The notes below the pieces were generated by a model. That model saw nothing but the letters and a program-made list of their open reading frames with translations, was not told the origin of the DNA and did not search any database. Shown in pieces: positions 1 to 64,000 of a stretch of DNA of 64,000 bases. A program made the translations under genes and the position numbers. Within the stretch, counting starts at the first letter, position 1; every line of letters begins with the position of its first letter. Source of the DNA: Prochlorococcus marinus XMU1419 (lineage in GTDB: Bacteria; Cyanobacteriota; Cyanobacteriia; PCC-6307; Cyanobiaceae); assembly GCF_017695955.1 (NCBI RefSeq), contig NZ_JAAORO010000001.1, positions 186,001-250,000 on the forward strand, written 5' to 3'.

Positions 1-312
1 TACTATAATGTGTTCGTCTTCAAAAAGGATTTCTAAATCCATTTTTTCAGGTTTCAAATATACAAGAGGTTCTGGAGGAGGCATCCAGATTTGAACATTG
101 TCGCCATTTTTTAAAGGGGTCTTTGCTTTCGCAGTTTTATAGTTTACAAGTACTAATCCTGAATTGATAAAATGTTGAATTCTTGCTCTACTTTGTTCTG
201 GCCTTTTACTTACCAACCATCTATCTAGTCTCATAGGAAGAGGTAGCTCATAAATAATTTCTATTAGTTCACCCTCTCCAATGCCGAAGGAATTTTTATT
301 ATCTAATTCCAT
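1..312 (-). CDS. rluD: Large-subunit pseudouridine synthase RluD family (N-terminal part)
   Basis: Partial gene: the start is inside the window and the C-terminal catalytic domain lies beyond the left edge. The 104 visible codons begin MELDNKNSFGIGEGE and contain an S4 RNA-binding domain (MRLDRWLVSK...SRARIQHFINSGLVLVN, about residues 30-65), followed by the start of the synthase domain (ILFEDEHIIV). This order is typical of RluD/RluC-type enzymes, which convert uridines of 23S rRNA to pseudouridine. The ATG overlaps the last 10 nt of rbgA upstream, so the two ribosome-maturation genes are probably cotranscribed. The exact uridine specificity (RluC or RluD) cannot be told from this part. Confidence 0.85.
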   Translation of the reverse strand, partial: MELDNKNSFGIGEGELIEIIYELPLPMRLDRWLVSKRPEQSRARIQHFINSGLVLVNYKTAKAKTPLKNGDNVQIWMPPPEPLVYLKPEKMDLEILFEDEHIIV

Positions 313-1175
313 GGTGGGACTTCTAAAGCAATTTTACCAAGCATTTGATTTCTATAATCTTCCAATAATTTATGAGACATTCTTCTTCTATCTCCTGAGG
401 TATGTTTTGAAGCTGCTTCATCGATCCAATCAGAAGGCCTCTCAAAGCCTTTTGCAATATCAACTCCATATCTATTAGATATTTGTTTTAATGAGATATT
501 CGCATTTTTATCTTTGTTTAGAGTAGATATAATTTTGATAAATTCAATTGCGACACTCTCTATTTCATAAGCAGCCTCTCCAATATCGTCACATAATGCA
601 AGATTAAGTGCTGATTTTTGATTTTCTAAATTAGGAGGTATAACACCAGGAGCATCTAGTAGATCAATACCACTATCTAATTTTATCCATCTTAAATTAC
701 GTGTCACTCCAGCTTTCCTAGCACTATCTACAACTCTTTTTTTTGCAATTCTATTTATTAATGCTGATTTACCTACGTTTGGAAAACCAAGTGTTAGGGC
801 TCTTATTGGCCTTATTCTCATACCTCTAGAAATCCTTCTAGCATCAATTGATGATCTAGATTCTTTTGCAGATTTACAAATTTCATTAATACCTATACCT
901 CTTTTGGCATCACACCAATGAGGATATTGATCTTTTTTATTAAACCATTTATTCCAACTAGTTATTGTTTCAGGAGAGATCATGTCTGATCTATTAATTA
1001 CAAGAATATGTTTTTTATTGTTGATCCATTTATTTAAATGTGGGTGCCCTGTTGATATTGGGATTCGCGCATCTCTAACTTCTATAACTAGATCTACTTT
1101 ATTGATGACTTCAGACAATTTTTTTTCTGCTTTTGCGATATGGCCTGGATACCATTGAATTTTGGGTATGTCCAC
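303..1175 (-). CDS. rbgA: Ribosome biogenesis GTPase YlqF/RbgA
   Basis: A circularly permuted GTPase of 290 aa, the usual length for the YlqF/RbgA family, which acts in late 50S subunit assembly. The motifs run in permuted order: G4 (NRSD, about residue 61), G5-like (DAKRG, about 90), then G1 P-loop (GFPNVGKSALINR, about 130), G2 Thr (GVTRN) and G3 (DAPG, about 175). The N terminus IQWYPGHIAKAEK is the family signature. It lies directly upstream of rluD with a 10-nt overlap, forming a ribosome-maturation pair. The opposite-strand pgk starts about 210 nt away, so this gene and pgk are divergent. Confidence 0.95.
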   Translation of the reverse strand: MDIPKIQWYPGHIAKAEKKLSEVINKVDLVIEVRDARIPISTGHPHLNKWINNKKHILVINRSDMISPETITSWNKWFNKKDQYPHWCDAKRGIGINEICKSAKESRSSIDARRISRGMRIRPIRALTLGFPNVGKSALINRIAKKRVVDSARKAGVTRNLRWIKLDSGIDLLDAPGVIPPNLENQKSALNLALCDDIGEAAYEIESVAIEFIKIISTLNKDKNANISLKQISNRYGVDIAKGFERPSDWIDEAASKHTSGDRRRMSHKLLEDYRNQMLGKIALEVPPWN

Positions 1176-1388
1176 TTCAATTAAATCAATAAAATTTTTG
1201 TATTCCTTTTAATTTTTATTAGTTTCAAAAGTATTTACTTTAAAGTTTAGTACAAATTTAATAACTAAAAAATTTTTATCATAGTTAATTTTTAAAATTT
1301 ATTAAGGCATAGGTAACAGTTACTACTTTTTAACCCAATAAGTCTAAATAAACGTTAGGGTCTTAAAATTAAAAATCACGTTTGTTTA

Positions 1389-2597
1389 ATGTCAAAATTA
1401 TCTCTTTCCAGTCTTGATAAGACACATTTAGAAGGCAAGAAAGTTCTTGTGAGAGTAGATTTTAATGTTCCATTAAATGAAAGTGGCCAGATAACTGACG
1501 ATACTCGCATTAGAGCAGCGATCCCAACAATTGAATATCTTATTAATAATTCTGCAAAAGTAATTTTAGCTGCTCATTTTGGAAGACCAAAGGGTCAGGT
1601 AAATGAAAAAATGAGATTAACTCCAGTAGCAGAAAGATTAACTGAATTGTTAGGGAAGAATGTCGCTCTTACTAATAGTTGTATAGGTGATGAAGCAATT
1701 GCAAAATCAAATAGTTTAGATAATGGAGATGTTCTTTTACTTGAAAATGTTCGTTTTTTTGGAGAAGAGGAAAAGAACGACTTGGATTTTGCTAAAAATT
1801 TAGCATCACATGCAGATATGTATGTAAATGATGCTTTTGGTGCTGCTCACAGAGCTCATGCTTCAACTCAGGGTGTTACAAATTATTTAAGTACCTCAGT
1901 AGCTGGATTCCTTTTAGAAAAAGAATTGAAATACTTACAAGGAGCAATAGATTCTCCAAAGCGCCCTTTGGCAGCAATAGTTGGAGGATCAAAGGTAAGT
2001 AGCAAAATAGGAGTGCTTGATTCTTTACTAGATAAGTGTGACAAAATCATGATTGGTGGAGGTATGATTTTTACTTTTTATAAAGCTAGAGGTTTAGATG
2101 TTGGGAAAAGCCTTGTAGAAGAGGATAAACTTGAGCTTGCTAAAAATTTAGAAGCAAAAGCAAAAGCAAAAGGTGTTGAATTATTATTACCCAATGATGT
2201 TGTTTTAGCTAATGAATTTTCTCCTAACGCCGAAAGTAAAATATCTCAAATTGATTCAATTAGTGGTAATTGGATGGGTCTAGATATTGGTCCAGAATCC
2301 ATAAAGGTTTTTCAGAATGCTCTTGCAGAATGTAAGACAATAATTTGGAATGGTCCAATGGGAGTTTTTGAATTTGATAAATTTGCAGAAGGTACAAATG
2401 CAATAGCTACAACTCTTGCGGACTTAAGCGCCTTTTCTGAAGTTTGTACAATAATTGGAGGTGGAGATTCAGTTGCAGCAGTGGAAAAAGCAGGATTAGC
2501 TGAGAAAATGTCACATATATCTACTGGAGGTGGGGCTAGTTTGGAACTTTTGGAAGGTAAAACTTTACCTGGTGTGGCTGCTTTAAACGACGCATAG
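1389..2597 (+). CDS. pgk: Phosphoglycerate kinase
   Basis: Interconverts 3-phosphoglycerate and 1,3-bisphosphoglycerate with ATP, serving both the Calvin cycle and glycolysis in the cytoplasm. The 402-aa length is standard. Visible family signatures are [12 protein letters not shown] near residue 20 (substrate site), [21 protein letters not shown] near residue 150, [12 protein letters not shown] near 200 and the C-terminal nucleotide loop [13 protein letters not shown] near 360. The divergent intergenic region upstream holds its promoter. The next gene converges on it with a one-base gap after the stop codon. Confidence 0.98.
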
Positions 2598-2598
2598 A

Positions 2599-3324
2599 TT
2601 AAATCTCATCAACTATATCAATAGTCTTTGTGAAAGTAATTATTCCCTTTGGATGAGCTATGATGCCGGACCAAATTTGTACGCCTGGTTTTGATGGGGC
2701 TCTTGTAATTTTATAAATTCCCCCAGATGCTAGTGGTTCGAGCAATATTTCTTGTTCAAAAAATGAATTTATTTGATGAGGTTTTATAGCTCCAGCAATA
2801 ATCACTTCTTCAAGAGGCTTATTTAAAATAACATCGATATCATATTTAGAACCAGTAAGAACTCTATCAGGAATTTTAAAACTAATATCTATCTCTTTAT
2901 TATCATTTCTTATTGTTGTGAATAAATTTTTGATAATCCCTTCATCAATTTTTCCATTTACCATTGAAAATAAATAATCAAAATTTGATTCGAGTATATA
3001 TATTTCCCCATTAACTATTTTTTCCCCAGAAACTTTTATTCGCAAAATTTCTTTATTTGGAATATTAGATTTTAATCTTTTGATTTTCCATCTGCTTTCA
3101 GGGAAATCATTGATAATCTTTGAAAATTGTCTTGATATATTTTGACTATCATCATTTCTAAAATTTTTTTTAATAAAGTCAAAATCTCGGCCATTTAGAG
3201 AGTTTTCTAGATTGCTTATAAAATCAACTTTTAAATTTTGCGTTATTGCTGAATTGGGAAAAATGAGATAAATAATTAAGTAGAGAGGAACTCCTATATT
3301 TTTGAATAAGTTTAAATTAAACAT
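2599..3324 (-). CDS. Secreted or membrane-anchored protein of unknown function
   Basis: I do not recognise a characterised family. The 241-aa protein opens with a short polar stretch, then a hydrophobic segment (about residues 11-28, VPLYLIIYLIFPNSAI) resembling a Sec signal peptide or N-terminal anchor, so it probably acts in the periplasm or at a membrane. The rest is soluble, with predicted beta-rich stretches near the C terminus (IAHPKGIITFTKTIDI) and no cysteines or catalytic motifs that stand out. It converges on pgk and is divergent from murG, with about 40 nt between the start codons. Coding quality is good, and it is probably a picocyanobacterial conserved protein. Confidence 0.8.
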   Translation of the reverse strand: MFNLNLFKNIGVPLYLIIYLIFPNSAITQNLKVDFISNLENSLNGRDFDFIKKNFRNDDSQNISRQFSKIINDFPESRWKIKRLKSNIPNKEILRIKVSGEKIVNGEIYILESNFDYLFSMVNGKIDEGIIKNLFTTIRNDNKEIDISFKIPDRVLTGSKYDIDVILNKPLEEVIIAGAIKPHQINSFFEQEILLEPLASGGIYKITRAPSKPGVQIWSGIIAHPKGIITFTKTIDIVDEI

Positions 3325-3365
3325 ATTTATAATTTGTTATTTTCATTCTACTAATTTAACTTTTT

Positions 3366-4457
3366 ATGTCTAAAAAAAATAATTTATTAGTTGCAGCTAG
3401 TGGAACAGGAGGGCATATTTTCCCAGCTTTAGCAGTTTCTAAAGAGTTAGAATACGAATGGAATATTCATTGGCTGGGTGTTCATCAAAGACTTGATACA
3501 AATTTGATTCCTAAAAAATATAATTTGAGGACTTTGAATATAAGGACACCAAGAAAAAATATTTTTTTGTTTTTTCAATATATAGAAATTTTAATGTCAA
3601 CATTCCAAGTAATTAGGATTTTAAAAGAAAAAAAAATTAACTTAGTTTTTACCACTGGGGGTTATATATCAGCTCCTACTATTGTTGCTTCAAAACTTCT
3701 TAAGATTCCTGTCATTATTCATGAATCAAATTTAATTCCAGGAATGGTCACCAAATATTTTGGCTTTTTATGTAACTATGTTCTTTTAGGATTTAAGAAA
3801 ACAAATTTTTATTTAAGAAATTGTAAAACTATTTTTACTGGTACCCCTTTAAGAGAGCAATTTTATAAATCTAATCTCTTGCCAGAATGGGTGCCAAAAG
3901 GAAAAGGACCTCTTTTGATTGTTATGGGAGGTAGTCAAGGAGCAAAAGCTATAAATCAAATTCTTTATGAATCTCTAGAATTTTTAATTGAAAAACAGTT
4001 TCGAATAGTTCATATTATTGGCGAATGTAATCAACAACCTTTTCATGTAAAAAATTCTACAAATTATATCCAAAAGAAATTTTCTAATGAAATGGCAGCT
4101 TTGATTCAAAACTGTGACCTTGTAATTTCAAGATCTGGTGCAGGAACAATAAATGAACTCATAGAAACTGAAAAACCTTCAATTTTAATTCCATATCCTT
4201 ATTCTAAAAACAATCACCAAGAGAAAAATGCAATGATTCTTGCCGAAAGTGGAGGCTCAGTTTTATTACATCAAAATAAAATTTCTAAAGAAGTTTTTGA
4301 AGAAACTCTTGAACGAATTTTTAAAATAAAATCAAAAAACGGGAAAAATTACTATGAAATATTAGATCTTATGAAGAAAAACATGAAAAATTATAATAAA
4401 ATCAAATCTAAAATTGAGATTAAAAAATTTATTAATTACTTTTTAAAGGAATTTTGA
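3366..4457 (+). CDS. murG: UDP-GlcNAc:undecaprenyl-PP-MurNAc-pentapeptide GlcNAc transferase MurG
   Basis: Makes lipid II from lipid I at the cytoplasmic face of the inner membrane in peptidoglycan synthesis. The 363-aa GT-B glycosyltransferase has the N-terminal glycine-rich loop GTGGHIFPALAV (residues 13-24), a second glycine motif TTGGYISAP (about 97), the C-domain motif MGGSQGAKAINQ (about 188) and the UDP-GlcNAc-binding stretch SRSGAGTINELIE (about 257). Its last 22 nt overlap the 3' end of the convergent aminotransferase gene. Confidence 0.96.
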   Translation: MSKKNNLLVAASGTGGHIFPALAVSKELEYEWNIHWLGVHQRLDTNLIPKKYNLRTLNIRTPRKNIFLFFQYIEILMSTFQVIRILKEKKINLVFTTGGYISAPTIVASKLLKIPVIIHESNLIPGMVTKYFGFLCNYVLLGFKKTNFYLRNCKTIFTGTPLREQFYKSNLLPEWVPKGKGPLLIVMGGSQGAKAINQILYESLEFLIEKQFRIVHIIGECNQQPFHVKNSTNYIQKKFSNEMAALIQNCDLVISRSGAGTINELIETEKPSILIPYPYSKNNHQEKNAMILAESGGSVLLHQNKISKEVFEETLERIFKIKSKNGKNYYEILDLMKKNMKNYNKIKSKIEIKKFINYFLKEF

Positions 4458-5560
4458 ATTTCTTGACATAAAAGAGTGTTATTTTTCCTATTCTGCAAAC
4501 TGATTCTTGCCCACTTTTCGCCAAGAAATCTAAATGAAGTGCATTCTCTAAGCAATATTCCCTTATTTTCTAAGTATTCTATATTTGGAGACAAGGATGC
4601 TTTACTTTCTATTAAAAAAAAGTTGGTTGAAGAATTATGAACTTTAAGGTTCTCTATTTTTGATAATTTTTCAAATACTCTCTTTTTTTCAATATTTATC
4701 CAGCTGTGAATCTGTTTTGTCCACTGTTTATAGAATTTCTTATTACTTAGGAGATCAATTCCGGCTTTAATAGCAAATGAATTTAAAGGCCAAGGATCTC
4801 TATTTAATTCCCATTGTTTAAGTTTTTTCGATGAGCCAATAATGTAACCTAATCTAAGACCAGGAATATTAAAGATTTTGGTCAAGCTTCTCAAGACTAA
4901 TAAATTATCAAATCTTTGGGTTAACGGTATTAAAGATTCTTTGTCACCATTAGGTGTTATCGACAAGAAAGCTTCATCACAGATAACTAATTTATATTTT
5001 TTCACAACTTCCTCCAAAGAATTCTTTTCCCATAATTGGCCGGTAGGGTTATGTGGATTTGTTATCCAAATAACATCACCTTTTGGATGAATCGGAAATG
5101 ATTGGGGAAAAGTATTATTCCAGTTTTTTGGTAATTCGCAATTTATAAAACTGCTATTCCAACAATTTAAAGATCTTTCATAATCAACAAATGATGGAGA
5201 AGGAATACAAGTTATTCCAAATTTGGATGCTTCATAACCTGCCCAGGTTATTAGTTCAGAAGCTCCATTCCCAGGCAATATATTGTCTGAATTTATCCCA
5301 TGAAACTTGCCGATTATTTCTTTAAGATCACTCAAGTTTCTTTCTGGGTAATATCTAAAGCCAAGATTCTTAATTTCTGCATTTATTGAATCTATTACTA
5401 TTTGAGGAGGATCAAAGGGTACTAATGATGCACTTGCATCAATAATTTCGGAGGGTAATAAATTTAATTTTTTCGCAATTGCATATACATTTCCACCGTG
5501 CTTTAAGTTTGATCCTTGCATGGCTAACGTTGAGTAATCATGAGGTTCACATTTGTTCAT
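4436..5560 (-). CDS. PLP-dependent class I/II aminotransferase (HisC/CobC-like)
   Basis: Fold-type I PLP enzyme of 374 aa. The PLP lysine sits in SLTKIFNIPGLRLGYI (about residue 228), with the preceding NPHNPTG motif (about 168) and the phosphate-binding GNGASELI (about 97). The N terminus (HGGNVYAIAKKL...DASASLVPFDPP) is close to the L-threonine-O-3-phosphate decarboxylase/CobC-CobD group, which supplies the aminopropanol arm of cobalamin-like cofactors. Histidinol-phosphate aminotransferase is the alternative, so no symbol is given. The gene lies 16 nt behind pyrD, the last member of a long minus-strand run, and overlaps murG tail-to-tail by 22 nt. Confidence 0.85.
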   Translation of the reverse strand: MNKCEPHDYSTLAMQGSNLKHGGNVYAIAKKLNLLPSEIIDASASLVPFDPPQIVIDSINAEIKNLGFRYYPERNLSDLKEIIGKFHGINSDNILPGNGASELITWAGYEASKFGITCIPSPSFVDYERSLNCWNSSFINCELPKNWNNTFPQSFPIHPKGDVIWITNPHNPTGQLWEKNSLEEVVKKYKLVICDEAFLSITPNGDKESLIPLTQRFDNLLVLRSLTKIFNIPGLRLGYIIGSSKKLKQWELNRDPWPLNSFAIKAGIDLLSNKKFYKQWTKQIHSWINIEKKRVFEKLSKIENLKVHNSSTNFFLIESKASLSPNIEYLENKGILLRECTSFRFLGEKWARISLQNRKNNTLLCQEIQNSFKK

Positions 5561-5576
5561 TATTCATTCTCTAATT

Positions 5577-6746
5577 TTATTCAATCCATTTTAAATCTGA
5601 TCCAATTGCATCTTTTATATTAGATAATTGATGGTTATTGAGTTGCTTTATAATTCCTTCAAGTATATCTGGTACTAATTGCGGACCCTTATATATCCAT
5701 CCTGTATAAAGTTGAATTAATGATGCTCCAGAACAAATTCTTTCCCAAGCTGACTCAGGACTATCTATTCCACCAACGCCAATTAAAATAATCTTTTTAT
5801 CAATATTATGTATATGTTTTATTATTTGATTTGCTTTTTTTTGGAGAGGCCTTCCACTTAATCCTCCATTCTCTTGAGAGAGTAATAGTCCGGTTTGCCT
5901 GATCTTTCTATTTTCAAGACCTAATCTATCAATGCTGGTGTTTGTTGCAATTATCCCATCGATATTTTCCTCGATTATTAATTGGCAAATATCTTCAATA
6001 TCTTTAAGGCCTAAATCTGGCGCAATTTTTACAAATAATGGTGGACAATTAGGTAAGTTTTTAATTTCTCTAAGAAGTTCTTTTAGAAGTATTGGATCTT
6101 GTAACTTTCTTAGTCCTTCGGTATTTGGTGAACTAACGTTTATTGCTGCGTAATCACAATATGGAATTAATAATTTTAGAGAAGTTAAATAATCATCTTT
6201 TGCTTGAGATAAACCTGTAATTTTTGACTTCCCGAAATTTATCCCTAAACAAATATTTTCCCTGTTTTTTTTAAACTCAATACCTTGTTCAAGAAAGTTT
6301 TTAACTAGATTTTCAGCGCCATTATTATTAAAACCCATTCTATTTAATGCCGCCTCTTCTTCTGCTAATCTAAACAACCTTGGTTTGGGATTACCTTCTT
6401 GAGCAAACTTAGTTACTGTACCAAGTTCAGCAAATCCAAAACCAAAATTTTTCCATATATTTGCGGCATTTCCATTTTTGTCAAAACCCGCAGCTAAACC
6501 AATTGGATTACAAAAATTTATTCCACATATGTTCTGAGTTAACCTTTGGTCAGTTATAGAAAATTCTTCATTTAGATTTTTTAGGATATGTGAAACTAAT
6601 GGCCAATTATATTTTCTTGAACTGAATGATAGAAGATTAAGAGATAAATTAGTTAAATATTCTGCATCGATTCCGGAGTCTTTTTTTAGTATAGGAGTAA
6701 CCAAGTTTTTATAAAGATTTTTAAATACCCCCTTTTGTTCATTCAT
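5577..6746 (-). CDS. pyrD: Dihydroorotate dehydrogenase (quinone), class 2
   Basis: Oxidises dihydroorotate to orotate in pyrimidine synthesis and passes electrons to membrane quinones. The 389-aa length and the N-terminal helical extension mark a class 2 enzyme. FMN and substrate-site motifs include [13 protein letters not shown] (about residue 76), [21 protein letters not shown] with the catalytic serine (about 205), KIAPDL (about 240), and the phosphate-binding [15 protein letters not shown] near 325. The start codon overlaps the end of rnhA by 4 nt (ATGA), so translation is probably coupled. Confidence 0.96.
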
Positions 6747-7471
6747 AAAAAATCAGGATTCTTTTTTTCTATTATCCAATATTTTTCACCTTTAGGAATC
6801 AATATCCAATTACGCCATTCAAAAGGTAAATATTGTTTTATCTTTAAGTGGTTCTCTTCCCCTAATAAGTTAGTTAGTTCTGATGAACTTAATAAGTATT
6901 TTTTTTCTGCAAATTTTTGAATCAATTCATTTCTTGAAAATAAGTCCTGAATTTCTGTAGGTGCACTTTTTTCAAAAAATTCTACTGAAGATTCAGACTC
7001 TTTTGAGTTACTTTTTAGAGATATACCTTTGCTATAGTTAGTCGCGATTTTATCTACCCTATCATTTTGTTTGTCACCGCTATGGCCTTTAACATATTCC
7101 ATTACAAGACCATTAATTCTTAATTGATCAATTTTTTGCCATAAATCAAGATTTTGAACTGATTTTCCTGAGCTTGTTTTCCATCCATTTCTCTTCCAAT
7201 TAATAATCCATTTTGTATACCCTTCTATGACATATTTACTATCAGTTCTTAATTTAAAGTTTTCTTTTAATTTAAAGGTTTTTAATTTCTCAAGTGTTTT
7301 TATAGCCGCAGTGAGTTCCATTCTATTATTGGTTGTATTTTGCTCGGAACCCCCTATCTCTAATTCACTTTTGTCGTCAAAAATTATTAGACCACCCCAA
7401 CCACCTGGACCTGGATTACCACTGCAGGCTCCATCTGTTGCAGCTTCAATTGCAATACTATCAATATTCAT
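6743..7471 (-). CDS. rnhA: Ribonuclease HI with a C-terminal extension
   Basis: Cleaves RNA in RNA-DNA hybrids. The first 150 residues are a complete RNase HI domain: [17 protein letters not shown] (first catalytic Asp), NRMELTAAI (Glu), [11 protein letters not shown] (Asp) and [13 protein letters not shown] (His and final Asp). At 242 aa it is about 90 residues longer than the E. coli enzyme. The extra C-terminal part is charged and helical, ending in an aromatic-rich stretch ([12 protein letters not shown]) with no recognised catalytic motif. It follows rplL at 48 nt and overlaps pyrD by 4 nt. Confidence 0.94.
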
Positions 7472-7479
7472 AATTTTTG

Positions 7480-7505
7480 AAGCCGATATTAAAGTCTATC
7501 GGCTT
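7480..7505 (-). other. Perfect 9-bp inverted repeat between rplL and rnhA
   Basis: AAGCCGATA (7480-7488) and TATCGGCTT (7497-7505) are exact inverted repeats around an 8-nt loop. Beyond one G/G mismatch the flanks TTTTT and AAAAA can also pair. In the minus-strand transcript the stem is followed by A residues rather than a U-tract, so it is not a textbook terminator. It could be a processing site or stabilising hairpin that separates the highly expressed ribosomal mRNA from rnhA-pyrD. Confidence 0.6.
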
Positions 7506-7519
7506 GAAAAAATATTCTC

Positions 7520-7915
7520 TTACTTAAGTGTAACTTTACCGCCAGCTTCTTCAATCTCTTTCTTTAAAGATTCAGCATCTGCTTTAGCAATTCCTTCTTT
7601 TACTGTTTTTGGTGCAGATTCAACAAGTGCTTTTGCATCGCCAAGACCTAGACCAGTTGCATTTCTTACAACCTTAAGTACTTTGATTTTTGCAGCTGCA
7701 TCAAAGCTTTCGAGAACTACATCAAATTCAGTTTTTTCTTCAGCAGCGCCACCATCTGCGTCACCGCCAGCTGCTCCTGGAGCTGCCATTACTACACCTG
7801 CAGAAGCTGCAGCAGATACACCAAAAGCCTCTTCAATTTGCTTTACAAGCTCAGATGCTTCTAAAAGTGATAGAGATTTTAATGATTCAAGAATTTCTTC
7901 AGTTTTTGCGGACAT
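7520..7915 (-). CDS. rplL: 50S ribosomal protein L7/L12
   Basis: Stalk protein that recruits translation GTPases to the ribosome. The 131-aa protein has the expected layout: an N-terminal dimerisation helix region ([22 protein letters not shown]), an Ala/Gly-rich hinge (about residues 34-60) and a C-terminal globular domain ([28 protein letters not shown]). Last of the ribosomal genes in the block, 28 nt after rplJ. Its strong codon bias and low complexity create long spurious open frames on the opposite strand. Confidence 0.98.
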
Positions 7916-7943
7916 TTTCTTAAAAGTTAATTAGGTTTTGAAT

Positions 7944-8471
7944 TTAAGATTCTGATTTTTCAGAATGTTGTTTAAGTGATCTAGCAAGTCCAGAAGGTAC
8001 TTCATTAATAGAGATTGCAATTTTTGTTGCAACGCCATTAAGAGCGCCAGCAATTTTTGCCATCAATACTTCTTTAGATGGAAGACTTGCAATTTCTTTT
8101 ATTTCAGAATTGCTTAGAAGTCTGCCTTCAAATAAAGCTCCTTTGGTTTCGGATTTTTTGGTGTCTTTTTGAAAAGATTGGATAGCTTTTACAGCACCAC
8201 CAACATCTTCTTTTATTAAGACAAAAGCATTTGTTCCGGTCAGTAAAGATTCAAGATCATTCCAATTACTATCTCCATCAATAGCTTTACGCATTAATGA
8301 ATTTTTAGTAACTTTGCAAATGCCGTTAGTTGTTTGCAATCTAGATCGCAAATCTGACATCTCCTTGATAGTTAAACCTTTGTAGTCAAGAACTACAGCC
8401 ATTTCCGAGTCGTTTAATAGAGATTTAATCTCAGTAACGATTTGTTGCTTATTCTCTAGTGTTCGGCCCAT
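7944..8471 (-). CDS. rplJ: 50S ribosomal protein L10
   Basis: Base of the L7/L12 stalk; binds 23S rRNA and L12 dimers. At 175 aa it has the usual N-terminal RNA-binding domain ([18 protein letters not shown], then [10 protein letters not shown]) and a C-terminal helix for L12 (about residues 130-175). It is preceded by a 190-nt untranslated leader after rplA, the usual place for L10-mediated feedback of the rplJL unit. Confidence 0.98.
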
Positions 8472-8662
8472 TGATGTTTTTTTGGATCGTAATTTAGGGA
8501 GAGCAGGAAATGCGGCAAAGTCCTTTTAAAGAGGCCGCTTTTATTAGATCCAAAAAGAAATAATTTAAGACGAGTCCTCGGTAGGAATTAAAAATTTAGA
8601 ATAACTAAATCAACCTACTTTCTTTGGCCGTATTATTGCACTTTAAATTATACTACAAAGCG
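8472..8662 (-). ncRNA. L10 leader (autoregulatory mRNA leader of rplJL)
   Basis: A 191-nt non-coding gap between rplA and rplJ that can fold into nested stems on the minus strand. GCGGC (8512-8516) pairs with GCCGC (8534-8538) around an inner CCT/AGG. Further upstream GTAGG/CCTAC (8581-8585 with 8614-8618) encloses ATTTAG/CTAAAT (8594-8599 with 8605-8610). L10 leaders, where L10(L12)4 binds its own mRNA, are known in this position in bacteria. The pairings are visible in the sequence; the binding is inferred, and no covariance model was run. Confidence 0.65.
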
Positions 8663-9370
8663 TTAACCTTCAGGTTGGTAATCTTGTACAGCATTTATAT
8701 CAACTTGAACTGAAGGCCCCATTGTTGAAGTTACATAAAAAGTTTTCCAATACCTTCCCTTAGCTCCACTTGGTTTATTTTTATCAATTGATTCTTGTAA
8801 GGTTTTTAAGTTGTCAAAAAGAGCCTCTTTTGTGAAACTTGCTTTTCCAAAGCGGACATGAACAATTCCAGCCTTATCTGCTCTAAATTCGAGCTTACCA
8901 GCTTTGAATTCTTTTATTGCATTAGCAATGTCATTAGTTACTGTCCCAGCTTTAGGATTTGGCATTAAACCTCTAGGTCCTAAAACTCTTCCTAATTTTG
9001 CAACCTTTGGCATCATATCTGGAGTTGCAATAAGTAGATCAAACTCCATATTTCCTTTGTTGATGCTTTCCACAAGATCTTCTTCGCCAAATAAATCTGC
9101 ACCAGCAGCCTTAGCTTTAGATACATTCTCACCGCTAGTAATTACTGCAATTTTGATGCTTTGGCCAGTACCATGTGGTAATGCAACAGTGGTCCTTAAT
9201 TGTTGATCAGTATATTTTGGATCAATACCTAAACGTATATGTGCTTCAATAGTTTCATCAAATTTTGCATTAGCATTTTCCTTGATAATACTTAGAGCTT
9301 CAAGTGGTGCGTAAATGCGATCTTCTATCTTTGTTGATAGAGCCGCCATTCTTTTGGATAGTTTTTTCAT
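8663..9370 (-). CDS. rplA: 50S ribosomal protein L1
   Basis: L1 stalk protein that binds 23S rRNA and helps release deacylated tRNA. The 235-aa sequence has the family signatures [19 protein letters not shown] (about residues 48-66), [20 protein letters not shown] (about 122-141) and the C-terminal RNA-binding return ([13 protein letters not shown]). In E. coli L1 can repress its own operon. The gene follows rplK at 66 nt. Confidence 0.98.
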
Positions 9371-9436
9371 AATAATATTGGGTACAAACGGTTATTAACT
9401 AACCTCCCCTAAAAAGTGAGAAATTTTGTATTGAAC

Positions 9437-9862
9437 TCAATCAGTGATAGAGATGCCCATATTACGAGCAGTACCCTCAATTACTTTCATTGCTGATTCA
9501 ACACTAGAACAGTTTAGATCAGGAAGCTTAGTTTTGGCTATCTCTTCTAATTGAGATTTACTTATGTTCCCAACAGAGCCTTTTGCGGATTCACCTGATC
9601 CTTTCTCTATCCCAGCTGCTTTTGTTATTAAGACGGAAGCAGGAGGTGTTTTTGTGATAAAAGTAAAGCTTCTATCTTCAAAAACAGAAATCTCGACTGG
9701 AATTACAAAACCTGCTTTATCTTGTGTCCTTGCGTTGTATTCTTTGCAAAATGCCATGATATTGACACCATGTTGTCCTAAAGCTGGTCCTACAGGAGGA
9801 GCAGGATTTGCTTTGCCTGCTTGTAGAGCAAGCTTGATAACTGCAACAATTTTTTTTGCCAT
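9437..9862 (-). CDS. rplK: 50S ribosomal protein L11
   Basis: Binds the GTPase-associated centre of 23S rRNA. At 141 aa it is the standard length. Signatures are [20 protein letters not shown] (residues 10-29, proline-rich hinge region) and the C-terminal rRNA-binding domain ([27 protein letters not shown]). It sits between nusG and rplA in the conserved secE-nusG-rplK-rplA order. Confidence 0.98.
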
Positions 9863-9928
9863 TAGATTAGAGAATTTAAGCTGAGGTAGAAATCATAATT
9901 TTACTCGATAAACAATAACAATTAGAAA

Positions 9929-10540
9929 TTAATTCTGTTTATTGATTTGGGAGAATTCTAATTCTACAGGAGTCTCGCGCCCAAATATTGAAAGTAATGC
10001 TTTTAATTTATTTCTTTCTCCGGAAACTTCTATAACTTCTCCCTGGAAATCCTTGAATGGACCACTAGTTACAATGATTCTATCTTTTTCTTCAATATCT
10101 AACTTGATTACAGCTTTTTTCTCAGACGCACGCTTGAATATTCTATTAACTTCTTGTCTTGATAATGGTCTAGGTTTGATATGACCTCGCGATCTTCCGC
10201 TTCCTCTGCCGTCTTCAGCACCTACAAAGTTAATTACATTTGGAGTACTTTTAACAGCCATCATTGTATCTTCATCCAAAATCATTCTTACGAGGACATA
10301 ACCTGGAAAAACTTTTTCTTCAGTAGTTTGTCTGCTTCCATCTTTTTTTAATTTAATTCCTGGAGTTTGGGGAATTTCAATTTCAATGATTCTATTATTA
10401 ACACCTAAAGTTACTGATCTCTGCTCAAGAGTCGCTTTTACTTTTTTTTCACAGCTTGATGCTACTTGAACTGCATACCATCTTGCAATGCTTGTATTTG
10501 CTTTTGAAGAAGCAAGGCTTGTAGTTAATTCATTACTCAT
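9929..10540 (-). CDS. nusG: Transcription elongation/antitermination factor NusG
   Basis: Binds RNA polymerase and couples it to the ribosome or Rho. The 203-aa protein has the NGN domain (RWYAVQVASSCEKKVKATLE from about residue 20, then FPGYVLVRM near 92) and a C-terminal KOW domain (VTSGPFKDFQGEVIEVSGE, about 155-175). A short N-terminal extension of about 18 residues precedes the NGN domain. It follows secE with a 51-nt gap. Confidence 0.98.
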   Translation of the reverse strand: MSNELTTSLASSKANTSIARWYAVQVASSCEKKVKATLEQRSVTLGVNNRIIEIEIPQTPGIKLKKDGSRQTTEEKVFPGYVLVRMILDEDTMMAVKSTPNVINFVGAEDGRGSGRSRGHIKPRPLSRQEVNRIFKRASEKKAVIKLDIEEKDRIIVTSGPFKDFQGEVIEVSGERNKLKALLSIFGRETPVELEFSQINKQN

Positions 10541-10591
10541 TTTTCTGGAAGCTTAATTAAGATTTTTATTAATGGATATTCGGGAAATAAT

Positions 10592-10834
10592 TCAACCAAA
10601 AATTTGCGAGGCTGCCCATCCATAGAATCTGCTAACAGAAGCAATTGCTGCAGCAGAAAACGATACCATAATTATAACTGCTACTGATTCGCTAAAAAGT
10701 TGTTGTTTGTTAGGCCACACGACAAGTTTAAGCTCATCGTAGGTAGAACTAAAAAAATTATTCTTTTTTTTAGGCTCTTCAACTTCAGGAGAATCCTTTT
10801 TAAGAGGTTCTTTATTAGTAGTGGGACTTGTCAC
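10592..10834 (-). CDS. secE: Protein translocase subunit SecE
   Basis: Single-span subunit of the SecYEG channel. The 80-aa protein has a charged N terminus (about residues 1-30), the amphipathic signature YDELKLVVWPNKQQL (about 33-47) and one transmembrane helix (VAVIIMVSFSAAAIASV, about 51-67). This is the short one-TM form usual in cyanobacteria and plastids. It opens the secE-nusG-ribosomal protein run, 63 nt downstream of clpB2. Confidence 0.95.
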   Translation of the reverse strand: MTSPTTNKEPLKKDSPEVEEPKKKNNFFSSTYDELKLVVWPNKQQLFSESVAVIIMVSFSAAAIASVSRFYGWAASQIFG

Positions 10835-10897
10835 AAAATTTTTTTTTGAAATTAAGCTATACGCTTTAGTTTTTATTTTAGCTTATTGATTTACTCC

Positions 10898-13654
10898 TCA
10901 GCCAGGTTTGAAAACGATCTCATCTCTTTTAGAAGGATTAAGTTTAATTGTTATATTTTTTTTGTTTTTGAAGTTATCCTCTAACAGTTTTGCAGCCAAT
11001 GGATTTTCTATTTGTCTTCTAAGTTCCCTGCTAAGTGGCCTAGCACCATATTCAGGTTCGTAAGAATCGTTTGCAATTTTATTGATAACTTTTTTGTCTA
11101 TAACGATATTTATTTTCTGTTCAAGTAGCAGTTTTTTTAAATCTTCTGTTTGTAAAATGATTATTTTTTGAAGTTCATTAATAGATAATGGATTAAACTT
11201 TACTACTTCGTCAATTCTATTTAAAAATTCAGGTCTAAAAATTGAAGACAATGTATTACTAATGGAATCGTCTAAGGTTTGTTGGTCTTTTTCTGACTTT
11301 TCCTCACTTTTAGAAATCTTTTGTGAATACTCCAGTATAGATTTACCAGCTAGGTTGCTTGTCATAATGATAACGGTATTTTTGAAGTCTACGGTCCTTC
11401 CTTGAGAGTCCGTTAATCTTCCTTCATCCAAGACTTGTAAAAGGATATTAAAAACTTCTGAATGTGCTTTTTCTATCTCATCAAGAAGTATTACTGAATA
11501 GGGTTTACGCCTTACAGCTTCAGTCAATTGACCTCCCTCTTCATAACCAACATAACCTGGAGGAGCTCCCAAAAGTCTTGCTACGGCGTTTTTTTCCATA
11601 TATTCACTCATGTCTAATCTTAAAAGTGCGTCTTCTTCATCAAATAAAGCTGTTGCAAGAGATTTTGCTAATTCTGTTTTACCAACCCCTGTGGGACCCA
11701 TAAATAAGAAAGATCCGATAGGTCTTTTTGGACTTTTCATGCCAACGCGAGCTCTTCTAATTGCAGCAGAAACAGCTTCTATAGCTTTTTCTTGTCCAAT
11801 AACTTTTTCACTTAATTCTATTTCTAGATTGACTAATTTCTTTCGTTCATTTGAAACTACTTTAGAGATTGGAATTCCTGTGATTTTTGAGATAACATCA
11901 GCAATATCATCAGGTTCAACTTGATATTTAAAAGGGAAATTTCTATTTTTCTTTATTTTGTTAAAGTTCTCTTCAACTTTTTGTATTTCATCCTGTATTC
12001 CACTTAACTCTTCTTCAAGCTTTTCTAAAAAATCAAGATCTTTTGCAATATCCTGATTAGATTTTTCTTTAATTAGTTTGGATAGCTTATCTTCTTCTTT
12101 AATTAAAATAGATAATTGCTCCATTCCCTCACGCAAATGGCTCCAATTGTCAAACAGAGCGTCCAATTTTGCCTCTGATTGTTGCCTCATATTCAATAGT
12201 TTTTCTTGAGTTTCAATATTTTCTCCATGCAAATTCTTCAGTTTTTCATTAATAGTATGAAGCTTGTTTTCTTGTTGGATAATTATTTGAGGCTTATCAC
12301 TTGATTCGATTTTTAGCTGTGCAGCTGCTTCATCAATTAAGTCTATTGCTTTGTCAGGAAGACATTTATCGCTGATGTATCTATCTGCTAACCTTGCGGA
12401 ATAATTTACAGCCTCTTCAGAAATTCTTATGCCATGATGTGATTCATATTTCTTTTTGATACCTTGTAGTATTTTTGCGCTCAATTCTACTGAGGGTTCA
12501 TTAACAGTTATTTTTTGAAAGCAATTATTCAATGCTTGATCTTTTTCTATAGTTTCACGAAATTTCTCAGGTGTCGTTGTACCGATGCATCTAAGTTCTC
12601 CTTCAGCAAGTAAAGGTTTTAAAATATTACTAATTTCTGTAGTAGATCTGTCAGAACTTAATATTGAGTGAATTTCATCAATAAATAAAATCATTCCTTG
12701 GCTTGGATCTTTTAGTTCCTGCAGTATTAAGCTTAGTCGTTCCTCTAGTTGGCCTCTAAATTTTGTCCCGGAAACTAAAGCTCCTAAGTCAAGTGAAATA
12801 ATTTTCAAATCTTTTAAAGAATCAGGAACTTCTTTATCTACTATTAATTGGGCAAGTAATTTTGTAATTGAGGTTTTACCAACTCCAGGATTACCGATGA
12901 GTATGGGATTATTTTTGTTTCTTCTGCAGAGGACCCTCATTAAGTTATTGATCTCATTTTCTCTTCCTATTACAGGATCCAGTAGACCCTTTTCAGCTGA
13001 TTCTGTTAAATCTTTTCCATAAATTGAAAGAGCATTTTCATCTTTCCCAACTTGTTTTTTGGTTTCAATTTGAAGTTCACTTTTAGGTAATGGAACAATA
13101 GCTTTTTCAAATTTTTCTTCTTTAACTAAAGTCTCTTTGTTTGATTCAAAATTAGATTGATTATTTATATCAATTACGTTCTTATATCTTAAAGAATCTT
13201 TTGATTGATTAATATTTGGGAAAAACTTTAATTCTTCCTCTAATTTTTCCATTGAAAGATTGCCTTCTTCAAAAACATAATTTCCAATTCTTGAATCCCT
13301 TCCAAGAGCAATTAGTAAATGAGGGATTTCTATTAATCTCGATCCCCATTGAATTTTAATCTGATTCGCATTATCTAATAAAATTTCTAAATCTTCTCCG
13401 ATAGTAAAAATATCTGACTCATTTGTTGGTGTCTCTTCTAAAAAATCTTCTGTTATATCTAAAACTGTATCTTGGTCGATTGATAATTTTTCAATGAAAG
13501 CAAAAAATTCACTTGATGAGAACAATGTATGAATTATGTGTTCAATGTTAAATTCGCTATGATCCCATTTTTTTGCTGTTTCTTCACCTAATAAAAGAAG
13601 ATTCCAACTGATATCGCTAAAAAGTTCAGGACTGGATGTAAGTGTTTCTCTCAT
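10898..13654 (-). CDS. clpB2: ClpB-type Hsp100 disaggregase, second paralogue (ClpB2)
   Basis: AAA+ disaggregase of 918 aa: Clp N-domain (1-145), a linker longer than usual (about 145-210), NBD1 with Walker A GNPGVGKT (254-261) and Walker B LFIDE (323-327), a coiled-coil middle domain (about 430-545) and NBD2 with GPTGVGKT and LLDEIEKAH. NBD2 keeps the FRPEFLNRIDEVV sensor/finger region. In NBD1 the usual ERRFQ arginine-finger pair reads NNCFQ (376-380), and the pore loop has Phe instead of Tyr. No ClpP-docking IGF/L loop was noticed, in line with ClpB. Cyanobacteria carry a heat-induced ClpB1 and a divergent ClpB2; this fits ClpB2. Confidence 0.88.
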   Translation of the reverse strand: MRETLTSSPELFSDISWNLLLLGEETAKKWDHSEFNIEHIIHTLFSSSEFFAFIEKLSIDQDTVLDITEDFLEETPTNESDIFTIGEDLEILLDNANQIKIQWGSRLIEIPHLLIALGRDSRIGNYVFEEGNLSMEKLEEELKFFPNINQSKDSLRYKNVIDINNQSNFESNKETLVKEEKFEKAIVPLPKSELQIETKKQVGKDENALSIYGKDLTESAEKGLLDPVIGRENEINNLMRVLCRRNKNNPILIGNPGVGKTSITKLLAQLIVDKEVPDSLKDLKIISLDLGALVSGTKFRGQLEERLSLILQELKDPSQGMILFIDEIHSILSSDRSTTEISNILKPLLAEGELRCIGTTTPEKFRETIEKDQALNNCFQKITVNEPSVELSAKILQGIKKKYESHHGIRISEEAVNYSARLADRYISDKCLPDKAIDLIDEAAAQLKIESSDKPQIIIQQENKLHTINEKLKNLHGENIETQEKLLNMRQQSEAKLDALFDNWSHLREGMEQLSILIKEEDKLSKLIKEKSNQDIAKDLDFLEKLEEELSGIQDEIQKVEENFNKIKKNRNFPFKYQVEPDDIADVISKITGIPISKVVSNERKKLVNLEIELSEKVIGQEKAIEAVSAAIRRARVGMKSPKRPIGSFLFMGPTGVGKTELAKSLATALFDEEDALLRLDMSEYMEKNAVARLLGAPPGYVGYEEGGQLTEAVRRKPYSVILLDEIEKAHSEVFNILLQVLDEGRLTDSQGRTVDFKNTVIIMTSNLAGKSILEYSQKISKSEEKSEKDQQTLDDSISNTLSSIFRPEFLNRIDEVVKFNPLSINELQKIIILQTEDLKKLLLEQKINIVIDKKVINKIANDSYEPEYGARPLSRELRRQIENPLAAKLLEDNFKNKKNITIKLNPSKRDEIVFKPG

Positions 13655-13916
13655 AAAATATAGAGATTATAGTTGACTATTAATTAATATTCTAAATAGG
13701 ATTTGCATTAATAATAATCTTATAATTTTCAAATTGTAAGATCAACTTGAAAAATATGCTTATGAGAGGGGTTGCGAAGACTTTGGAATTAATAAAAGCG
13801 TTAACTAATATCTAAGTTTTTCTGAAATTATGAAAAATTATAATTGGTTAACATATATATTTCAGATATTAGCCAAATAGTTCAGCTATTTATAGGATTT
13901 AAGTAGTAATAATTAA

Positions 13917-15212
<1,296 letters not shown>

Positions 15213-15216
15213 TTTT

Positions 15217-16884
15217 TCAGCGCTTAAGTTTTTCTAAACGTGAGCCTTTTCTCATACTTAATTGGCATTTTATCCAATCAATACTTATTGGTAGTGCAAA
15301 AAAAAGTGGCAACAATGCAAAATTATTTTGTTTATTGGTTACAAGTAAAGCAGATGCAATTGATAAGCTTCCTATAAGAATTGAATGGCCTAAAGTTTTT
15401 TGAGCAGTAAACATTTTTTTGAATTGCCTATCAGACTCTCCCATTCTTATTTGTAATTGTAGATCGCCCTGCTCTAATCTTTCTAAGCTTTCATCTATTC
15501 TTTTGGGTATTCCAACAGCTTTTGATCCTAGTTCACCTACTTGCCTTCCAAATTGGTTAATTAAATCGTTAGGAGTTTGATTATTTGAAGTCATAAGTTC
15601 TATTAAATAAGGCTTGGTAACTGATACAAGGTTAAACCCTGGGTCAAGCATTCTACCAACTCCTTCAAAAGTTGATAAAGCTCTCATCACAAAGATTAAA
15701 TCTACTGGCAGTTGAAATGGTGTTTCATAAACAAGTTCGTATAAGTCTCCAGATAATTTTTCGATAATATTTGGACTAAATGGTGGAGTTAAAGCTTCTT
15801 TAAGCATCAATCTGACTAATCTTCTGACTGGCCCTACATCAATATCTTTTGAAATTAGCCCAGCTTGTTGTAATTGACTAACAAGTGATGAGGCGTCTCT
15901 TAATGCAGCAGCCTTAACCATTCCCCCTAATCTTGTTTGAAGATTATTTGAGATATTGCCCATCATTCCAAAATCATAAAAAATCAATTTACCTTTATTT
16001 GAAACTGCTAGATTCCCTGGATGAGGGTCTGCATGAAAAAAACCGTAATTTACTAATTGTTTTAAATAGCTGATAGCACCTATTTCTGCAATTTTTGGCA
16101 AATCAATTTCTTGAGATTGTAATTTTTCCAAATCGCTGATTTTTGTTCCTTCTAGATAACTTAAACAAAGCACTTTTTCACTGCTCATATCCCAAATCAC
16201 TTCAGGAACTTCAATATTTTCATCATCAAGAAATTGCTGTCTAAATCTTGCTGCATATTGTGCTTCACAATTAAAATCAAGCTCCTTCATGAGAACTTTC
16301 CTACACTCTTTTGCGATCTCAACCCAGTTTCTCCCGCGACTCCAATTCTTATTTTTCTGTAATAAACCTGCTATTTGCTGCATTATCCTCAAATCGATAA
16401 TAAATAATTCTTTTAAATTGGGCCTTTGAACTTTAAATACTACTTTCTTACCATCTTTTAGAGTCGCCTTATGAACCTGAGCTAATGATGCTGATCCAAC
16501 CGGATCGCCTACTATTTGATCTATTTTATTAAACTTTGATCCTAATTCTTTTTTGATAGTTTCTTCAACTTGCTTAAATGAAAAATTAGGAACTTGATCC
16601 TGTAATTTAGATAATTCTTGTATCCAGGTATTAGGAATTAGATCAGGTCTAGCTGATAATAATTGTCCAATTTTTATAAATGCTGAACCAAGCTTAATTA
16701 ATTGATTAGTAAACCACTTAGCTCTTTTTATTTGAACCTTACTTTTTTGATTGCTCTTAGTTTGGAAAATTGTAAATCTAATATTATCTATCCACAAATT
16801 TATTAAAAGTGAAATTAGAGTTATCCAAATAAGAAAGGCCCTCTTCAATTTTTTTAAACGATAATGAAGAACGTGATAACTCAT
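15217..16884 (-). CDS. ABC1/UbiB-family atypical protein kinase
   Basis: A 555-aa ABC1 (AarF/UbiB) kinase-like protein. The family KxGQ motif is FIKIGQLLSARPDL (about residue 70), the Ala-rich nucleotide loop GSASLAQVHKA (about 130), the lysine in VVFKVQRP (about 150), and the catalytic segments YGFFHADPHPGNL (about 281) and FYDFGMMG (about 303). A hydrophobic segment lies near residues 15-35 and another near the C terminus (about 500-535). Cyanobacterial and plastid members act in quinone/tocopherol metabolism and stress tolerance; which role this one has is not shown. It overlaps the small upstream gene by 4 nt. Confidence 0.92.
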   Translation of the reverse strand: MSYHVLHYRLKKLKRAFLIWITLISLLINLWIDNIRFTIFQTKSNQKSKVQIKRAKWFTNQLIKLGSAFIKIGQLLSARPDLIPNTWIQELSKLQDQVPNFSFKQVEETIKKELGSKFNKIDQIVGDPVGSASLAQVHKATLKDGKKVVFKVQRPNLKELFIIDLRIMQQIAGLLQKNKNWSRGRNWVEIAKECRKVLMKELDFNCEAQYAARFRQQFLDDENIEVPEVIWDMSSEKVLCLSYLEGTKISDLEKLQSQEIDLPKIAEIGAISYLKQLVNYGFFHADPHPGNLAVSNKGKLIFYDFGMMGNISNNLQTRLGGMVKAAALRDASSLVSQLQQAGLISKDIDVGPVRRLVRLMLKEALTPPFSPNIIEKLSGDLYELVYETPFQLPVDLIFVMRALSTFEGVGRMLDPGFNLVSVTKPYLIELMTSNNQTPNDLINQFGRQVGELGSKAVGIPKRIDESLERLEQGDLQLQIRMGESDRQFKKMFTAQKTLGHSILIGSLSIASALLVTNKQNNFALLPLFFALPISIDWIKCQLSMRKGSRLEKLKR

Positions 16885-17198
16885 TTAATTTGATTATTTA
16901 TGGATTTATTAAAGAGATCTATTTGCTTATTGATACATTCAATTTCATTTAAAGATATTTTTATATTGGAATCTTGATAAGTATTGTTGGTCTCATTTTC
17001 TTGAATATTTTCGGCTTTCTCCATTCTTGAGGCTTCTTCGATTATGGATTCTTTCAAACTATCAAATTCTTTTTTGAGAATTTCAGGAGCATCCTGAGCA
17101 ATAGTTGTTGCTTCTTCTATTTTTTCAAACACTATCTCATTTAATTTTTCGGTTACTTTCTTAATAGCAGCTTTTAAAAGGTAATCAGAGTTGGTCAT
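16881..17198 (-). CDS. Small helical protein of unknown function, translationally coupled to the ABC1 kinase
   Basis: A 105-aa charged protein beginning MTNSDYLLKAAIKKVTEKL, mostly predicted alpha-helix (EKIEEATTIAQDAPEILKKE), with no membrane segment or catalytic motif. It overlaps the kinase start by 4 nt (ATGA), so the two are probably coexpressed. An in-frame ATG at 17267 would add 23 residues; I prefer the internal ATG because the extension is hydrophobic and unlike the rest, but neither start has a clear ribosome site. Function unknown. Confidence 0.75.
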   Translation of the reverse strand: MTNSDYLLKAAIKKVTEKLNEIVFEKIEEATTIAQDAPEILKKEFDSLKESIIEEASRMEKAENIQENETNNTYQDSNIKISLNEIECINKQIDLFNKSINNQIK

Positions 17199-17453
17199 AA
17201 AAAAATATAATGTTTCTACGGCAATTGATTTTTCGATATGACCTAATAATAGATCAAGACAGAACATTTCACGTAACTGATCATTTTGATAATTAATTTT
17301 ATAAAGTTTTCCTATGTAAGTTTGTTTCTATATTATGCTTTTTTCTTTTTTTTCTTTTAACTTATATCTATACATGAGGTTAGGTATTTACATTAAAGAT
17401 ATCTTCTAACCAAAAACTCATCTAATTAATTATTAAAAAGGAGTTTTATTAAA

Positions 17454-18410
17454 TTGGAAATTATTGAGTCAGATGTAGTTATTATCGGAGGAGGCCCGGC
17501 CGGCTGTACTTGCGCACTTTATACATCTCGTTCAAACCTAAAGACAGTAATTTTAGATAAGAATCCATCTGTTGGCGCTCTAGCAATAACTCATCAAATA
17601 GCTAATTATCCAGGAGTTCCAGTTGATATAAGTGGAGAGAAATTACTTACTTTAATGAGAGAACAGGCTGTTCAATACGGAACAGACTATAGGAGAGCAC
17701 AAGTGTTTGGAATAGACGCTAGTGGAGAATGGAAAATGGTATATACCCCCGAAGGCACTTTCAAAGCTAAAGCACTTGTCCTTGCAAGTGGAGCTATGGG
17801 TAGGCCTGCATCATTTAAGGGCGAAGCAGATTTTCTTGGTAAAGGAGTAAGTTATTGTGCTACTTGTGATGGTGCTTTTTATAAAAATAGAGAAGTTGCC
17901 GTTGTTGGAGTGAACAAGGAAGCAATTGAAGAGGCAACTGTTCTAACTAAATTTGCGTCAACTGTGCATTGGATCACATCAAGTGATCCTAAATCAGATA
18001 ATGAAGAAGCTATGGAATTGATGGATAATTCAAATATAAAACATTGGAGTAGAACAAGATTATTAGAAATATTGGGTGATGATATGGGTGTTAATGGGGT
18101 TGTTGTAAAAAATAAGCAAGAAGAAAACCCTATTAATTTAAATTTAGATGGAGTCTTTGTCTATATGAGTGGTTCAAAGCCGATTACTGATTTTTTAGGG
18201 GATCAAATTGCTTTAAAAGAAGACGGAGGAGTTATTGTGGATGACTTTATGTCTACAAACTCTGATGGAGTATGGGCTATTGGTGATATAAGAAATACAC
18301 CATTTAAGCAAGCCGTTGTTGCGGCTTCTGATGGATGTATTGCTGCAATGTCAATTGATAGATATTTAAACAGTAGAAAAAATATAAGAGTAGATTGGAT
18401 TCATTCTTAA
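17454..18410 (+). CDS. trxB: Thioredoxin-reductase-like flavoprotein lacking the NADPH motif
   Basis: A 318-aa low-molecular-weight TrxR fold: N-terminal FAD loop GGGPAGCTCALYTSR (12-26), redox site CATC (135-138) and C-terminal FAD motif AIGDIRNTPFKQAVVAASDG (about 275-294). The central NADPH module is abnormal. The usual GGGDSAxEEA reads GVNKEAIEEA (152-161), and the usual HRRxxxRA reads ITSSDPK (174-180). Known relatives that lost NADPH binding are the ferredoxin-dependent FFTR and the diflavin-linked disulfide oxidoreductase (DDOR), the latter as I recall reported from Gloeobacter and marine picocyanobacteria. The TTG start follows a good AAGGAG site 8 nt upstream. Electron donor unknown. 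Confidence 0.9.
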   Translation: MEIIESDVVIIGGGPAGCTCALYTSRSNLKTVILDKNPSVGALAITHQIANYPGVPVDISGEKLLTLMREQAVQYGTDYRRAQVFGIDASGEWKMVYTPEGTFKAKALVLASGAMGRPASFKGEADFLGKGVSYCATCDGAFYKNREVAVVGVNKEAIEEATVLTKFASTVHWITSSDPKSDNEEAMELMDNSNIKHWSRTRLLEILGDDMGVNGVVVKNKQEENPINLNLDGVFVYMSGSKPITDFLGDQIALKEDGGVIVDDFMSTNSDGVWAIGDIRNTPFKQAVVAASDGCIAAMSIDRYLNSRKNIRVDWIHS

Positions 18411-18431
18411 AAATAAATTTTCTTCTTTAAT

Positions 18432-18713
18432 TTAAAGGGGTGTTGCCTCAGAAATATAAGCAACTCCTCCGTAGTAGCTTAAATCGTCTCTGATATTATC
18501 TCTCATTTTATCTATTAATTCTTGTTCGCAAAAAACAATTACATGAGCATTTGAACCTAATCCTGTGAATTCCATATCTTCAGTAACAACTCTTTCAGGC
18601 CCTCTGCCTGTGGCGTGTTTCATAACTGTATATCCAGGAACATTAGCTTTTTCTAATGTTTTAATGATTGCATCTAGTTCTCTTTCACTAAATATCAAGT
18701 CTAATCTTTTCAT
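18432..18713 (-). CDS. sbtB: PII-like carbon-sensing regulator SbtB
   Basis: A 93-aa PII-superfamily protein placed 2 nt after sbtA. It has the ferredoxin-like beta-alpha-beta pattern (KRLDLIFSERELDAII) and a T-loop region containing ATGRGPERVVTEDMEF (about 34-49). SbtB binds cAMP/adenine nucleotides and regulates the SbtA bicarbonate transporter. It ends at ISEATPL and has no C-terminal CGPxGC-type redox loop, which longer SbtB proteins such as the Synechocystis one carry. It differs clearly from the canonical nitrogen PII GlnB, which is longer (about 112 aa). Confidence 0.88.
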   Translation of the reverse strand: MKRLDLIFSERELDAIIKTLEKANVPGYTVMKHATGRGPERVVTEDMEFTGLGSNAHVIVFCEQELIDKMRDNIRDDLSYYGGVAYISEATPL

Positions 18714-18715
18714 TT

Positions 18716-19714
18716 CTATAGAGGGGAAAATGGGATAATGGTATTTACTAAACTCATATATATGGGAATGCCAAGAACTATATTGAATGGGAAAGTTAAA
18801 CCTAGTGTAGTTGAAATATAATAACTAGATTTAGCTTCTGGTACCGTCATCCTCATTGCTGCAGGAACTGCTAAATAAGAGGCGCTAGCACATAAAACCA
18901 CAAATAAAAGTGCGTTGCCAGGTCCTAATGATAAAAATCTTGCAACGAAAACACCAATAAATGCGTTAAATAAAGGCATAAAAATGGCAAAGCCAATCAA
19001 GAACGAACCCGCATTCTTCAATCTAGGTAATCTTTGAGCAGCGACTATTCCCATATCTAACAAGAAGAAGCATTCTGCTCCATAGAATAATTGTCCAGTA
19101 AAAGGCTCCATTTTTGCAATCCCTGAGGGATTACTGGAAGCAGTAAGAAATCCTACAATTAAGCTTGAGAGCAATAAATAAACTGATCCATTCAAAAGTG
19201 ATTCGTGTAATATTGCGCTTAGATGCATTTTTCTTGATTTTGGCCTATTTTTGGGAGCTGCAAATTTCACAAGTAATAATCCAACAATTATTGCAGGAGA
19301 CTCCATTAAAGCTAAGGCTCCAACCATAAACCCATCAAAAGCTATTTTTTGACTTTCCAAAAAACTTTCTGCGGAAATAAATGTAACAGCACTAATTGAA
19401 CCGTAAGCTGCTGCTATTGCTGCTGAATTAAAGACATCAAACTTAAATCTTAAAATTAAAAATCCAATTAGCGGGATAACTAGCGACATTAGTATTGCAG
19501 CACTTAGAGTAGGCAATACTTGATCATTAAACCCACTGTTCTGAATCTCTATACCTCCTTTAAACCCAATAGCTAATAAAAGATATAGAGAGAAGAGTTT
19601 AGGTAATGGAGCTGGTATTTCTAAATCAGATTTAAAGATTACTGATATTGCTCCAATCAAAAAGAAAAGAACTGGAGGGGCTAATACATTTTGCAGAATT
19701 GGATTTATTTCCAT
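18716..19714 (-). CDS. sbtA: Sodium-dependent bicarbonate transporter SbtA
   Basis: Integral membrane protein of 332 aa with about ten hydrophobic segments, in the SbtA family (plasma-membrane Na+/HCO3- symporter of the CO2-concentrating mechanism). Family-like features are the N-terminal LAPPVLFFLIGAISVIFKSDLEIPAPLPKLFS (given as two parts, residues 11-28 and 29-42) and the C-terminal CASASYLAVPAAMRMTVPEA (about 277-296). It is shorter than Synechocystis SbtA (about 370 aa), mainly in the central cytoplasmic loop. The gene lies between a SulP transporter (6-nt gap) and sbtB (2-nt gap), so all three are probably one transcript. Confidence 0.9.
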   Translation of the reverse strand: MEINPILQNVLAPPVLFFLIGAISVIFKSDLEIPAPLPKLFSLYLLLAIGFKGGIEIQNSGFNDQVLPTLSAAILMSLVIPLIGFLILRFKFDVFNSAAIAAAYGSISAVTFISAESFLESQKIAFDGFMVGALALMESPAIIVGLLLVKFAAPKNRPKSRKMHLSAILHESLLNGSVYLLLSSLIVGFLTASSNPSGIAKMEPFTGQLFYGAECFFLLDMGIVAAQRLPRLKNAGSFLIGFAIFMPLFNAFIGVFVARFLSLGPGNALLFVVLCASASYLAVPAAMRMTVPEAKSSYYISTTLGLTFPFNIVLGIPIYMSLVNTIIPFSPL

Positions 19715-19720
19715 AAATTA

Positions 19721-21397
19721 TTAGGCTATTTCATTTAGAGCAGTTTCTAAAGCTTCTTTTCTTGTCTCAATGATGCCTTCAACTCCAAACTTAGCTAATC
19801 TATCCTTTACTTTTTCATTTGCCCCAGCAACAAATGCTTTTCTGGAATTATTTTTTGCTTCCTGCATCATGTCCTCTATTGCCAGAGTAGCCGTCACTCC
19901 AAGTCGTGGAACATCAGTGATATCAAGTATTAAAACCTTGTAGTTTCTTACCAGCATCATTCTCTCAGATATACCTTTGGCTGCTCCAAAACTAAGTGGT
20001 CCTTTAAGTCTAAATAACATTACTTCTCCTGAGCATCTATCTAGTAGTGCTTTTTCATCAGCAGGTAATGCATTTTTGGCTTGATCATCATTTGATAAAG
20101 GATTATCCTCGTCCATACCTTCTAGTTGAGTTTCGGTTATTGAATCGATAGTGAGCATATTTGCTATGAAAACACCTACTAAAACTGCCCAAATTAAATC
20201 CCAAAAAACAGTCATTAGGAGTACTCCATACATTACAACTGAAGTTTTTAAAGATAATTTGTGAGCCCTCCTCAAGAATCCCCAATCAATAATATCTAAA
20301 CCAACTTTTATAAGAATTCCTGCAAGCAATGCAGTTGGTATTTGCTCAGCTAGGGGTCCTGCGCCAACTAAAACTATCAACAACACAACCGAGTGAACCA
20401 TACCAGAAATGGGAGTTGATCCTCCAGATTTAACATTTATAACTGTTCTCATGGTTGCTCCTGCTCCAGGTAAACCTGAAAATAGACCTGCAACAGCATT
20501 TCCTATTCCTTGACCAATAAGTTCTCTATCAGAATTATGTTTTGTTTGAGAGATATTGTCTGCTACTAGAGATGTCAGTAAAGAGTCAATTGCGCCAAGT
20601 ACTGCTAGGACTAATCCTGCTTTGAAAATAATTGGGAAATATTGATTGAAACTTGGGAAATTTAAAGATGGGACTCCCCTTGGAATTTCTCCAATTCTAT
20701 CAATAGCTCCATCTCCAAAAATTAATATTGATATTGGGGTAACTATCAATAGGGCCAAGAGAGGAGAAGGAACCCACTGACTTATTTTTCTAGGAGTAAG
20801 AAATACTATACCTAATGTCATTATTGCTACTCCAATAGCAGCACCATTTGGCTGGAAATTTGAAAATACAGTACTTAAAGATTCGACTACTCCACCTCGA
20901 GTGCTAATTCCAAGTAATGGTCCAATCTGAAGCGCAATGATTATTACTCCTATGCCAGACATGAATCCGGAAACAACAGAATATGGAACTAAAGTAATGT
21001 ATTTACCTAGTTTTAGAATCCCGAATAATATTTGCAGTAAGCCGCCAATGACTACTGCTGCCATAACTAAAGGTAAAATTTGTCCTGCAGAAAGATCTCT
21101 TGGAACCCCTACTGCTGCTAAGCCTGCCACCACCCCTGCAACAGTTACACTCATGGGGCCTGTAGGTCCACTAACTTGAGCAGGTGTTCCGCCGAATAAT
21201 GCTGCTAAAAAACCAACTACTACTGCTCCGTATAGTCCATAAATTGCTCCGCCAGGCCCTAACGCAGCATTTCCAAAAGCAAGAGCGAGAGGTAAAGCCA
21301 CTACTGCGGCTGTGATGCCTCCAAGAATATCGCCTCTTACATTTTTCAGATGAAATCCATTAATTATTTTCAAAGATGCTCTCCTTAAAATAAACAC
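19721..21397 (-). CDS. SulP-family anion transporter with STAS domain (BicA-like)
   Basis: A 558-aa SulP transporter with about 10-14 membrane segments. The N-terminal RGDILGGITAAVVALPLALA (20-39) and the GGTPAQVSGPTGPMSV motif (about 69-84) match the SulP substrate region and resemble cyanobacterial BicA. The C-terminal 120 residues form a STAS domain (VLILDITDVPRLGVTATLA). SulP proteins carry sulfate, bicarbonate or other anions. Placement in the same transcript as sbtA and sbtB favours Na+-dependent bicarbonate uptake, but sulfate cannot be excluded from sequence. Confidence 0.88.
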   Translation of the reverse strand: MFILRRASLKIINGFHLKNVRGDILGGITAAVVALPLALAFGNAALGPGGAIYGLYGAVVVGFLAALFGGTPAQVSGPTGPMSVTVAGVVAGLAAVGVPRDLSAGQILPLVMAAVVIGGLLQILFGILKLGKYITLVPYSVVSGFMSGIGVIIIALQIGPLLGISTRGGVVESLSTVFSNFQPNGAAIGVAIMTLGIVFLTPRKISQWVPSPLLALLIVTPISILIFGDGAIDRIGEIPRGVPSLNFPSFNQYFPIIFKAGLVLAVLGAIDSLLTSLVADNISQTKHNSDRELIGQGIGNAVAGLFSGLPGAGATMRTVINVKSGGSTPISGMVHSVVLLIVLVGAGPLAEQIPTALLAGILIKVGLDIIDWGFLRRAHKLSLKTSVVMYGVLLMTVFWDLIWAVLVGVFIANMLTIDSITETQLEGMDEDNPLSNDDQAKNALPADEKALLDRCSGEVMLFRLKGPLSFGAAKGISERMMLVRNYKVLILDITDVPRLGVTATLAIEDMMQEAKNNSRKAFVAGANEKVKDRLAKFGVEGIIETRKEALETALNEIA

Positions 21398-21595
21398 TTA
21401 ACTAGAAGATAATATCTCTTAATGACGTAAATTTGTGAAAAATGAAGATTGTGCAAAATATTTTTGTAACTTTTTTGCTCTTACTAAATAAACTTTAGTT
21501 AATTTTCCTGAACAAAAGGAGTCTCTGATTGATTTAAGTGTGAGGTGAGCGATTAATGTATTAGATAAATATTTTTCAATTTAAATAATATTCAA

Positions 21596-22597
21596 ATGAA
21601 TTCGATTATTCGTCCTAGAAGATTAAGAAGGTCTGAGGCAATTAGAGAAATGGTAAGAGAAAACCATCTAAAAGCTTCAGACTTTATATATCCATTATTT
21701 ATTCATGAAAAAGATTCTAAAGAGGAAATTTCGGCAATGCCAGGAACTTTTAGATGGGATATGAATGGCTTAATAAAGGAGGTCACTAGGGCGTGGGAAT
21801 TAGGAATTAGGTGTATTGTTCTTTTCCCAAAAATAAACGATAGCTTAAAGACTGAAGATGGAGCAGAGTGTTTTAATGAAGAGGGTTTAATTCCTAGAGC
21901 TATTCAAATATTAAAAAAAGAGATTCCAGAAATGGCAATAATGACAGATGTTGCCTTGGACCCTTATTCGTGTGATGGACATGATGGACTAGTTGATGAA
22001 ACTGGAAAAATATTGAATGATGAAACGATTGAAATATTAAAAAAACAAGCTTTAACTCAAGCTAGAGCTGGAGCAGATTTTATTGGCCCTAGTGACATGA
22101 TGGATGGCAGAGTTGGAGCAATCAGAACTGCTCTTGATAGTCAAGGATTTAGTGATGTAGGTATTATTAGTTACACAGCAAAATATTCATCTGCTTATTA
22201 TGGTCCATTTAGAACTGCTTTAGATTCGGCTCCTAAAGAAAATAGTAAGAAAATAATTCCAGACAATAAGTCTACATATCAAATGGACCCTGCCAATTCA
22301 AAAGAGGCTTTAATTGAATCTGCATTGGATCAGTATGAAGGAGCTGATATTTTGATGGTAAAACCAGGAATTTCATATTTGGATATTGTTTATAGACTAA
22401 GCACATTTTCAAATAAGCCCATAGCTGCATACAACGTTAGTGGGGAGTATTCCATGGTAAAGTCTGCTGCTATGAAGAACTGGATTAACGAAAAAGATAT
22501 TGTTTTAGAGACATTGCTAAGTTTTAAAAGAGCAGGAGCAAAATTAATACTCACTTATCATGCTTGTGATGCATCTCAATGGTTGCAGGATACTTAA
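21596..22597 (+). CDS. hemB: Delta-aminolevulinic acid dehydratase (porphobilinogen synthase)
   Basis: Condenses two 5-aminolevulinate molecules into porphobilinogen, early in chlorophyll and haem synthesis. The 333-aa protein has RPRRLRRSEAIREMVREN at the N terminus, the first Schiff-base lysine region in YTAKYSSAYYGPFR (about 203) and the second in ADILMVKPGISYLD (about 256). The metal region reads DVALDPYSCDGHDG, which points to the Mg2+-type enzyme rather than the cysteine-rich zinc type. Divergent from the SulP gene across 198 nt. Confidence 0.97.
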   Translation: MNSIIRPRRLRRSEAIREMVRENHLKASDFIYPLFIHEKDSKEEISAMPGTFRWDMNGLIKEVTRAWELGIRCIVLFPKINDSLKTEDGAECFNEEGLIPRAIQILKKEIPEMAIMTDVALDPYSCDGHDGLVDETGKILNDETIEILKKQALTQARAGADFIGPSDMMDGRVGAIRTALDSQGFSDVGIISYTAKYSSAYYGPFRTALDSAPKENSKKIIPDNKSTYQMDPANSKEALIESALDQYEGADILMVKPGISYLDIVYRLSTFSNKPIAAYNVSGEYSMVKSAAMKNWINEKDIVLETLLSFKRAGAKLILTYHACDASQWLQDT

Positions 22598-22659
22598 AAA
22601 CTCATTATTAACAAAAATTTGGTTTATTCTTAGATAAGTAATAAATTAATTGCTTTGTT

Positions 22660-23046
22660 TTGAAGTTTTCACAAGGAGTAAATAGGATTGGTCACATTGC
22701 ACTTAGAGTAGAGAATCTCGAAAGGGCGAAATCTTTTTATATTAAGCTGGGTATGAATTTGGTTTGGGATGATAAAGATTGGTCTTATTTAGAGGCAGGT
22801 AAAGGGAAAGATGGACTTGCGTTGTTAGGCCCTAGCTACAAAGCTGCTGGACCTCACTTTGCTTTTCATTTTGAAAATAAAAAAGAAGTGGAAAATATTC
22901 AAAATGATTTAAAAAATTCTGGTGTAAAAGTTGGTCCTTTACATGAGCATAGAGATGGAACAGCATCTTTTTATATGAAGGATACTGAAGGAAACTGGCT
23001 TGAGATGCTTTATGTTCCTCCTGAGGGGATTCAATCGAATGTTTGA
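22660..23046 (+). CDS. VOC-superfamily protein (glyoxalase I-like)
   Basis: A 128-aa vicinal-oxygen-chelate protein with the paired beta-alpha-beta-beta-beta modules of glyoxalase I. Candidate metal ligands are His in RIGHIALRV (about residue 12), Glu in SYLEAGKG, His in GPHFAFHFE (about 68) and Glu in NWLEMLYVP (about 119). The likely role is detoxifying methylglyoxal with glutathione, though VOC proteins are functionally diverse. TTG is the most likely start because no ATG or GTG lies in frame before the conserved HIALRV. The gene follows hemB at 62 nt and is closely followed by mutS2. Confidence 0.82.
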   Translation: MKFSQGVNRIGHIALRVENLERAKSFYIKLGMNLVWDDKDWSYLEAGKGKDGLALLGPSYKAAGPHFAFHFENKKEVENIQNDLKNSGVKVGPLHEHRDGTASFYMKDTEGNWLEMLYVPPEGIQSNV

Positions 23047-23060
23047 TTCTTTTTTTTTGT

Positions 23061-25472
23061 ATGCAAGAGAAAAGTTATTCTAAAAAATTATATTCAGATA
23101 ACACCTTAGAAGAAGAATCTATAAACCTTTTAGAGTGGGATTCATTAAAAACGCATTTATCTTCATTCGCCTCAACCGAAATGGGTAAACGATCAATTTT
23201 AAGTTTTGTTATACCTTCTGAATACGAGTCATCTAAAAGACTTTTGAATGAAACTGTTGAAATTAATGAGTTAGAAAAAAATTTAGATAAATCAATTAGT
23301 TTTTCTGGTGTTTTCGATATTAGTAGAAATATTGAAATTTGTTCGAAGGGAGGAGTAATTGCATCTTCTGAATTGTTAGAAATAGCGAAAACAATTGCTG
23401 AAGCAAGAAATTTAAAAAAAATCTTACTAGATTTTGAACAAAGGCCTTATATTTCATCATTTACAAAAAATTTAATTGATCATCAGAATATCGAAACGAT
23501 TTTTAAAAAAGGCATTGAATCTAATGGAAGGATTTCAGATAATGCTAGTAATGAACTATCTATTCTTAGAAAAGAATTATTATCTAAGAAACTTGAAAGA
23601 AAAATATTAGTTGAGAAATTTATTCAAAAGAATTTAGCTTATTTGCAAGATACTACTATTGGAGATAGATATGGTAGACCTGTTTTAGCATTGAAAGTTA
23701 ATTATGTAGATAAATTTAAAGGCATAATTCATGACTCTTCATCTTCAGGAAATACAGTATATTTTGAGCCGGATAGTGTAGTAACTAAAGGTAATAAGAT
23801 AGCTTCTTTAGAAGCTAGGATCACAGCAGAAGAATTTAAATTACTTAAGAAATGGTCCCAAGTTGTTAGTGATAATTCAGAAAATCTTATTGGAATGGCA
23901 TCCATTTTATTGAGATTAGAAAATGCTCTAACTCGTTCAAGATATTCGAAATGGATTGGAGGCAAAACTCCTAAGTTTGAGAAAAATCCTATTATTTCTT
24001 TAATTGGTTTTTCTCATCCATTATTGATTTGGGAGCATAAGAAAAAAGGAGCTCCTCCCCCAGTGGCTGTCGATTTTCATATAAATAGAAATATTAAGGT
24101 TGTAGCTATTACAGGTCCAAATACTGGAGGTAAAACGGCAGCTTTAAAAGGCTTAGGTTTGTCTTTACTTATGGCTAGAGCAGGATTATTGATACCCTCA
24201 ACTAATAATCCTATTATCCCTTTTTGTCCAAATATATATGTGGATATAGGAGATAATCAATCATTAGAAGAAAATTTATCTACCTTCAGTGGGCATATAT
24301 CCCGCATAAAAGAGATATTAGATTCACTTGATAATAAGAAAGGATTATCAGTTGTTTTGTTAGATGAGATTGGATCTGGTACGGATCCTCTGGAAGGAAG
24401 TGCTCTCGCGATGGCTTTATTAAAAGAATTTGCAAATAAATCTGATATCACTTTAGCAACTACACATTATGGAGATATTAAGGCTTTAAAATATAATGAC
24501 TCAAGATTTGAAAACGTATCAGTTGCCTTTGACGAGGATTCTTTGAAGCCAAAATTTATACTCAACTGGGGTATCCCTGGGAGAAGTAATGCTTTATCAA
24601 TTTCAAAGAGAATTGGTCTCGATGAAAGCATACTTAATGAAGCTGCAAATTATCTAAAGCCAAAAGAAGTTGATAACATTAACAATATTATTAAAGGACT
24701 TGAGGAAGAGAAGATTAAACAACAAAATTCTGCAGAAGCGGCTGCAGAACTGATTGCAAGGACTGAAATATTACATGATGAACTGAAGAGAAATTATGAA
24801 TATCAAAAAATAAATGCTGAAAAAATCCAGGAAATCGAAAGGTCTAAATTATCAAAGCATATTGTATCTGCTAAAAAAGAGGTAATAGATTTGATTAAAA
24901 AATTAAGAGATAAAAATGTTAATGGAGAGGATACGAGAATTATTGGAAAAAGATTAAAGGAAATTGAGACGGAACATTTAACCCAAAAAAAATTTGAAAA
25001 GTCAATATCATGGAATCCTCAGGTAGGCGATTTTGTAAAAATTAAAAGTCTAAATAGTACGGGACAAATTGTAGATTTAGATAAAAAAGGTGGTTTTTAC
25101 GAAGTTAAATGTGGTTCATTTAGAAGCACATTATCTATAAATGACTTTGAAGGTATTAATGGAGAAAAGCCTAATTTCAAAAGTTCAAAAATTGAGATCA
25201 AGTCTTCAAGGGAAGATTTTTCTTTTTCTAAAATTAGAACGAGTAAAAATACAATTGACGTAAGAGGGCTAAGAGTTCATGAAGCCGAAATAATTATTGA
25301 AGAGAAAATTAGAAAATTTCACGGACCGCTCTGGATTGTTCATGGAATTGGAACAGGGAAATTAAAAAAAGGACTAAGAAATTGGTTATCAGGTTTAAAT
25401 TATGTTGATAAGATTGAAGATGCAGCCAACAACGAGGGTGGACCTGGTTGCAGTATTGCGTGGATAAAATAA
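23061..25472 (+). CDS. mutS2: Endonuclease/ATPase MutS2
   Basis: MutS-family ATPase of 803 aa with a C-terminal Smr nuclease domain. It has core/clamp helices (about 1-290), Walker A TGPNTGGKTAAL (about 350-361), Walker B VVLLDEIGSGTDPLEGSALA (about 433-452), the TTHYGDIKAL switch, a long coiled coil (about 540-640) and the Smr motif IDVRGLRVHEAE with HGIGTGKLKKGLR near the end. MutS2 acts in recombination control or rescue of collided ribosomes rather than mismatch repair. An upstream TTG at 23043 would add six residues and overlap the VOC stop; the ATG used here is preferred. Confidence 0.95.
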   Translation: MQEKSYSKKLYSDNTLEEESINLLEWDSLKTHLSSFASTEMGKRSILSFVIPSEYESSKRLLNETVEINELEKNLDKSISFSGVFDISRNIEICSKGGVIASSELLEIAKTIAEARNLKKILLDFEQRPYISSFTKNLIDHQNIETIFKKGIESNGRISDNASNELSILRKELLSKKLERKILVEKFIQKNLAYLQDTTIGDRYGRPVLALKVNYVDKFKGIIHDSSSSGNTVYFEPDSVVTKGNKIASLEARITAEEFKLLKKWSQVVSDNSENLIGMASILLRLENALTRSRYSKWIGGKTPKFEKNPIISLIGFSHPLLIWEHKKKGAPPPVAVDFHINRNIKVVAITGPNTGGKTAALKGLGLSLLMARAGLLIPSTNNPIIPFCPNIYVDIGDNQSLEENLSTFSGHISRIKEILDSLDNKKGLSVVLLDEIGSGTDPLEGSALAMALLKEFANKSDITLATTHYGDIKALKYNDSRFENVSVAFDEDSLKPKFILNWGIPGRSNALSISKRIGLDESILNEAANYLKPKEVDNINNIIKGLEEEKIKQQNSAEAAAELIARTEILHDELKRNYEYQKINAEKIQEIERSKLSKHIVSAKKEVIDLIKKLRDKNVNGEDTRIIGKRLKEIETEHLTQKKFEKSISWNPQVGDFVKIKSLNSTGQIVDLDKKGGFYEVKCGSFRSTLSINDFEGINGEKPNFKSSKIEIKSSREDFSFSKIRTSKNTIDVRGLRVHEAEIIIEEKIRKFHGPLWIVHGIGTGKLKKGLRNWLSGLNYVDKIEDAANNEGGPGCSIAWIK

Positions 25473-25514
25473 AATTTAAAAAACTTAGAAAAAAAATTTA
25501 ATAAGCGTACTTAA

Positions 25515-26498
25515 GTGCAATTTATTGATCAAGCAAACATTATTCTTAAAGCTGGAAAAGGTGGCAATGGAATAGTTTCATTTAGAAGAGAAAAATTCGT
25601 TCCTGCTGGAGGACCTTCCGGGGGAAATGGTGGCAGAGGGGGTTCAGTTATTTTGATGGCTGATAATAATCTTCAAACATTATTAGATTTCAAATTCAAA
25701 CGTGAAATAATTGCTGAGGATGGATGCAAAGGAGGTCCTAATAAGAGATCAGGTGCTTCAGGTGAGGATAGAATCCTTAAAGTTCCCTGCGGTACAGAAA
25801 TAAGGGATATTAAAACCGGCATTATTTTAGGAGACTTAACTAAAGATAAACAGAGTTTGACTATTGCCATTGGAGGAAGAGGTGGACATGGTAATGCTTA
25901 CTATTTAAGTAATCAAAATAGAGCCCCAGAATCATTCACTGAAGGAAAAGATGGTGAGATATGGGAGGTCCAATTAGAGCTAAAACTTCTTGCAGAGGTT
26001 GGTATTATAGGCCTTCCAAATGCTGGGAAAAGTACGTTGATTTCCGTTGTATCATCAGCCCGTCCAAAAATTGCGAATTATCCTTTCACGACTCTAATAC
26101 CTAATTTAGGTGTAGTAAGAAAAATTGATGGGAATGGTTGCCTTTTTGCGGATATTCCTGGATTAATCTCTGGTGCAGCTGATGGAGTAGGTTTAGGGCA
26201 TGATTTTTTAAGGCACATCCAAAGAACGAAGATACTTGTTCACTTAATTGATGCAATTGCAGAAAATCCTTTACATGATTTTGAGATTATTGAGCAGGAA
26301 TTAAAAAAATACGGAAAAGGTCTAATAGATAAAGAGAGGATAATAGTATTGAATAAAATTGAGCTTGTAGATGATGATTATTTGAAAATAATTACAAAAA
26401 AGTTAGAAGATTTATCTAAAAAGAAAGTTTTAGTTATTTCTTCATCTTTAAAAAAAGGTTTATCTTCACTGCTTTCTGAGGTGTGGAAAAGGATATAA
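25515..26498 (+). CDS. obg: GTPase Obg/CgtA
   Basis: Essential GTPase for 50S assembly and stress response. The 327-aa protein has a glycine-rich Obg fold ([21 protein letters not shown], given as 13-33 in part; [14 protein letters not shown] about 35-48) followed by the G domain: P-loop [11 protein letters not shown] (about 165), DIPGLI (about 212) and NKIE (about 281). It lacks the extra C-terminal OCT domain of Gram-positive homologues. The start is GTG, directly before the conserved FIDQANI. It runs in the same direction as mutS2 with a 42-nt gap. Confidence 0.96.
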
Positions 26499-26584
26499 CT
26501 TAAATTAAAAATTTTTTTGTAAAAGAATATACTTGATTTAATAATGAAAATTAGTCATAAATAAGATACTTCTTAAAACACAAT

Positions 26585-26767
26585 ATGAATTTCTATACTT
26601 GCTACGATCAACAAGGAAAAATAATAGCTAGATGTCAAACCATCCAGGATATTGAGGTTTTGAAGAAAATGGGAAGACCAATTGTAGAAGTGAAGGAAAT
26701 GAAAAATGAGGAGTCGGTTGTTTGTTCACTTACAGGAAGTCCTTCCGACTTTAATAGAGATTACTAA
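26585..26767 (+). CDS. Small conserved-looking protein of unknown function
   Basis: A 60-aa protein beginning MNFYTCYDQQGKIIARCQT with two cysteines in the first 20 residues and one more in VVCSL. No membrane segment. I do not recognise a named family. It sits 86 nt after obg and is followed by a strong rho-independent terminator 17 nt past its stop, which supports a real short transcript end. Confidence 0.75.
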   Translation: MNFYTCYDQQGKIIARCQTIQDIEVLKKMGRPIVEVKEMKNEESVVCSLTGSPSDFNRDY

Positions 26768-26783
26768 TAGAATTAATAAATAA

Positions 26784-26808
26784 AAAAAGGGCTTTTAGAG
26801 CCCTTTTT
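26784..26808. terminator. Bidirectional rho-independent terminator
   Basis: A 10-bp perfect stem, AAAAAGGGCT with AGCCCTTTTT, around a TTTAG loop. The A and T runs at both ends give a U-tract in either direction, so it can end both the small gene on the plus strand and cp12 on the minus strand, 28 nt away. Confidence 0.92.
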
Positions 26809-26835
26809 ATTGTGCATTATCTATAAAAAGAAAAC

Positions 26836-27054
26836 TTAATCATCATAAACAAGACATTCTGGTTCATCCGGGTTGGCATCGCAGAATAGTTCCAAAGCAT
26901 TAGGGTCATGTTTATCATCCGGATGATGATCCTTATACTCTTCGAGTTCTTTAAGCTCTTCAGTTAAATGTCTGACCTTTGGAAGATTGCCCTCTGCTTT
27001 TGCAGATTCGATTTCCGATTGATCTTTTTGGATGTGTTCGTCAATGGATTTCAT
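26836..27054 (-). CDS. cp12: CP12, Calvin-cycle regulatory protein
   Basis: A 72-aa intrinsically disordered protein that in the dark ties GAPDH and phosphoribulokinase into an inactive complex. The C-terminal GAPDH-binding tail is clear: ELFCDANPDEPECLVYDD, with Cys58 and Cys67 able to form the redox-sensing disulfide. The N-terminal cysteine pair of the canonical protein is absent, and the usual AWDxVEEL core is degenerate (LTEELKELEEYKDHH). Charged helices fill the first 45 residues. CP12 genes are also carried by cyanophages infecting this group. Confidence 0.94.
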   Translation of the reverse strand: MKSIDEHIQKDQSEIESAKAEGNLPKVRHLTEELKELEEYKDHHPDDKHDPNALELFCDANPDEPECLVYDD

Positions 27055-27181
27055 TTTAAGCTTTTCGTACTTTAGTAGACATACATAACATAGTTAATTT
27101 CTAATGAAATTGCATTATCTATGAACTAAATAAGTGTTCATTACAACATCGTTTTTTTTTGAAATTGATTTATTTATTTTT

Positions 27182-28126
27182 TTAGGCCTTTACTTTCATT
27201 ATTTCCTTTAGCGATGGTAAAACTGGGATTATTTGATTTGGGTTTAAAGGGAATAAAGCTTTGTAGTAATCTTTTTTCCATTCATTATCGAAGCATGTAC
27301 TATTTACGTTAGATAATTTAAAGAATTTTAATCTCCATTCAATAATCTTTTCAAAACTTGATAGTTCTTGTTCAGTACATTTGAAAAGTTTGCTATATAT
27401 CAATTCCCATCTTATAAGCGTTGGGAAAAGGTAAATATCTGCGTAGGTCAACTCTCCTCCAAATATCCAGTCACTTTTATTTTTCTGTAATAAATTTTCA
27501 ACTTTATTTAAAGCTGCAAAAAGATTTTGACTTGCTTTTTCGTAAGCTGACTGATTTCTGGCGAAACCACATTTATATACCCCATCATTAATGCTGTTAT
27601 TAATTAAATCTAAAAATTTTTGATTACAGTCTTTAATAGTTAATGTCTCATTTTTTGATTCACTTTTTATTGAATTAAGAAGTTTTATTATCTGTGAACT
27701 TTCATTAGACAAAATTTTGAATTCATTTTCTACAAAATTAATTAAAAGAGGTAGTGTCGCTCTAAAAATATTCTTTTTATTTGCTTTTTTGTAAAGGTCT
27801 GAAAGTCTTTTATGTCCTTTAAAATTTCCATTGAAAATCCATTCGCCATGTTCAACATCTGCTTTTAAAAAAATAACTTTAACTTTTTTAGATAAATGTT
27901 TTATTTCGTGGACGAGTAAAGTTCTCTGACACCATGGACAAGAATTCCCTACCAATAAATAAACTTGTCCATTCTCATTATTAATATCGTATTCACTATC
28001 AGTTGTTATACCCTTAGGCCTTTTATAATTACCATGTAAGTCTGATGGCGCGAAGCCATTCATTAATTGGGTCCAAAACCAAAACCAGAATTTTCTGGAG
28101 GCCTTTATCAGGTATTTATTTTGCAT
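27182..28126 (-). CDS. Glutathione S-transferase-like (glutathionyl-hydroquinone reductase type)
   Basis: A 314-aa protein with a thioredoxin-like N domain carrying the catalytic cysteine in GNSCPWCQRTLLVHE (about residues 60-74) and an all-helical GST C domain (about 170-290, GELTYADIYLFPTLIRWE). The CPWCxR site, with a spare cysteine, resembles the omega/Xi-class enzymes (ECM4/YqjG) that reduce glutathionyl-hydroquinones. It is divergent from the aspartoacylase-like gene with only 23 nt between start codons. Substrate unknown. Confidence 0.85.
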   Translation of the reverse strand: MQNKYLIKASRKFWFWFWTQLMNGFAPSDLHGNYKRPKGITTDSEYDINNENGQVYLLVGNSCPWCQRTLLVHEIKHLSKKVKVIFLKADVEHGEWIFNGNFKGHKRLSDLYKKANKKNIFRATLPLLINFVENEFKILSNESSQIIKLLNSIKSESKNETLTIKDCNQKFLDLINNSINDGVYKCGFARNQSAYEKASQNLFAALNKVENLLQKNKSDWIFGGELTYADIYLFPTLIRWELIYSKLFKCTEQELSSFEKIIEWRLKFFKLSNVNSTCFDNEWKKDYYKALFPLNPNQIIPVLPSLKEIMKVKA

Positions 28127-28149
28127 AAAATTTTATTTTTAAAGAAAAA

Positions 28150-29055
28150 ATGACTGTTCAAAGAATACTTATCGTTTCAGGCACTCATGGGAATGAAATT
28201 AATCCTGTTTGGGCTGTTAAGCAATTTAAGAGAAAGGAAAATAGTTTAAATAATGATATTGAGTATGAGTACATCATAGGTAATCCTGCTGCCTACGAAA
28301 AAGGTTGCAGATATATAGATATAGATTTAAATAGATCTTTTAAAAAAAGTGAGAATTTTGATCAACACAAGAATAGCTTTTATGAAACTAATAGAGCCAA
28401 TTTTTTAGTAGATGAATTTGGAATTGACGGATCTAAACCCTGTCAAATTGCAATCGATTTGCACACTACTACTGCAAATATGGGAACAAGCATTGTTATG
28501 TATGGGAGGAGATCTAAAGATTTTTGTTTAGCTGCATTACTGCAGAACAAATTTGGATTGCCTATTTATTTGCACGAAAAAGATAAAGCCCAAACAGGCT
28601 TTCTTGTAGAAGCTTGGCCATGTGGTTTAGTTATTGAAATAGGAGCTGTCGCACAAAATTTTTATGATCAAAATATTATAAATAGATTCTCTCTAATATT
28701 AAGCTCCCTAAGGGAAGAGATAGATAAATTAAAAAATAAACTTATAGAACTTCCAAAGGAATTAGTGGTTCACGTTCATGAAGGGAGTATAGATTATCCA
28801 AGAGATGAAAAGGGAGATATTGATGGCATAATTCATCCTGAAAGACTAAACCAAGATTGGAAAATGATTAAAAAAGGAGATCCATTATTTCTGGATAGCC
28901 AAGGAATAATTCACAAATATGAACGGGACCAATTGATTTGGCCTGTTTTTATTGGAGAAGTTGCTTATAAGGAAAAAAAAATTGCCATGAGCTATACAAA
29001 AAAAGAACTGATTTGTTCCAAAAAACAATGGGTTCAAGAGTTTGAAAGTTTTTAA
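28150..29055 (+). CDS. Aspartoacylase/succinylglutamate desuccinylase family amidohydrolase
   Basis: A zinc carboxypeptidase-like enzyme of 301 aa. Metal ligands appear in SGTHGNEINP (His and Glu, about residues 11-20) and QIAIDLHTTTANMG (His, about 104); the substrate-binding DLNRSF is near residue 60 and the catalytic Glu is in LVIEIGAVAQN (about 163). Length and motifs agree with aspartoacylase (AspA), which releases acetate from N-acetylaspartate; other acylated amino acids are possible. Starts with ATG just downstream of a divergent GST-like gene. Confidence 0.88.
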   Translation: MTVQRILIVSGTHGNEINPVWAVKQFKRKENSLNNDIEYEYIIGNPAAYEKGCRYIDIDLNRSFKKSENFDQHKNSFYETNRANFLVDEFGIDGSKPCQIAIDLHTTTANMGTSIVMYGRRSKDFCLAALLQNKFGLPIYLHEKDKAQTGFLVEAWPCGLVIEIGAVAQNFYDQNIINRFSLILSSLREEIDKLKNKLIELPKELVVHVHEGSIDYPRDEKGDIDGIIHPERLNQDWKMIKKGDPLFLDSQGIIHKYERDQLIWPVFIGEVAYKEKKIAMSYTKKELICSKKQWVQEFESF

Positions 29056-29174
29056 ATTAAGAAACCGGAACAATAAATCGTTGAAAACTAATAAGGATTT
29101 TTTATTTTATAGATAAGTTTATTTAATACTTAATGCTTTTATTTTTTTTTTGCTAACTCTCAATCCTTAAAAAC

Positions 29175-29303
29175 TTAAATTCTTTCACTCCAATAAATAA
29201 CAGCTCCAAAAGCCTCTAATTGCAGTCTTCTATGCTTAGCCTCTCTTAAGGAAACTACCTCTCTAGATCTTTTTCCGTTAAAAAGCCATTCGATTATTAC
29301 CAA
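29175..29303 (-). CDS. Candidate 42-aa small protein upstream of psbA
   Basis: A short open frame on the opposite strand in the 438-nt gap before psbA. It begins at TTG with a GAGGA ribosome site six bases upstream and encodes a basic, helix-prone peptide (start LVIIEWLFNGKRSREVV, end GAVIYWSERI). Its codons look like Prochlorococcus coding sequence, and the residue mix (WLFNG, LREAKHRRLQLEA) is not random AT-rich noise. An in-frame TGA four codons before the TTG limits the start. No function can be assigned. The rest of this gap holds nothing visible at 29056-29174, and the psbA promoter and leader downstream. Confidence 0.6.
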   Translation of the reverse strand: MVIIEWLFNGKRSREVVSLREAKHRRLQLEAFGAVIYWSERI

Positions 29304-29392
29304 GTTGAATCCTCAATAACAAAGAAAATCTTAAGACATGGAAGTTCTTTTCTCCTGTTTTCCAAAAAATAAGTTTACTTAAAGAAAAAATA

Positions 29393-29424
29393 TTTACACA
29401 TTTTTAGCGATTTTGGTCTAAAAT
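29393..29424 (+). promoter_or_regulatory. Probable psbA promoter
   Basis: TTTACA at 29393-29398 can serve as the -35 element, with TCTAAA (29417-29422, spacing 18) or TAAAAT (29419-29424, spacing 20) as -10. Transcription would then begin near 29431, giving a leader of about 63 nt that starts at the first hairpin described below. This is inferred from position and consensus only. Confidence 0.5.
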
Positions 29425-29430
29425 CTTCGA

Positions 29431-29478
29431 AGCGGAAACTTATTTTCCGTTTTTATTTACACGTCTCACTTTAGAGAC
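29431..29478 (+). promoter_or_regulatory. Two hairpins in the psbA mRNA leader
   Basis: Hairpin 1: CGGAAA (29433-29438) and TTTCCG (29444-29449) around CTTAT, extended by a G-U and an A-U pair, directly followed by a T-run, so it resembles a weak intrinsic terminator. Hairpin 2: GTCTC (29463-29467) and GAGAC (29474-29478) around ACTTTA, ending 15 nt before the ATG, where it can affect ribosome access. No Shine-Dalgarno sequence is evident before psbA, which makes leader structure a plausible control point. Confidence 0.6.
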
Positions 29479-29493
29479 ATACTTTACGAACTC

Positions 29494-30576
29494 ATGACAA
29501 CTATTCAGCAGCAGCGTTCTTCGCTGTTAAAAGGTTGGCCACAGTTTTGTGAGTGGGTAACATCAACTAACAACAGAATTTATGTTGGTTGGTTCGGCGT
29601 CTTAATGATTCCATGCCTTCTTACAGCAGCGGCTTGCTTCATCGTTGCATTCATCGCAGCACCACCAGTAGACATCGACGGAATTAGAGAGCCAGTTGCT
29701 GGTTCATTCCTATATGGAAACAACATCATCTCAGGTGCAGTTGTTCCTTCATCTAACGCTATTGGTCTACACTTCTACCCAATTTGGGAAGCAGCTACTG
29801 TAGATGAGTGGTTATACAACGGTGGTCCTTACCAGCTTGTAATTTTCCACTTCCTAATTGGTATCTCAGCATACATGGGAAGACAGTGGGAGCTTTCATA
29901 CCGTTTAGGTATGCGTCCTTGGATCTGTGTTGCATACTCTGCACCAGTTTCAGCAGCTTTCGCAGTATTCCTTGTATACCCATTCGGTCAAGGTTCATTC
30001 TCTGACGGAATGCCTCTAGGTATCTCTGGAACATTCAACTTCATGTTCGTTTTCCAGGCAGAGCACAACATTCTTATGCACCCATTCCACATGGCTGGTG
30101 TTGCTGGTATGTTCGGAGGATCTTTATTCTCAGCTATGCACGGTTCACTTGTTACTTCATCTCTAATCAGAGAAACAACTGAGACAGAATCTCAGAACTA
30201 TGGTTACAAGTTCGGACAAGAAGAAGAAACATACAACATCGTTGCAGCTCATGGCTACTTCGGTCGTTTGATCTTCCAATATGCAAGTTTCAACAACAGC
30301 AGAAGTCTTCACTTCTTCCTAGCTGTATTCCCAGTTGTTTGTGTATGGTTAACTTCAATGGGTATCTGCACAATGGCATTCAACCTTAACGGTTTCAACT
30401 TCAACCAGTCAGTTGTTGATGCAAACGGTAAGATTGTTCCTACATGGGGTGACGTTCTTAACAGAGCAAACCTAGGTATGGAAGTAATGCACGAGCGTAA
30501 CGCTCACAACTTCCCACTTGATCTAGCAGCAGCTGAGTCTACAACAGTAGCTCTTTCAGCTCCAGCTATTGGTTAA
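29494..30576 (+). CDS. psbA: Photosystem II reaction-centre protein D1
   Basis: Core PSII subunit that binds P680, pheophytin, QB and the Mn4CaO5 cluster in the thylakoid membrane. The 360 aa show five transmembrane helices. The Mn ligands lie in the usual C-terminal stretch ([14 protein letters not shown]), and the extension past DLA is the CtpA-processed tail. At the position equivalent to residue 130 it has Gln ([12 protein letters not shown]131 here), the low-light D1:1-type residue. Codons are richer in C-ending triplets than in the neighbours, typical of a very highly expressed gene. A strong terminator follows. Confidence 0.99.
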
Positions 30577-30597
30577 GCTTAAAGTTCTTAAACTTAC

Positions 30598-30624
30598 AAG
30601 CCCCCTTTTTGGGGGCTTTTTTTT
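30598..30624 (+). terminator. Rho-independent terminator of psbA
   Basis: AAGCCCCC and GGGGGCTT form a perfect 8-bp stem with a TTTTT loop, followed by a run of T. It begins about 20 nt after the psbA stop and isolates psbA from aroC as a single-gene transcript. Confidence 0.95.
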
Positions 30625-30684
30625 GTTTAATTTTCAATTGGTTTCATATAATGTTTATATATAGATAAAACATTTGATATTTCT

Positions 30685-31785
30685 ATGAGTAGTAGTTTTG
30701 GAAAAATTTTTCGTGTTAGTACTTTTGGAGAATCACATGGTGGTGCAGTAGGAGTTATCCTTGACGGATGTCCACCTAAATTAAAAATAGATATAAATCT
30801 GATACAAAATGAATTAGATAGGCGCAGACCTGGCCAAAGTGACATTACAACACCCAGAAATGAAGAAGATAAAATTGAATTATTAAGTGGGATAAAGGAA
30901 GGGTTAACACTTGGAACTCCAATAGCAATGTTGGTAAGAAATAAGGATCAAAGACCGAAAGACTATAATAATTTGGAGCAGGTATTTAGACCTTCTCATG
31001 CAGATGGTACATACCATCTGAAATATGGAATTCAGGCAAGTTCTGGCGGTGGAAGAGCCTCTGCTAGAGAAACAATTGGGAGAGTAGCTGCTGGTGCTGT
31101 AGCAAAACAATTATTAAAAACCTTCTGTAACACTGAAATACTATCTTGGGTAAAGCGTATACATGATATTGATTCTGATATAAATAAAGAGAAGATTTCT
31201 CTCAAAAAAATAGATTCTAATATTGTTAGATGTCCTGATGAAATGGTATCAACAAAAATGATCGAGAGAATTAAGGAATTAAAGCGTCAAGGAGACTCTT
31301 GCGGCGGTGTTATTGAATGTCTAGTAAGAAATGTTCCCTCTGGTCTTGGAATGCCTGTTTTTGATAAATTAGAAGCTGATTTAGCAAAGGCTTTGATGTC
31401 TTTGCCTGCCACGAAAGGCTTTGAAATAGGTTCAGGTTTCTCTGGAACTTATTTAAAAGGAAGCGAACATAATGATGCCTTCATCAAGTCTGATGATATT
31501 AGTAAGTTAAGAACAACATCAAACAATTCAGGAGGTATACAGGGCGGAATAAGTAATGGTGAAAATATCGAGATGAAGATAGCTTTTAAACCTACAGCAA
31601 CCATCGGGAAAGAACAGAAAACAGTAAATGCTGAAGGAAAAGAAGTTTTGATGAAAGCAAAAGGGAGACATGATCCATGCGTTCTACCAAGAGCAGTTCC
31701 CATGGTTGATGCTATGGTAGCTTTAGTACTTGCTGATCATTTGCTTCTAAATCATGCTCAATGTGACTTAATAAATAAGCAGTAG
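30685..31785 (+). CDS. aroC: Chorismate synthase
   Basis: Last step of the shikimate pathway: EPSP to chorismate, using reduced FMN. The 366-aa protein carries the three family signatures: [17 protein letters not shown] (about residues 14-30), [14 protein letters not shown] with [17 protein letters not shown] (about 109-148) and the C-terminal [18 protein letters not shown] (about 330-347). The ATG chosen is immediately before the conserved [18 protein letters not shown] region. It lies downstream of the psbA terminator with its own promoter presumably in the 60-nt gap. Confidence 0.97.
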
Positions 31786-31816
31786 TTTTGTTGAATAAAT
31801 TGTATTTATACTTAAC

Positions 31817-32443
31817 TTAATTATTTTTAAGCCATTCATATATTTTTGGATCAAATTTTTTATTTTTGATAGCTTTATCTCCAATTACTACTGCTTTATA
31901 CCCTAAAGATTTATAAGTTTTTAAATCATTGATTGATAGTCCTCCAGCAGCGATGAAATCAATATTTTTAAAGTTGAGTATATTTATCGAACTATCTTTA
32001 CTTTTTATTGGATAAATTTTGATAATGTTGCAATTTAAATTTATCGCTTCCTTAAAATCCTTTAAATTATTAATTCCAGGAATAAGTAAATAATTTTTTG
32101 ACTGTGCATAATTGAAAAGATCTTTATCCCAATATTTCATCATCGAAAAATTTAATCCAATTTTTAAAGAATCCTCTATTGATTGCTTATTAATTATGGA
32201 GGCAGAGCCTAAATTAATTCTTGGATATTTAATTTTGATAATGGATACAAAATCTAACCAATTTTCGTTGTTAGACCAACTTATTTCAATATTTTTTAAT
32301 CCTAATTTTACTAGGCTTTCTAATTCTTCAAAAAATGAATTTCTTATAGAGGTATTTGAGTAAATATTATCTTCAGGTTTTATAAGTAAAAAAAAAGACT
32401 CTTTTTTCAGGAACTCCGAAAAAGAATCTTCTTTATTATTCAT
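31817..32443 (-). CDS. eda: Divergent KDPG/KHG aldolase family protein
   Basis: A 208-aa TIM-barrel protein of the Eda family, which splits 2-keto-3-deoxy-6-phosphogluconate in the Entner-Doudoroff pathway. The Schiff-base lysine (IIKIYP, K142) and the general-base Glu (NIEIS, E53) are kept, and PGINN and AAGGLSIND correspond to the substrate and phosphate loops. The substrate-contacting Arg of E. coli Eda (R49) is Ser57 here, and T73 is Ser82. Overall similarity is low, so the substrate may differ. It converges on aroC and is followed upstream by ftsH with 21 nt between. Confidence 0.7.
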   Translation of the reverse strand: MNNKEDSFSEFLKKESFFLLIKPEDNIYSNTSIRNSFFEELESLVKLGLKNIEISWSNNENWLDFVSIIKIKYPRINLGSASIINKQSIEDSLKIGLNFSMMKYWDKDLFNYAQSKNYLLIPGINNLKDFKEAINLNCNIIKIYPIKSKDSSINILNFKNIDFIAAGGLSINDLKTYKSLGYKAVVIGDKAIKNKKFDPKIYEWLKNN

Positions 32444-32464
32444 TAAAAATTTAAATTTTCGAGC

Positions 32465-34318
32465 TTAAATATAGTTTGCGACTTTTACTTCTGAGCGGTT
32501 AAGCAAATCTTGGATATCTTCAGTATCTATAGTTTCTCTTTCGATGAGCATTTGAGCCATTTCGTCAAGAACAGTTCTGTTGTCTGTTAAAACTTTTGTA
32601 GCTCTCTTATAGGCAATATCAACAAGTTCAGAAACCTCCACATCAATTGTAGCGGCTGTGTCTTCAGAGAAGTCTCTTGTAGAGCTCATATCCCTTCCGA
32701 GAAACATTCCACCTTGAGATTGACCTAGAGCGACTGGACCTATTTTGTCACTCATGCCAAATTTAGTGATCATTTGTCTAGCTACATTGGCAACTTGCTG
32801 TAAATCATTTGAAGCTCCTGTAGTGACTTCTTCTTCTCCATAGACTATTTCTTCAGCAACTCTCCCTCCTAGGGCTACAGCCATTTGATTTTGAAGGTAA
32901 GAACGAGAATAAAGTCCTGATTCCATTCTTTCTTCACTTGGAGTAAAGAAAGTTAAGCCTCCGGCTTGACCTCTTGGGATTATTGAAACTTTTGCTACAG
33001 GATCATAATCAGGCATTAATGCTCCTACAAGTGCATGTCCAGCCTCATGATAAGCAACCAATTCTTTTTTCTTGTCACTAATAACTCTATCTTTCTTTTC
33101 TGGGCCAGCCATAACTCTTTCAATAGCATCGCTTACTTCATCGTTACTTACTTTATCTAAGTCTTTTCTAGCTGCTAATATTGCAGCTTCGTTTAGTAGA
33201 TTTGCAAGATCAGCTCCTGTAAACCCTGGCGTTCTTCTGGCAACTTTATCAAGATCAACATCTTTTGAAAGTGTTTTATCTTTAGCATGAACATTTAATA
33301 TTTGTAGCCTTCCAGCATAATCCGGCCTATCTACTGTTACCTGCCGATCAAATCTACCTGGACGCATTAGAGCTGAATCTAAAACATCAGGTCTATTAGT
33401 AGCAGCAACTATTATTATTCCAGAGTTACCTTCAAATCCATCCATTTCTGTAAGAAGTTGGTTTAAAGTTTGTTCTCTTTCATCGTTTCCTCCTCCCATA
33501 CCTGCGCCTCTTTGTCTACCCACTGCATCAATTTCGTCAATAAATACTATGCAAGGAGCATTCTTTTTGGCTTGCTCAAAAAGATCTCTAACTCTGCTTG
33601 CACCAACTCCTACAAACATTTCCACAAATTCTGAACCCGATATAGAGAAAAAAGGAACACCTGCTTCTCCTGCGACTGCTTTAGCTAAAAGAGTTTTTCC
33701 AGTACCAGGAGGTCCAACGAGAAGCACACCTTTTGGAATTTTTGCTCCAACAGCAGTAAATCTATCTGGGCTCTTAAGAAAATCTACAACTTCAGTTAAT
33801 TCTAATTTTGCACCTTCAACACCAGCTACATCTGAAAAAGTAACCTGTGTAGATGGTTCCATTTGAAGCCTAGCTTTGCTTTTGCCAAAGTTCATGGCTG
33901 GATTACCACCTCCAGCATTTCCGCTTTGAGACCTTCTGAAAAGAAAAAATAGTCCTCCTATTAAAAGAACTGGAAAGATTAAGCTACTAATAGCTTGTTG
34001 CCATGGGTTAGCTAATTTTGTAGGTGTTACTGCAATATCTACATTATTTTCAGTTAGAATTTTTAATAAATCTTTGTCTGGGGCTAAATTAACTTCAGAT
34101 CTGCTCCCATCATTTTCAACCACTTGAGCCGTTGCATTGTCTGGAGATATTAAGACTCTACTAATTTCTTTATCTTGAACAGCCTCTATAAAATCACTGT
34201 ATCTTAATGTCTTTGTAGCATTTTCTGTACTAGGTTTATCAAAAACAGAAGTACCAATGAAAATTACAGTGATGACGGCAAGGACATAAAGCCCGACGTT
34301 TCTCCAACGTTTATTCAC
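32465..34318 (-). CDS. ftsH: ATP-dependent membrane zinc protease FtsH
   Basis: AAA+ metalloprotease of 617 aa. Two N-terminal transmembrane helices (about 8-24 and 111-127) enclose a lumenal/periplasmic domain. The AAA module has Walker A GPPGTGKT (202-209), Walker [12 protein letters not shown] and the second region of homology [20 protein letters not shown] (as 20 residues). The zinc site is HEAGH near residue 425. Cyanobacterial FtsH proteins degrade damaged D1 in PSII repair; with psbA and psbO nearby this is a natural role, but the paralogue (FtsH1-4 equivalent) is not assigned. Confidence 0.97.
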
Positions 34319-34364
34319 AATAAATAATCTCTAATTTATACATAATACTAATAATAAAACAATA

Positions 34365-35540
34365 TTAAGAGTTTCTTAGTACATCTACTACACTTTTAAA
34401 TGCAAACCATTCTGGAATTGGTTCGCCGCTCCTCAATTTTTTCCTAAATTCTGTACCACTAAGTTTCATAATTTCATAATTGTATTCCTTAGCTTCTTCA
34501 GCCGTAATATATCCTTTTTCCTTGGTATAAACTAAATTTTTTGAAGGAACAGTTTGCATCATTAACTCGCCTGCACATTTATTTGCAAAATTCTGTGCGT
34601 CATATGGTCCATAAAAATCTTCACCAGTTGATGATGACTTACAACCAGCCATATCTCTACCGATAATAAAATGGGTGCAACCATAATTTCTTCTTATTAT
34701 CATATGTTGAAGAGCTTCTCTTGGCCCTGCCATATGCATTGAATAAGGTAAAAAAGCCCATTTTATCCTTGCATCAGATATTTCTTCTTCTAACTCTTTA
34801 TAGGTTAAATATCTAACTTTTCCAGGGATATCATCTTGTTGAGTTGGCCCACAAGTTGGATGTACTAAAACAACTGAATTATGAGAAACATTATCTGACA
34901 GTAAGGCATTAGTAAATAATTCATAATGTGCTCTATGAATTGGATTTCTGCATTGAAATGCAACTACATCATAATTAGATGGCAGCGTAGCTCTTACTTC
35001 AGCAGGGGTTTTGCAAGGAAATTCTCTAATTGGTAATTCGAAGCCGTAAACCCTCCCACCTATGTAGAATCTACCCCTCTCATTAAAGATCATCTTAACA
35101 GCTGGATGATCTAAAGAATTAGTACCATAACAAAGTTCAGCCTCTAAGGATTTATCAGGCTCCCATATAGAACTTACTTCTAAAACTGCAATTTTTTGGT
35201 TTTTATAGGTAAGCAAGATTGTCTCTCCAACTTTTACTTCTGCATTATTTGAATCAAATACAATTGGTAAGCCAAAAAGCAAACCGCTTGTGTCTCTATT
35301 ATTTTTAATGACCGATTTATAGCTATTTTCATCCATAAAACCTTCCAACGGAGAAAAAGCTCCTACCATCAAGAGTTCTAAGTCGCATGCATTTCTCTCG
35401 CTACATTCAAACTCAAAGATAGCTTTAGAGATAAGATCATTTTTGAGATGATTATCTTTGATAATTAAATTTTTTAGTTCCCCTCCGTAAGGCGGTATTA
35501 GTCCATCAGAGTCTGTTAATGTTTTTTGTTGTGATTTCAT
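34365..35540 (-). CDS. sat: ATP sulfurylase (sulfate adenylyltransferase)
   Basis: Forms adenosine 5'-phosphosulfate from ATP and sulfate, the first step of assimilation. The 391-aa single-domain enzyme has QCRNPIHRAHYELF (QxRN and HxxH nucleotide site, about residues 196-209), VHPTCGPTQQDDI, and GRDMAGC (about 292). No APS-kinase domain is fused. It is in line with psbO upstream and ftsH downstream on the minus strand, with gaps of 73 and 46 nt. Confidence 0.97.
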   Translation of the reverse strand: MKSQQKTLTDSDGLIPPYGGELKNLIIKDNHLKNDLISKAIFEFECSERNACDLELLMVGAFSPLEGFMDENSYKSVIKNNRDTSGLLFGLPIVFDSNNAEVKVGETILLTYKNQKIAVLEVSSIWEPDKSLEAELCYGTNSLDHPAVKMIFNERGRFYIGGRVYGFELPIREFPCKTPAEVRATLPSNYDVVAFQCRNPIHRAHYELFTNALLSDNVSHNSVVLVHPTCGPTQQDDIPGKVRYLTYKELEEEISDARIKWAFLPYSMHMAGPREALQHMIIRRNYGCTHFIIGRDMAGCKSSSTGEDFYGPYDAQNFANKCAGELMMQTVPSKNLVYTKEKGYITAEEAKEYNYEIMKLSGTEFRKKLRSGEPIPEWFAFKSVVDVLRNS

Positions 35541-35572
35541 TTTTTTGAATAGATAAAGAAAAATTTTGAAAA

Positions 35573-35597
35573 AAAAAGAGGGGTTGAACCCCCTTTT
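35573..35597 (-). terminator. Rho-independent terminator downstream of psbO
   Basis: On the minus strand GGGG (35589-35592) pairs with CCCC (35580-35583), with a TTCAA loop and A/T flanks, followed by CTC and a run of eight T. It starts about 17 nt after the psbO stop and lies between psbO and the ATP sulfurylase gene. Confidence 0.85.
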
Positions 35598-35613
35598 ATT
35601 TCTTAACTAGAAT

Positions 35614-36408
35614 TTATGCCTTTCTTCCGTAAAGCTCTCCGATTATTTTTACATCAAGTGGATCTTTTGATCCCATGTCTGTATCTGAAGGTTGGATAGC
35701 TTCAAAAGTGCCTGCAAATTCGTCTGTGTCAGAATCCACATTATTTATTGAAAGAGTGATAACCCCTGTACCATTTACATCAACTTTGATATTTTCCTTG
35801 GCAAGTTCTTCATCATCTCCTCCTAATGCAACTAAACCTTGAGCATATTCAACTCCAGTATTTTTTGCTCTTGCTTTAGGATCTAGAAAATCACCAGTTC
35901 TGTAGTTAGGTGTAAATGTTGAACCACTAACTTCGGTTCCTGGCTCAATAGATGAAGGTAAATCAGCTTTAAGATCTTTTGCTGAGAATGCAAATGGGAC
36001 CTCTAAGCCACCAGGAGTTAAGACTGTAATAAGTTGAAAATCGATACCACCTTTTTCGGTAAAAGTTCCTGAATCTATATCTCCATAAACTTCTGTAACT
36101 GTGGTGTTATTTCTGGGGCTAATAATTTTTGTAGAAACAAATTCTGCAGCTTTTCTTTTCGTCCCTGGCACTTTTACATAAACTTCTGTTGGATGCATGC
36201 ATATTCCTTTAAGGCTATCTCCATTTCCTACAGATATTGATCCGACAAGAGATGAGTCTAATGTAGGACAATCATTAGCTTTACCTGTGTTCACAACATC
36301 TGTAAATTGTGCGTTTCCTCTTTCAGAAAAAGCAAATGTTTTAACAGGTACGAAAGCAAAAGTTATACAAATTGAAATAACAAAAGCTAAGAAAGAACGA
36401 ATTCTCAT
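35614..36408 (-). CDS. psbO: Photosystem II manganese-stabilising protein PsbO
   Basis: Extrinsic 33-kDa protein of the oxygen-evolving complex on the lumenal side. The 264-aa precursor starts MRIRSFLAFVISICITFAF, a Sec signal peptide ending near residue 27 (KTFA). The mature part has the conserved disulfide pair in NDCPTLDS and GICMHPTEVYVKV, and GGIDFQLITVLTPGGLEVPF. An upstream in-frame ATG at 36453 would add 15 residues before the signal peptide; the inner ATG matches the usual precursor. A stem (36500-36505 with 36510-36515) lies in its untranslated leader. Confidence 0.97.
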   Translation of the reverse strand: MRIRSFLAFVISICITFAFVPVKTFAFSERGNAQFTDVVNTGKANDCPTLDSSLVGSISVGNGDSLKGICMHPTEVYVKVPGTKRKAAEFVSTKIISPRNNTTVTEVYGDIDSGTFTEKGGIDFQLITVLTPGGLEVPFAFSAKDLKADLPSSIEPGTEVSGSTFTPNYRTGDFLDPKARAKNTGVEYAQGLVALGGDDEELAKENIKVDVNGTGVITLSINNVDSDTDEFAGTFEAIQPSDTDMGSKDPLDVKIIGELYGRKA

Positions 36409-36621
36409 AATTAAAGTTGCAGTAAAGTTCTGTGACGATTGATTAAAGGTCATCTAAATAGTTCAGTACGGATATTACAAGGGAAAGGACCATAAAGGAA
36501 GGACTTTTAAATCCTCGAAACAACCCGTAGCTTTTTAGATTTTTAAAAACTTGAATTATTGTAAGCTATCACATTATTTTTAATGATTAAGATTACAAAA
36601 AAATACAAACAAAAAATTTTT

Positions 36622-37878
36622 TTAATCTTTTTGTGAAATGATTTTAGTAATCAATTTATTTGCTAAATCAATTTTTGATGTTTTTTTTATATGATGTTCT
36701 ATATTTTTTTTATCGAATAGCCAACCTTCGTTTTGAGCTAAATAACCAAATCCCTGCCCTTTAAGATCTATTGGATTTGCAAATAAATAATCACAACCTT
36801 TTTGAATAATCTTTTTTTTGATTATTATTTTTGCTTCTTCAATAGATCCTGTAAAAGCGCAAAAACCAACAAAAACTTGATTATCTTTTTTTGATTCACT
36901 AATTTTTTTTAAAATATCTGGGACTAATTCAAAATTTTTAATCAAATGATCATTAATTTTATTTTTTGGAATTTTAGCTGAATGATCTGAGAACATCTTA
37001 AAATCAGATACTGCTGCATTCATAAAAAAATAATCACAATTCGAAATTTCATTATTGATTACCTTAATCAAATCATCACTAGTTTCAATTTCATATCTTT
37101 GAATTCCATCAGTAAGATCTTTATCAATTTTCAGAGGCCCATGAACATATCGTACTTGCGCCCCTCTGAATCTTGCTACTTGAGAGAGCATTAAGCCCAT
37201 TGCTCCAGAACTTTTGTTAGTGATATGTCTTGCGGAGTCAACCTTTTCAGAAGTGCACCCTCCAGTTATTAAAATTTTTTTATTGAGTAAATCTTTATGA
37301 TAAGTATTTTGATTTTGTGAAGTTATAAATTCAAGAGCTAATTGAATTAGATCATTTGGAGGTATCTTGCCGATACCAATAGCATCGCATGCTAAGAGAC
37401 CTTCACTTGGTTGTAAAGACAAAACATTTTCATAATTTTGTAAATTTTTATAATTTTTTTGAACAGCTTTATTAAGCCACATTTGAGTATTCATTGCTGG
37501 TGCAACAATAATTGGCTTAATATTTGCCATTAAAATACTTGGAATCAATCCATCTGCATTCCCAGTTACCCATTTTGATAATGTTGTCGCAGTTAAAGGT
37601 GCAATAATTAAAATATCAGCCCAGTTGCAAAGTTCTATATGAAGAGGTTTTGATTGAATATTAGACCATTGATCTTCTTCTAAAATACAAGGGTTTCTAC
37701 TTAAAATAGAAAGAGAAAGCGGTTTTATCAATTTCTCTGCATTTTTAGATAAAACGCATTTGATTTCATAATTCTCTTTCGCTAATTGGCTAACTAATAA
37801 TGGAATTCTTACAGCTGCAATACTCCCTGTTATTAGTAAAAGAACCTTTGTTTTATAGTTCTTATTTTTAGTTTTCAT
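36622..37878 (-). CDS. coaBC: Bifunctional phosphopantothenoylcysteine decarboxylase/synthetase
   Basis: Carries out two steps of coenzyme A synthesis. N-terminal CoaC flavodoxin-like half: LLLITGSIAAVRIPLLVSQL (with the FMN site), the PAMNTQMW motif near residue 151, and ACDAIGIGKIP (the substrate-recognition cysteine). The C-terminal CoaB half begins near residue 200 (ILITGGCTSEKVDSARHITN) and includes MNAAVSDFK. The chosen ATG overlaps the upstream gene by 11 nt; an ATG at 37896 would add six residues. Transcribed toward psbO. Confidence 0.93.
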   Translation of the reverse strand: MKTKNKNYKTKVLLLITGSIAAVRIPLLVSQLAKENYEIKCVLSKNAEKLIKPLSLSILSRNPCILEEDQWSNIQSKPLHIELCNWADILIIAPLTATTLSKWVTGNADGLIPSILMANIKPIIVAPAMNTQMWLNKAVQKNYKNLQNYENVLSLQPSEGLLACDAIGIGKIPPNDLIQLALEFITSQNQNTYHKDLLNKKILITGGCTSEKVDSARHITNKSSGAMGLMLSQVARFRGAQVRYVHGPLKIDKDLTDGIQRYEIETSDDLIKVINNEISNCDYFFMNAAVSDFKMFSDHSAKIPKNKINDHLIKNFELVPDILKKISESKKDNQVFVGFCAFTGSIEEAKIIIKKKIIQKGCDYLFANPIDLKGQGFGYLAQNEGWLFDKKNIEHHIKKTSKIDLANKLITKIISQKD

Positions 37879-38104
37879 CGAAAGGTTCCTGATCAAGGAG
37901 GTGTATATAGTCAGATGTTAATTCAGGTCTATTTATTGCAAGAGCCCTCAATAGATGCCAGTCATTTAAACCATCAAATGGGGAAGTATAGTTATCATCC
38001 TCTAGCCTTTTTGCGAGCTCAAGGGTCATTTCTTCGTTAAATGAATTTACTAGCTCTTCACTTATTTTATTTTCAGAAATAAATTCCACATTGAATAGAG
38101 TCAA
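37868..38104 (-). CDS. Small acidic cyanobacterial protein (DUF2555-like)
   Basis: A 78-aa acidic protein with an N-terminal stretch VEFISENKISEELVNSFNEE and a conserved-looking core LAKRLEDDNYTSPFDGLNDW followed by HLLRALAINRPEL. It resembles the cyanobacteria-specific DUF2555 family, but that match is from memory of the pattern. It is soluble, without cysteines, and overlaps the 5' end of coaBC, so the two are likely cotranscribed. Function unknown. Confidence 0.78.
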   Translation of the reverse strand: MTLFNVEFISENKISEELVNSFNEEMTLELAKRLEDDNYTSPFDGLNDWHLLRALAINRPELTSDYIHLLDQEPFDEN

Positions 38105-38298
38105 TATATTTTAATAATAATGCCTCATGTAATTATTTATAATTGATGGATGTATTAATTAAATATTTTCGCGTATATAAGAATTAAGAAGGTATCTTGT
38201 AATTTTTTTAATTCATTTATCTTCATTTTCAGTCATAAATATGCAAACTCTTCTTATCAAAAATAATTTTTTTAATATAGAGTTGTCTAATTTTTATC

Positions 38299-38499
38299 AT
38301 GTCTCAAACTAAGAAAGAGCAAGTCATCAGTCACATTCGCTATTTACGGCAAGAACTAAGAGAAATGCATTTAGGTATTAAAGAAGATGGCCTGTTCCCA
38401 GAACCAGGAGAATTAAGAGGATTAATCGCTCAGCTAGAGGCATTACTTGAATTAATAGAGGGAAATACTAAAATTCATTCAAACTCTGACGCAGCTTAG
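38299..38499 (+). CDS. Small helical protein of unknown function
   Basis: A 66-aa protein, MSQTKKEQVISHIRYLRQEL at the start, mostly amphipathic helix with a second helix LRGLIAQLEALLELIEG. No cysteines or membrane segment. The gene is followed by the Ycf20-like gene only 12 nt downstream on the same strand. The 194 nt before it show no gene or clear structure. No function can be assigned. Confidence 0.75.
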   Translation: MSQTKKEQVISHIRYLRQELREMHLGIKEDGLFPEPGELRGLIAQLEALLELIEGNTKIHSNSDAA

Positions 38500-38511
38500 T
38501 AAAAAAGCAAA

Positions 38512-38853
38512 ATGGTTTTTAAACCTCAAAAAACAAAATTTCAATTAAAGATTGTAGAAAATATTAAGACATTAAGTTTTTGGGCTTCTAATCCGTGGCG
38601 CAGATACTCAATATCGTTAATTACAATATTAATTGGCTACTTTTTTGGAAGTTCTCTCGGTATGGTAAGCGCCGTTGTAGAACTCATGGATCCAGTAGCT
38701 GCTTTTTTAGCAGTAATTTTTATTGAAATTTTAATAGTTCTAAGAAGAAATTTTCGATTTGAAAGGAAAAAAAAATTTTTGGTACTTTTATTGGATTCTT
38801 TAAGATTAGGATTATTCTATGGCTTCTTTACTGAAAGTCTTAAATTACTATAA
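38512..38853 (+). CDS. ycf20: Ycf20-like (DUF565) membrane protein
   Basis: A 113-aa protein with hydrophobic segments near residues 37-53 and 60-80 and a C-terminal stretch LLLDSLRLGLFYGFFTESLKLL. This closing motif (LxLGLxYGxFxxxxKL) together with SLGMVSAVVELMDPVAAFLA matches the Ycf20/DUF565 family of cyanobacteria and plastids; an algal/plant Ycf20 is linked to non-photochemical quenching. It converges on pyrB with a 2-nt gap. Confidence 0.78.
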   Translation: MVFKPQKTKFQLKIVENIKTLSFWASNPWRRYSISLITILIGYFFGSSLGMVSAVVELMDPVAAFLAVIFIEILIVLRRNFRFERKKKFLVLLLDSLRLGLFYGFFTESLKLL

Positions 38854-38855
38854 AT

Positions 38856-39875
38856 TTATTTGTTGTATTTTTTTAATAGATAAAGTAATGCCATTCTTAT
38901 TGGAATACCATTTGCTACTTGATTATTGATTAAGCAATTAGGATATTCATCAACTACTTCACTACTTATTTCAATGTCTCTGTTAATTGGTCCAGGATGA
39001 AGGATAGGAATTTCTCTACTATTCAAAGATAATTTTTCTGAGGTTAAGCCATAATCCGAACTGTATGAATCAATACTGCTTAGTAAATTCTCCATCATTC
39101 TCTCTTTCTGGAGTCTTAAAACAATTATTGCATCAGCAATTTTTATTGATTCTTCTAATGTTCGGGATATTGTTATGGAGCCTCGGGATTTTACAGGATC
39201 TTCTAATTGAGTTGGCACAGTTGGGTTTTTAAAAAAATTGATAAATTCATCAGGTATTAATGTCTTCGGGCCACATAATATTATGTCTGCACCAAATGCA
39301 CTCAAAGCCCAAAGATTTGATCTTGCAACCCTTGAATGATTAACGTCACCAATTATTAAAATCTTTTTGGAATTTAAAACCTCTGAATTCAGAGTGTTTT
39401 TGGAAAAGAATTTTATTAATGTATATGTGTCGAGCAGTCCTTGACTCGGGTGACTATGTAATCCATCGCCGGCGTTAAGAACTGAAGTATTGGAATTTAT
39501 TGAATCAAGTTTTTTAGCGATGTCAAAGGTTATATAGCTTGATGAATGTCTTATGATTAATGTATCAGCCCCCATAGCAGAATACGTTATGGCTGTATCA
39601 ATTATTGTTTCGCCTTTTATCAAAGAACTAGATGATGGCGCAAATGTTTGTACATCAGCAGATAGCCTTTTTGCTGCAAGTTCAAAGCTATTTTTAGTTC
39701 TTGTACTAGGTTCAAAAAACAAAGAAGTTACCAAAGTTCCTTGTAAGGCTGGTATTTTTTTTGTCTCTGCATTTTTTAGTGCATCAAATCTATCTGCTAA
39801 TTCAAATACTGACTCATAATCTTGAATTGAAAAATTTGCAAGTGTGTGGATATGTTTATGAGGCCAAATTTGCAT
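38856..39875 (-). CDS. pyrB: Aspartate carbamoyltransferase catalytic subunit
   Basis: Commits carbamoyl phosphate and aspartate to pyrimidine synthesis. The 339-aa protein has the carbamoyl-phosphate site [19 protein letters not shown] (53-71; Lys replaces the usual final Arg of STRTR), [12 protein letters not shown] with DGLHSHP (about 140-152) and the aspartate site LRLQKERM (about 250) and [11 protein letters not shown] near 292. No regulatory PyrI subunit is nearby. It follows mpg on the same strand by 21 nt. Confidence 0.96.
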
Positions 39876-39896
39876 TACGCTTAAAAAGATAAATGA

Positions 39897-40502
39897 TTAT
39901 TTAAATTTAGGTGTTCTGTCACCTTTTAATCTTTTACTTACACTTCTACTATTTTTGAGATACCAACGCCATTTTATATTTTTTGCCCTTGATATGCCAA
40001 TTCTTGTGGTTTGAATAAGATCTTTTTCTTCTAGATTTGAGTCTCTTTGAGAAATCCATAAAGATTTGTTGTTAAGAACTTCATGGGCGTTAAATGATAA
40101 GTCTAATCCGAATGTCTTAGTAACTAGGCCAGGTCCAGAAGCTAATCTTTCATTCTTTTTAGGGATATAAACTGCCCTGATTAATACACCACTCGCAAAA
40201 TTTTCTTTGTCAGTAACTATGTTTAAACAATGATGTATGCCATAAGATTTATAAATATAAAATGTCCCAGGTTTGCCAAATAATGAATTATTTGATTTAG
40301 TTTTTTTTCGGTAGCCATGACAGGCTTCTTCTTCCTGAGAATAAGCTTCAGTTTCAACAATCATCCCCTTAACTTGATCTTTTTTATTTTTTTGTTTTAT
40401 GAGGTAACAGCCTATTAAATCAGGGGCAACAAGTTTAGAGTGCCGACAAAAAAAATTTTTTGGAAATAAGACTTCTTCTATTTTTAAATATTTATCTAAC
40501 AC
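39897..40502 (-). CDS. mpg: 3-methyladenine DNA glycosylase (AAG/MPG family)
   Basis: Removes alkylated purines from DNA in base-excision repair. The 201-aa sequence fits the AAG/MPG fold: LAPDLIGCYLI-type start (LVAPDLIGCYLIKQ, about 25-38), the catalytic Glu in IVETEAYSQEEEACHGYRKK (about 48-67), the intercalating tyrosine loop FYIYKSYGIHHCLNIVT (about 82-98) and SGPGLVTKTFGL. The end is near the pyrB start. Confidence 0.93.
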   Translation of the reverse strand: MLDKYLKIEEVLFPKNFFCRHSKLVAPDLIGCYLIKQKNKKDQVKGMIVETEAYSQEEEACHGYRKKTKSNNSLFGKPGTFYIYKSYGIHHCLNIVTDKENFASGVLIRAVYIPKKNERLASGPGLVTKTFGLDLSFNAHEVLNNKSLWISQRDSNLEEKDLIQTTRIGISRAKNIKWRWYLKNSRSVSKRLKGDRTPKFK

Positions 40503-40654
40503 TATATTTAGCTGATAAAGTTAATAATGGCTATTATTAATGACTGATTTTCAGAAGATGTGATTATAAATTTTATTATTATATGAATTTTAAAGAATAT
40601 GTTTATATAACCTTTGAAATAAACTATTATTTAAGATATTAAACTTTAAATGTA

Positions 40655-40948
40655 ATGACAAAAATAACTAATGAGGAAGTTAAAAAAGTTGCTCATCTAG
40701 CAAGATTAGAATTGAATGAGGATGAAATTAATAACCACGCAGAACAATTAGAAAAAATATTGGAATATATTAAACAACTTGAGAAAATTGATACAAATGA
40801 TGTGCCATGCACAACAAGAGCTATAGAAGTTACAAATGTGTTTAGAAAAGATGAAAAGAAAAATTCCGATTGCTCTGAGGAGCTTTTAGCATTGGGTCCA
40901 TCCAGAGAAGATAAATACTTTAAAGTCCCAAAAATCATAAGTGAATGA
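40655..40948 (+). CDS. gatC: Aspartyl/glutamyl-tRNA amidotransferase subunit C
   Basis: Small subunit of the GatCAB amidotransferase that turns Glu-tRNA(Gln) into Gln-tRNA(Gln). At 97 aa it has the family opening TNEEVKKVAHLARLELNEDE (residues 5-24) and the dimerising helix LEKILEYIKQLEKIDT followed by the charged tail. It converges on crtR with a single base between the stop codons. gatA and gatB are not in this window. Confidence 0.95.
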   Translation: MTKITNEEVKKVAHLARLELNEDEINNHAEQLEKILEYIKQLEKIDTNDVPCTTRAIEVTNVFRKDEKKNSDCSEELLALGPSREDKYFKVPKIISE

Positions 40949-40949
40949 G

Positions 40950-41993
40950 TTAGCTGCTACCAATAAATGTTTTATTGACAATCCTTAGTAGAAATTTTTT
41001 TATTTTATATCCTGGATATAAATTTATAATTTTTCTTATCTTCCCCCTTTTTTTTCTATGACTTCTTACACCAATTAATAAATCATAAATGAAGTTAAAA
41101 ATGTCTTCTTTACTTTCAAATATCCCAACTCTTTGAGGAGATCCTTTAACATCCAATAATGGTTTGGTTTTTTCATAAGCTGCTTTGTATTCAAACCAAG
41201 GAATTGAAGGCCAAAGATGATGAATGAGATGATAATTTTGACCCATTATCAATAAATTCATAAATTTGCTTGGATAAACACGAGAATTAATCCATTTGTT
41301 TCTTGATCGAAAAGGTCTATGAGGCAGATAATCAAAAAATATTCCCAGTGTAACCCCCACCATTAATGCTGGTCCGAACCATAAATTATAAATTAGATTC
41401 ATAAAGTCAAATTTCATTCCTGCCAAGATTATTGTTATAAAGATCGATCTTTCTATTCCCCACTGTAATAATTCATATTTTCGCCAAAGTTTTCTTTGGA
41501 AGAAAAATACTTCATGATAAAAAAATCTTGGGGCAATAAGCCAAATAGGGCCAAAAGTACTGACAATATGATCAGGATCATTTTTTGGATGATTTACATG
41601 AATATGATGTTGTAGGTGTACTCTTGTAAACACTGGGAAACTAAATCCCAAGAGTATTGCAGAGCCGTGGCCCATCGCTTGATTTATCCAAGGAACAGGG
41701 TGAGCGGCCTTATGACATGCATCATGGATTACAGTACCTTCTATATGTAAAGCTAAAAAGGCAGTGGCTACAAGCAAAGGTAGGGGCCAAACACCTCTAT
41801 ACCATTGCCATATACTAAGAAAAGCGAGAAAATAACCACCAAAAAAAAGACCTAATGTTGGATTCCAAAAACTTGGCGGATCTACGTAATTTTTAATCTC
41901 CTTTTGCCAATTAAATGTTTTTGAAGAATTAGGAATTTTTGTTGTATTTTTACTGATTAAGTTTGAAATCGTCTCTTGTACTCTTAAATTAAT
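40950..41993 (-). CDS. crtR: Beta-carotene hydroxylase CrtR, start codon unusual
   Basis: Membrane di-iron hydroxylase that makes zeaxanthin from beta-carotene. The three His boxes are clear: HDACH, HLQHH and HLIHH, with three to four hydrophobic segments. The only usual in-frame start is TTG at 41777, but the same frame stays open far upstream and encodes a conserved-looking N terminus (WQKEIKNYVDPPSFWNPTL, then WQWYRGVWPLPLL). Between that TTG and the upstream stop near 42006 there is no ATG, GTG or TTG. ATT at 41993 is used here as a placeholder; ATT at 41969 is another option. Confidence 0.85.
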   Translation of the reverse strand: MNLRVQETISNLISKNTTKIPNSSKTFNWQKEIKNYVDPPSFWNPTLGLFFGGYFLAFLSIWQWYRGVWPLPLLVATAFLALHIEGTVIHDACHKAAHPVPWINQAMGHGSAILLGFSFPVFTRVHLQHHIHVNHPKNDPDHIVSTFGPIWLIAPRFFYHEVFFFQRKLWRKYELLQWGIERSIFITIILAGMKFDFMNLIYNLWFGPALMVGVTLGIFFDYLPHRPFRSRNKWINSRVYPSKFMNLLIMGQNYHLIHHLWPSIPWFEYKAAYEKTKPLLDVKGSPQRVGIFESKEDIFNFIYDLLIGVRSHRKKRGKIRKIINLYPGYKIKKFLLRIVNKTFIGSS

Positions 41994-42137
41994 ATAACTG
42001 ATATTTTATGTTGATTGTATGTTCTAATAAAAAAAATTTTTTAGATATTTATAATTTTAATTTTTATGTGTCAAATTAATGATCATAAGTTAAAAATATT
42101 TTTAAAATAAACCACTTTCAATTATTATTTTAAGTGA

Positions 42138-42219
42138 GCGGTCGTGGCGGAATTGGTAGACGCGCGAGTTTTAGGTACTCGTATCTTCGGGTGTGGGAGT
42201 TCAAGTCTCCCCGACCGCA
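42138..42219 (+). tRNA. trnL: tRNA-Leu (anticodon UAG)
   Basis: An 82-nt cloverleaf. The acceptor stem is GCGGTCG with CGACCGC plus discriminator A, the D arm has GGTAGACGC, the anticodon stem is CGAGT/ACTCG around loop TTTAGGT (anticodon TAG), and the T arm is GGAGTTCAAGTCTCC. The extended variable region (TATCTTCGGGTGTG) is that of a class II tRNA, as expected for leucine. No CCA is encoded. Confidence 0.97.
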
Positions 42220-42291
42220 TTTAAGGGAACTCTAATACAAACTTTATTTATTAATATTAACCTTTTATGATCATTTAAAAAGATAAACATA

Positions 42292-42750
42292 ATGACTAAT
42301 TTGATAGTTTATTTGGGTTCTTTTTATATGGTAATTGGGATTATATTTTTATTTGTACCTATAATTTATCTTGAGCTTGGCAGACCAAAAGACTTAATAA
42401 AAGCTTTTTTGAATTTATTAATAGGTTTAATATTAATTATCAAAAATAAAACATTAGATGAATCTTTTTTTGTAATCGTATTTTTTTTAACAGTAATAAT
42501 TATTTTGTATTTAGCAGAACTTTTTTTATCTAGATGGAATCAATTGACAGATAATGAAAAGAATAAATTAACTACCTTTTTGGAATTAAAAAATAATTTT
42601 TCAAAAATATTAGAGGCACTTAAACTTGGTTTTAAGAATTTTGCACAATCTTTAAACTTTTTTAATTTTGGTAGCAATAATGAAACAACGACCCCAAAAA
42701 AGTGGGTAAGAAATGATAAAAATGATAATAATGATAATATAAAAATTTGA
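42292..42750 (+). CDS. ycf66: Ycf66-like membrane protein
   Basis: A 152-aa protein with three hydrophobic helices in its first 90 residues: GSFYMVIGIIFLFVPIIYL, AFLNLLIGLILII and VIVFFLTVIIILYLAELFL. The order and spacing (a central LxxGLILxxKNKTLDESF) match the Ycf66 family of cyanobacteria and some plastids. The C terminus is charged and repetitive (NDKNDNNDNIKI) and poorly conserved. Function of the family is unknown. It follows tRNA-Leu and precedes ileS on the same strand by 120 nt. Confidence 0.75.
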   Translation: MTNLIVYLGSFYMVIGIIFLFVPIIYLELGRPKDLIKAFLNLLIGLILIIKNKTLDESFFVIVFFLTVIIILYLAELFLSRWNQLTDNEKNKLTTFLELKNNFSKILEALKLGFKNFAQSLNFFNFGSNNETTTPKKWVRNDKNDNNDNIKI

Positions 42751-42870
42751 AACCAAATCAATTGGTTTGTTGGAACATCTCAAAAAACTTCCGGTCAATT
42801 AAGAAATTATCTAATAAATTAGATTTATTTAAACAATTCTATTGATCACTAATATTTCTTATATCTTCGT

Positions 42871-45777
42871 ATGAAATCTCAAAATAGCAAACAAAATAAA
42901 TCAGATTTTTCTTATAAAGAAACTTTAAATTTACTTAAAACTGACTTCTCGATGCGTGCTAACTCTGTAGTAAGAGAACCTGAGATTCAGGATTTTTGGG
43001 CTAACAATAATATTGATTTCCAATTAGGTTCAAACAACACTGGCAAAACATTTACATTACATGATGGCCCTCCTTACGCAAATGGATCCCTTCACATGGG
43101 CCATGCTCTTAATAAAATTTTAAAAGACATAATAAATAAGTACAAAATCTTGAGAGGATTTAAGGTGCATTATGTTCCTGGTTGGGACTGCCATGGATTA
43201 CCAATTGAATTAAAAGTACTTCAAAATTTAAAATCTGATGAAAGAAAGTCTCTTGATACTCTAAATCTAAGAAAAAAAGCAACAGATTATGCATATACAC
43301 AAATAAATAATCAAATGGAGGGATTTAAGAGATGGGGTATATGGGGAGATTGGGATAACCCTTATTTAACTCTCAAGAAAAGTTATGAATCTGCTCAGAT
43401 TGGAGTATTTGGGAAAATGTTTTTAAATGGTTATATTTATCGAGGTCTTAAACCTGTACATTGGAGTCCAAGTTCTAGGACCGCACTTGCAGAAGCAGAA
43501 TTAGAGTATCCTGATGAACATTATTCAAAAAGCATTTATGTTTCCTTAAAAATCACAAAAGTATCTGATGAAATCCTATTGAAACTTTGCCAACAAAACC
43601 CCAATCTAAAAAATGATTTTTTCCTCAGTAATTCTTTCATAACTATTTGGACTACTACACCATGGACCATACCGGCAAACGAAGCAGTTGCAGTTAATCC
43701 AAAAATAAATTACGTTTTTGCTATTGATGAAGAGAAGAGAATATACCTATTTGCAAAAGAATTATCCTCTGAAATTAGTAACAAATTTAATAGAGATCTA
43801 AAAACTCTTTTAGAGGTTAAAGGAGATACCTTGAAAGATATTGAATATCAACATCCTACTAAAAATAAAAATTGCAGAATTGTAATTGGCGGGGATTACA
43901 TCACTACTGAATCGGGTACAGGAATTGTTCATACTGCACCAGGTCATGGGGTAGATGATTTTAATGTCGGTCAAAAATATGACTTACCTACAACATGTAT
44001 TGTTGATGAAAAAGGGAATTTAAATCAATATTCTGGTCAATTCCAAGGATCTAATGTACTTAGGGACGCAAATGATTTAATTATTGAATACTTAAAGATA
44101 AATAATTTGCTTATTAAACAAGAAAATTATAAGCATAGATATCCTTATGATTGGAGAACCAAAAAACCAACTATTTTTAGAGCAACAGAACAATGGTTTG
44201 CATCTGTAAATGGCTTCAGATCATCAGCATTAAAGGCAATCGAAGATGTTGAATGGATGCCAGCAACTGGAAAGAAAAGAATTTATTCTATGGTGGTTGG
44301 TAGAGGGGATTGGTGTATTTCCAGACAAAGGTCTTGGGGCGTCCCAATTCCAGTTTTTTATAAAAAAAATGGTAATGAAATTTTACTCAACAGCGAGATA
44401 ATTAATCATATTCAAAAACTTTTTAGTGAACACGGAGCGGATATTTGGTGGGATTGGGATGTTAAAAATCTATTGCCAGAAAATTATCTACAAGAATCTG
44501 ATCAATGGGAAAAAGGAACAGATACAATGGATGTCTGGTTCGATTCAGGATCTAGTTGGGCTGCAGTTTGTGAGCATAGAAGTGAATTAAAGTATCCTGC
44601 TGATCTTTATTTAGAAGGCTCAGATCAACATCGAGGGTGGTTCCAGTCTTCTTTACTCACATCTGTCGCTGTTAATAATAAACCTCCATATAAGAAAGTT
44701 TTAACTCATGGATTTGCACTTGATGAAAATGGCAGAAAAATGAGCAAATCATTGGGTAACGTTGTTGATCCCAATATAGTGATTAATGGAGGTAACAATA
44801 AAAAAACTGAGCCTGCCTATGGCGCTGATGTTCTAAGGCTATGGGTAAGTTCTGTAGACTATTCAGTAGATGTGCCAATTGGTTCAAATATACTCAAGCA
44901 GCTATCAGATGTTTACAGAAAAGTTCGTAATACAGCAAGATATCTTCTAGGGAATATTCATGATTATGACCCTAGTATTGATAGTTTTGACATTGATCAA
45001 TTGCCGCTCTTAGATCAATGGATGTTAGGCAGATTAGTTGAGGTTACAGATCAAATATCAAGTGCATATGAAAATTATGAATTTTCAAAATTTTTTCAAA
45101 TTTTACAAAGTTTTTGCGTTGTAGATCTATCAAATTTCTACTTGGATATTGCAAAGGATAGGTTATATGTCAGTTCTAAATCACAATTTAGGAGAAGATC
45201 ATGTCAGTTTGTAATGTCTAAAATTGTTGAAAATTTAGCTGTTCTTATTTCTCCAGTACTTTGTCATATGGCTGAAGATATTTGGCAAAATATTCCATAT
45301 TCAACTAAAGAAAATTCAGTTTTTGAAAGAGGATGGCCAATTTTTTCACAGTCATGGAAAAATGAAACTCTTAATGCGCACATTGCAAATTTACGAAATT
45401 TGAGAATTGAAATTAACAAAGCTATTGAAGGGTGTAGAAATAAACAAATAATTGGAGCAGCTTTAGAAACAGAAGTGTATTATTTACCCGAAAATGAAGT
45501 TGTGAAAGATTCTCTGACTTGGCTAAAAAAACGTGGTAATAAAGAAGTAGATTTATTTAGAGATTGGCTTATAGTTTCTAATTTTCAAGTAGTATCCGAA
45601 TTGGTCGAGAAATCTCTAATTATCGATGATAATGAACTTGGTAAGATTCAAATATTAAAAGCTCTTGGTCAAAAATGTGATAGATGTTGGCATTATCAAA
45701 AAGAAACTTTTAGTGGGATTCAAAATACAAAATTATGCAAAAGATGCTCAAATATTATTAATCTTGAATTTACTTAA
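42871..45777 (+). CDS. ileS: Isoleucyl-tRNA synthetase
   Basis: Class I synthetase of 968 aa. The HIGH-type motif is [20 protein letters not shown] (67-86), the editing domain contains [11 protein letters not shown], and the KMSKS motif is [14 protein letters not shown] (about 630). The C terminus has the zinc-finger cysteines [12 protein letters not shown] and CKRCS seen in bacterial IleRS. Length and order are standard. Confidence 0.98.
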
Positions 45778-46059
45778 ATCCAGATTTTATGATTCAAAAA
45801 GAAAAGTGCTTTTGATTTTCTTTTATAAAATTATTTTTGGTTTTTGTAGGATGCATTGTAAAGCTTGAAGTTATTAAGTTTGTATCGTAATTTAAAACTT
45901 TTTTCTTAATTTTTAATTGGATGAGTTTGAGAGCTTATGCGACCCTTTGAAAATAATAATTTGTGACTGTTAAGTTTGATTTTTTTATAGAATGCAACCT
46001 TATCCATAAAGGATCCTATTAGGTTTGAAGGAAATTATTTTTTAGGCTTATTTTATCAA

Positions 46060-46683
46060 TCAGTTTCTGCTATTTTCGGAGAAGTAAGAATTTCTTCCAT
46101 TTTTAGGAAATTTAATTATCGACCATTGCAGTAAACCTAAAAGATATATCAATAAGGAAAATAATCCTAAAAATTTTGCTAACGGCTGAGTAAAGTTGGC
46201 TCCGAATAAAAAATTAAATAAATTTTTGATAATAATATAAAAATTTGAGGAAGGCTGAAGCCATATTTGACATGAAGCTGAATTAATTAAATAAAAACAG
46301 CTTATGTTTTTTAGACTTTGAATTAAAAAATTTAGAGATATGAAAGTTAGCGACCATCTCCAAACTTTTGTTGTTGTAACAAGGTAATAAGAAAAATCAT
46401 ATTCTTTTAGTTCATCATTTATGTCACTCCAAAACCAAACCGAACTCGTCATCAATAATGTTGAAATATTTGTTATTAGTAACGCGTATTTGTACTCACC
46501 TATTAAAAGTAAAAGACTTATTAAAAATAAAAGCGATATTTTCCAATAAATAGATAAAAGCTTATTAACAACTTTATTTCGTTTTTTAATCGCCCACAAG
46601 AATAATGTAAAAGGAATACCAATAAGGAAAATTATTGAGAGTTGAAAAGATAGCCAAACTGAAAGTTGATTAAAAAAGTTCAA
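46060..46683 (-). CDS. Multi-pass membrane protein of unknown function (DUF3177-like)
   Basis: A 207-aa hydrophobic protein with five or six membrane helices (for example IIFLIGIPFTLFLWAI, LLFLISLLLLIGEY, FLGLFSLLIYLLGLLQW). Charged or aromatic patches such as SVWFWSDINDELKEYDFSYY lie between helices. I associate the pattern with the cyanobacterial DUF3177 family, with moderate confidence. It converges on ileS across 282 nt of mostly unstructured AT-rich DNA and is divergent from trmB. Confidence 0.75.
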   Translation of the reverse strand: MNFFNQLSVWLSFQLSIIFLIGIPFTLFLWAIKKRNKVVNKLLSIYWKISLLFLISLLLLIGEYKYALLITNISTLLMTSSVWFWSDINDELKEYDFSYYLVTTTKVWRWSLTFISLNFLIQSLKNISCFYLINSASCQIWLQPSSNFYIIIKNLFNFLFGANFTQPLAKFLGLFSLLIYLLGLLQWSIIKFPKNGRNSYFSENSRN

Positions 46684-46805
46684 AACTTTTGAATTTTACA
46701 CATATAATAATTAAACAATAATCTGATACTTTTTAACTTACTATTGTCATAGTTATGAATATTATGCATCTTTAAGTTATTGCTAAGCGATAAATTCAAT
46801 ATTTC

Positions 46806-47435
46806 ATGAGGCAGCATGTAAATCCTTTTAGTAAAAATTTTGATGAAATCGAAAGGATCCCTAATTTAATTGAAATGTTTGATGATCCTAATTTGCCACT
46901 CCATTTGGATATTGGTTGTGCTTCAGGAGATTTTTTGTTTGATTTGGCTTTAATTAGCTCTAATTGGAATTATATCGGAATTGAAATTAGAGAGAGATTA
47001 GCTAGAAATGCTCAATCAAAATTAGGGGAAATAGGAATCAAAAATTTATATTTTGCATATGGTAATGCAAGTAAAATTTTAGTTGATTCAAATACTGAAT
47101 TTATTATAAGAAATGTAAAAAGTATTTCTTTTAATTTTCCAGATCCATGGTTTAAAAAAAGACATTTCAAGAGGCGTATTATTCAGCCAGATTTTATTGA
47201 TACCCTCTCAAATGCAATGCAAAAAGGATCTTTAATTTTTATTAAAACTGACGTAAAGGATTTATTTGATTATATGGATTGTACAATATCAAGCAATTTT
47301 AACTTTAAAAAACTAGATGTAAAAAATTTTAATTATCATAAATCTTTTAATCCAAATAAAGTTCAAACTAACAGGGAAAAGTATGTAATTTTAAGTGAAA
47401 TTGATATTTTCGAGAGGATTTATATAAAAATTTGA
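46806..47435 (+). CDS. trmB: tRNA (guanine-N7)-methyltransferase
   Basis: Methylates G46 in the variable loop of tRNAs with SAM. The 209-aa protein has [16 protein letters not shown] (SAM loop, about 35-49), [16 protein letters not shown] and the family signature [20 protein letters not shown] (113-132) with the catalytic Asp. It converges on glmM with a 7-nt gap. Confidence 0.95.
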
Positions 47436-47442
47436 TTTTAAA

Positions 47443-48795
47443 TTAATTAAGTATTTTTTTAATTTCTAAACTTAGTTTATCTATTATTTCACTTGATAAA
47501 GATTCAACTTTATTCTTATTTTTAGCCTCTACTAGAACTCTAATTACAGGCTCCGTGCCGCTAGGCCTTATAAAAACTCTACAATTATCTGAGTAGTTTT
47601 GCTTGTAATTTTCAATAGTTTGATTAATTAATCTTTTAGTTTTTTGATTGACTTTATTAATATTTGGATCGAAATGGATGTTTGTTAGTTTTTGAGGGAA
47701 AGGTTTGAAACTGGTTTTGAGCCAATTCTTTAAAGTTATATTTTTCTCTTTACAGTATTTAGAAATTTGAAGTGCAGTTAGTATCCCATCTCCAGAAAAG
47801 TTATTAATTTTTGAAAGTATGTGACCTGACTGTTCTCCTCCTAAAACTGCATTTTTTTTCTTAATTTCTTCATAAACGAATTTATCCCCAACATCAGTTC
47901 TATATAAAACGCCACCAATTTTGTTCCAGGCCTTTTCAAAACCTAAATTTGCCATTTGGGTTGATATTAGTAAATTATTTGTGAGGATTTTCTTTTCCAT
48001 AAGTTCTCTACCTAAGAGAAAAAGGATATGATCTCCATTCAAAACATTGCCACTTGAATCTATCCCAATTACTCTATCGGCATCTCCATCGAAACTAAAT
48101 CCCATATCTGCAGGGTTCTCTTCTAATGCTTTTTTTAATGTTTCGAGGTTAGTAGAGCCACAATTCATGTTAATTTTTAAGCCATTTCTCGAGTTATTGA
48201 TAACTCTTACATCTGCGCCAAGACTCTGAAAAATTTTTTTTGCACAAGTCGTGGCCGACCCAAAACATGTGTCTAATATTATTCGCATTCCGCATAAATC
48301 TTCGCTTCCCATTGTTTGGATTAGACTTTTAATATAAACATCTAAAAGTTCTTTATTTGGTTTTAGAAAGGTTTCTTTTGTAATAAATTGTTGATCTTGA
48401 TTTTGTTCTTCAACTAATTTTTGAATTTTATTTTCAAAATTTCTGGTAATTTTTTGACCATTATTATCAAAAATTTTAATCCCATTATATTCGGGTGGAT
48501 TGTGGCTTGCAGATATCATTATTCCACTGCCAAGATTTTCTTTTTTTATTAAAAGAGGAATTGCTGGTGTAGGACATATTCCAAGATTTATAAATTTTTT
48601 GCCACTAGCATTTATACCTGTTGCTATTGCTTGCAGAAGAATCTCTCCACTAACCCTAGTATCTCTCCCAATTATTATTGGATTATTATTTTCTAGAGTT
48701 AAACCTAAAGCATATCCTACTTTATATGCTAGAGAATAAGTTATATCAATATTAAATCTTCCTCTTATCCCATCAGTGCCAAATATTGATTGCAT
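47443..48795 (-). CDS. glmM: Phosphoglucosamine mutase
   Basis: Interconverts glucosamine-6-P and glucosamine-1-P for UDP-GlcNAc, feeding MurG and lipid A synthesis. The 450-aa enzyme has [11 protein letters not shown] at the N terminus, the phosphoserine loop [20 protein letters not shown] (91-110), the metal loop [12 protein letters not shown] (about 235) and the C-terminal phosphate loop [15 protein letters not shown] (about 415). Confidence 0.96.
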
Positions 48796-48930
48796 AATAA
48801 ACTATTAGGAATAAGGTATATTTTTGTAGTAATTTATTGTTATTTTATCAGTTAATTAAAAGCTAAAAGATAAATCTTCTCTATAAATGTTGAACTTATT
48901 TAAAATGTTTTAAGTTAAAAATTTTTCATA

Positions 48931-49473
48931 ATGCAATCTGAGAGTAGAGAACCACTTTTAAATAAAAACTTACAGGTGATAGTTGTTTTGTTTATTTCTG
49001 TAGTAATTATTTCTTTGATTTTATTTAAAAATATCTTTTTTCAATCAACTTACCTTTTAAAAAGTTTTGGAGAATTATCTGTAGATCCTGTAGTCGCTTT
49101 CAAAAATGATAAGCCTACATTTATTGAATTTTATGCCGAGTGGTGCGAAGTTTGTAAAGAAATGGCTCCAGAAGTATCTGCATTAAAAGAGAAATACGAA
49201 AAAAATATAAATTTTGTTTTTTTAAATGTTGATAATAAAAAATGGGATAATTACATTCGTAAATTTGACGTCAATGGTATTCCTCAAATTAATCTTTTTG
49301 ATAAGAAAGGTAATTTAATATCTACCTTTGTTGGAAAACAGAAAGAAGAAAAATTAAGAAAATCTATTGATAATTTAGAAGTAGAAGCGAAATCTTATGT
49401 TGAAATTGTTAATTCTGAATTTTCAGAATTCAAAAATAAAAATTATGAGATTTCCCCTCGCAGCCATGGATAA
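48931..49473 (+). CDS. txlA: Membrane-anchored thioredoxin-like protein (TxlA/HCF164 type)
   Basis: A 180-aa protein with one N-terminal transmembrane helix (VIVVLFISVVIISLILFKNI, about 17-36) and a thioredoxin fold carrying FYAEWCEVCKEMAPE (active site CEVC, about 71-74) and GIPQINLF (cis-Pro loop, about 116). This layout matches TxlA of cyanobacteria and plastid HCF164, which pass reducing power across the thylakoid membrane for cytochrome b6f maturation. The target here is inferred. It converges on thyX with a 2-nt gap. Confidence 0.85.
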   Translation: MQSESREPLLNKNLQVIVVLFISVVIISLILFKNIFFQSTYLLKSFGELSVDPVVAFKNDKPTFIEFYAEWCEVCKEMAPEVSALKEKYEKNINFVFLNVDNKKWDNYIRKFDVNGIPQINLFDKKGNLISTFVGKQKEEKLRKSIDNLEVEAKSYVEIVNSEFSEFKNKNYEISPRSHG

Positions 49474-49475
49474 TC

Positions 49476-50108
49476 TTACCAATCTAGTGATTTTGATACA
49501 ATCGGAAAACTTTGTTTGAAAATAGATTTACAATTTTCGGCGATGCATTTATGTTCTTTTTGGGTACCATGAGCTGATCTTAAATTGATGTAATGTATCC
49601 AAGATCTGCATGAACCAGACATATATATTCTTGTTGGGGTTGCCAAAGGTAAAATAAATCTTGCACATTCTTTAGCTATACCTTCAGCAAGTAAATCTTC
49701 ATATAGTTTTGATGCAGCTTTAAAATGTGAGGTAATTTTCGAATTGTATTTTTCTTTTAATTGATCAGGGAGGTCAGGGATGGAATTTTGCCTATTTTTA
49801 AAGTCTTGTCTTCTCAACTCTGGTAAAGGAATATTTCCTAGTTGAGAACTATCTGCATATCTTTGTGAGAATTCCTGGAAGGTAAATGATCTGTGTCTTA
49901 AAATTTGTGCTGCAATACCTCTATTGGTTTCTATTTGTAGGGTCATAAATGACTGTTCAAATACACTCCAATGTTCGTTTTTAATGCAATAACTTAACAA
50001 TTTAGAATAATCTTCATTTTTTTGATTGCTTGGATTACTAACTCTAGCAATGTAAGCCATTGTTTTTTCTGCATCAGGAGTTAGCGAAATTAGTTCAACT
50101 TGACTCAT
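49476..50108 (-). CDS. thyX: Flavin-dependent thymidylate synthase
   Basis: Makes dTMP from dUMP with FAD and methylene-tetrahydrofolate. The ThyX signature RHRSFTFQEFSQRYA (about residues 76-90) fits RHRxxSxNxxSxRY with substitutions common outside the core. The 210-aa length is typical. It lies downstream of dcd (1-nt gap), so dUMP supply and use are together. Confidence 0.95.
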   Translation of the reverse strand: MSQVELISLTPDAEKTMAYIARVSNPSNQKNEDYSKLLSYCIKNEHWSVFEQSFMTLQIETNRGIAAQILRHRSFTFQEFSQRYADSSQLGNIPLPELRRQDFKNRQNSIPDLPDQLKEKYNSKITSHFKAASKLYEDLLAEGIAKECARFILPLATPTRIYMSGSCRSWIHYINLRSAHGTQKEHKCIAENCKSIFKQSFPIVSKSLDW

Positions 50109-50109
50109 G

Positions 50110-50703
50110 TTAGATCTTAGCTAGTGTTACTTTCTCAGGTTGATTTTGATATTTTCCTCTTCTATCTTCATATGTTGTGGAGCAAGGATCTCCTTCAAAA
50201 AAGAGTAGTTGGCAAATGCCTTCGTTTGCGTAAATTCTACAATCAGCACCAGAACTATTACTAAATTCTAGGGTTAGGTGGCCTTCCCATCCTGCTTCTG
50301 CAGGGGTTGTATTCACTATTATCCCTAGTCGAGCGTAAGTACTTTTCCCAATGCATATTACAGTTATATTTTCCGGTACTTTCATCTTTTCTAAAGCTAC
50401 CCCTAAACCATAAGAGTGAGCAGGAAGAATAAAGAAGTCTCCATCATCATCATGATGAAGAACGGTTTTTTCTAAATTATTGGGGTTAAATTTTTTGGGA
50501 TTCATAACAGTTCCAGGGATATGCCTAAAAATTAGGAATTCTTTTGATGAAAGTCTCAAATCATATCCATATGATGAACATCCGTAACTCAAAACTGGCT
50601 TTCGTTGATTATCAGGCTCGAGATGCCTCACTAAATTTGATTGGAAGGGGTTTATCATTCCTTCTTTTGCTTTTTGATTTATCCAGAGATCATTTTTAAG
50701 CAT
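50110..50703 (-). CDS. dcd: dCTP deaminase
   Basis: Deaminates dCTP to dUTP, the source of dUMP for thyX. The 197-aa trimeric dUTPase-fold protein has GKSTYARLGIIVNTTPAEAGWEGHLTLE region (split: GKSTYARLGI about 119-128 and PAEAGWEGHLTLEFSN about 134-149) and the C-terminal YQNQPEKVTLAKI. It is next to thyX and 4 nt after the CobO-like gene. Confidence 0.95.
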   Translation of the reverse strand: MLKNDLWINQKAKEGMINPFQSNLVRHLEPDNQRKPVLSYGCSSYGYDLRLSSKEFLIFRHIPGTVMNPKKFNPNNLEKTVLHHDDDGDFFILPAHSYGLGVALEKMKVPENITVICIGKSTYARLGIIVNTTPAEAGWEGHLTLEFSNSSGADCRIYANEGICQLLFFEGDPCSTTYEDRRGKYQNQPEKVTLAKI

Positions 50704-50707
50704 TGTT

Positions 50708-51289
50708 TTATGAGCGAAGTTCGGTGATTTGGTTAGCCATTAATAATAAATCTTTAGGTATGTCTGTTCCAGTTAGGATTACATCTCCTGGGATAAATCG
50801 GTTTTCAAGTGTTGAAATCAAATCATCCTTATTAATAATTCCCATCTCAATAGCTAGAAAAATTTCATCAAGTATAATTTGTTCATTTTCTCCAGAAAGT
50901 AATTCATTTTTACAAAATTTCCATAATTCATAAGTAGATTCATGAATAGATTTTTTTAAATTTTTATTACTTTCAATTTCTTCATTATTATATTGATCAA
51001 AGGAATGTGACGATCTTACCCAAGTTAAATTACCACAAAGCTTAACTGGGTTAGCAATACCTTGTTCAACTCCTCCCTTCATAAACTGTACTATAAGTAC
51101 TTTCCTACCCAGAGCAGCATTTCTTAGAGAATCTCTAATTATTGAGGAATAACTTCCTCTATAAGGAGATTGATAGATTTGGATTTGCCCGTTTTGTGTG
51201 AATCTTTGTGAGTCTATTTTATTATTAGTGTCTATCTTTACAACTTCAAGATTACTTTTGGCATAATTATTAGATGAACTAATGACCAT
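50708..51289 (-). CDS. cobO: CobO/BtuR-family corrinoid adenosyltransferase-like protein without a P-loop
   Basis: A 193-aa protein with the CobO/BtuR order: N-terminal beta strand, VLIVQFMKGG (64-73), and a Walker B-like QIILDEI near residue 138, ending in ILTGTDIPKDLLLMANQITEL. In the family the first loop reads GNGKGKTT; here the same place is SPYRGSYSS (41-49), with the Walker lysine and threonines gone. The protein may therefore be inactive as an ATP:Co(I)rrinoid adenosyltransferase, or may have another role. It leads the cobO-dcd-thyX run and is divergent from ntcA. Confidence 0.8.
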   Translation of the reverse strand: MVISSSNNYAKSNLEVVKIDTNNKIDSQRFTQNGQIQIYQSPYRGSYSSIIRDSLRNAALGRKVLIVQFMKGGVEQGIANPVKLCGNLTWVRSSHSFDQYNNEEIESNKNLKKSIHESTYELWKFCKNELLSGENEQIILDEIFLAIEMGIINKDDLISTLENRFIPGDVILTGTDIPKDLLLMANQITELRS

Positions 51290-51428
51290 TATTGAATGTT
51301 TCTTTAATACATACAGTATAATTTGAATTTAATAACGCTGCATATAGTGTAATTTTACTTAAAAAAGCTCTGAAAAAGATGAAATTAACCAATAAAAGTT
51401 CTCATAGAAAATAATAAGAATTGAAAAT

Positions 51429-51470
51429 TGTTACTGTTGATACAAGATGATTTAAGGTGTCTCCTTAAAT
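51429..51470 (+). promoter_or_regulatory. NtcA-type site and -10 box upstream of ntcA
   Basis: TGTT-N8-TACA at 51429-51444, one base off the NtcA palindrome TGTA-N8-TACA. A -10-like TTAAAT follows at 51465-51470 after 20 nt, which puts the site near -41, the class II activator position. This is consistent with NtcA autoactivation as known in other cyanobacteria. Confidence 0.7.
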
Positions 51471-51491
51471 TTTTTAATAGTCAAGATTCTT

Positions 51492-52226
51492 ATGACACCT
51501 TCTTCTCGAGGATTCAGCCGCTTTACTTCCCAACATTCCGGACAAAGTAAAATTAACTCTGTTGGAGAGCGCTTCCCAATTAATAGAACTTTAATGGAAG
51601 TAATTAAAGGTCTAGATGGGGCAAGTACAGAAATGGTTGAGAGATCTAAAACAATATTTTTTCCTGGAGATCCTGCTGAGAGGGTTTATTTAATAAGAAG
51701 AGGGGCAGTCAGGTTGTCGAGAGTTTATGAGTCAGGTGAAGAAATAACTGTCGCTTTATTGAGAGAGAATAGCCTTTTTGGTGTTTTATCTCTTCTTACA
51801 GGCCATAGATCTGATCGTTTTTATCATGCCATAGCATTCACAAGAGTTGAAATGATAACAGCCCCTGCGAATTCTGTTTTAAGAGCAATAGAGGAAGATG
51901 CATCAGTAGGATTATTATTGTTGCAAGGTCTTTCTAGTAGGATCCTACAAACAGAAACAATGATTGAAACTCTTACTCATAGAGATATGTCATCTCGTTT
52001 AGTAAGTTTTTTAATGGTCCTTTGTAGGGACTTTGGAGTTGCAAGTGAAAAAGGGATTACAATTGATTTGAGGCTGTCACATCAAGCAATTGCTGAAGCT
52101 ATTGGTTCTACAAGAGTAACAATTACAAGACTGTTAGGAGATTTAAAGGATTCTGGGTTACTAAATATTGATAGAAAAAAAATTACAGTTTTTGATCCGA
52201 TAGCTCTTGCAAAAAGATTTAATTGA
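51492..52226 (+). CDS. ntcA: Global nitrogen regulator NtcA
   Basis: CRP-family activator of nitrogen-assimilation genes that senses 2-oxoglutarate. The 244 aa comprise an N-terminal extension, a cyclic-nucleotide-like effector domain ([20 protein letters not shown], 56-75), the dimer helix and a winged helix whose recognition segment is [20 protein letters not shown] (as 20 residues, about 196-215). The promoter has an NtcA-type site. Confidence 0.98.
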
Positions 52227-52265
52227 TTCATCATTAATTATGATGTATCGATTATATAAAATATT

Positions 52266-53225
52266 GTGGCTTGGATTTTAATTGTTTTTTTAATACTACT
52301 AGGAGGATTAATTGCCCCATTTGGGGATCTTCTTGGCACTAAGATTGGTAAAGCAAGATTTAGTATCTTAAAATTAAGACCAAAGAAAACTGCGACAATC
52401 GTAACGATAATAACTGGGGGCTTTATTAGTGCTATATCTATAGGCCTATTGCTTTTAGTTAGTGAAGAATTTAGGCAAAGACTTTTTGTAGATATACCTT
52501 TCTTACAAAAAACTTTAGATGAAAGTAAAAAGGCTCTCATTCCTTTGCAAGAAGAAAGGAAGATGCTTGAAGATAAGATTAATACTAAAGAAAAGGAATT
52601 AAATAAACTAAAAAGTGATGTTAAAGAATTTAGAAGTGGAAATGTAGTGATAAAAAAAGGGCAAACTTTATTTATTGCAAAAGTTAATTCTAATAGAAAT
52701 CTAAAAATTGATTTAGCGAATATTTATAATAGTGCGGATAAATATGTCCAAAAAATTGTAATCCCAAGTAATAAAAAAATCAAAAATATTCTTTTGTGGA
52801 GACCTAGTGATATTTCTGAAATTGAAAGTGTTGCTCAGAAAGGAGGAAATTGGATCATATTGATTAAATCAGCTGCAAATGTTTTGAAAGGAGATAATTT
52901 TGTTTTTGTATACCCGGAATTGCTAGCGAATAAAATGATAGTAACCAAAGGGGAAGTTATTACGAGCGAAACTTTTAGTGATAATGATCTCGAATACAAA
53001 AATATAAATTTAAAAATTAGAGCGTTGTTGACAAAAACTAGAGATGAAATCAAGTCCAAAGGATCTATTGCAAACGAAATTACTACAAGAGGAGACTTTG
53101 TAAAAAAAATAATAGATGCATTGGAGACTAATCAAAATATAAAATACAGATTAGAGGTGATATCCTTAAAAGATAGTAAAACTGCAGACCCAATAATAGT
53201 TGATTTGAACATCACCAAAAAATAA
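52266..53225 (+). CDS. Membrane-anchored coiled-coil protein (DUF3084-like)
   Basis: A 319-aa protein with two N-terminal hydrophobic helices (WILIVFLILLGGLIAPFG, 3-20, and ATIVTIITGGFISAISIGLL, about 40-59), then a coiled coil (about 85-125, with lysine/glutamate heptads) and a soluble C-terminal domain. This layout fits the cyanobacterial DUF3084 family, whose function is unknown. The GTG start, 39 nt after ntcA, fits the position of the first helix. Same strand as ntcA and the following YqgF-like gene, with a 6-nt gap to the latter. Confidence 0.8.
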   Translation: MAWILIVFLILLGGLIAPFGDLLGTKIGKARFSILKLRPKKTATIVTIITGGFISAISIGLLLLVSEEFRQRLFVDIPFLQKTLDESKKALIPLQEERKMLEDKINTKEKELNKLKSDVKEFRSGNVVIKKGQTLFIAKVNSNRNLKIDLANIYNSADKYVQKIVIPSNKKIKNILLWRPSDISEIESVAQKGGNWIILIKSAANVLKGDNFVFVYPELLANKMIVTKGEVITSETFSDNDLEYKNINLKIRALLTKTRDEIKSKGSIANEITTRGDFVKKIIDALETNQNIKYRLEVISLKDSKTADPIIVDLNITKK

Positions 53226-53231
53226 TCTTGT

Positions 53232-53669
53232 ATGGGAAAATTTATATCTATTGATCCTGGTAAATGTAAATGTGGTTTAGTTTTAGCCGAAATTAGTGAA
53301 AAAAAAGTTTATAAAGCCATCATTATTAAAAGTGAATTACTTGAGGATTATGTAAAGAATCTAAATTCCGTTGAAAATATATCAAAAATTGTCATTGGAA
53401 ATGGCACAACAAGCAAAGAGATTAGAGAAAAAATGGATTTTTTTAAAAAAGAAATTATAATTTTTGAAGAAAAAAATACCACCTACAGAGCAAAAGCAAG
53501 ATATTTCGAACTTTTCCCAATTAGCGGTTTGAAGTTATTAATTCCAAGGGAGGTTTTTATTCTTAATAAGAACCTTGATGCAATATCGGCCTTGATAATT
53601 TTAGAGGATTTTTGCAAAATTAAGTTTACTTTGAATAAAAATTTAGATTTTAAAACTTGGCTGAAATAG
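53232..53669 (+). CDS. YqgF/RuvX-like RNase H-fold protein
   Basis: A 145-aa protein resembling the RuvX/YqgF nuclease fold: FISIDPGKCKCGLVLAE (first Asp, D8), FEEKNTTYRAKARYF (Glu80, matching the DExxTT motif of YqgF) and LDAISALIIL (final Asp, D116). These three acidic residues and IVIGNGTT (about 53-60) are in the right order and spacing. The function (pre-16S processing or Holliday-junction resolution) is not assigned. Its end overlaps the next minus-strand gene by 20 nt. Confidence 0.75.
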   Translation: MGKFISIDPGKCKCGLVLAEISEKKVYKAIIIKSELLEDYVKNLNSVENISKIVIGNGTTSKEIREKMDFFKKEIIIFEEKNTTYRAKARYFELFPISGLKLLIPREVFILNKNLDAISALIILEDFCKIKFTLNKNLDFKTWLK

Positions 53670-53907
53670 TAAACTTATATTCATTTCCTACTTCTAGGGC
53701 ATAATCTTTTTTCATTAAAAATCTTAATAAGGCATCCTCAATTAATGCTCTTCCCAAAGGAGGCTGTACTAACAATGAACCTTTATTAAAAGACCAAATA
53801 AAAGTCCATTTGAATTGACTAGCTTCAACAACACCCTTTATTTGCTTTTTTGATAAGCAATATTCTTTAACACTCACACTGGCTATTGTTTCTGGTTTTG
53901 ACCGCAT
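53650..53907 (-). CDS. Small protein of unknown function (DUF3146-like)
   Basis: An 85-aa protein beginning MRSKPETIASVSVKEYCLSK with a central aromatic segment SQFKWTFIWSFNKGSLLVQP (about 50-69 region, split here) and a helical LIEDALLRFLMKKDYALE. The pattern resembles the cyanobacterial DUF3146 family. It starts 3 nt after the pth start gene end (minus strand) and overlaps the YqgF-like gene tail-to-tail. Function unknown. Confidence 0.72.
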   Translation of the reverse strand: MRSKPETIASVSVKEYCLSKKQIKGVVEASQFKWTFIWSFNKGSLLVQPPLGRALIEDALLRFLMKKDYALEVGNEYKFTISAKF

Positions 53908-53910
53908 TAG

Positions 53911-54513
53911 TTAAATTTGGTCTTTATCAAAGGAATTTAATTCATTAATTATATGCTCTTCTTTTTTTGTATTTAATTGTTCTAAGGATTCTATGACCCT
54001 CTTAAAGACTTTATCTAATATCAAATTTTCTTCTTGAGAAATATTACCTAACACATGAGAAATAGTATTGAAATTATTTATACCTTGAATTGATGGCGGT
54101 GATCCAATCCCAATTCTTATTCTTTTAAAATTTTGAGTTTGCAATTTTTCGATGATGTTTTTAAGTCCATTATGCCCTCCTGAACTACCTTTTTTTCTAA
54201 ATCTTATTTTCCCAAGAGGAAGATCTTTATCATCAACCACTATAAAAAGCTGTTCTAAATTAATTTTGTACCAATCTATAATGGCTCGGACGGCATCACC
54301 ACTATTATTCATAAAGGTATTTGGTAAGAATAATCTGTAAGTGGACCCATTGATTTTGAATTCAGAGCAGTAACTTTTAAGTTTATCCTTTAACAAAAAA
54401 TTTGAATTGTATTTTTTTGAGAGATTTTCAAGAAGTAAGAATCCTAGGTTATGTCTATTTTTTGAATATTTCTTACCTGGATTTCCTAATCCTATTAAAT
54501 ATATATCTTCCAT
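53911..54513 (-). CDS. pth: Peptidyl-tRNA hydrolase
   Basis: Frees tRNA from prematurely released peptidyl-tRNA. The 200-aa protein shows YLIGLGNPGKKYSKNRHNLG (5-24) with the catalytic His and Asn region, NTFMNNSGDAV (about 65-75), the catalytic Asp in LFIVVDDKDLPLGKIRFR and GSSGGHNGLKNI (about 110-121). It is followed by the DUF3146-like gene by 3 nt. Confidence 0.96.
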   Translation of the reverse strand: MEDIYLIGLGNPGKKYSKNRHNLGFLLLENLSKKYNSNFLLKDKLKSYCSEFKINGSTYRLFLPNTFMNNSGDAVRAIIDWYKINLEQLFIVVDDKDLPLGKIRFRKKGSSGGHNGLKNIIEKLQTQNFKRIRIGIGSPPSIQGINNFNTISHVLGNISQEENLILDKVFKRVIESLEQLNTKKEEHIINELNSFDKDQI

Positions 54514-54580
54514 GATTTATATCTAAATCTCTTTAATTGAGAATTATAAACATACAATAAAACCATAACCAAGGGAAATC

Positions 54581-54606
54581 AAATTCCTAATAGTCTTTAG
54601 GAATTT
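54581..54606 (-). terminator. 10-bp perfect hairpin downstream of psbH
   Basis: AAATTCCTAA (54581-54590) and TTAGGAATTT (54597-54606) pair perfectly around TAGTCT. It lies 40 nt past the psbH stop on the minus strand. The stem is AT-rich and not followed by a clean U-tract, so it may act as a 3'-end stabiliser of the psbH mRNA as much as a terminator. Confidence 0.7.
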
Positions 54607-54645
54607 TCTAGATTAATTAATTAGATTATATGAAATTGCAGAAAT

Positions 54646-54846
54646 TTAGTTACCGTTCCAATCTACTGAGAAGCCTTGAAGTAATAAAGATTGGTTATAA
54701 ATTTGAAGGAGAATTACTAAGAAGACCAAAAGTAATAATCCTATTACTGTCATCACAGGAACTGCTCCCCAACCAGGCACAACTTTTCCCTGACCTGAAT
54801 TGCCAATTGCTTTTAAAAGACTTCCTAAGGCTGTTTTTTGACCCAT
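54646..54846 (-). CDS. psbH: Photosystem II subunit PsbH
   Basis: A 66-aa single-span subunit, standard length for cyanobacteria. Signatures are the N-terminal [19 protein letters not shown] and [19 protein letters not shown] (19 residues, start of the helix) and the C-terminal ILLQIYNQS with the lumenal tail. The convergent/divergent arrangement with psbN is the one seen in cyanobacteria and chloroplasts. Confidence 0.97.
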
Positions 54847-54926
54847 GTTGAATTCACTAAAACTGATATTATTTCGTTATTGTATAAGAACTTATACATA
54901 AATTGTTTACAAACTTAGCAAAATTG

Positions 54927-55079
54927 ATGCAAACTTTATCATCTTCCCCAGATCCTGCAGTTTCTATAGCAGTAACGATTCTGGCAATACTCTTAGCTTT
55001 AACGGGTTTTGGTCTTTGGACTGCATTTGGACCTAAGGCTGCAAAGCTTACCGATCCTTGGGATGACCATGATGATTAA
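54927..55079 (+). CDS. psbN: PSII assembly factor PsbN
   Basis: A 50-aa open frame divergent from psbH: start MQTLSSSPDPAVSIAVTIL, then a hydrophobic span ending ALTGFGLWTAFGP and a soluble tail KAAKLTDPWDDHDD. The tail and the TGFGxYTAFGP-type motif are diagnostic of PsbN. In plants and cyanobacteria it is an assembly factor and not a stable PSII subunit. The start codons of psbH and psbN are about 80 nt apart. Confidence 0.95.
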   Translation: MQTLSSSPDPAVSIAVTILAILLALTGFGLWTAFGPKAAKLTDPWDDHDD

Positions 55080-55186
55080 TTTCCATAAAGTATTTCAAAA
55101 TTTTCCAAAAATACAAAAAGTAAACCTTTTACCATAATTTAAATATAAATTTAATAGGATATAAATCTGTCAGCACTTGTATTTCC

Positions 55187-55315
55187 ATGCTTGCCCTAAA
55201 AATTTCTGTATACACCATTGTCTTTTTCTTTGTTGGAATCTTTCTTTTCGGATTTTTAGCGAGTGATCCTACTAGAACTCCTAATAGAAAAGATTTAGAA
55301 AGTCCTCAAGATTAA
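55187..55315 (+). CDS. psbI: Photosystem II subunit PsbI
   Basis: A 42-aa single-span subunit of the PSII core: [20 protein letters not shown] then [16 protein letters not shown]. The opening MLxLKISVYxVVxFFV and the SDPxRNPxRKD tail are the PsbI family pattern (the Thr-Pro-Asn-Arg-Lys here is a close match). It follows psbN by 107 nt on the same strand. Confidence 0.96.
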
Positions 55316-55425
55316 TTTTCTACAAAATTAATTTTTAACATAATTTCCATTTTTTAAAATAAAATCATATAATTATTTTTTTTATAAATCTCAAATATTT
55401 GTTTCTAAAAGTTTTACTTAACCAT

Positions 55426-56037
55426 TTAACTATATTTTGTATAGGGTAGATCCTGAAATTTCTTTTCCACTAAAGAAGCATTTTTAAGTAATGTAGCCGT
55501 AGCATCCCATTCTCCAGATAAAAACATTTTTTTAGAGCTATCTTTAATCTCAAGATTAAATTTCAAATCGCTTGATTTAGCTACTAAATTTTTTAGATCA
55601 ATTTCTAATAATAAACTTTTGTTATCGTTATATTTTTGAATATCTTCTATTGAATTTTTAGGAAGGGTAAAACATGGAATTCCGATTGCAATACAATTAC
55701 TATAAAAAATTTCAGCAAAACTTTCACCTATTATCGCTTTAATACCCCATCTCATAAGTGCCTGGGGAGCATGTTCTCTGCTGGACCCACATCCAAAGTT
55801 GCTATTAACAATTAGTATTGAGGCATTTTGGTTTTTCTCAAGATCAAAAGGATGGCTTCCTTTAAGATTTTTTCTATCGTCTTCAAAAACAGATTTGCCC
55901 AATGAATCGAAATTAACACACTTTAAGAAACGTGCAGGAATTATTCGATCAGTATCAATATCGTTTCCAATCAATGATATGCACTTGCCAGTTATTTGTG
56001 AAATTTTTCCTATTGGTGGATTAAATTCTGCTTTCAT
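55426..56037 (-). CDS. leuD: 3-isopropylmalate dehydratase small subunit
   Basis: Swivel domain of isopropylmalate isomerase in leucine synthesis. The 203-aa protein has [12 protein letters not shown] (about 27-38), the substrate loop [19 protein letters not shown] (about 82-100) and [10 protein letters not shown]. It overlaps leuC by 4 nt, as is common for the pair. Confidence 0.95.
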
Positions 56038-57443
56038 TTGTTTATAAATTCTCTCACGTCACTTACTTTGCCATTAATAGCAGCAGCAGCAACCATTGCA
56101 GGACTCATGAGTAGTGTTCTTCCGTTTGGAGATCCTTGTCTACCTTTAAAATTTCTATTACTAGAACTGGCACTAACTTGATTACCTATTAGCTTATCTG
56201 AATTCATTGCTAAACACATTGAACAGCCTGGCTCTCGCCATTGAAATCCAGAATCCTTAAAGATCTTATCGAGACCTTCTTTTTTTGCTAAAGTGGCTAC
56301 TTGTTCTGAACCAGGGACTACAAATGCTTTTACTGTATTTGATACTTTTTTGTTTTTTAATACCTTAGCAGCAACTCTTAAGTCACTAATTCTTCCATTG
56401 GTGCAACTGCCAATGAAACAAACATCAACTGGAGTATCTTTAATTGATTGACCTGGCTTGAAATCCATATATTCATAAGCTTCTTTAGCGACAAATTTGT
56501 CATTTGAGGAGATTTCTTCTAAAAGGGGGATCTGTTGATTTATACCTACACTTTGACTTGGAGTAATTCCCCAAGTTATGGTTGGTTCTATCTTAGCCGC
56601 ATCTATTTTAATTACATCATCATAAATAGAATTATCATCGCTTTTTAATGATTTCCACCATAAGAGCGCTTTATCCCAATTCTCCTTTTTTGGGGCGAAT
56701 AATTTATTTTTGATGTAACTAAAAGTTTTTTCATCAGGATTTATGTAGCCGCATCTCGCGCCACCTTCAATAGACATATTGCATATAGTCATTCTTTCTT
56801 CCATTGATAATGCATTGATTGCAGGCCCTGCAAATTCATATGCAAAACCCATTCCTGCCTTTACTCCAAGTTTATTAATGATATGGAGAACTAAATCCTT
56901 AGCGTAAACCCCATTAGATAACTTATTCTCACACCAGATTTGCCTTACCTTTAATTTATTCATGGCAATGGTTTGAGTAGCAAGAACATCTCTTACTTGA
57001 CTTGTACCTATCCCAAAAGCAATTGACCCAAAAGCTCCATGAGTTGAAGTATGTGAATCTCCACAAGCAATTGTCATCCCCGGCAGCGTTAGCCCCAATT
57101 CCGGAGCAACTACATGAACTATTCCTTGATTACCACTACCAATATTAAAAAATTTTATTTTATGTTCTAAGCAATTCTTCTCTAATGTGCTAATCATTTG
57201 TTCTGCAAGATTATCTTGAAAAGGCCTGCTTTGATTATCTGTTGGAACAATATGATCAACTGTAGCGACAGTTCTACTAGGGAATTTCACTTTTAAATTT
57301 TTGTCTTTTAAAGCACCAAATGCTTGAGGGCTTGTTACTTCATGGATAAGGTGAAGACCAATAAAAATTTGATCTGAGCCACCAGGAAGACTGGAAACTT
57401 TGTGTAAATCCCAAACTTTATCAAATAAGGTATCTTTACTCAA
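56034..57443 (-). CDS. leuC: 3-isopropylmalate dehydratase large subunit
   Basis: Aconitase-type 4Fe-4S subunit, 469 aa. The cluster cysteines are in [16 protein letters not shown] (first) and [11 protein letters not shown] (next two). Substrate-site motifs include [15 protein letters not shown] (about 133-147) and the N-terminal [12 protein letters not shown]. It forms a two-gene unit with leuD and follows cinA by 14 nt on the same strand. Confidence 0.97.
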
Positions 57444-57457
57444 TTTGTAAAAAAAAG

Positions 57458-58732
57458 TTACTTACTATTCGATAATAGAATTAATCTGAGGCTGTTTAAA
57501 CACACATTTACACTTAGTGTTTGAATTTCAATTCTATTTCGAGTTGAGTTAAATATTTTTTTTATATTGGTAATATAATTATTTGGTCCTGCAATCGAAA
57601 TATATACTAACCCAACAGGTTTTTCTTGAGTTCCTCCATTGGGACCAGCAATTCCACTGATAGCAATTGCCCAGTCTGCTGCTAATTTATTTTTGACATT
57701 AATTGCCATAGCCTCACAAACTTCTTCCGAAACGGCTCCATATTTAATTAGCTGATCTTCCGAAATATTTAATAATGAATTTTTTAGCTCATTACTATAG
57801 GAAACAATACTGCCTTTAAAAATTTGAGACGAGCCTGATATTGATGTTATTGATGAAGATAGAAGGCCTCCAGTACAGGATTCAGCAAAAACAATAGTTT
57901 GGTTCCTCTTTGTTAATTCTTTTATTAAAACGCTAGGGAGAGTATCATTATCCTCTCCAAAAATAAACTTTGAGAACTTTTTTTTTAATTTTTCTTTTAC
58001 AGGTTTAATAATATTTTTTGCTTCCACTTCATTCTTTGCTCTGGCGGTGATTCTGAGTTTAACCTCTCCTAAGTTTGCATATGGAGCAACAGTTGGGTTT
58101 TTAAGATTTAATAGATCATTAATTTTTTCTGCAACAATAGATTCTCCAATACCAGAGAATTTAAGAGTATTAGAAAAAAAGGAATAACTATCAGAGAATT
58201 TGGTCTTAATGAATTCAAATGCTGTCTCCTCCCACATAGTTTTCATTTCACTGGGAACTCCAGGGAAAGTAAGAATAGTAAATCCTTTGATTGGTTCCCA
58301 TATCATTCCTGGAGCAGTACCTCTTGGGTTATTAATTATTTGAGCATTTTTTGGGAAGAAACATTGTTTCCTTAAGCTAGAGGAATCTTCCTGAAGCTTT
58401 GAGTTTGAAAGTTTTTGTTTAATTTCATCCCATAAGTGTGGTCTTTCAATAAGTGATTCATTAAATGATTTGGCTATTGCTTCAGTAGTTAAATCATCTG
58501 GGGTAGGCCCCAAGCCACCTGTTGTAATAAGAAGATTACTTCTTTTCGATATTTCTTGAATTTCTTTTATAATTCGATCAAAATTATCACCGACAGTTGA
58601 TTGCCTAAAGTGATTTAAGCCTAATTGAGATAACTGTTCAGAAATCCATTGAGAATTGGTATTTATAATATTTCCTAAAAGTAACTCTGTTCCAATAGAA
58701 AGAATTTCAACTCCTTTGGAATTAGGAATCAT
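57458..58732 (-). CDS. cinA: CinA: fused CinA N-domain and PncC amidase domain
   Basis: The 424-aa protein begins [20 protein letters not shown] (MoaB-like N domain) with [18 protein letters not shown] (about 69-86), followed by the C-terminal amidase half: [20 protein letters not shown] (20 residues, near 280) and [19 protein letters not shown]. Family members salvage pyridine nucleotides as NMN deamidase. Full-length and intact. The end overlaps the glyA stop by 4 nt. Confidence 0.93.
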
Positions 58733-60000
58733 TTAATTGATGCTTCAAGTTTGCCTTCATAAAGAGGAAAACGATTACATAAGGTCAATACTCTTTCTTT
58801 ACATTTATTTTCTATTAGTGAATCATTTGGGTAAAGCAATCTATCTGCAATAATTTCGCCAACTTCAGTAAAAGCATTCTCATTAAAGCCTCTAGTAGTT
58901 AAAGCAGCAGTACCCAACCTTAGCCCGCTGGTTACAAAAGGTGATTCAGGGTCAAATGGAACAGTGTTTTTATTTGCAGTGATATTCACTTCACTTACAA
59001 GCAAGTCAGCAATTTTACCAGTCATTTTGATACTTCTTAAATCGAGTAAAACTATATGATTATCAGTGCCTCCACTAACGATATCAATACCTCTATTTAT
59101 TAAAGTTGTAGCTAGAACTTTGGCATTTTTTATTACTTGTTGGGAATAATTAACGAAATCTGGTTGTAATGCTTCTCCAAATGCAACTGCTTTAGCGGCA
59201 ATAATGTGTTCTAGGGGCCCACCCTGAGTTCCTGGGAAAACAGATTTATCAAATTTTTTTCCAAATTCTGCATCTTTACACAAGATAAGTCCACCTCTAG
59301 GACCTCTTAATGTTTTATGAGTAGTTGTAGTTACTACATCACAATAAGGAATTGGATTTGGATGAAGTTTACTTGCTACAAGACCTGCGATGTGAGCAAT
59401 ATCAGCCATTAAGAATGCACCAACTTCATCTGCAATTTTTCTAAATGATTCAAAATCGATTGTTCTTGGATAAGCTGAATATCCGCATATGATCAATTTT
59501 GGTTTTGTCTCTAGTGCTATCTCTCTTATTTCATCAAAATTTAATTCACTACTTTCTTTATTTACACCATAGTGGACTGCATTGAACCACTTTCCACTCA
59601 TATTTACTGGAGATCCATGAGTTAGGTGTCCACCATGAGATAAATCCATCCCCATGATTGTGTCGCCAGGTTTAAGTAAACTTAGGAAAACAGCTGCATT
59701 TGCCTGAGCTCCACTATGGGGTTGTACATTAGCCCAATTTGCATTAAATAATTTTTTAGCTCTCTGAATAGCTAATTCTTCGATTTCATCAACAAATTCA
59801 CATCCTCCGTAGTATCTTTTTTGAGGTAAACCCTCTGCATATTTATTTGTAAGGACGGATCCTTGAGCCTGCATGACGGCAATTGATGCAAAATTTTCGC
59901 TTGCGATTAACTCAAGATGAGTTTCCTGTCTATTTTTTTCAGAGTTAATAAAATTGGATATTACTGGATCGCTTTCTTTAAGATTTTGAAGGATATTCAT
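58729..60000 (-). CDS. glyA: Serine hydroxymethyltransferase
   Basis: PLP enzyme converting serine and tetrahydrofolate to glycine and methylene-THF. The 423-aa protein has [10 protein letters not shown] (about 30-39), [15 protein letters not shown], the PLP-lysine motif [15 protein letters not shown] (about 223-237) and [20 protein letters not shown] (20 residues). I start at MNILQNLK: the frame is open another 108 nt, but that stretch runs into the tRNA-Arg gene and has no coding character. Overlaps cinA by 4 nt. Confidence 0.96.
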
Positions 60001-60078
60001 TGAATTTGATAAGTAATACTCATAATATAGACGATATTTTTTAGAAAAATTATAAAAAGAATATTTCATAATTTTAAA

Positions 60079-60152
60079 CGCGCCTGGAGAGATTCGAACT
60101 CCCGACACCCTGATCCGTAGTCAGGTGCTCTAATCCACTGAGCTACAGGCGC
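60079..60152 (-). tRNA. trnR: tRNA-Arg (anticodon ACG)
   Basis: A 74-nt cloverleaf on the minus strand. The acceptor stem is GCGCCTG with CAGGCGC plus discriminator G, the D arm is GCTCAGTGGATTAGAGC, the anticodon stem CCTGA/TCAGG encloses CTACGGA (anticodon ACG, read as ICG), and the T arm is TCGGGAGTTCGAATCTCTCC. No CCA is encoded. It lies upstream of glyA on the same strand. Confidence 0.97.
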
Positions 60153-60238
60153 ATAATTATGTAATATCTCTGTTTCAGGGTCTCTTAGTCAACTAGATTT
60201 CAGTTAAAATATCTATTATTAACAATCTAATTTTTGAT

Positions 60239-60490
60239 ATGCCTATAAAGTGGTACGGAAATGGTGATTTAGAAGATCCCATCTATAAACATTTTTCTCG
60301 AATAGTAAATTTTGTTATTCACTGCATGATATTTACTGCGATTGTCAGTGGCACTTGGCTTTTAAAAGAAATTAGATATGAAATCGATTTTTTTAACAAT
60401 TTTGCAATTTTCTGGTCAATTCTTTTGGCCTCTCATTTACTTTTTGTAATTATAAAAAAACCTAAGGACACTTCAGAACAATCAACTTAA
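60239..60490 (+). CDS. Small two-helix membrane protein of unknown function
   Basis: An 83-aa protein with two hydrophobic helices (FVIHCMIFTAIVSGTWLL, about 25-42, and FAIFWSILLASHLLFVII, about 55-72). The N terminus MPIKWYGNGDLEDPIYKHF is hydrophilic. I do not recognise a family. It follows tRNA-Arg (other strand) and precedes the DUF3181-like gene by 15 nt, so the two are likely cotranscribed. Confidence 0.75.
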   Translation: MPIKWYGNGDLEDPIYKHFSRIVNFVIHCMIFTAIVSGTWLLKEIRYEIDFFNNFAIFWSILLASHLLFVIIKKPKDTSEQST

Positions 60491-60505
60491 TTTAATTTTT
60501 AATTT

Positions 60506-60796
60506 ATGGACTCTCTGATACAAATAAGTGATCTAGAAAGTATTATTTCAGAAAAGGTTTTTATAAAAATAGAAAAGTGGAATTTATATCTTGGAGATGC
60601 TGGCCTGGCTAGACAGCTTGCTATTGAATGTATCAGCAATAAAGATCAAGGCCCATTTGAGGCCTCAAAAGTAAGTTTGAAAGCAATAAATGTAAAAGTA
60701 GGGGATGGTGTTAAAAGAATTCCACTTATTAATTTAATCACTACCTCACAAATAAAAGAATTAGAGGAGATTTTGGAAGGTTTTTTTGAAAACTAA
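60506..60796 (+). CDS. Small conserved protein (DUF3181-like)
   Basis: A 96-aa soluble protein. Its core WNLYLGDAGLARQLAIEC and the C-terminal IPLINLITTSQIKELEEILE resemble the cyanobacterial DUF3181 family. No catalytic motif is visible. It converges on murJ with a 2-nt gap. Function unknown. Confidence 0.78.
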   Translation: MDSLIQISDLESIISEKVFIKIEKWNLYLGDAGLARQLAIECISNKDQGPFEASKVSLKAINVKVGDGVKRIPLINLITTSQIKELEEILEGFFEN

Positions 60797-60798
60797 AT

Positions 60799-62415
60799 CT
60801 ATTTTTTATAGACTTTAAATCTATTTACTCTCAAGCATTTTGTAAATAAAAAATAGATTACAAAAAAAGTTAGAGATCCAAATATTAATAATAAAAACTC
60901 TCCGAGATTTGAATTTAAGTTATTTGTAGTTTTGAGAATAGTAAAACAAAGTACGCTATCTATAAATGCCGCTAATGACATTAGGATAATTTTCCTTAAT
61001 AAATCCAAGTTAGGTAAATAGATATTTTCATTTCTCAGATTAAAAGAAAGCAAAACGCAAACTATAAAGTTGACTGTTACTGAAGATAAAATTATTCCTA
61101 CAACTCCAAAATTATATGGTGAAAGATTTCCAAAATTTTTAATTGGAGCACCAATTAAAAACCAATCAAAAAAGATATTTAATACTATCCCTGCAAATGA
61201 AGATCTAAAAGGAAATTTTGTTTTTTCTATTGAATAGTAAGTTCTTACTAATAAATCTCTATAAAGATAAAATGGTATCCCAATTGCGTAAGCAATTAAT
61301 ATATTCTTTACTTTTAAAGCCGCTGAATAATCAAAAGATCCTCTTTGAAAAACTAACTGTACTATTTGATTATTAAATGTTATGAAAAATCCGGTTAAAA
61401 AAATAGTTGTTAAGAAACAGTACTCTATTCCAGAGATCAATTTTTTTTGGAGACCTCTATTGTCTTTATAATTTCTAAAATTTGAGAATTTTGGAAGTAA
61501 TGGCAAAATTAAAGAGTTAGATAATATGCCTAATGGGGCTTGTATCAGAAAGTTTCCGTAAGCCAGTCCCGATGCTGCTCCTTGAAAACTTGAAGCGAAA
61601 AACATATCGATAAAAACATTAATTTGACTGAGACCAGATGAGATAGATGCTGGAATAATTAGTTTGAAAATCCTCCTTTCTTCATCACTAAAAAATTGGA
61701 GGTTTGACTCTAATCTCAAGAGACCGATTTTATTTATTTCCACAATTTGAACTACAAACTGAATTAAAGTTCCTGTCAAAGTTGCAAAAGCTAGTAATCC
61801 TGTATAAATAAAGAAATGAGAATATGCATTTTCTTGGTTGAAAATCCAATTTAAAAAAATAAAAAAAATAATAGTTAGGCTTGTTATCGCTGGACTTATA
61901 CTTGATAAAAAGAATTTTCTTTGAGAATTTAAGGCGCCAAAGCTTAAACCTATGAAACCAGATAATGGGATACAAGGAGTAAGTATTTTTAATTGATAAG
62001 TGGCGATAGATTTAGCTTCGTAACTTAAATTGGGGGCTAATAATTCAATTAATAAACTGGAATTAAAGAAAATCAATATAGCTAAACCTATTAATAATAT
62101 TGAAAGCTTTATGCTTACTTGAGTTAAAACAATCCCTCCATTTTTTTTGTTAAGGGGAGTAAGAACTGCAACGACTGCATTATGTAATGGACCATTAATC
62201 CCTCCAATAATTATTAGTAAAAAACCAGGAATTATATAGGCATAATTAAATGCGTCGTATGTTACCCCAACTCCAAAAGCAGCAGCTATAAATATTTGTC
62301 TTATACATCCAGCTAATTTACTAAGACTAGTACCAAACGAAATTGAAAAAACATTATTTTTTAAAAATGAATGCATTTGGATTTGTCTAAATTTTTCAAG
62401 AAGTTTAAGTTTCAA
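60799..62415 (-). CDS. murJ: Lipid II flippase MurJ (MviN)
   Basis: MOP-superfamily flippase of 538 aa with about 14 membrane helices that exports lipid II for peptidoglycan assembly. The N terminus (SFGTSLSKLAGCIRQIFIAA) and the motif GVGVTYDAFNYAYIIPGFLL (20 residues) match the family pattern. It is divergent from sfsA with 32 nt between. With MurG and GlmM elsewhere in the window, it completes a cell-wall theme, though the genes are unlinked. Confidence 0.93.
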   Translation of the reverse strand: MKLKLLEKFRQIQMHSFLKNNVFSISFGTSLSKLAGCIRQIFIAAAFGVGVTYDAFNYAYIIPGFLLIIIGGINGPLHNAVVAVLTPLNKKNGGIVLTQVSIKLSILLIGLAILIFFNSSLLIELLAPNLSYEAKSIATYQLKILTPCIPLSGFIGLSFGALNSQRKFFLSSISPAITSLTIIFFIFLNWIFNQENAYSHFFIYTGLLAFATLTGTLIQFVVQIVEINKIGLLRLESNLQFFSDEERRIFKLIIPASISSGLSQINVFIDMFFASSFQGAASGLAYGNFLIQAPLGILSNSLILPLLPKFSNFRNYKDNRGLQKKLISGIEYCFLTTIFLTGFFITFNNQIVQLVFQRGSFDYSAALKVKNILIAYAIGIPFYLYRDLLVRTYYSIEKTKFPFRSSFAGIVLNIFFDWFLIGAPIKNFGNLSPYNFGVVGIILSSVTVNFIVCVLLSFNLRNENIYLPNLDLLRKIILMSLAAFIDSVLCFTILKTTNNLNSNLGEFLLLIFGSLTFFVIYFLFTKCLRVNRFKVYKK

Positions 62416-62447
62416 TTATATTTGATTTTTAACTAACGACATATTTT

Positions 62448-63188
62448 ATGAATGATCGGATAATTGAATTTGATCCATTAATTGAAGGGGTTTTAATTAA
62501 AAGGTATAAAAGATTTCTGGCAGATATAAAATTAGAGAGTGGAGAGGTAGTTACTGCTCATTGTGCTAATACAGGCCCAATGAAGGGACTTTTAAGTGAG
62601 GGAGCAAAAGTAAGAATAAGTGTTTCCTCTTCTCCAAAAAGAAAATTACCTTTTACTTGGGAACAGATATGTGTTTTAGATGCAAAAAATGGTGAGGTTT
62701 GGGTGGGAATTAATACTTTATTTGCAAATAAGTTAATCAAAAAGGTTATTCAGAAAAATTTGCTAAACCAAATAATTGGAGAAATAGAGACAATTAAATC
62801 TGAAGTACCTTATGGAAAAGGTAAAAAAAGCAGGATTGACTTTTTTTTAACTCCAAAATCTTCAAATCCTGATAAACGTAACATTTACATAGAGGTTAAA
62901 AATACGACATGGATTAGAGAAAATGTAGCTCTATTCCCAGATACAGTAACGAAAAGAGGTCAAAAACACCTAATGGAATTAAAGGAATTAATTCCTGAAA
63001 GTAAAAGTGTTTTAGTACCTTGTATTACAAGAAAAGATGCTTGTTTTTTTGCCCCTGGAGATGAAGCAGATCCCTTGTACGGCAATCTTTTTAGAGAATC
63101 TTCAAGTGCAGGAATGATAACTATTCCATGTTCCTTTGAATTTCATAAAGACCACGTATCATGGAATGGAATTAAACCTCTAAAGTAA
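62448..63188 (+). CDS. sfsA: SfsA family DNA-binding/nuclease-like protein
   Basis: A 246-aa protein of the SfsA family. Features are [20 protein letters not shown] (20 residues, about 19-38; OB-like start), [11 protein letters not shown], the catalytic-type [10 protein letters not shown] (about 147) and [17 protein letters not shown] (about 160-176), resembling a restriction-endonuclease-like fold. In E. coli SfsA was linked to sugar metabolism; its true biochemical role is uncertain. Confidence 0.93.
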
Positions 63189-63271
63189 CCGAAAAACTTG
63201 ATATTCAGGAATCCAAAAAAAATGATTTTTAAATTTAACAAATATTTTTTTATGGTGCAACTATAAAAATG

Positions 63272-63314
63272 GTATCAACAACTACTAGACACAGATAAGT
63301 TTTTTGAATAAATT
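63272..63314 (+). promoter_or_regulatory. NtcA box and -10 element upstream of amt1
   Basis: An exact GTA-N8-TAC site at 63272-63285 followed, after 23 nt, by TAAATT (63309-63314) as -10. The geometry is that of a class II NtcA-activated promoter, with predicted start near 63321 and a leader of about 48 nt. Ammonium transporter genes are established NtcA targets in cyanobacteria. Confidence 0.8.
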
Positions 63315-63368
63315 TAAATTTGAAAGGAAACAGCACAAACTGTTTTTTTGCAGATCTAATTTTTTTTT

Positions 63369-64000
63369 ATGACCACTGCTTTGCAAACGCCTCAAAGGCG
63401 CTCTAGGTCCAAACTTCAAGACGCAAGCCTTGTTAATGGACCTATGCTCCTTTTGAGGAGTATTCGAGGATTTAGTTCAAACCGCTCTATGTTGTGGCTT
63501 GCAACTGTTCCCTTAGCTTTGTTTGGTTTAGGTATTTTTAATCTTTCAGCTCACGCAGCTGATTTACCTGAGTTGAATGCAGCTTTTCTTGCTAACAATT
63601 TATGGCTTTTGATCGCTACTATTCTAGTGATCTTTATGAACGCCGGTTTCGCTATGGTTGAGGCAGGTATGTGCCGTTCTAAGAACGCTGTAAACATCCT
63701 TGCTAAAAACCTATTCGTATTTGCTCTAGCTGTAACTTCTTATTGGTTTATCGGCTATTCATTAATGTACGGAGGAAGTGTTGCTGACGGATGGCTTTAT
63801 TTTGGAGGCTTATTTTTTGATCCAACAGTTACTGCAGATATGGTAACTGATGCTGGATTAGTCCCAACTGTTGATTTCTTGTTCCAGTCTGCATTCGCAG
63901 GAACTGCGGCAACTATCGTTTCCGGTCTTGTTGCTGAAAGAGTTAAATTTGGAGAATTTGTTGTTTTTGCGATTGTATTAACTGCATTTATTTATCCAAT
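63369..64000 (+). CDS. amt1: Ammonium transporter Amt1 (N-terminal part, cut by window edge)
   Basis: Partial: about 210 codons, then the window ends. After a basic leader (MTTALQTPQRRSRSKLQDAS) there is a hydrophobic signal-like helix, then Amt membrane helices (WLLIATILVIFMNAGFAMVE with the conserved NAGFAMVEAG motif, and AFAGTAATIVSGLVAERV near the end). The start sits 40 nt after a possible ribosome site and no nearer ATG is in frame. Amt imports ammonium across the plasma membrane. Confidence 0.95.
   Translation, partial: MTTALQTPQRRSRSKLQDASLVNGPMLLLRSIRGFSSNRSMLWLATVPLALFGLGIFNLSAHAADLPELNAAFLANNLWLLIATILVIFMNAGFAMVEAGMCRSKNAVNILAKNLFVFALAVTSYWFIGYSLMYGGSVADGWLYFGGLFFDPTVTADMVTDAGLVPTVDFLFQSAFAGTAATIVSGLVAERVKFGEFVVFAIVLTAFIYP

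Follow-up and report, generated by a model that had tools for sequence, protein, structure and literature searches.

A Prochlorococcus thioredoxin reductase of the FFTR kind, very probably fed by ferredoxin, and a possible link with flavodoxin

The gene analyzed here lies in a 64,000-nucleotide stretch of the Prochlorococcus marinus XMU1419 genome (the window) and very probably, at a probability of about 0.93, codes for the Prochlorococcus FFTR, a known kind of enzyme that is fed by ferredoxin rather than by NADPH and that reduces thioredoxin. Both the enzyme and its presence in this host were known before, and the gene is ordinary for Prochlorococcus. In the passages that we cite, FFTR is named as the thioredoxin reductase of Prochlorococcus (PMC9025218, PMC8469568, PMC12796991), FFTR is reported as present and the iron-sulfur ferredoxin-thioredoxin reductase (FTR) as absent in Prochlorococcus and Gloeobacter, FFTR is reported from some Synechococcus, and both an SS120 FFTR (in the legend of Figure 3) and an SS120 NTRC are listed (PMC9025218). 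What is newly added here are counts of the mutual exclusion of FTR and FFTR and a link between FFTR and flavodoxin, and the interest is in the testable flavodoxin lead and not in the protein itself.

The features of the gene are given in Table 1. Among 60 full-length orthologues of the window's FFTR type, the window's own included, the start codon is TTG in 57, GTG in three, and ATG in none, and GGAG, GAGG, or AGGA is present within 24 nt upstream in 54/60. As a control, 47 ortholog groups from the window's region were compared, and 38 of them had a conserved start; FFTR is the only one of these 38 with TTG alone. This control is limited to genes near the locus, with the start column chosen by a simple rule. 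The TTG start was nevertheless rejected as a unique trait: it is conserved, yet five of the 37 other conserved-start groups are likewise without any ATG. ARAGORN predicts a tRNA-Thr inside the FFTR gene (17830-17924), which was recovered only in L009, the same gene. It was absent from L010, L012, L013, L015, and L018, five further loci of this type that were searched, and no tRNA-Thr was found at the corresponding place in L064, L054, and L056; it is taken as spurious since it is missing from these other relatives. An Rfam search of 17000-19000 gave zero matches.

Table 1. Features of the FFTR gene, in positions of the window
Feature	Position	Strand	Remark
FFTR open reading frame, 318-aa TrxB-like flavoprotein	17454-18410	+	TTG start
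AAGGAG, Shine-Dalgarno-like site	17438-17443	+	10 nt ahead of the TTG start
TTG start codon	17454-17456	+	Sole start at the right place
First FAD motif GGGPAG, residues 12-17	17487-17504	+	In 60/60 window-type orthologues
Redox disulfide CATC, Cys135 and Cys138	17856-17867	+	In 60/60 window-type orthologues; ungapped alignment to 5J60
GVNKEAIEEA, residues 152-161	17907-17936	+	Replaces the NADPH motif GGGDSAxEEA
HWITSSDPK, residues 172-180	17967-17993	+	Position where HRR is usual in NTRs
MSGSKPITD, residues 238-246	18165-18191	+	Turn one residue longer than in most NTR rows
Second FAD motif GDIRNTPFKQA, residues 277-287	18282-18314	+	Invariant across seven cyanobacterial FFTRs aligned
C-terminal tail SRKNIRVDWIHS with Trp315	18372-18407	+	Equivalent of Gloeobacter W315

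The original prediction held that the FAD loops and the CATC site are intact and that the NADPH module is rewritten, and both statements were confirmed by the motifs in Table 1. The loss of the NADPH motifs is shared by all relatives compared, namely 69 full-length Cyanobiaceae FFTRs that consist of 60 of the window's type, its own included, and nine of a second type; a contig-end fragment from genome G036 was counted as present in the survey described below and left out of the motif and start-codon counts. Residues 152-157 are GxNxEA in 69/69 of these proteins, GxGxxA/G and HRR occur in 0/69, and CATC is kept in 69/69. The 16 NTR and NTRC rows used for comparison have GxGxxA/G in all 16, CATC in 12, and the exact HRR in 10. 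Trp is found at 315 in 60/60 window-type and 9/9 second-type FFTRs versus 0/16 NTR/NTRC rows, and in the Gloeobacter enzyme W315 is reported to stack on the partner subunit's FAD (passages of PMC12796991). In the alignment the longer turn at MSGSKPITD is not an absolute mark of FFTRs because the gap at this turn is found in 12/16, and not in all, NTR/NTRC rows (0/69 FFTRs). The thioredoxin-binding motifs have been given, in PMC9025218, as GR/KG and FF; the window protein has GKG at 129-131, and at 142-143 it has FY in place of FF, which is also the case in the Gloeobacter FFTR sequence.

The protein was then placed among its relatives by score and by tree. A phmmer search of all PDB sequences put the Gloeobacter violaceus thioredoxin reductase (5J60/6XTF) first, with 468 bits over residues 1-317, ungapped, and the identity to this FFTR is 66%. 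The best NTR scored 194 bits, the clostridial FFTRs at most 119, and two DDOR sequences 74 and 66. All of the nearest named relatives, with 95-100% identity, carry the label Prochlorococcus. A tree of 56 proteins was rooted on DDOR, with clostridial FFTR sequences left out; in it the cyanobacterial FFTRs including the Gloeobacter enzyme form one clade (20 rows, 100/100), while NTR and NTRC form a separate clade (19 rows, 97/96). The window type and the second type share one clade (18 rows, 99/99) with an unresolved internal order. The NCBIfam model for thioredoxin-disulfide reductase gave 307 bits, which is under its cut-off of 343. Four relatives were found on viral contigs, and all have an NTR-type NADPH motif. 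Judged by the phmmer scores, 'FFTR' may not be one natural family since the window protein is nearer to NTRs (194 bits) than to clostridial FFTRs (119).

These results bear on two other identities of the protein. If it were a classical NADPH thioredoxin reductase whose NADPH site has diverged yet still works, its identity of about 30-38% to NTR structures and the common fold would be expected, but the score, the separate clade, and the absence of GGGDSAxEEA and HRR, with the NADPH motifs gone in 69/69 proteins, led us to reject it, and passages of PMC12796991 report that FFTRs are incapable of NADPH use. This identity is very improbable. That the protein is a DDOR, in which a second flavin replaces NADPH, is more improbable still: DDOR shares the superfamily and has no NADPH motif either, but it was rejected on score (74 and 66 bits against 468 to FFTR), on motifs, and on the tree, where the DDOR rows, one of which was verified with 629 bits to 5JRI, stand on a very long branch. 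DDOR is also reported missing from Prochlorococcus in the cited part of PMC9025218. It had been proposed from the letters that the protein is DDOR- or FFTR-like and takes its electrons from something other than NADPH. Of this the FFTR half stands, the DDOR half falls, and the suggested comparison with DDOR and FFTR sequences, now done, puts the protein with FFTR and outside classical NTR and DDOR; with the motifs gone and the family being FFTR, the electron donor is very probably other than NADPH.

A check of an AlphaFold model had also been suggested. The AlphaFold2 monomer holds no flavin (pLDDT 88.8, tail of low confidence) and is in a closed, NTR-like arrangement and not open as in 5J60, an outcome that may be biased by the input alignment, in which 4/22 rows are NTR-type. 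Against the L. lactis NTR, its TM-score (by query) is 0.85 for 5mjk, which bears the label FO, and 0.63 for 5mh4, which bears the label FR; its rmsd to 6XTF is 14.6 over 314 columns. In Foldseek 6XTF is the best match by E-value, with the two domains rotated relative to 6XTF, and the model overlays closed NTR structures. That closed NTRs rank over 5J60/6XTF in the VIA-align table is expected because the domains are rotated. For the Gloeobacter enzyme, AlphaFold 3 is reported to have produced the open form and no other (passages of PMC12796991).

We searched the window's genome (99.99% complete) for the other parts of the thioredoxin system. The catalytic and variable subunits of FTR gave no match in it, and the same searches recovered both in Synechococcus elongatus. 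The genome codes for TrxA (107 aa, WCGPC), for PetF, a plant-type ferredoxin of 99 aa, with four further frames that have a Fer2 domain, and for a flavodoxin of 174 aa on a contig different from that of FFTR. PetF matches the ferredoxin chain of 6XTF with an E-value of 6e-43, and many other ferredoxins score higher. NTRC is also encoded (458 aa, with a C-terminal thioredoxin domain), in contrast to the statement in a passage of PMC12796991 that Prochlorococcus is without NTRs and in agreement with the SS120 NTRC of PMC9025218. FFTR may share the task of thioredoxin reduction in this genome, because NTRC, which is NADPH-type and has its own thioredoxin domain, is encoded as well.

The donor and the thioredoxin partner had been called open questions. 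That is outdated for the donor and partner as such: for the 66%-identical Gloeobacter enzyme, ferredoxin, which has been crystallized in complex with it (6XTF), is the established donor and Trx-m the established partner, and a stacking Trp315, no use of NADPH, and one-electron steps are described (passages of PMC8469568 and PMC12796991). By orthology, ferredoxin is very probably the electron donor of the Prochlorococcus FFTR, and we infer that the whole Gloeobacter-type mechanism holds in Prochlorococcus; the donor, the role of the tail, and the order of steps are taken from the papers on the Gloeobacter orthologue. Photosystem I would reduce a [2Fe-2S] ferredoxin. The FAD of an FFTR subunit, which lies beside Trp315 of the other subunit, would then receive one electron from each of two reduced ferredoxins. 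A rotation of the domains would let the reduced FAD reduce the Cys135-Cys138 disulfide, and the resulting dithiol would reduce TrxA at WCGPC. NADPH would be unused because its site is gone, and FFTR would replace FTR.

The distribution of the two reductases was examined in 151 Cyanobiaceae genomes, an even sample of the taxonomic family to which the window's genome belongs. Of these, 61/151 have the window's FFTR type and 77/151 the FTR catalytic subunit, and the two co-occur in 0/61. The second FFTR type, which is 62-67% identical, is present in 9/151 genomes, eight with FTR and one without (G025, 95% complete); it is called the Synechococcus type here because L089 and L090, its two loci from named organisms, are Synechococcus. 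FTR alone was found in 69/151 and neither reductase in 12/151, one of the latter being at least 90% complete. In G049, a 94% complete genome of the same family, both the FTR catalytic subunit and FFTR were unfound. The exclusion of FTR and FFTR matches the published split between Prochlorococcus and Synechococcus and therefore may reflect one or a few evolutionary events.

The loci of the Synechococcus type brought in flavodoxin. Its gene is the convergent neighbour of FFTR, 43-86 bp away, in 11/11 of these loci (the nine of the survey, L054-L062, plus L089 and L090), and in 10/11 a hydrolase-like gene ends no more than 8 bp from the FFTR start or runs into it. Some of the loci end at contig ends, and Pfam was run on example loci; the lower neighbour counts are minima. 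Upstream there is a [2Fe-2S] ferredoxin gene of one family in at least 7/11 loci, with a different Fer2 gene in an eighth, L054. A solute-binding-protein gene, which we take to be iron-related (iron-transport-like), is present in at least 5/11 and a ferritin gene in at least 4/11. In L060 there is, in addition, a 353-aa protein of the PSII family, presumably IsiA. The outer flanks belong to several sets or are unique. Across the survey, flavodoxin (matches with E up to 1e-20) was found in 9/9 genomes with the Synechococcus type, 49/61 with the window type, 12/69 with FTR only, and 4/12 with neither, and in 27/29 of the window-type genomes that are at least 90% complete. In the three genera in which the Synechococcus type is variable, flavodoxin is present in 8/8 genomes with it versus 0/8 without it, two of the latter being less than 90% complete. 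The counts are not independent, since they come from related genomes and from neighbouring genes.

This arrangement suggests that flavodoxin may be an alternative donor to FFTR under iron limitation. It would then be a physiological donor besides ferredoxin, and every soluble carrier between photosystem I and thioredoxin would be free of iron. This supplements and does not displace the reading as a ferredoxin-fed FFTR; we hold this as possible, at somewhat less than an even chance. In its favour are the adjacency in 11/11 loci, with ferredoxin, iron-transport-like, and ferritin genes often near and differing outer flanks, the co-variation in the three genera, and the contrast between near-complete window-type and FTR-only genomes. 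Published passages report a cluster of flavodoxin and thioredoxin reductase genes in Synechococcus from waters low in iron (PMC10119275) and a rise of both trxB and isiB transcripts under iron chelation (PMC9723758). PMC2441476 gives ftrC and ftrV as Synechococcus-specific relative to Prochlorococcus, speculates on a less iron-dependent form, and finds isiB together with a specific ferredoxin in four strains of Synechococcus. On the other hand, adjacency is no assay, and the cassette could be merely co-inherited or co-regulated iron-stress genes. Moreover, no flavodoxin was matched in 12/61 window-type genomes of any completeness, among them the near-complete G026 and G054, the FFTR and flavodoxin genes are on different contigs in the window's genome, and flavodoxin occurs without FFTR in six genomes of genus g9 that have FTR only. 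None of the passages of these three papers names FFTR or presents flavodoxin as its donor, in PMC12796991 'flavodoxin' occurs only in a reference title, and a search of open-licence papers gave no passage in which flavodoxin feeds FFTR. We tentatively propose that marine picocyanobacterial FFTRs could be reduced by flavodoxin as well as ferredoxin, that the Synechococcus cassette of ferredoxin, hydrolase-like gene, FFTR, and flavodoxin could be a portable switch, and that Prochlorococcus could have fixed FFTR and dropped FTR.

If true, light-driven reduction of thioredoxin would proceed under iron limitation with no soluble iron protein involved. Carbon-fixation enzymes are expected to be turned on and off with light by thioredoxin, and Prochlorococcus ranks with the most abundant of photosynthetic organisms. 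A thioredoxin reductase without an iron-sulfur cluster, perhaps fed by flavodoxin, would connect iron in the ocean with redox control of carbon fixation.

In the window, the FFTR gene is convergent with a set of sbtB-sbtA-bicA-like bicarbonate transport genes (18432-21397), the first of which we take to be sbtB, and the set recurs in 7/11 window-type 8.9-kb loci examined. The SbtB-like protein of the window (93 aa) has no C-terminal CGPxGC loop.

Beyond the cyanobacteria, a lost NADPH motif together with an aromatic residue (W or Y) near the C-terminus was found in FFTR-like proteins, four of Chloroflexota (L097, L100, L103, and L105), one of Omnitrophota (L098), and seven of Bacillota (L093-L096, L099, L101, and L102). 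Those placed in the tree (four, one, and five, respectively) group with the cyanobacterial FFTRs (99/95), as does the tail-less Clostridia protein L104, and the best PDB match of the Schinkia and Thermoflexales members is 5J60 (268 and 298 bits). The Bacillota proteins have an N-terminal glutaredoxin-like CxxC stretch in 7/7 by eye, confirmed by Pfam in the one tested, and they end in QYS. The gene upstream in L095, L096, and L102 is presumably Dps-like. A literature search around the glutaredoxin-FFTR fusion returned no paper on it by title or the start of the abstract, and none was found that combines flavin thioredoxin reductase, ferredoxin, and Chloroflexi. The Chloroflexota and Omnitrophota proteins fall outside the groups, cyanobacteria and clostridia, named in the cited parts of the papers.

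Among known systems, the window protein is most like the Gloeobacter violaceus FFTR (formerly DTR; 5J60, and 6XTF with ferredoxin), with which it has in common a full-length ungapped alignment, CATC at 135-138 with identical numbering of both cysteines, the lost NADPH motifs, and the Trp315 tail. It differs in the TTG start and in the position of its gene beside the sbtB-sbtA-bicA-like genes. The window's genome also encodes NTRC and flavodoxin, a comparison in which Gloeobacter is represented by its FFTR protein alone. The Synechococcus-type FFTR has all motifs in common with the window type and differs by its ATG start (9/9), its co-existence with FTR in 8/9, and the convergent flavodoxin. 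The clostridial FFTR (6GNA-6GND) is likewise a ferredoxin-using flavin thioredoxin reductase, but it scores at most 119 bits to the window protein and is without the C-terminal tail (passages of PMC8469568). DDOR (5JRI/5K0A and 5N0J/5ODE) is of the same superfamily and has the CxxC and no NADPH motif, but is distant in score and tree. NTR and NTRC share the fold and the FAD and CxxC parts with the window protein, but they keep the NADPH motifs and form their own clade.
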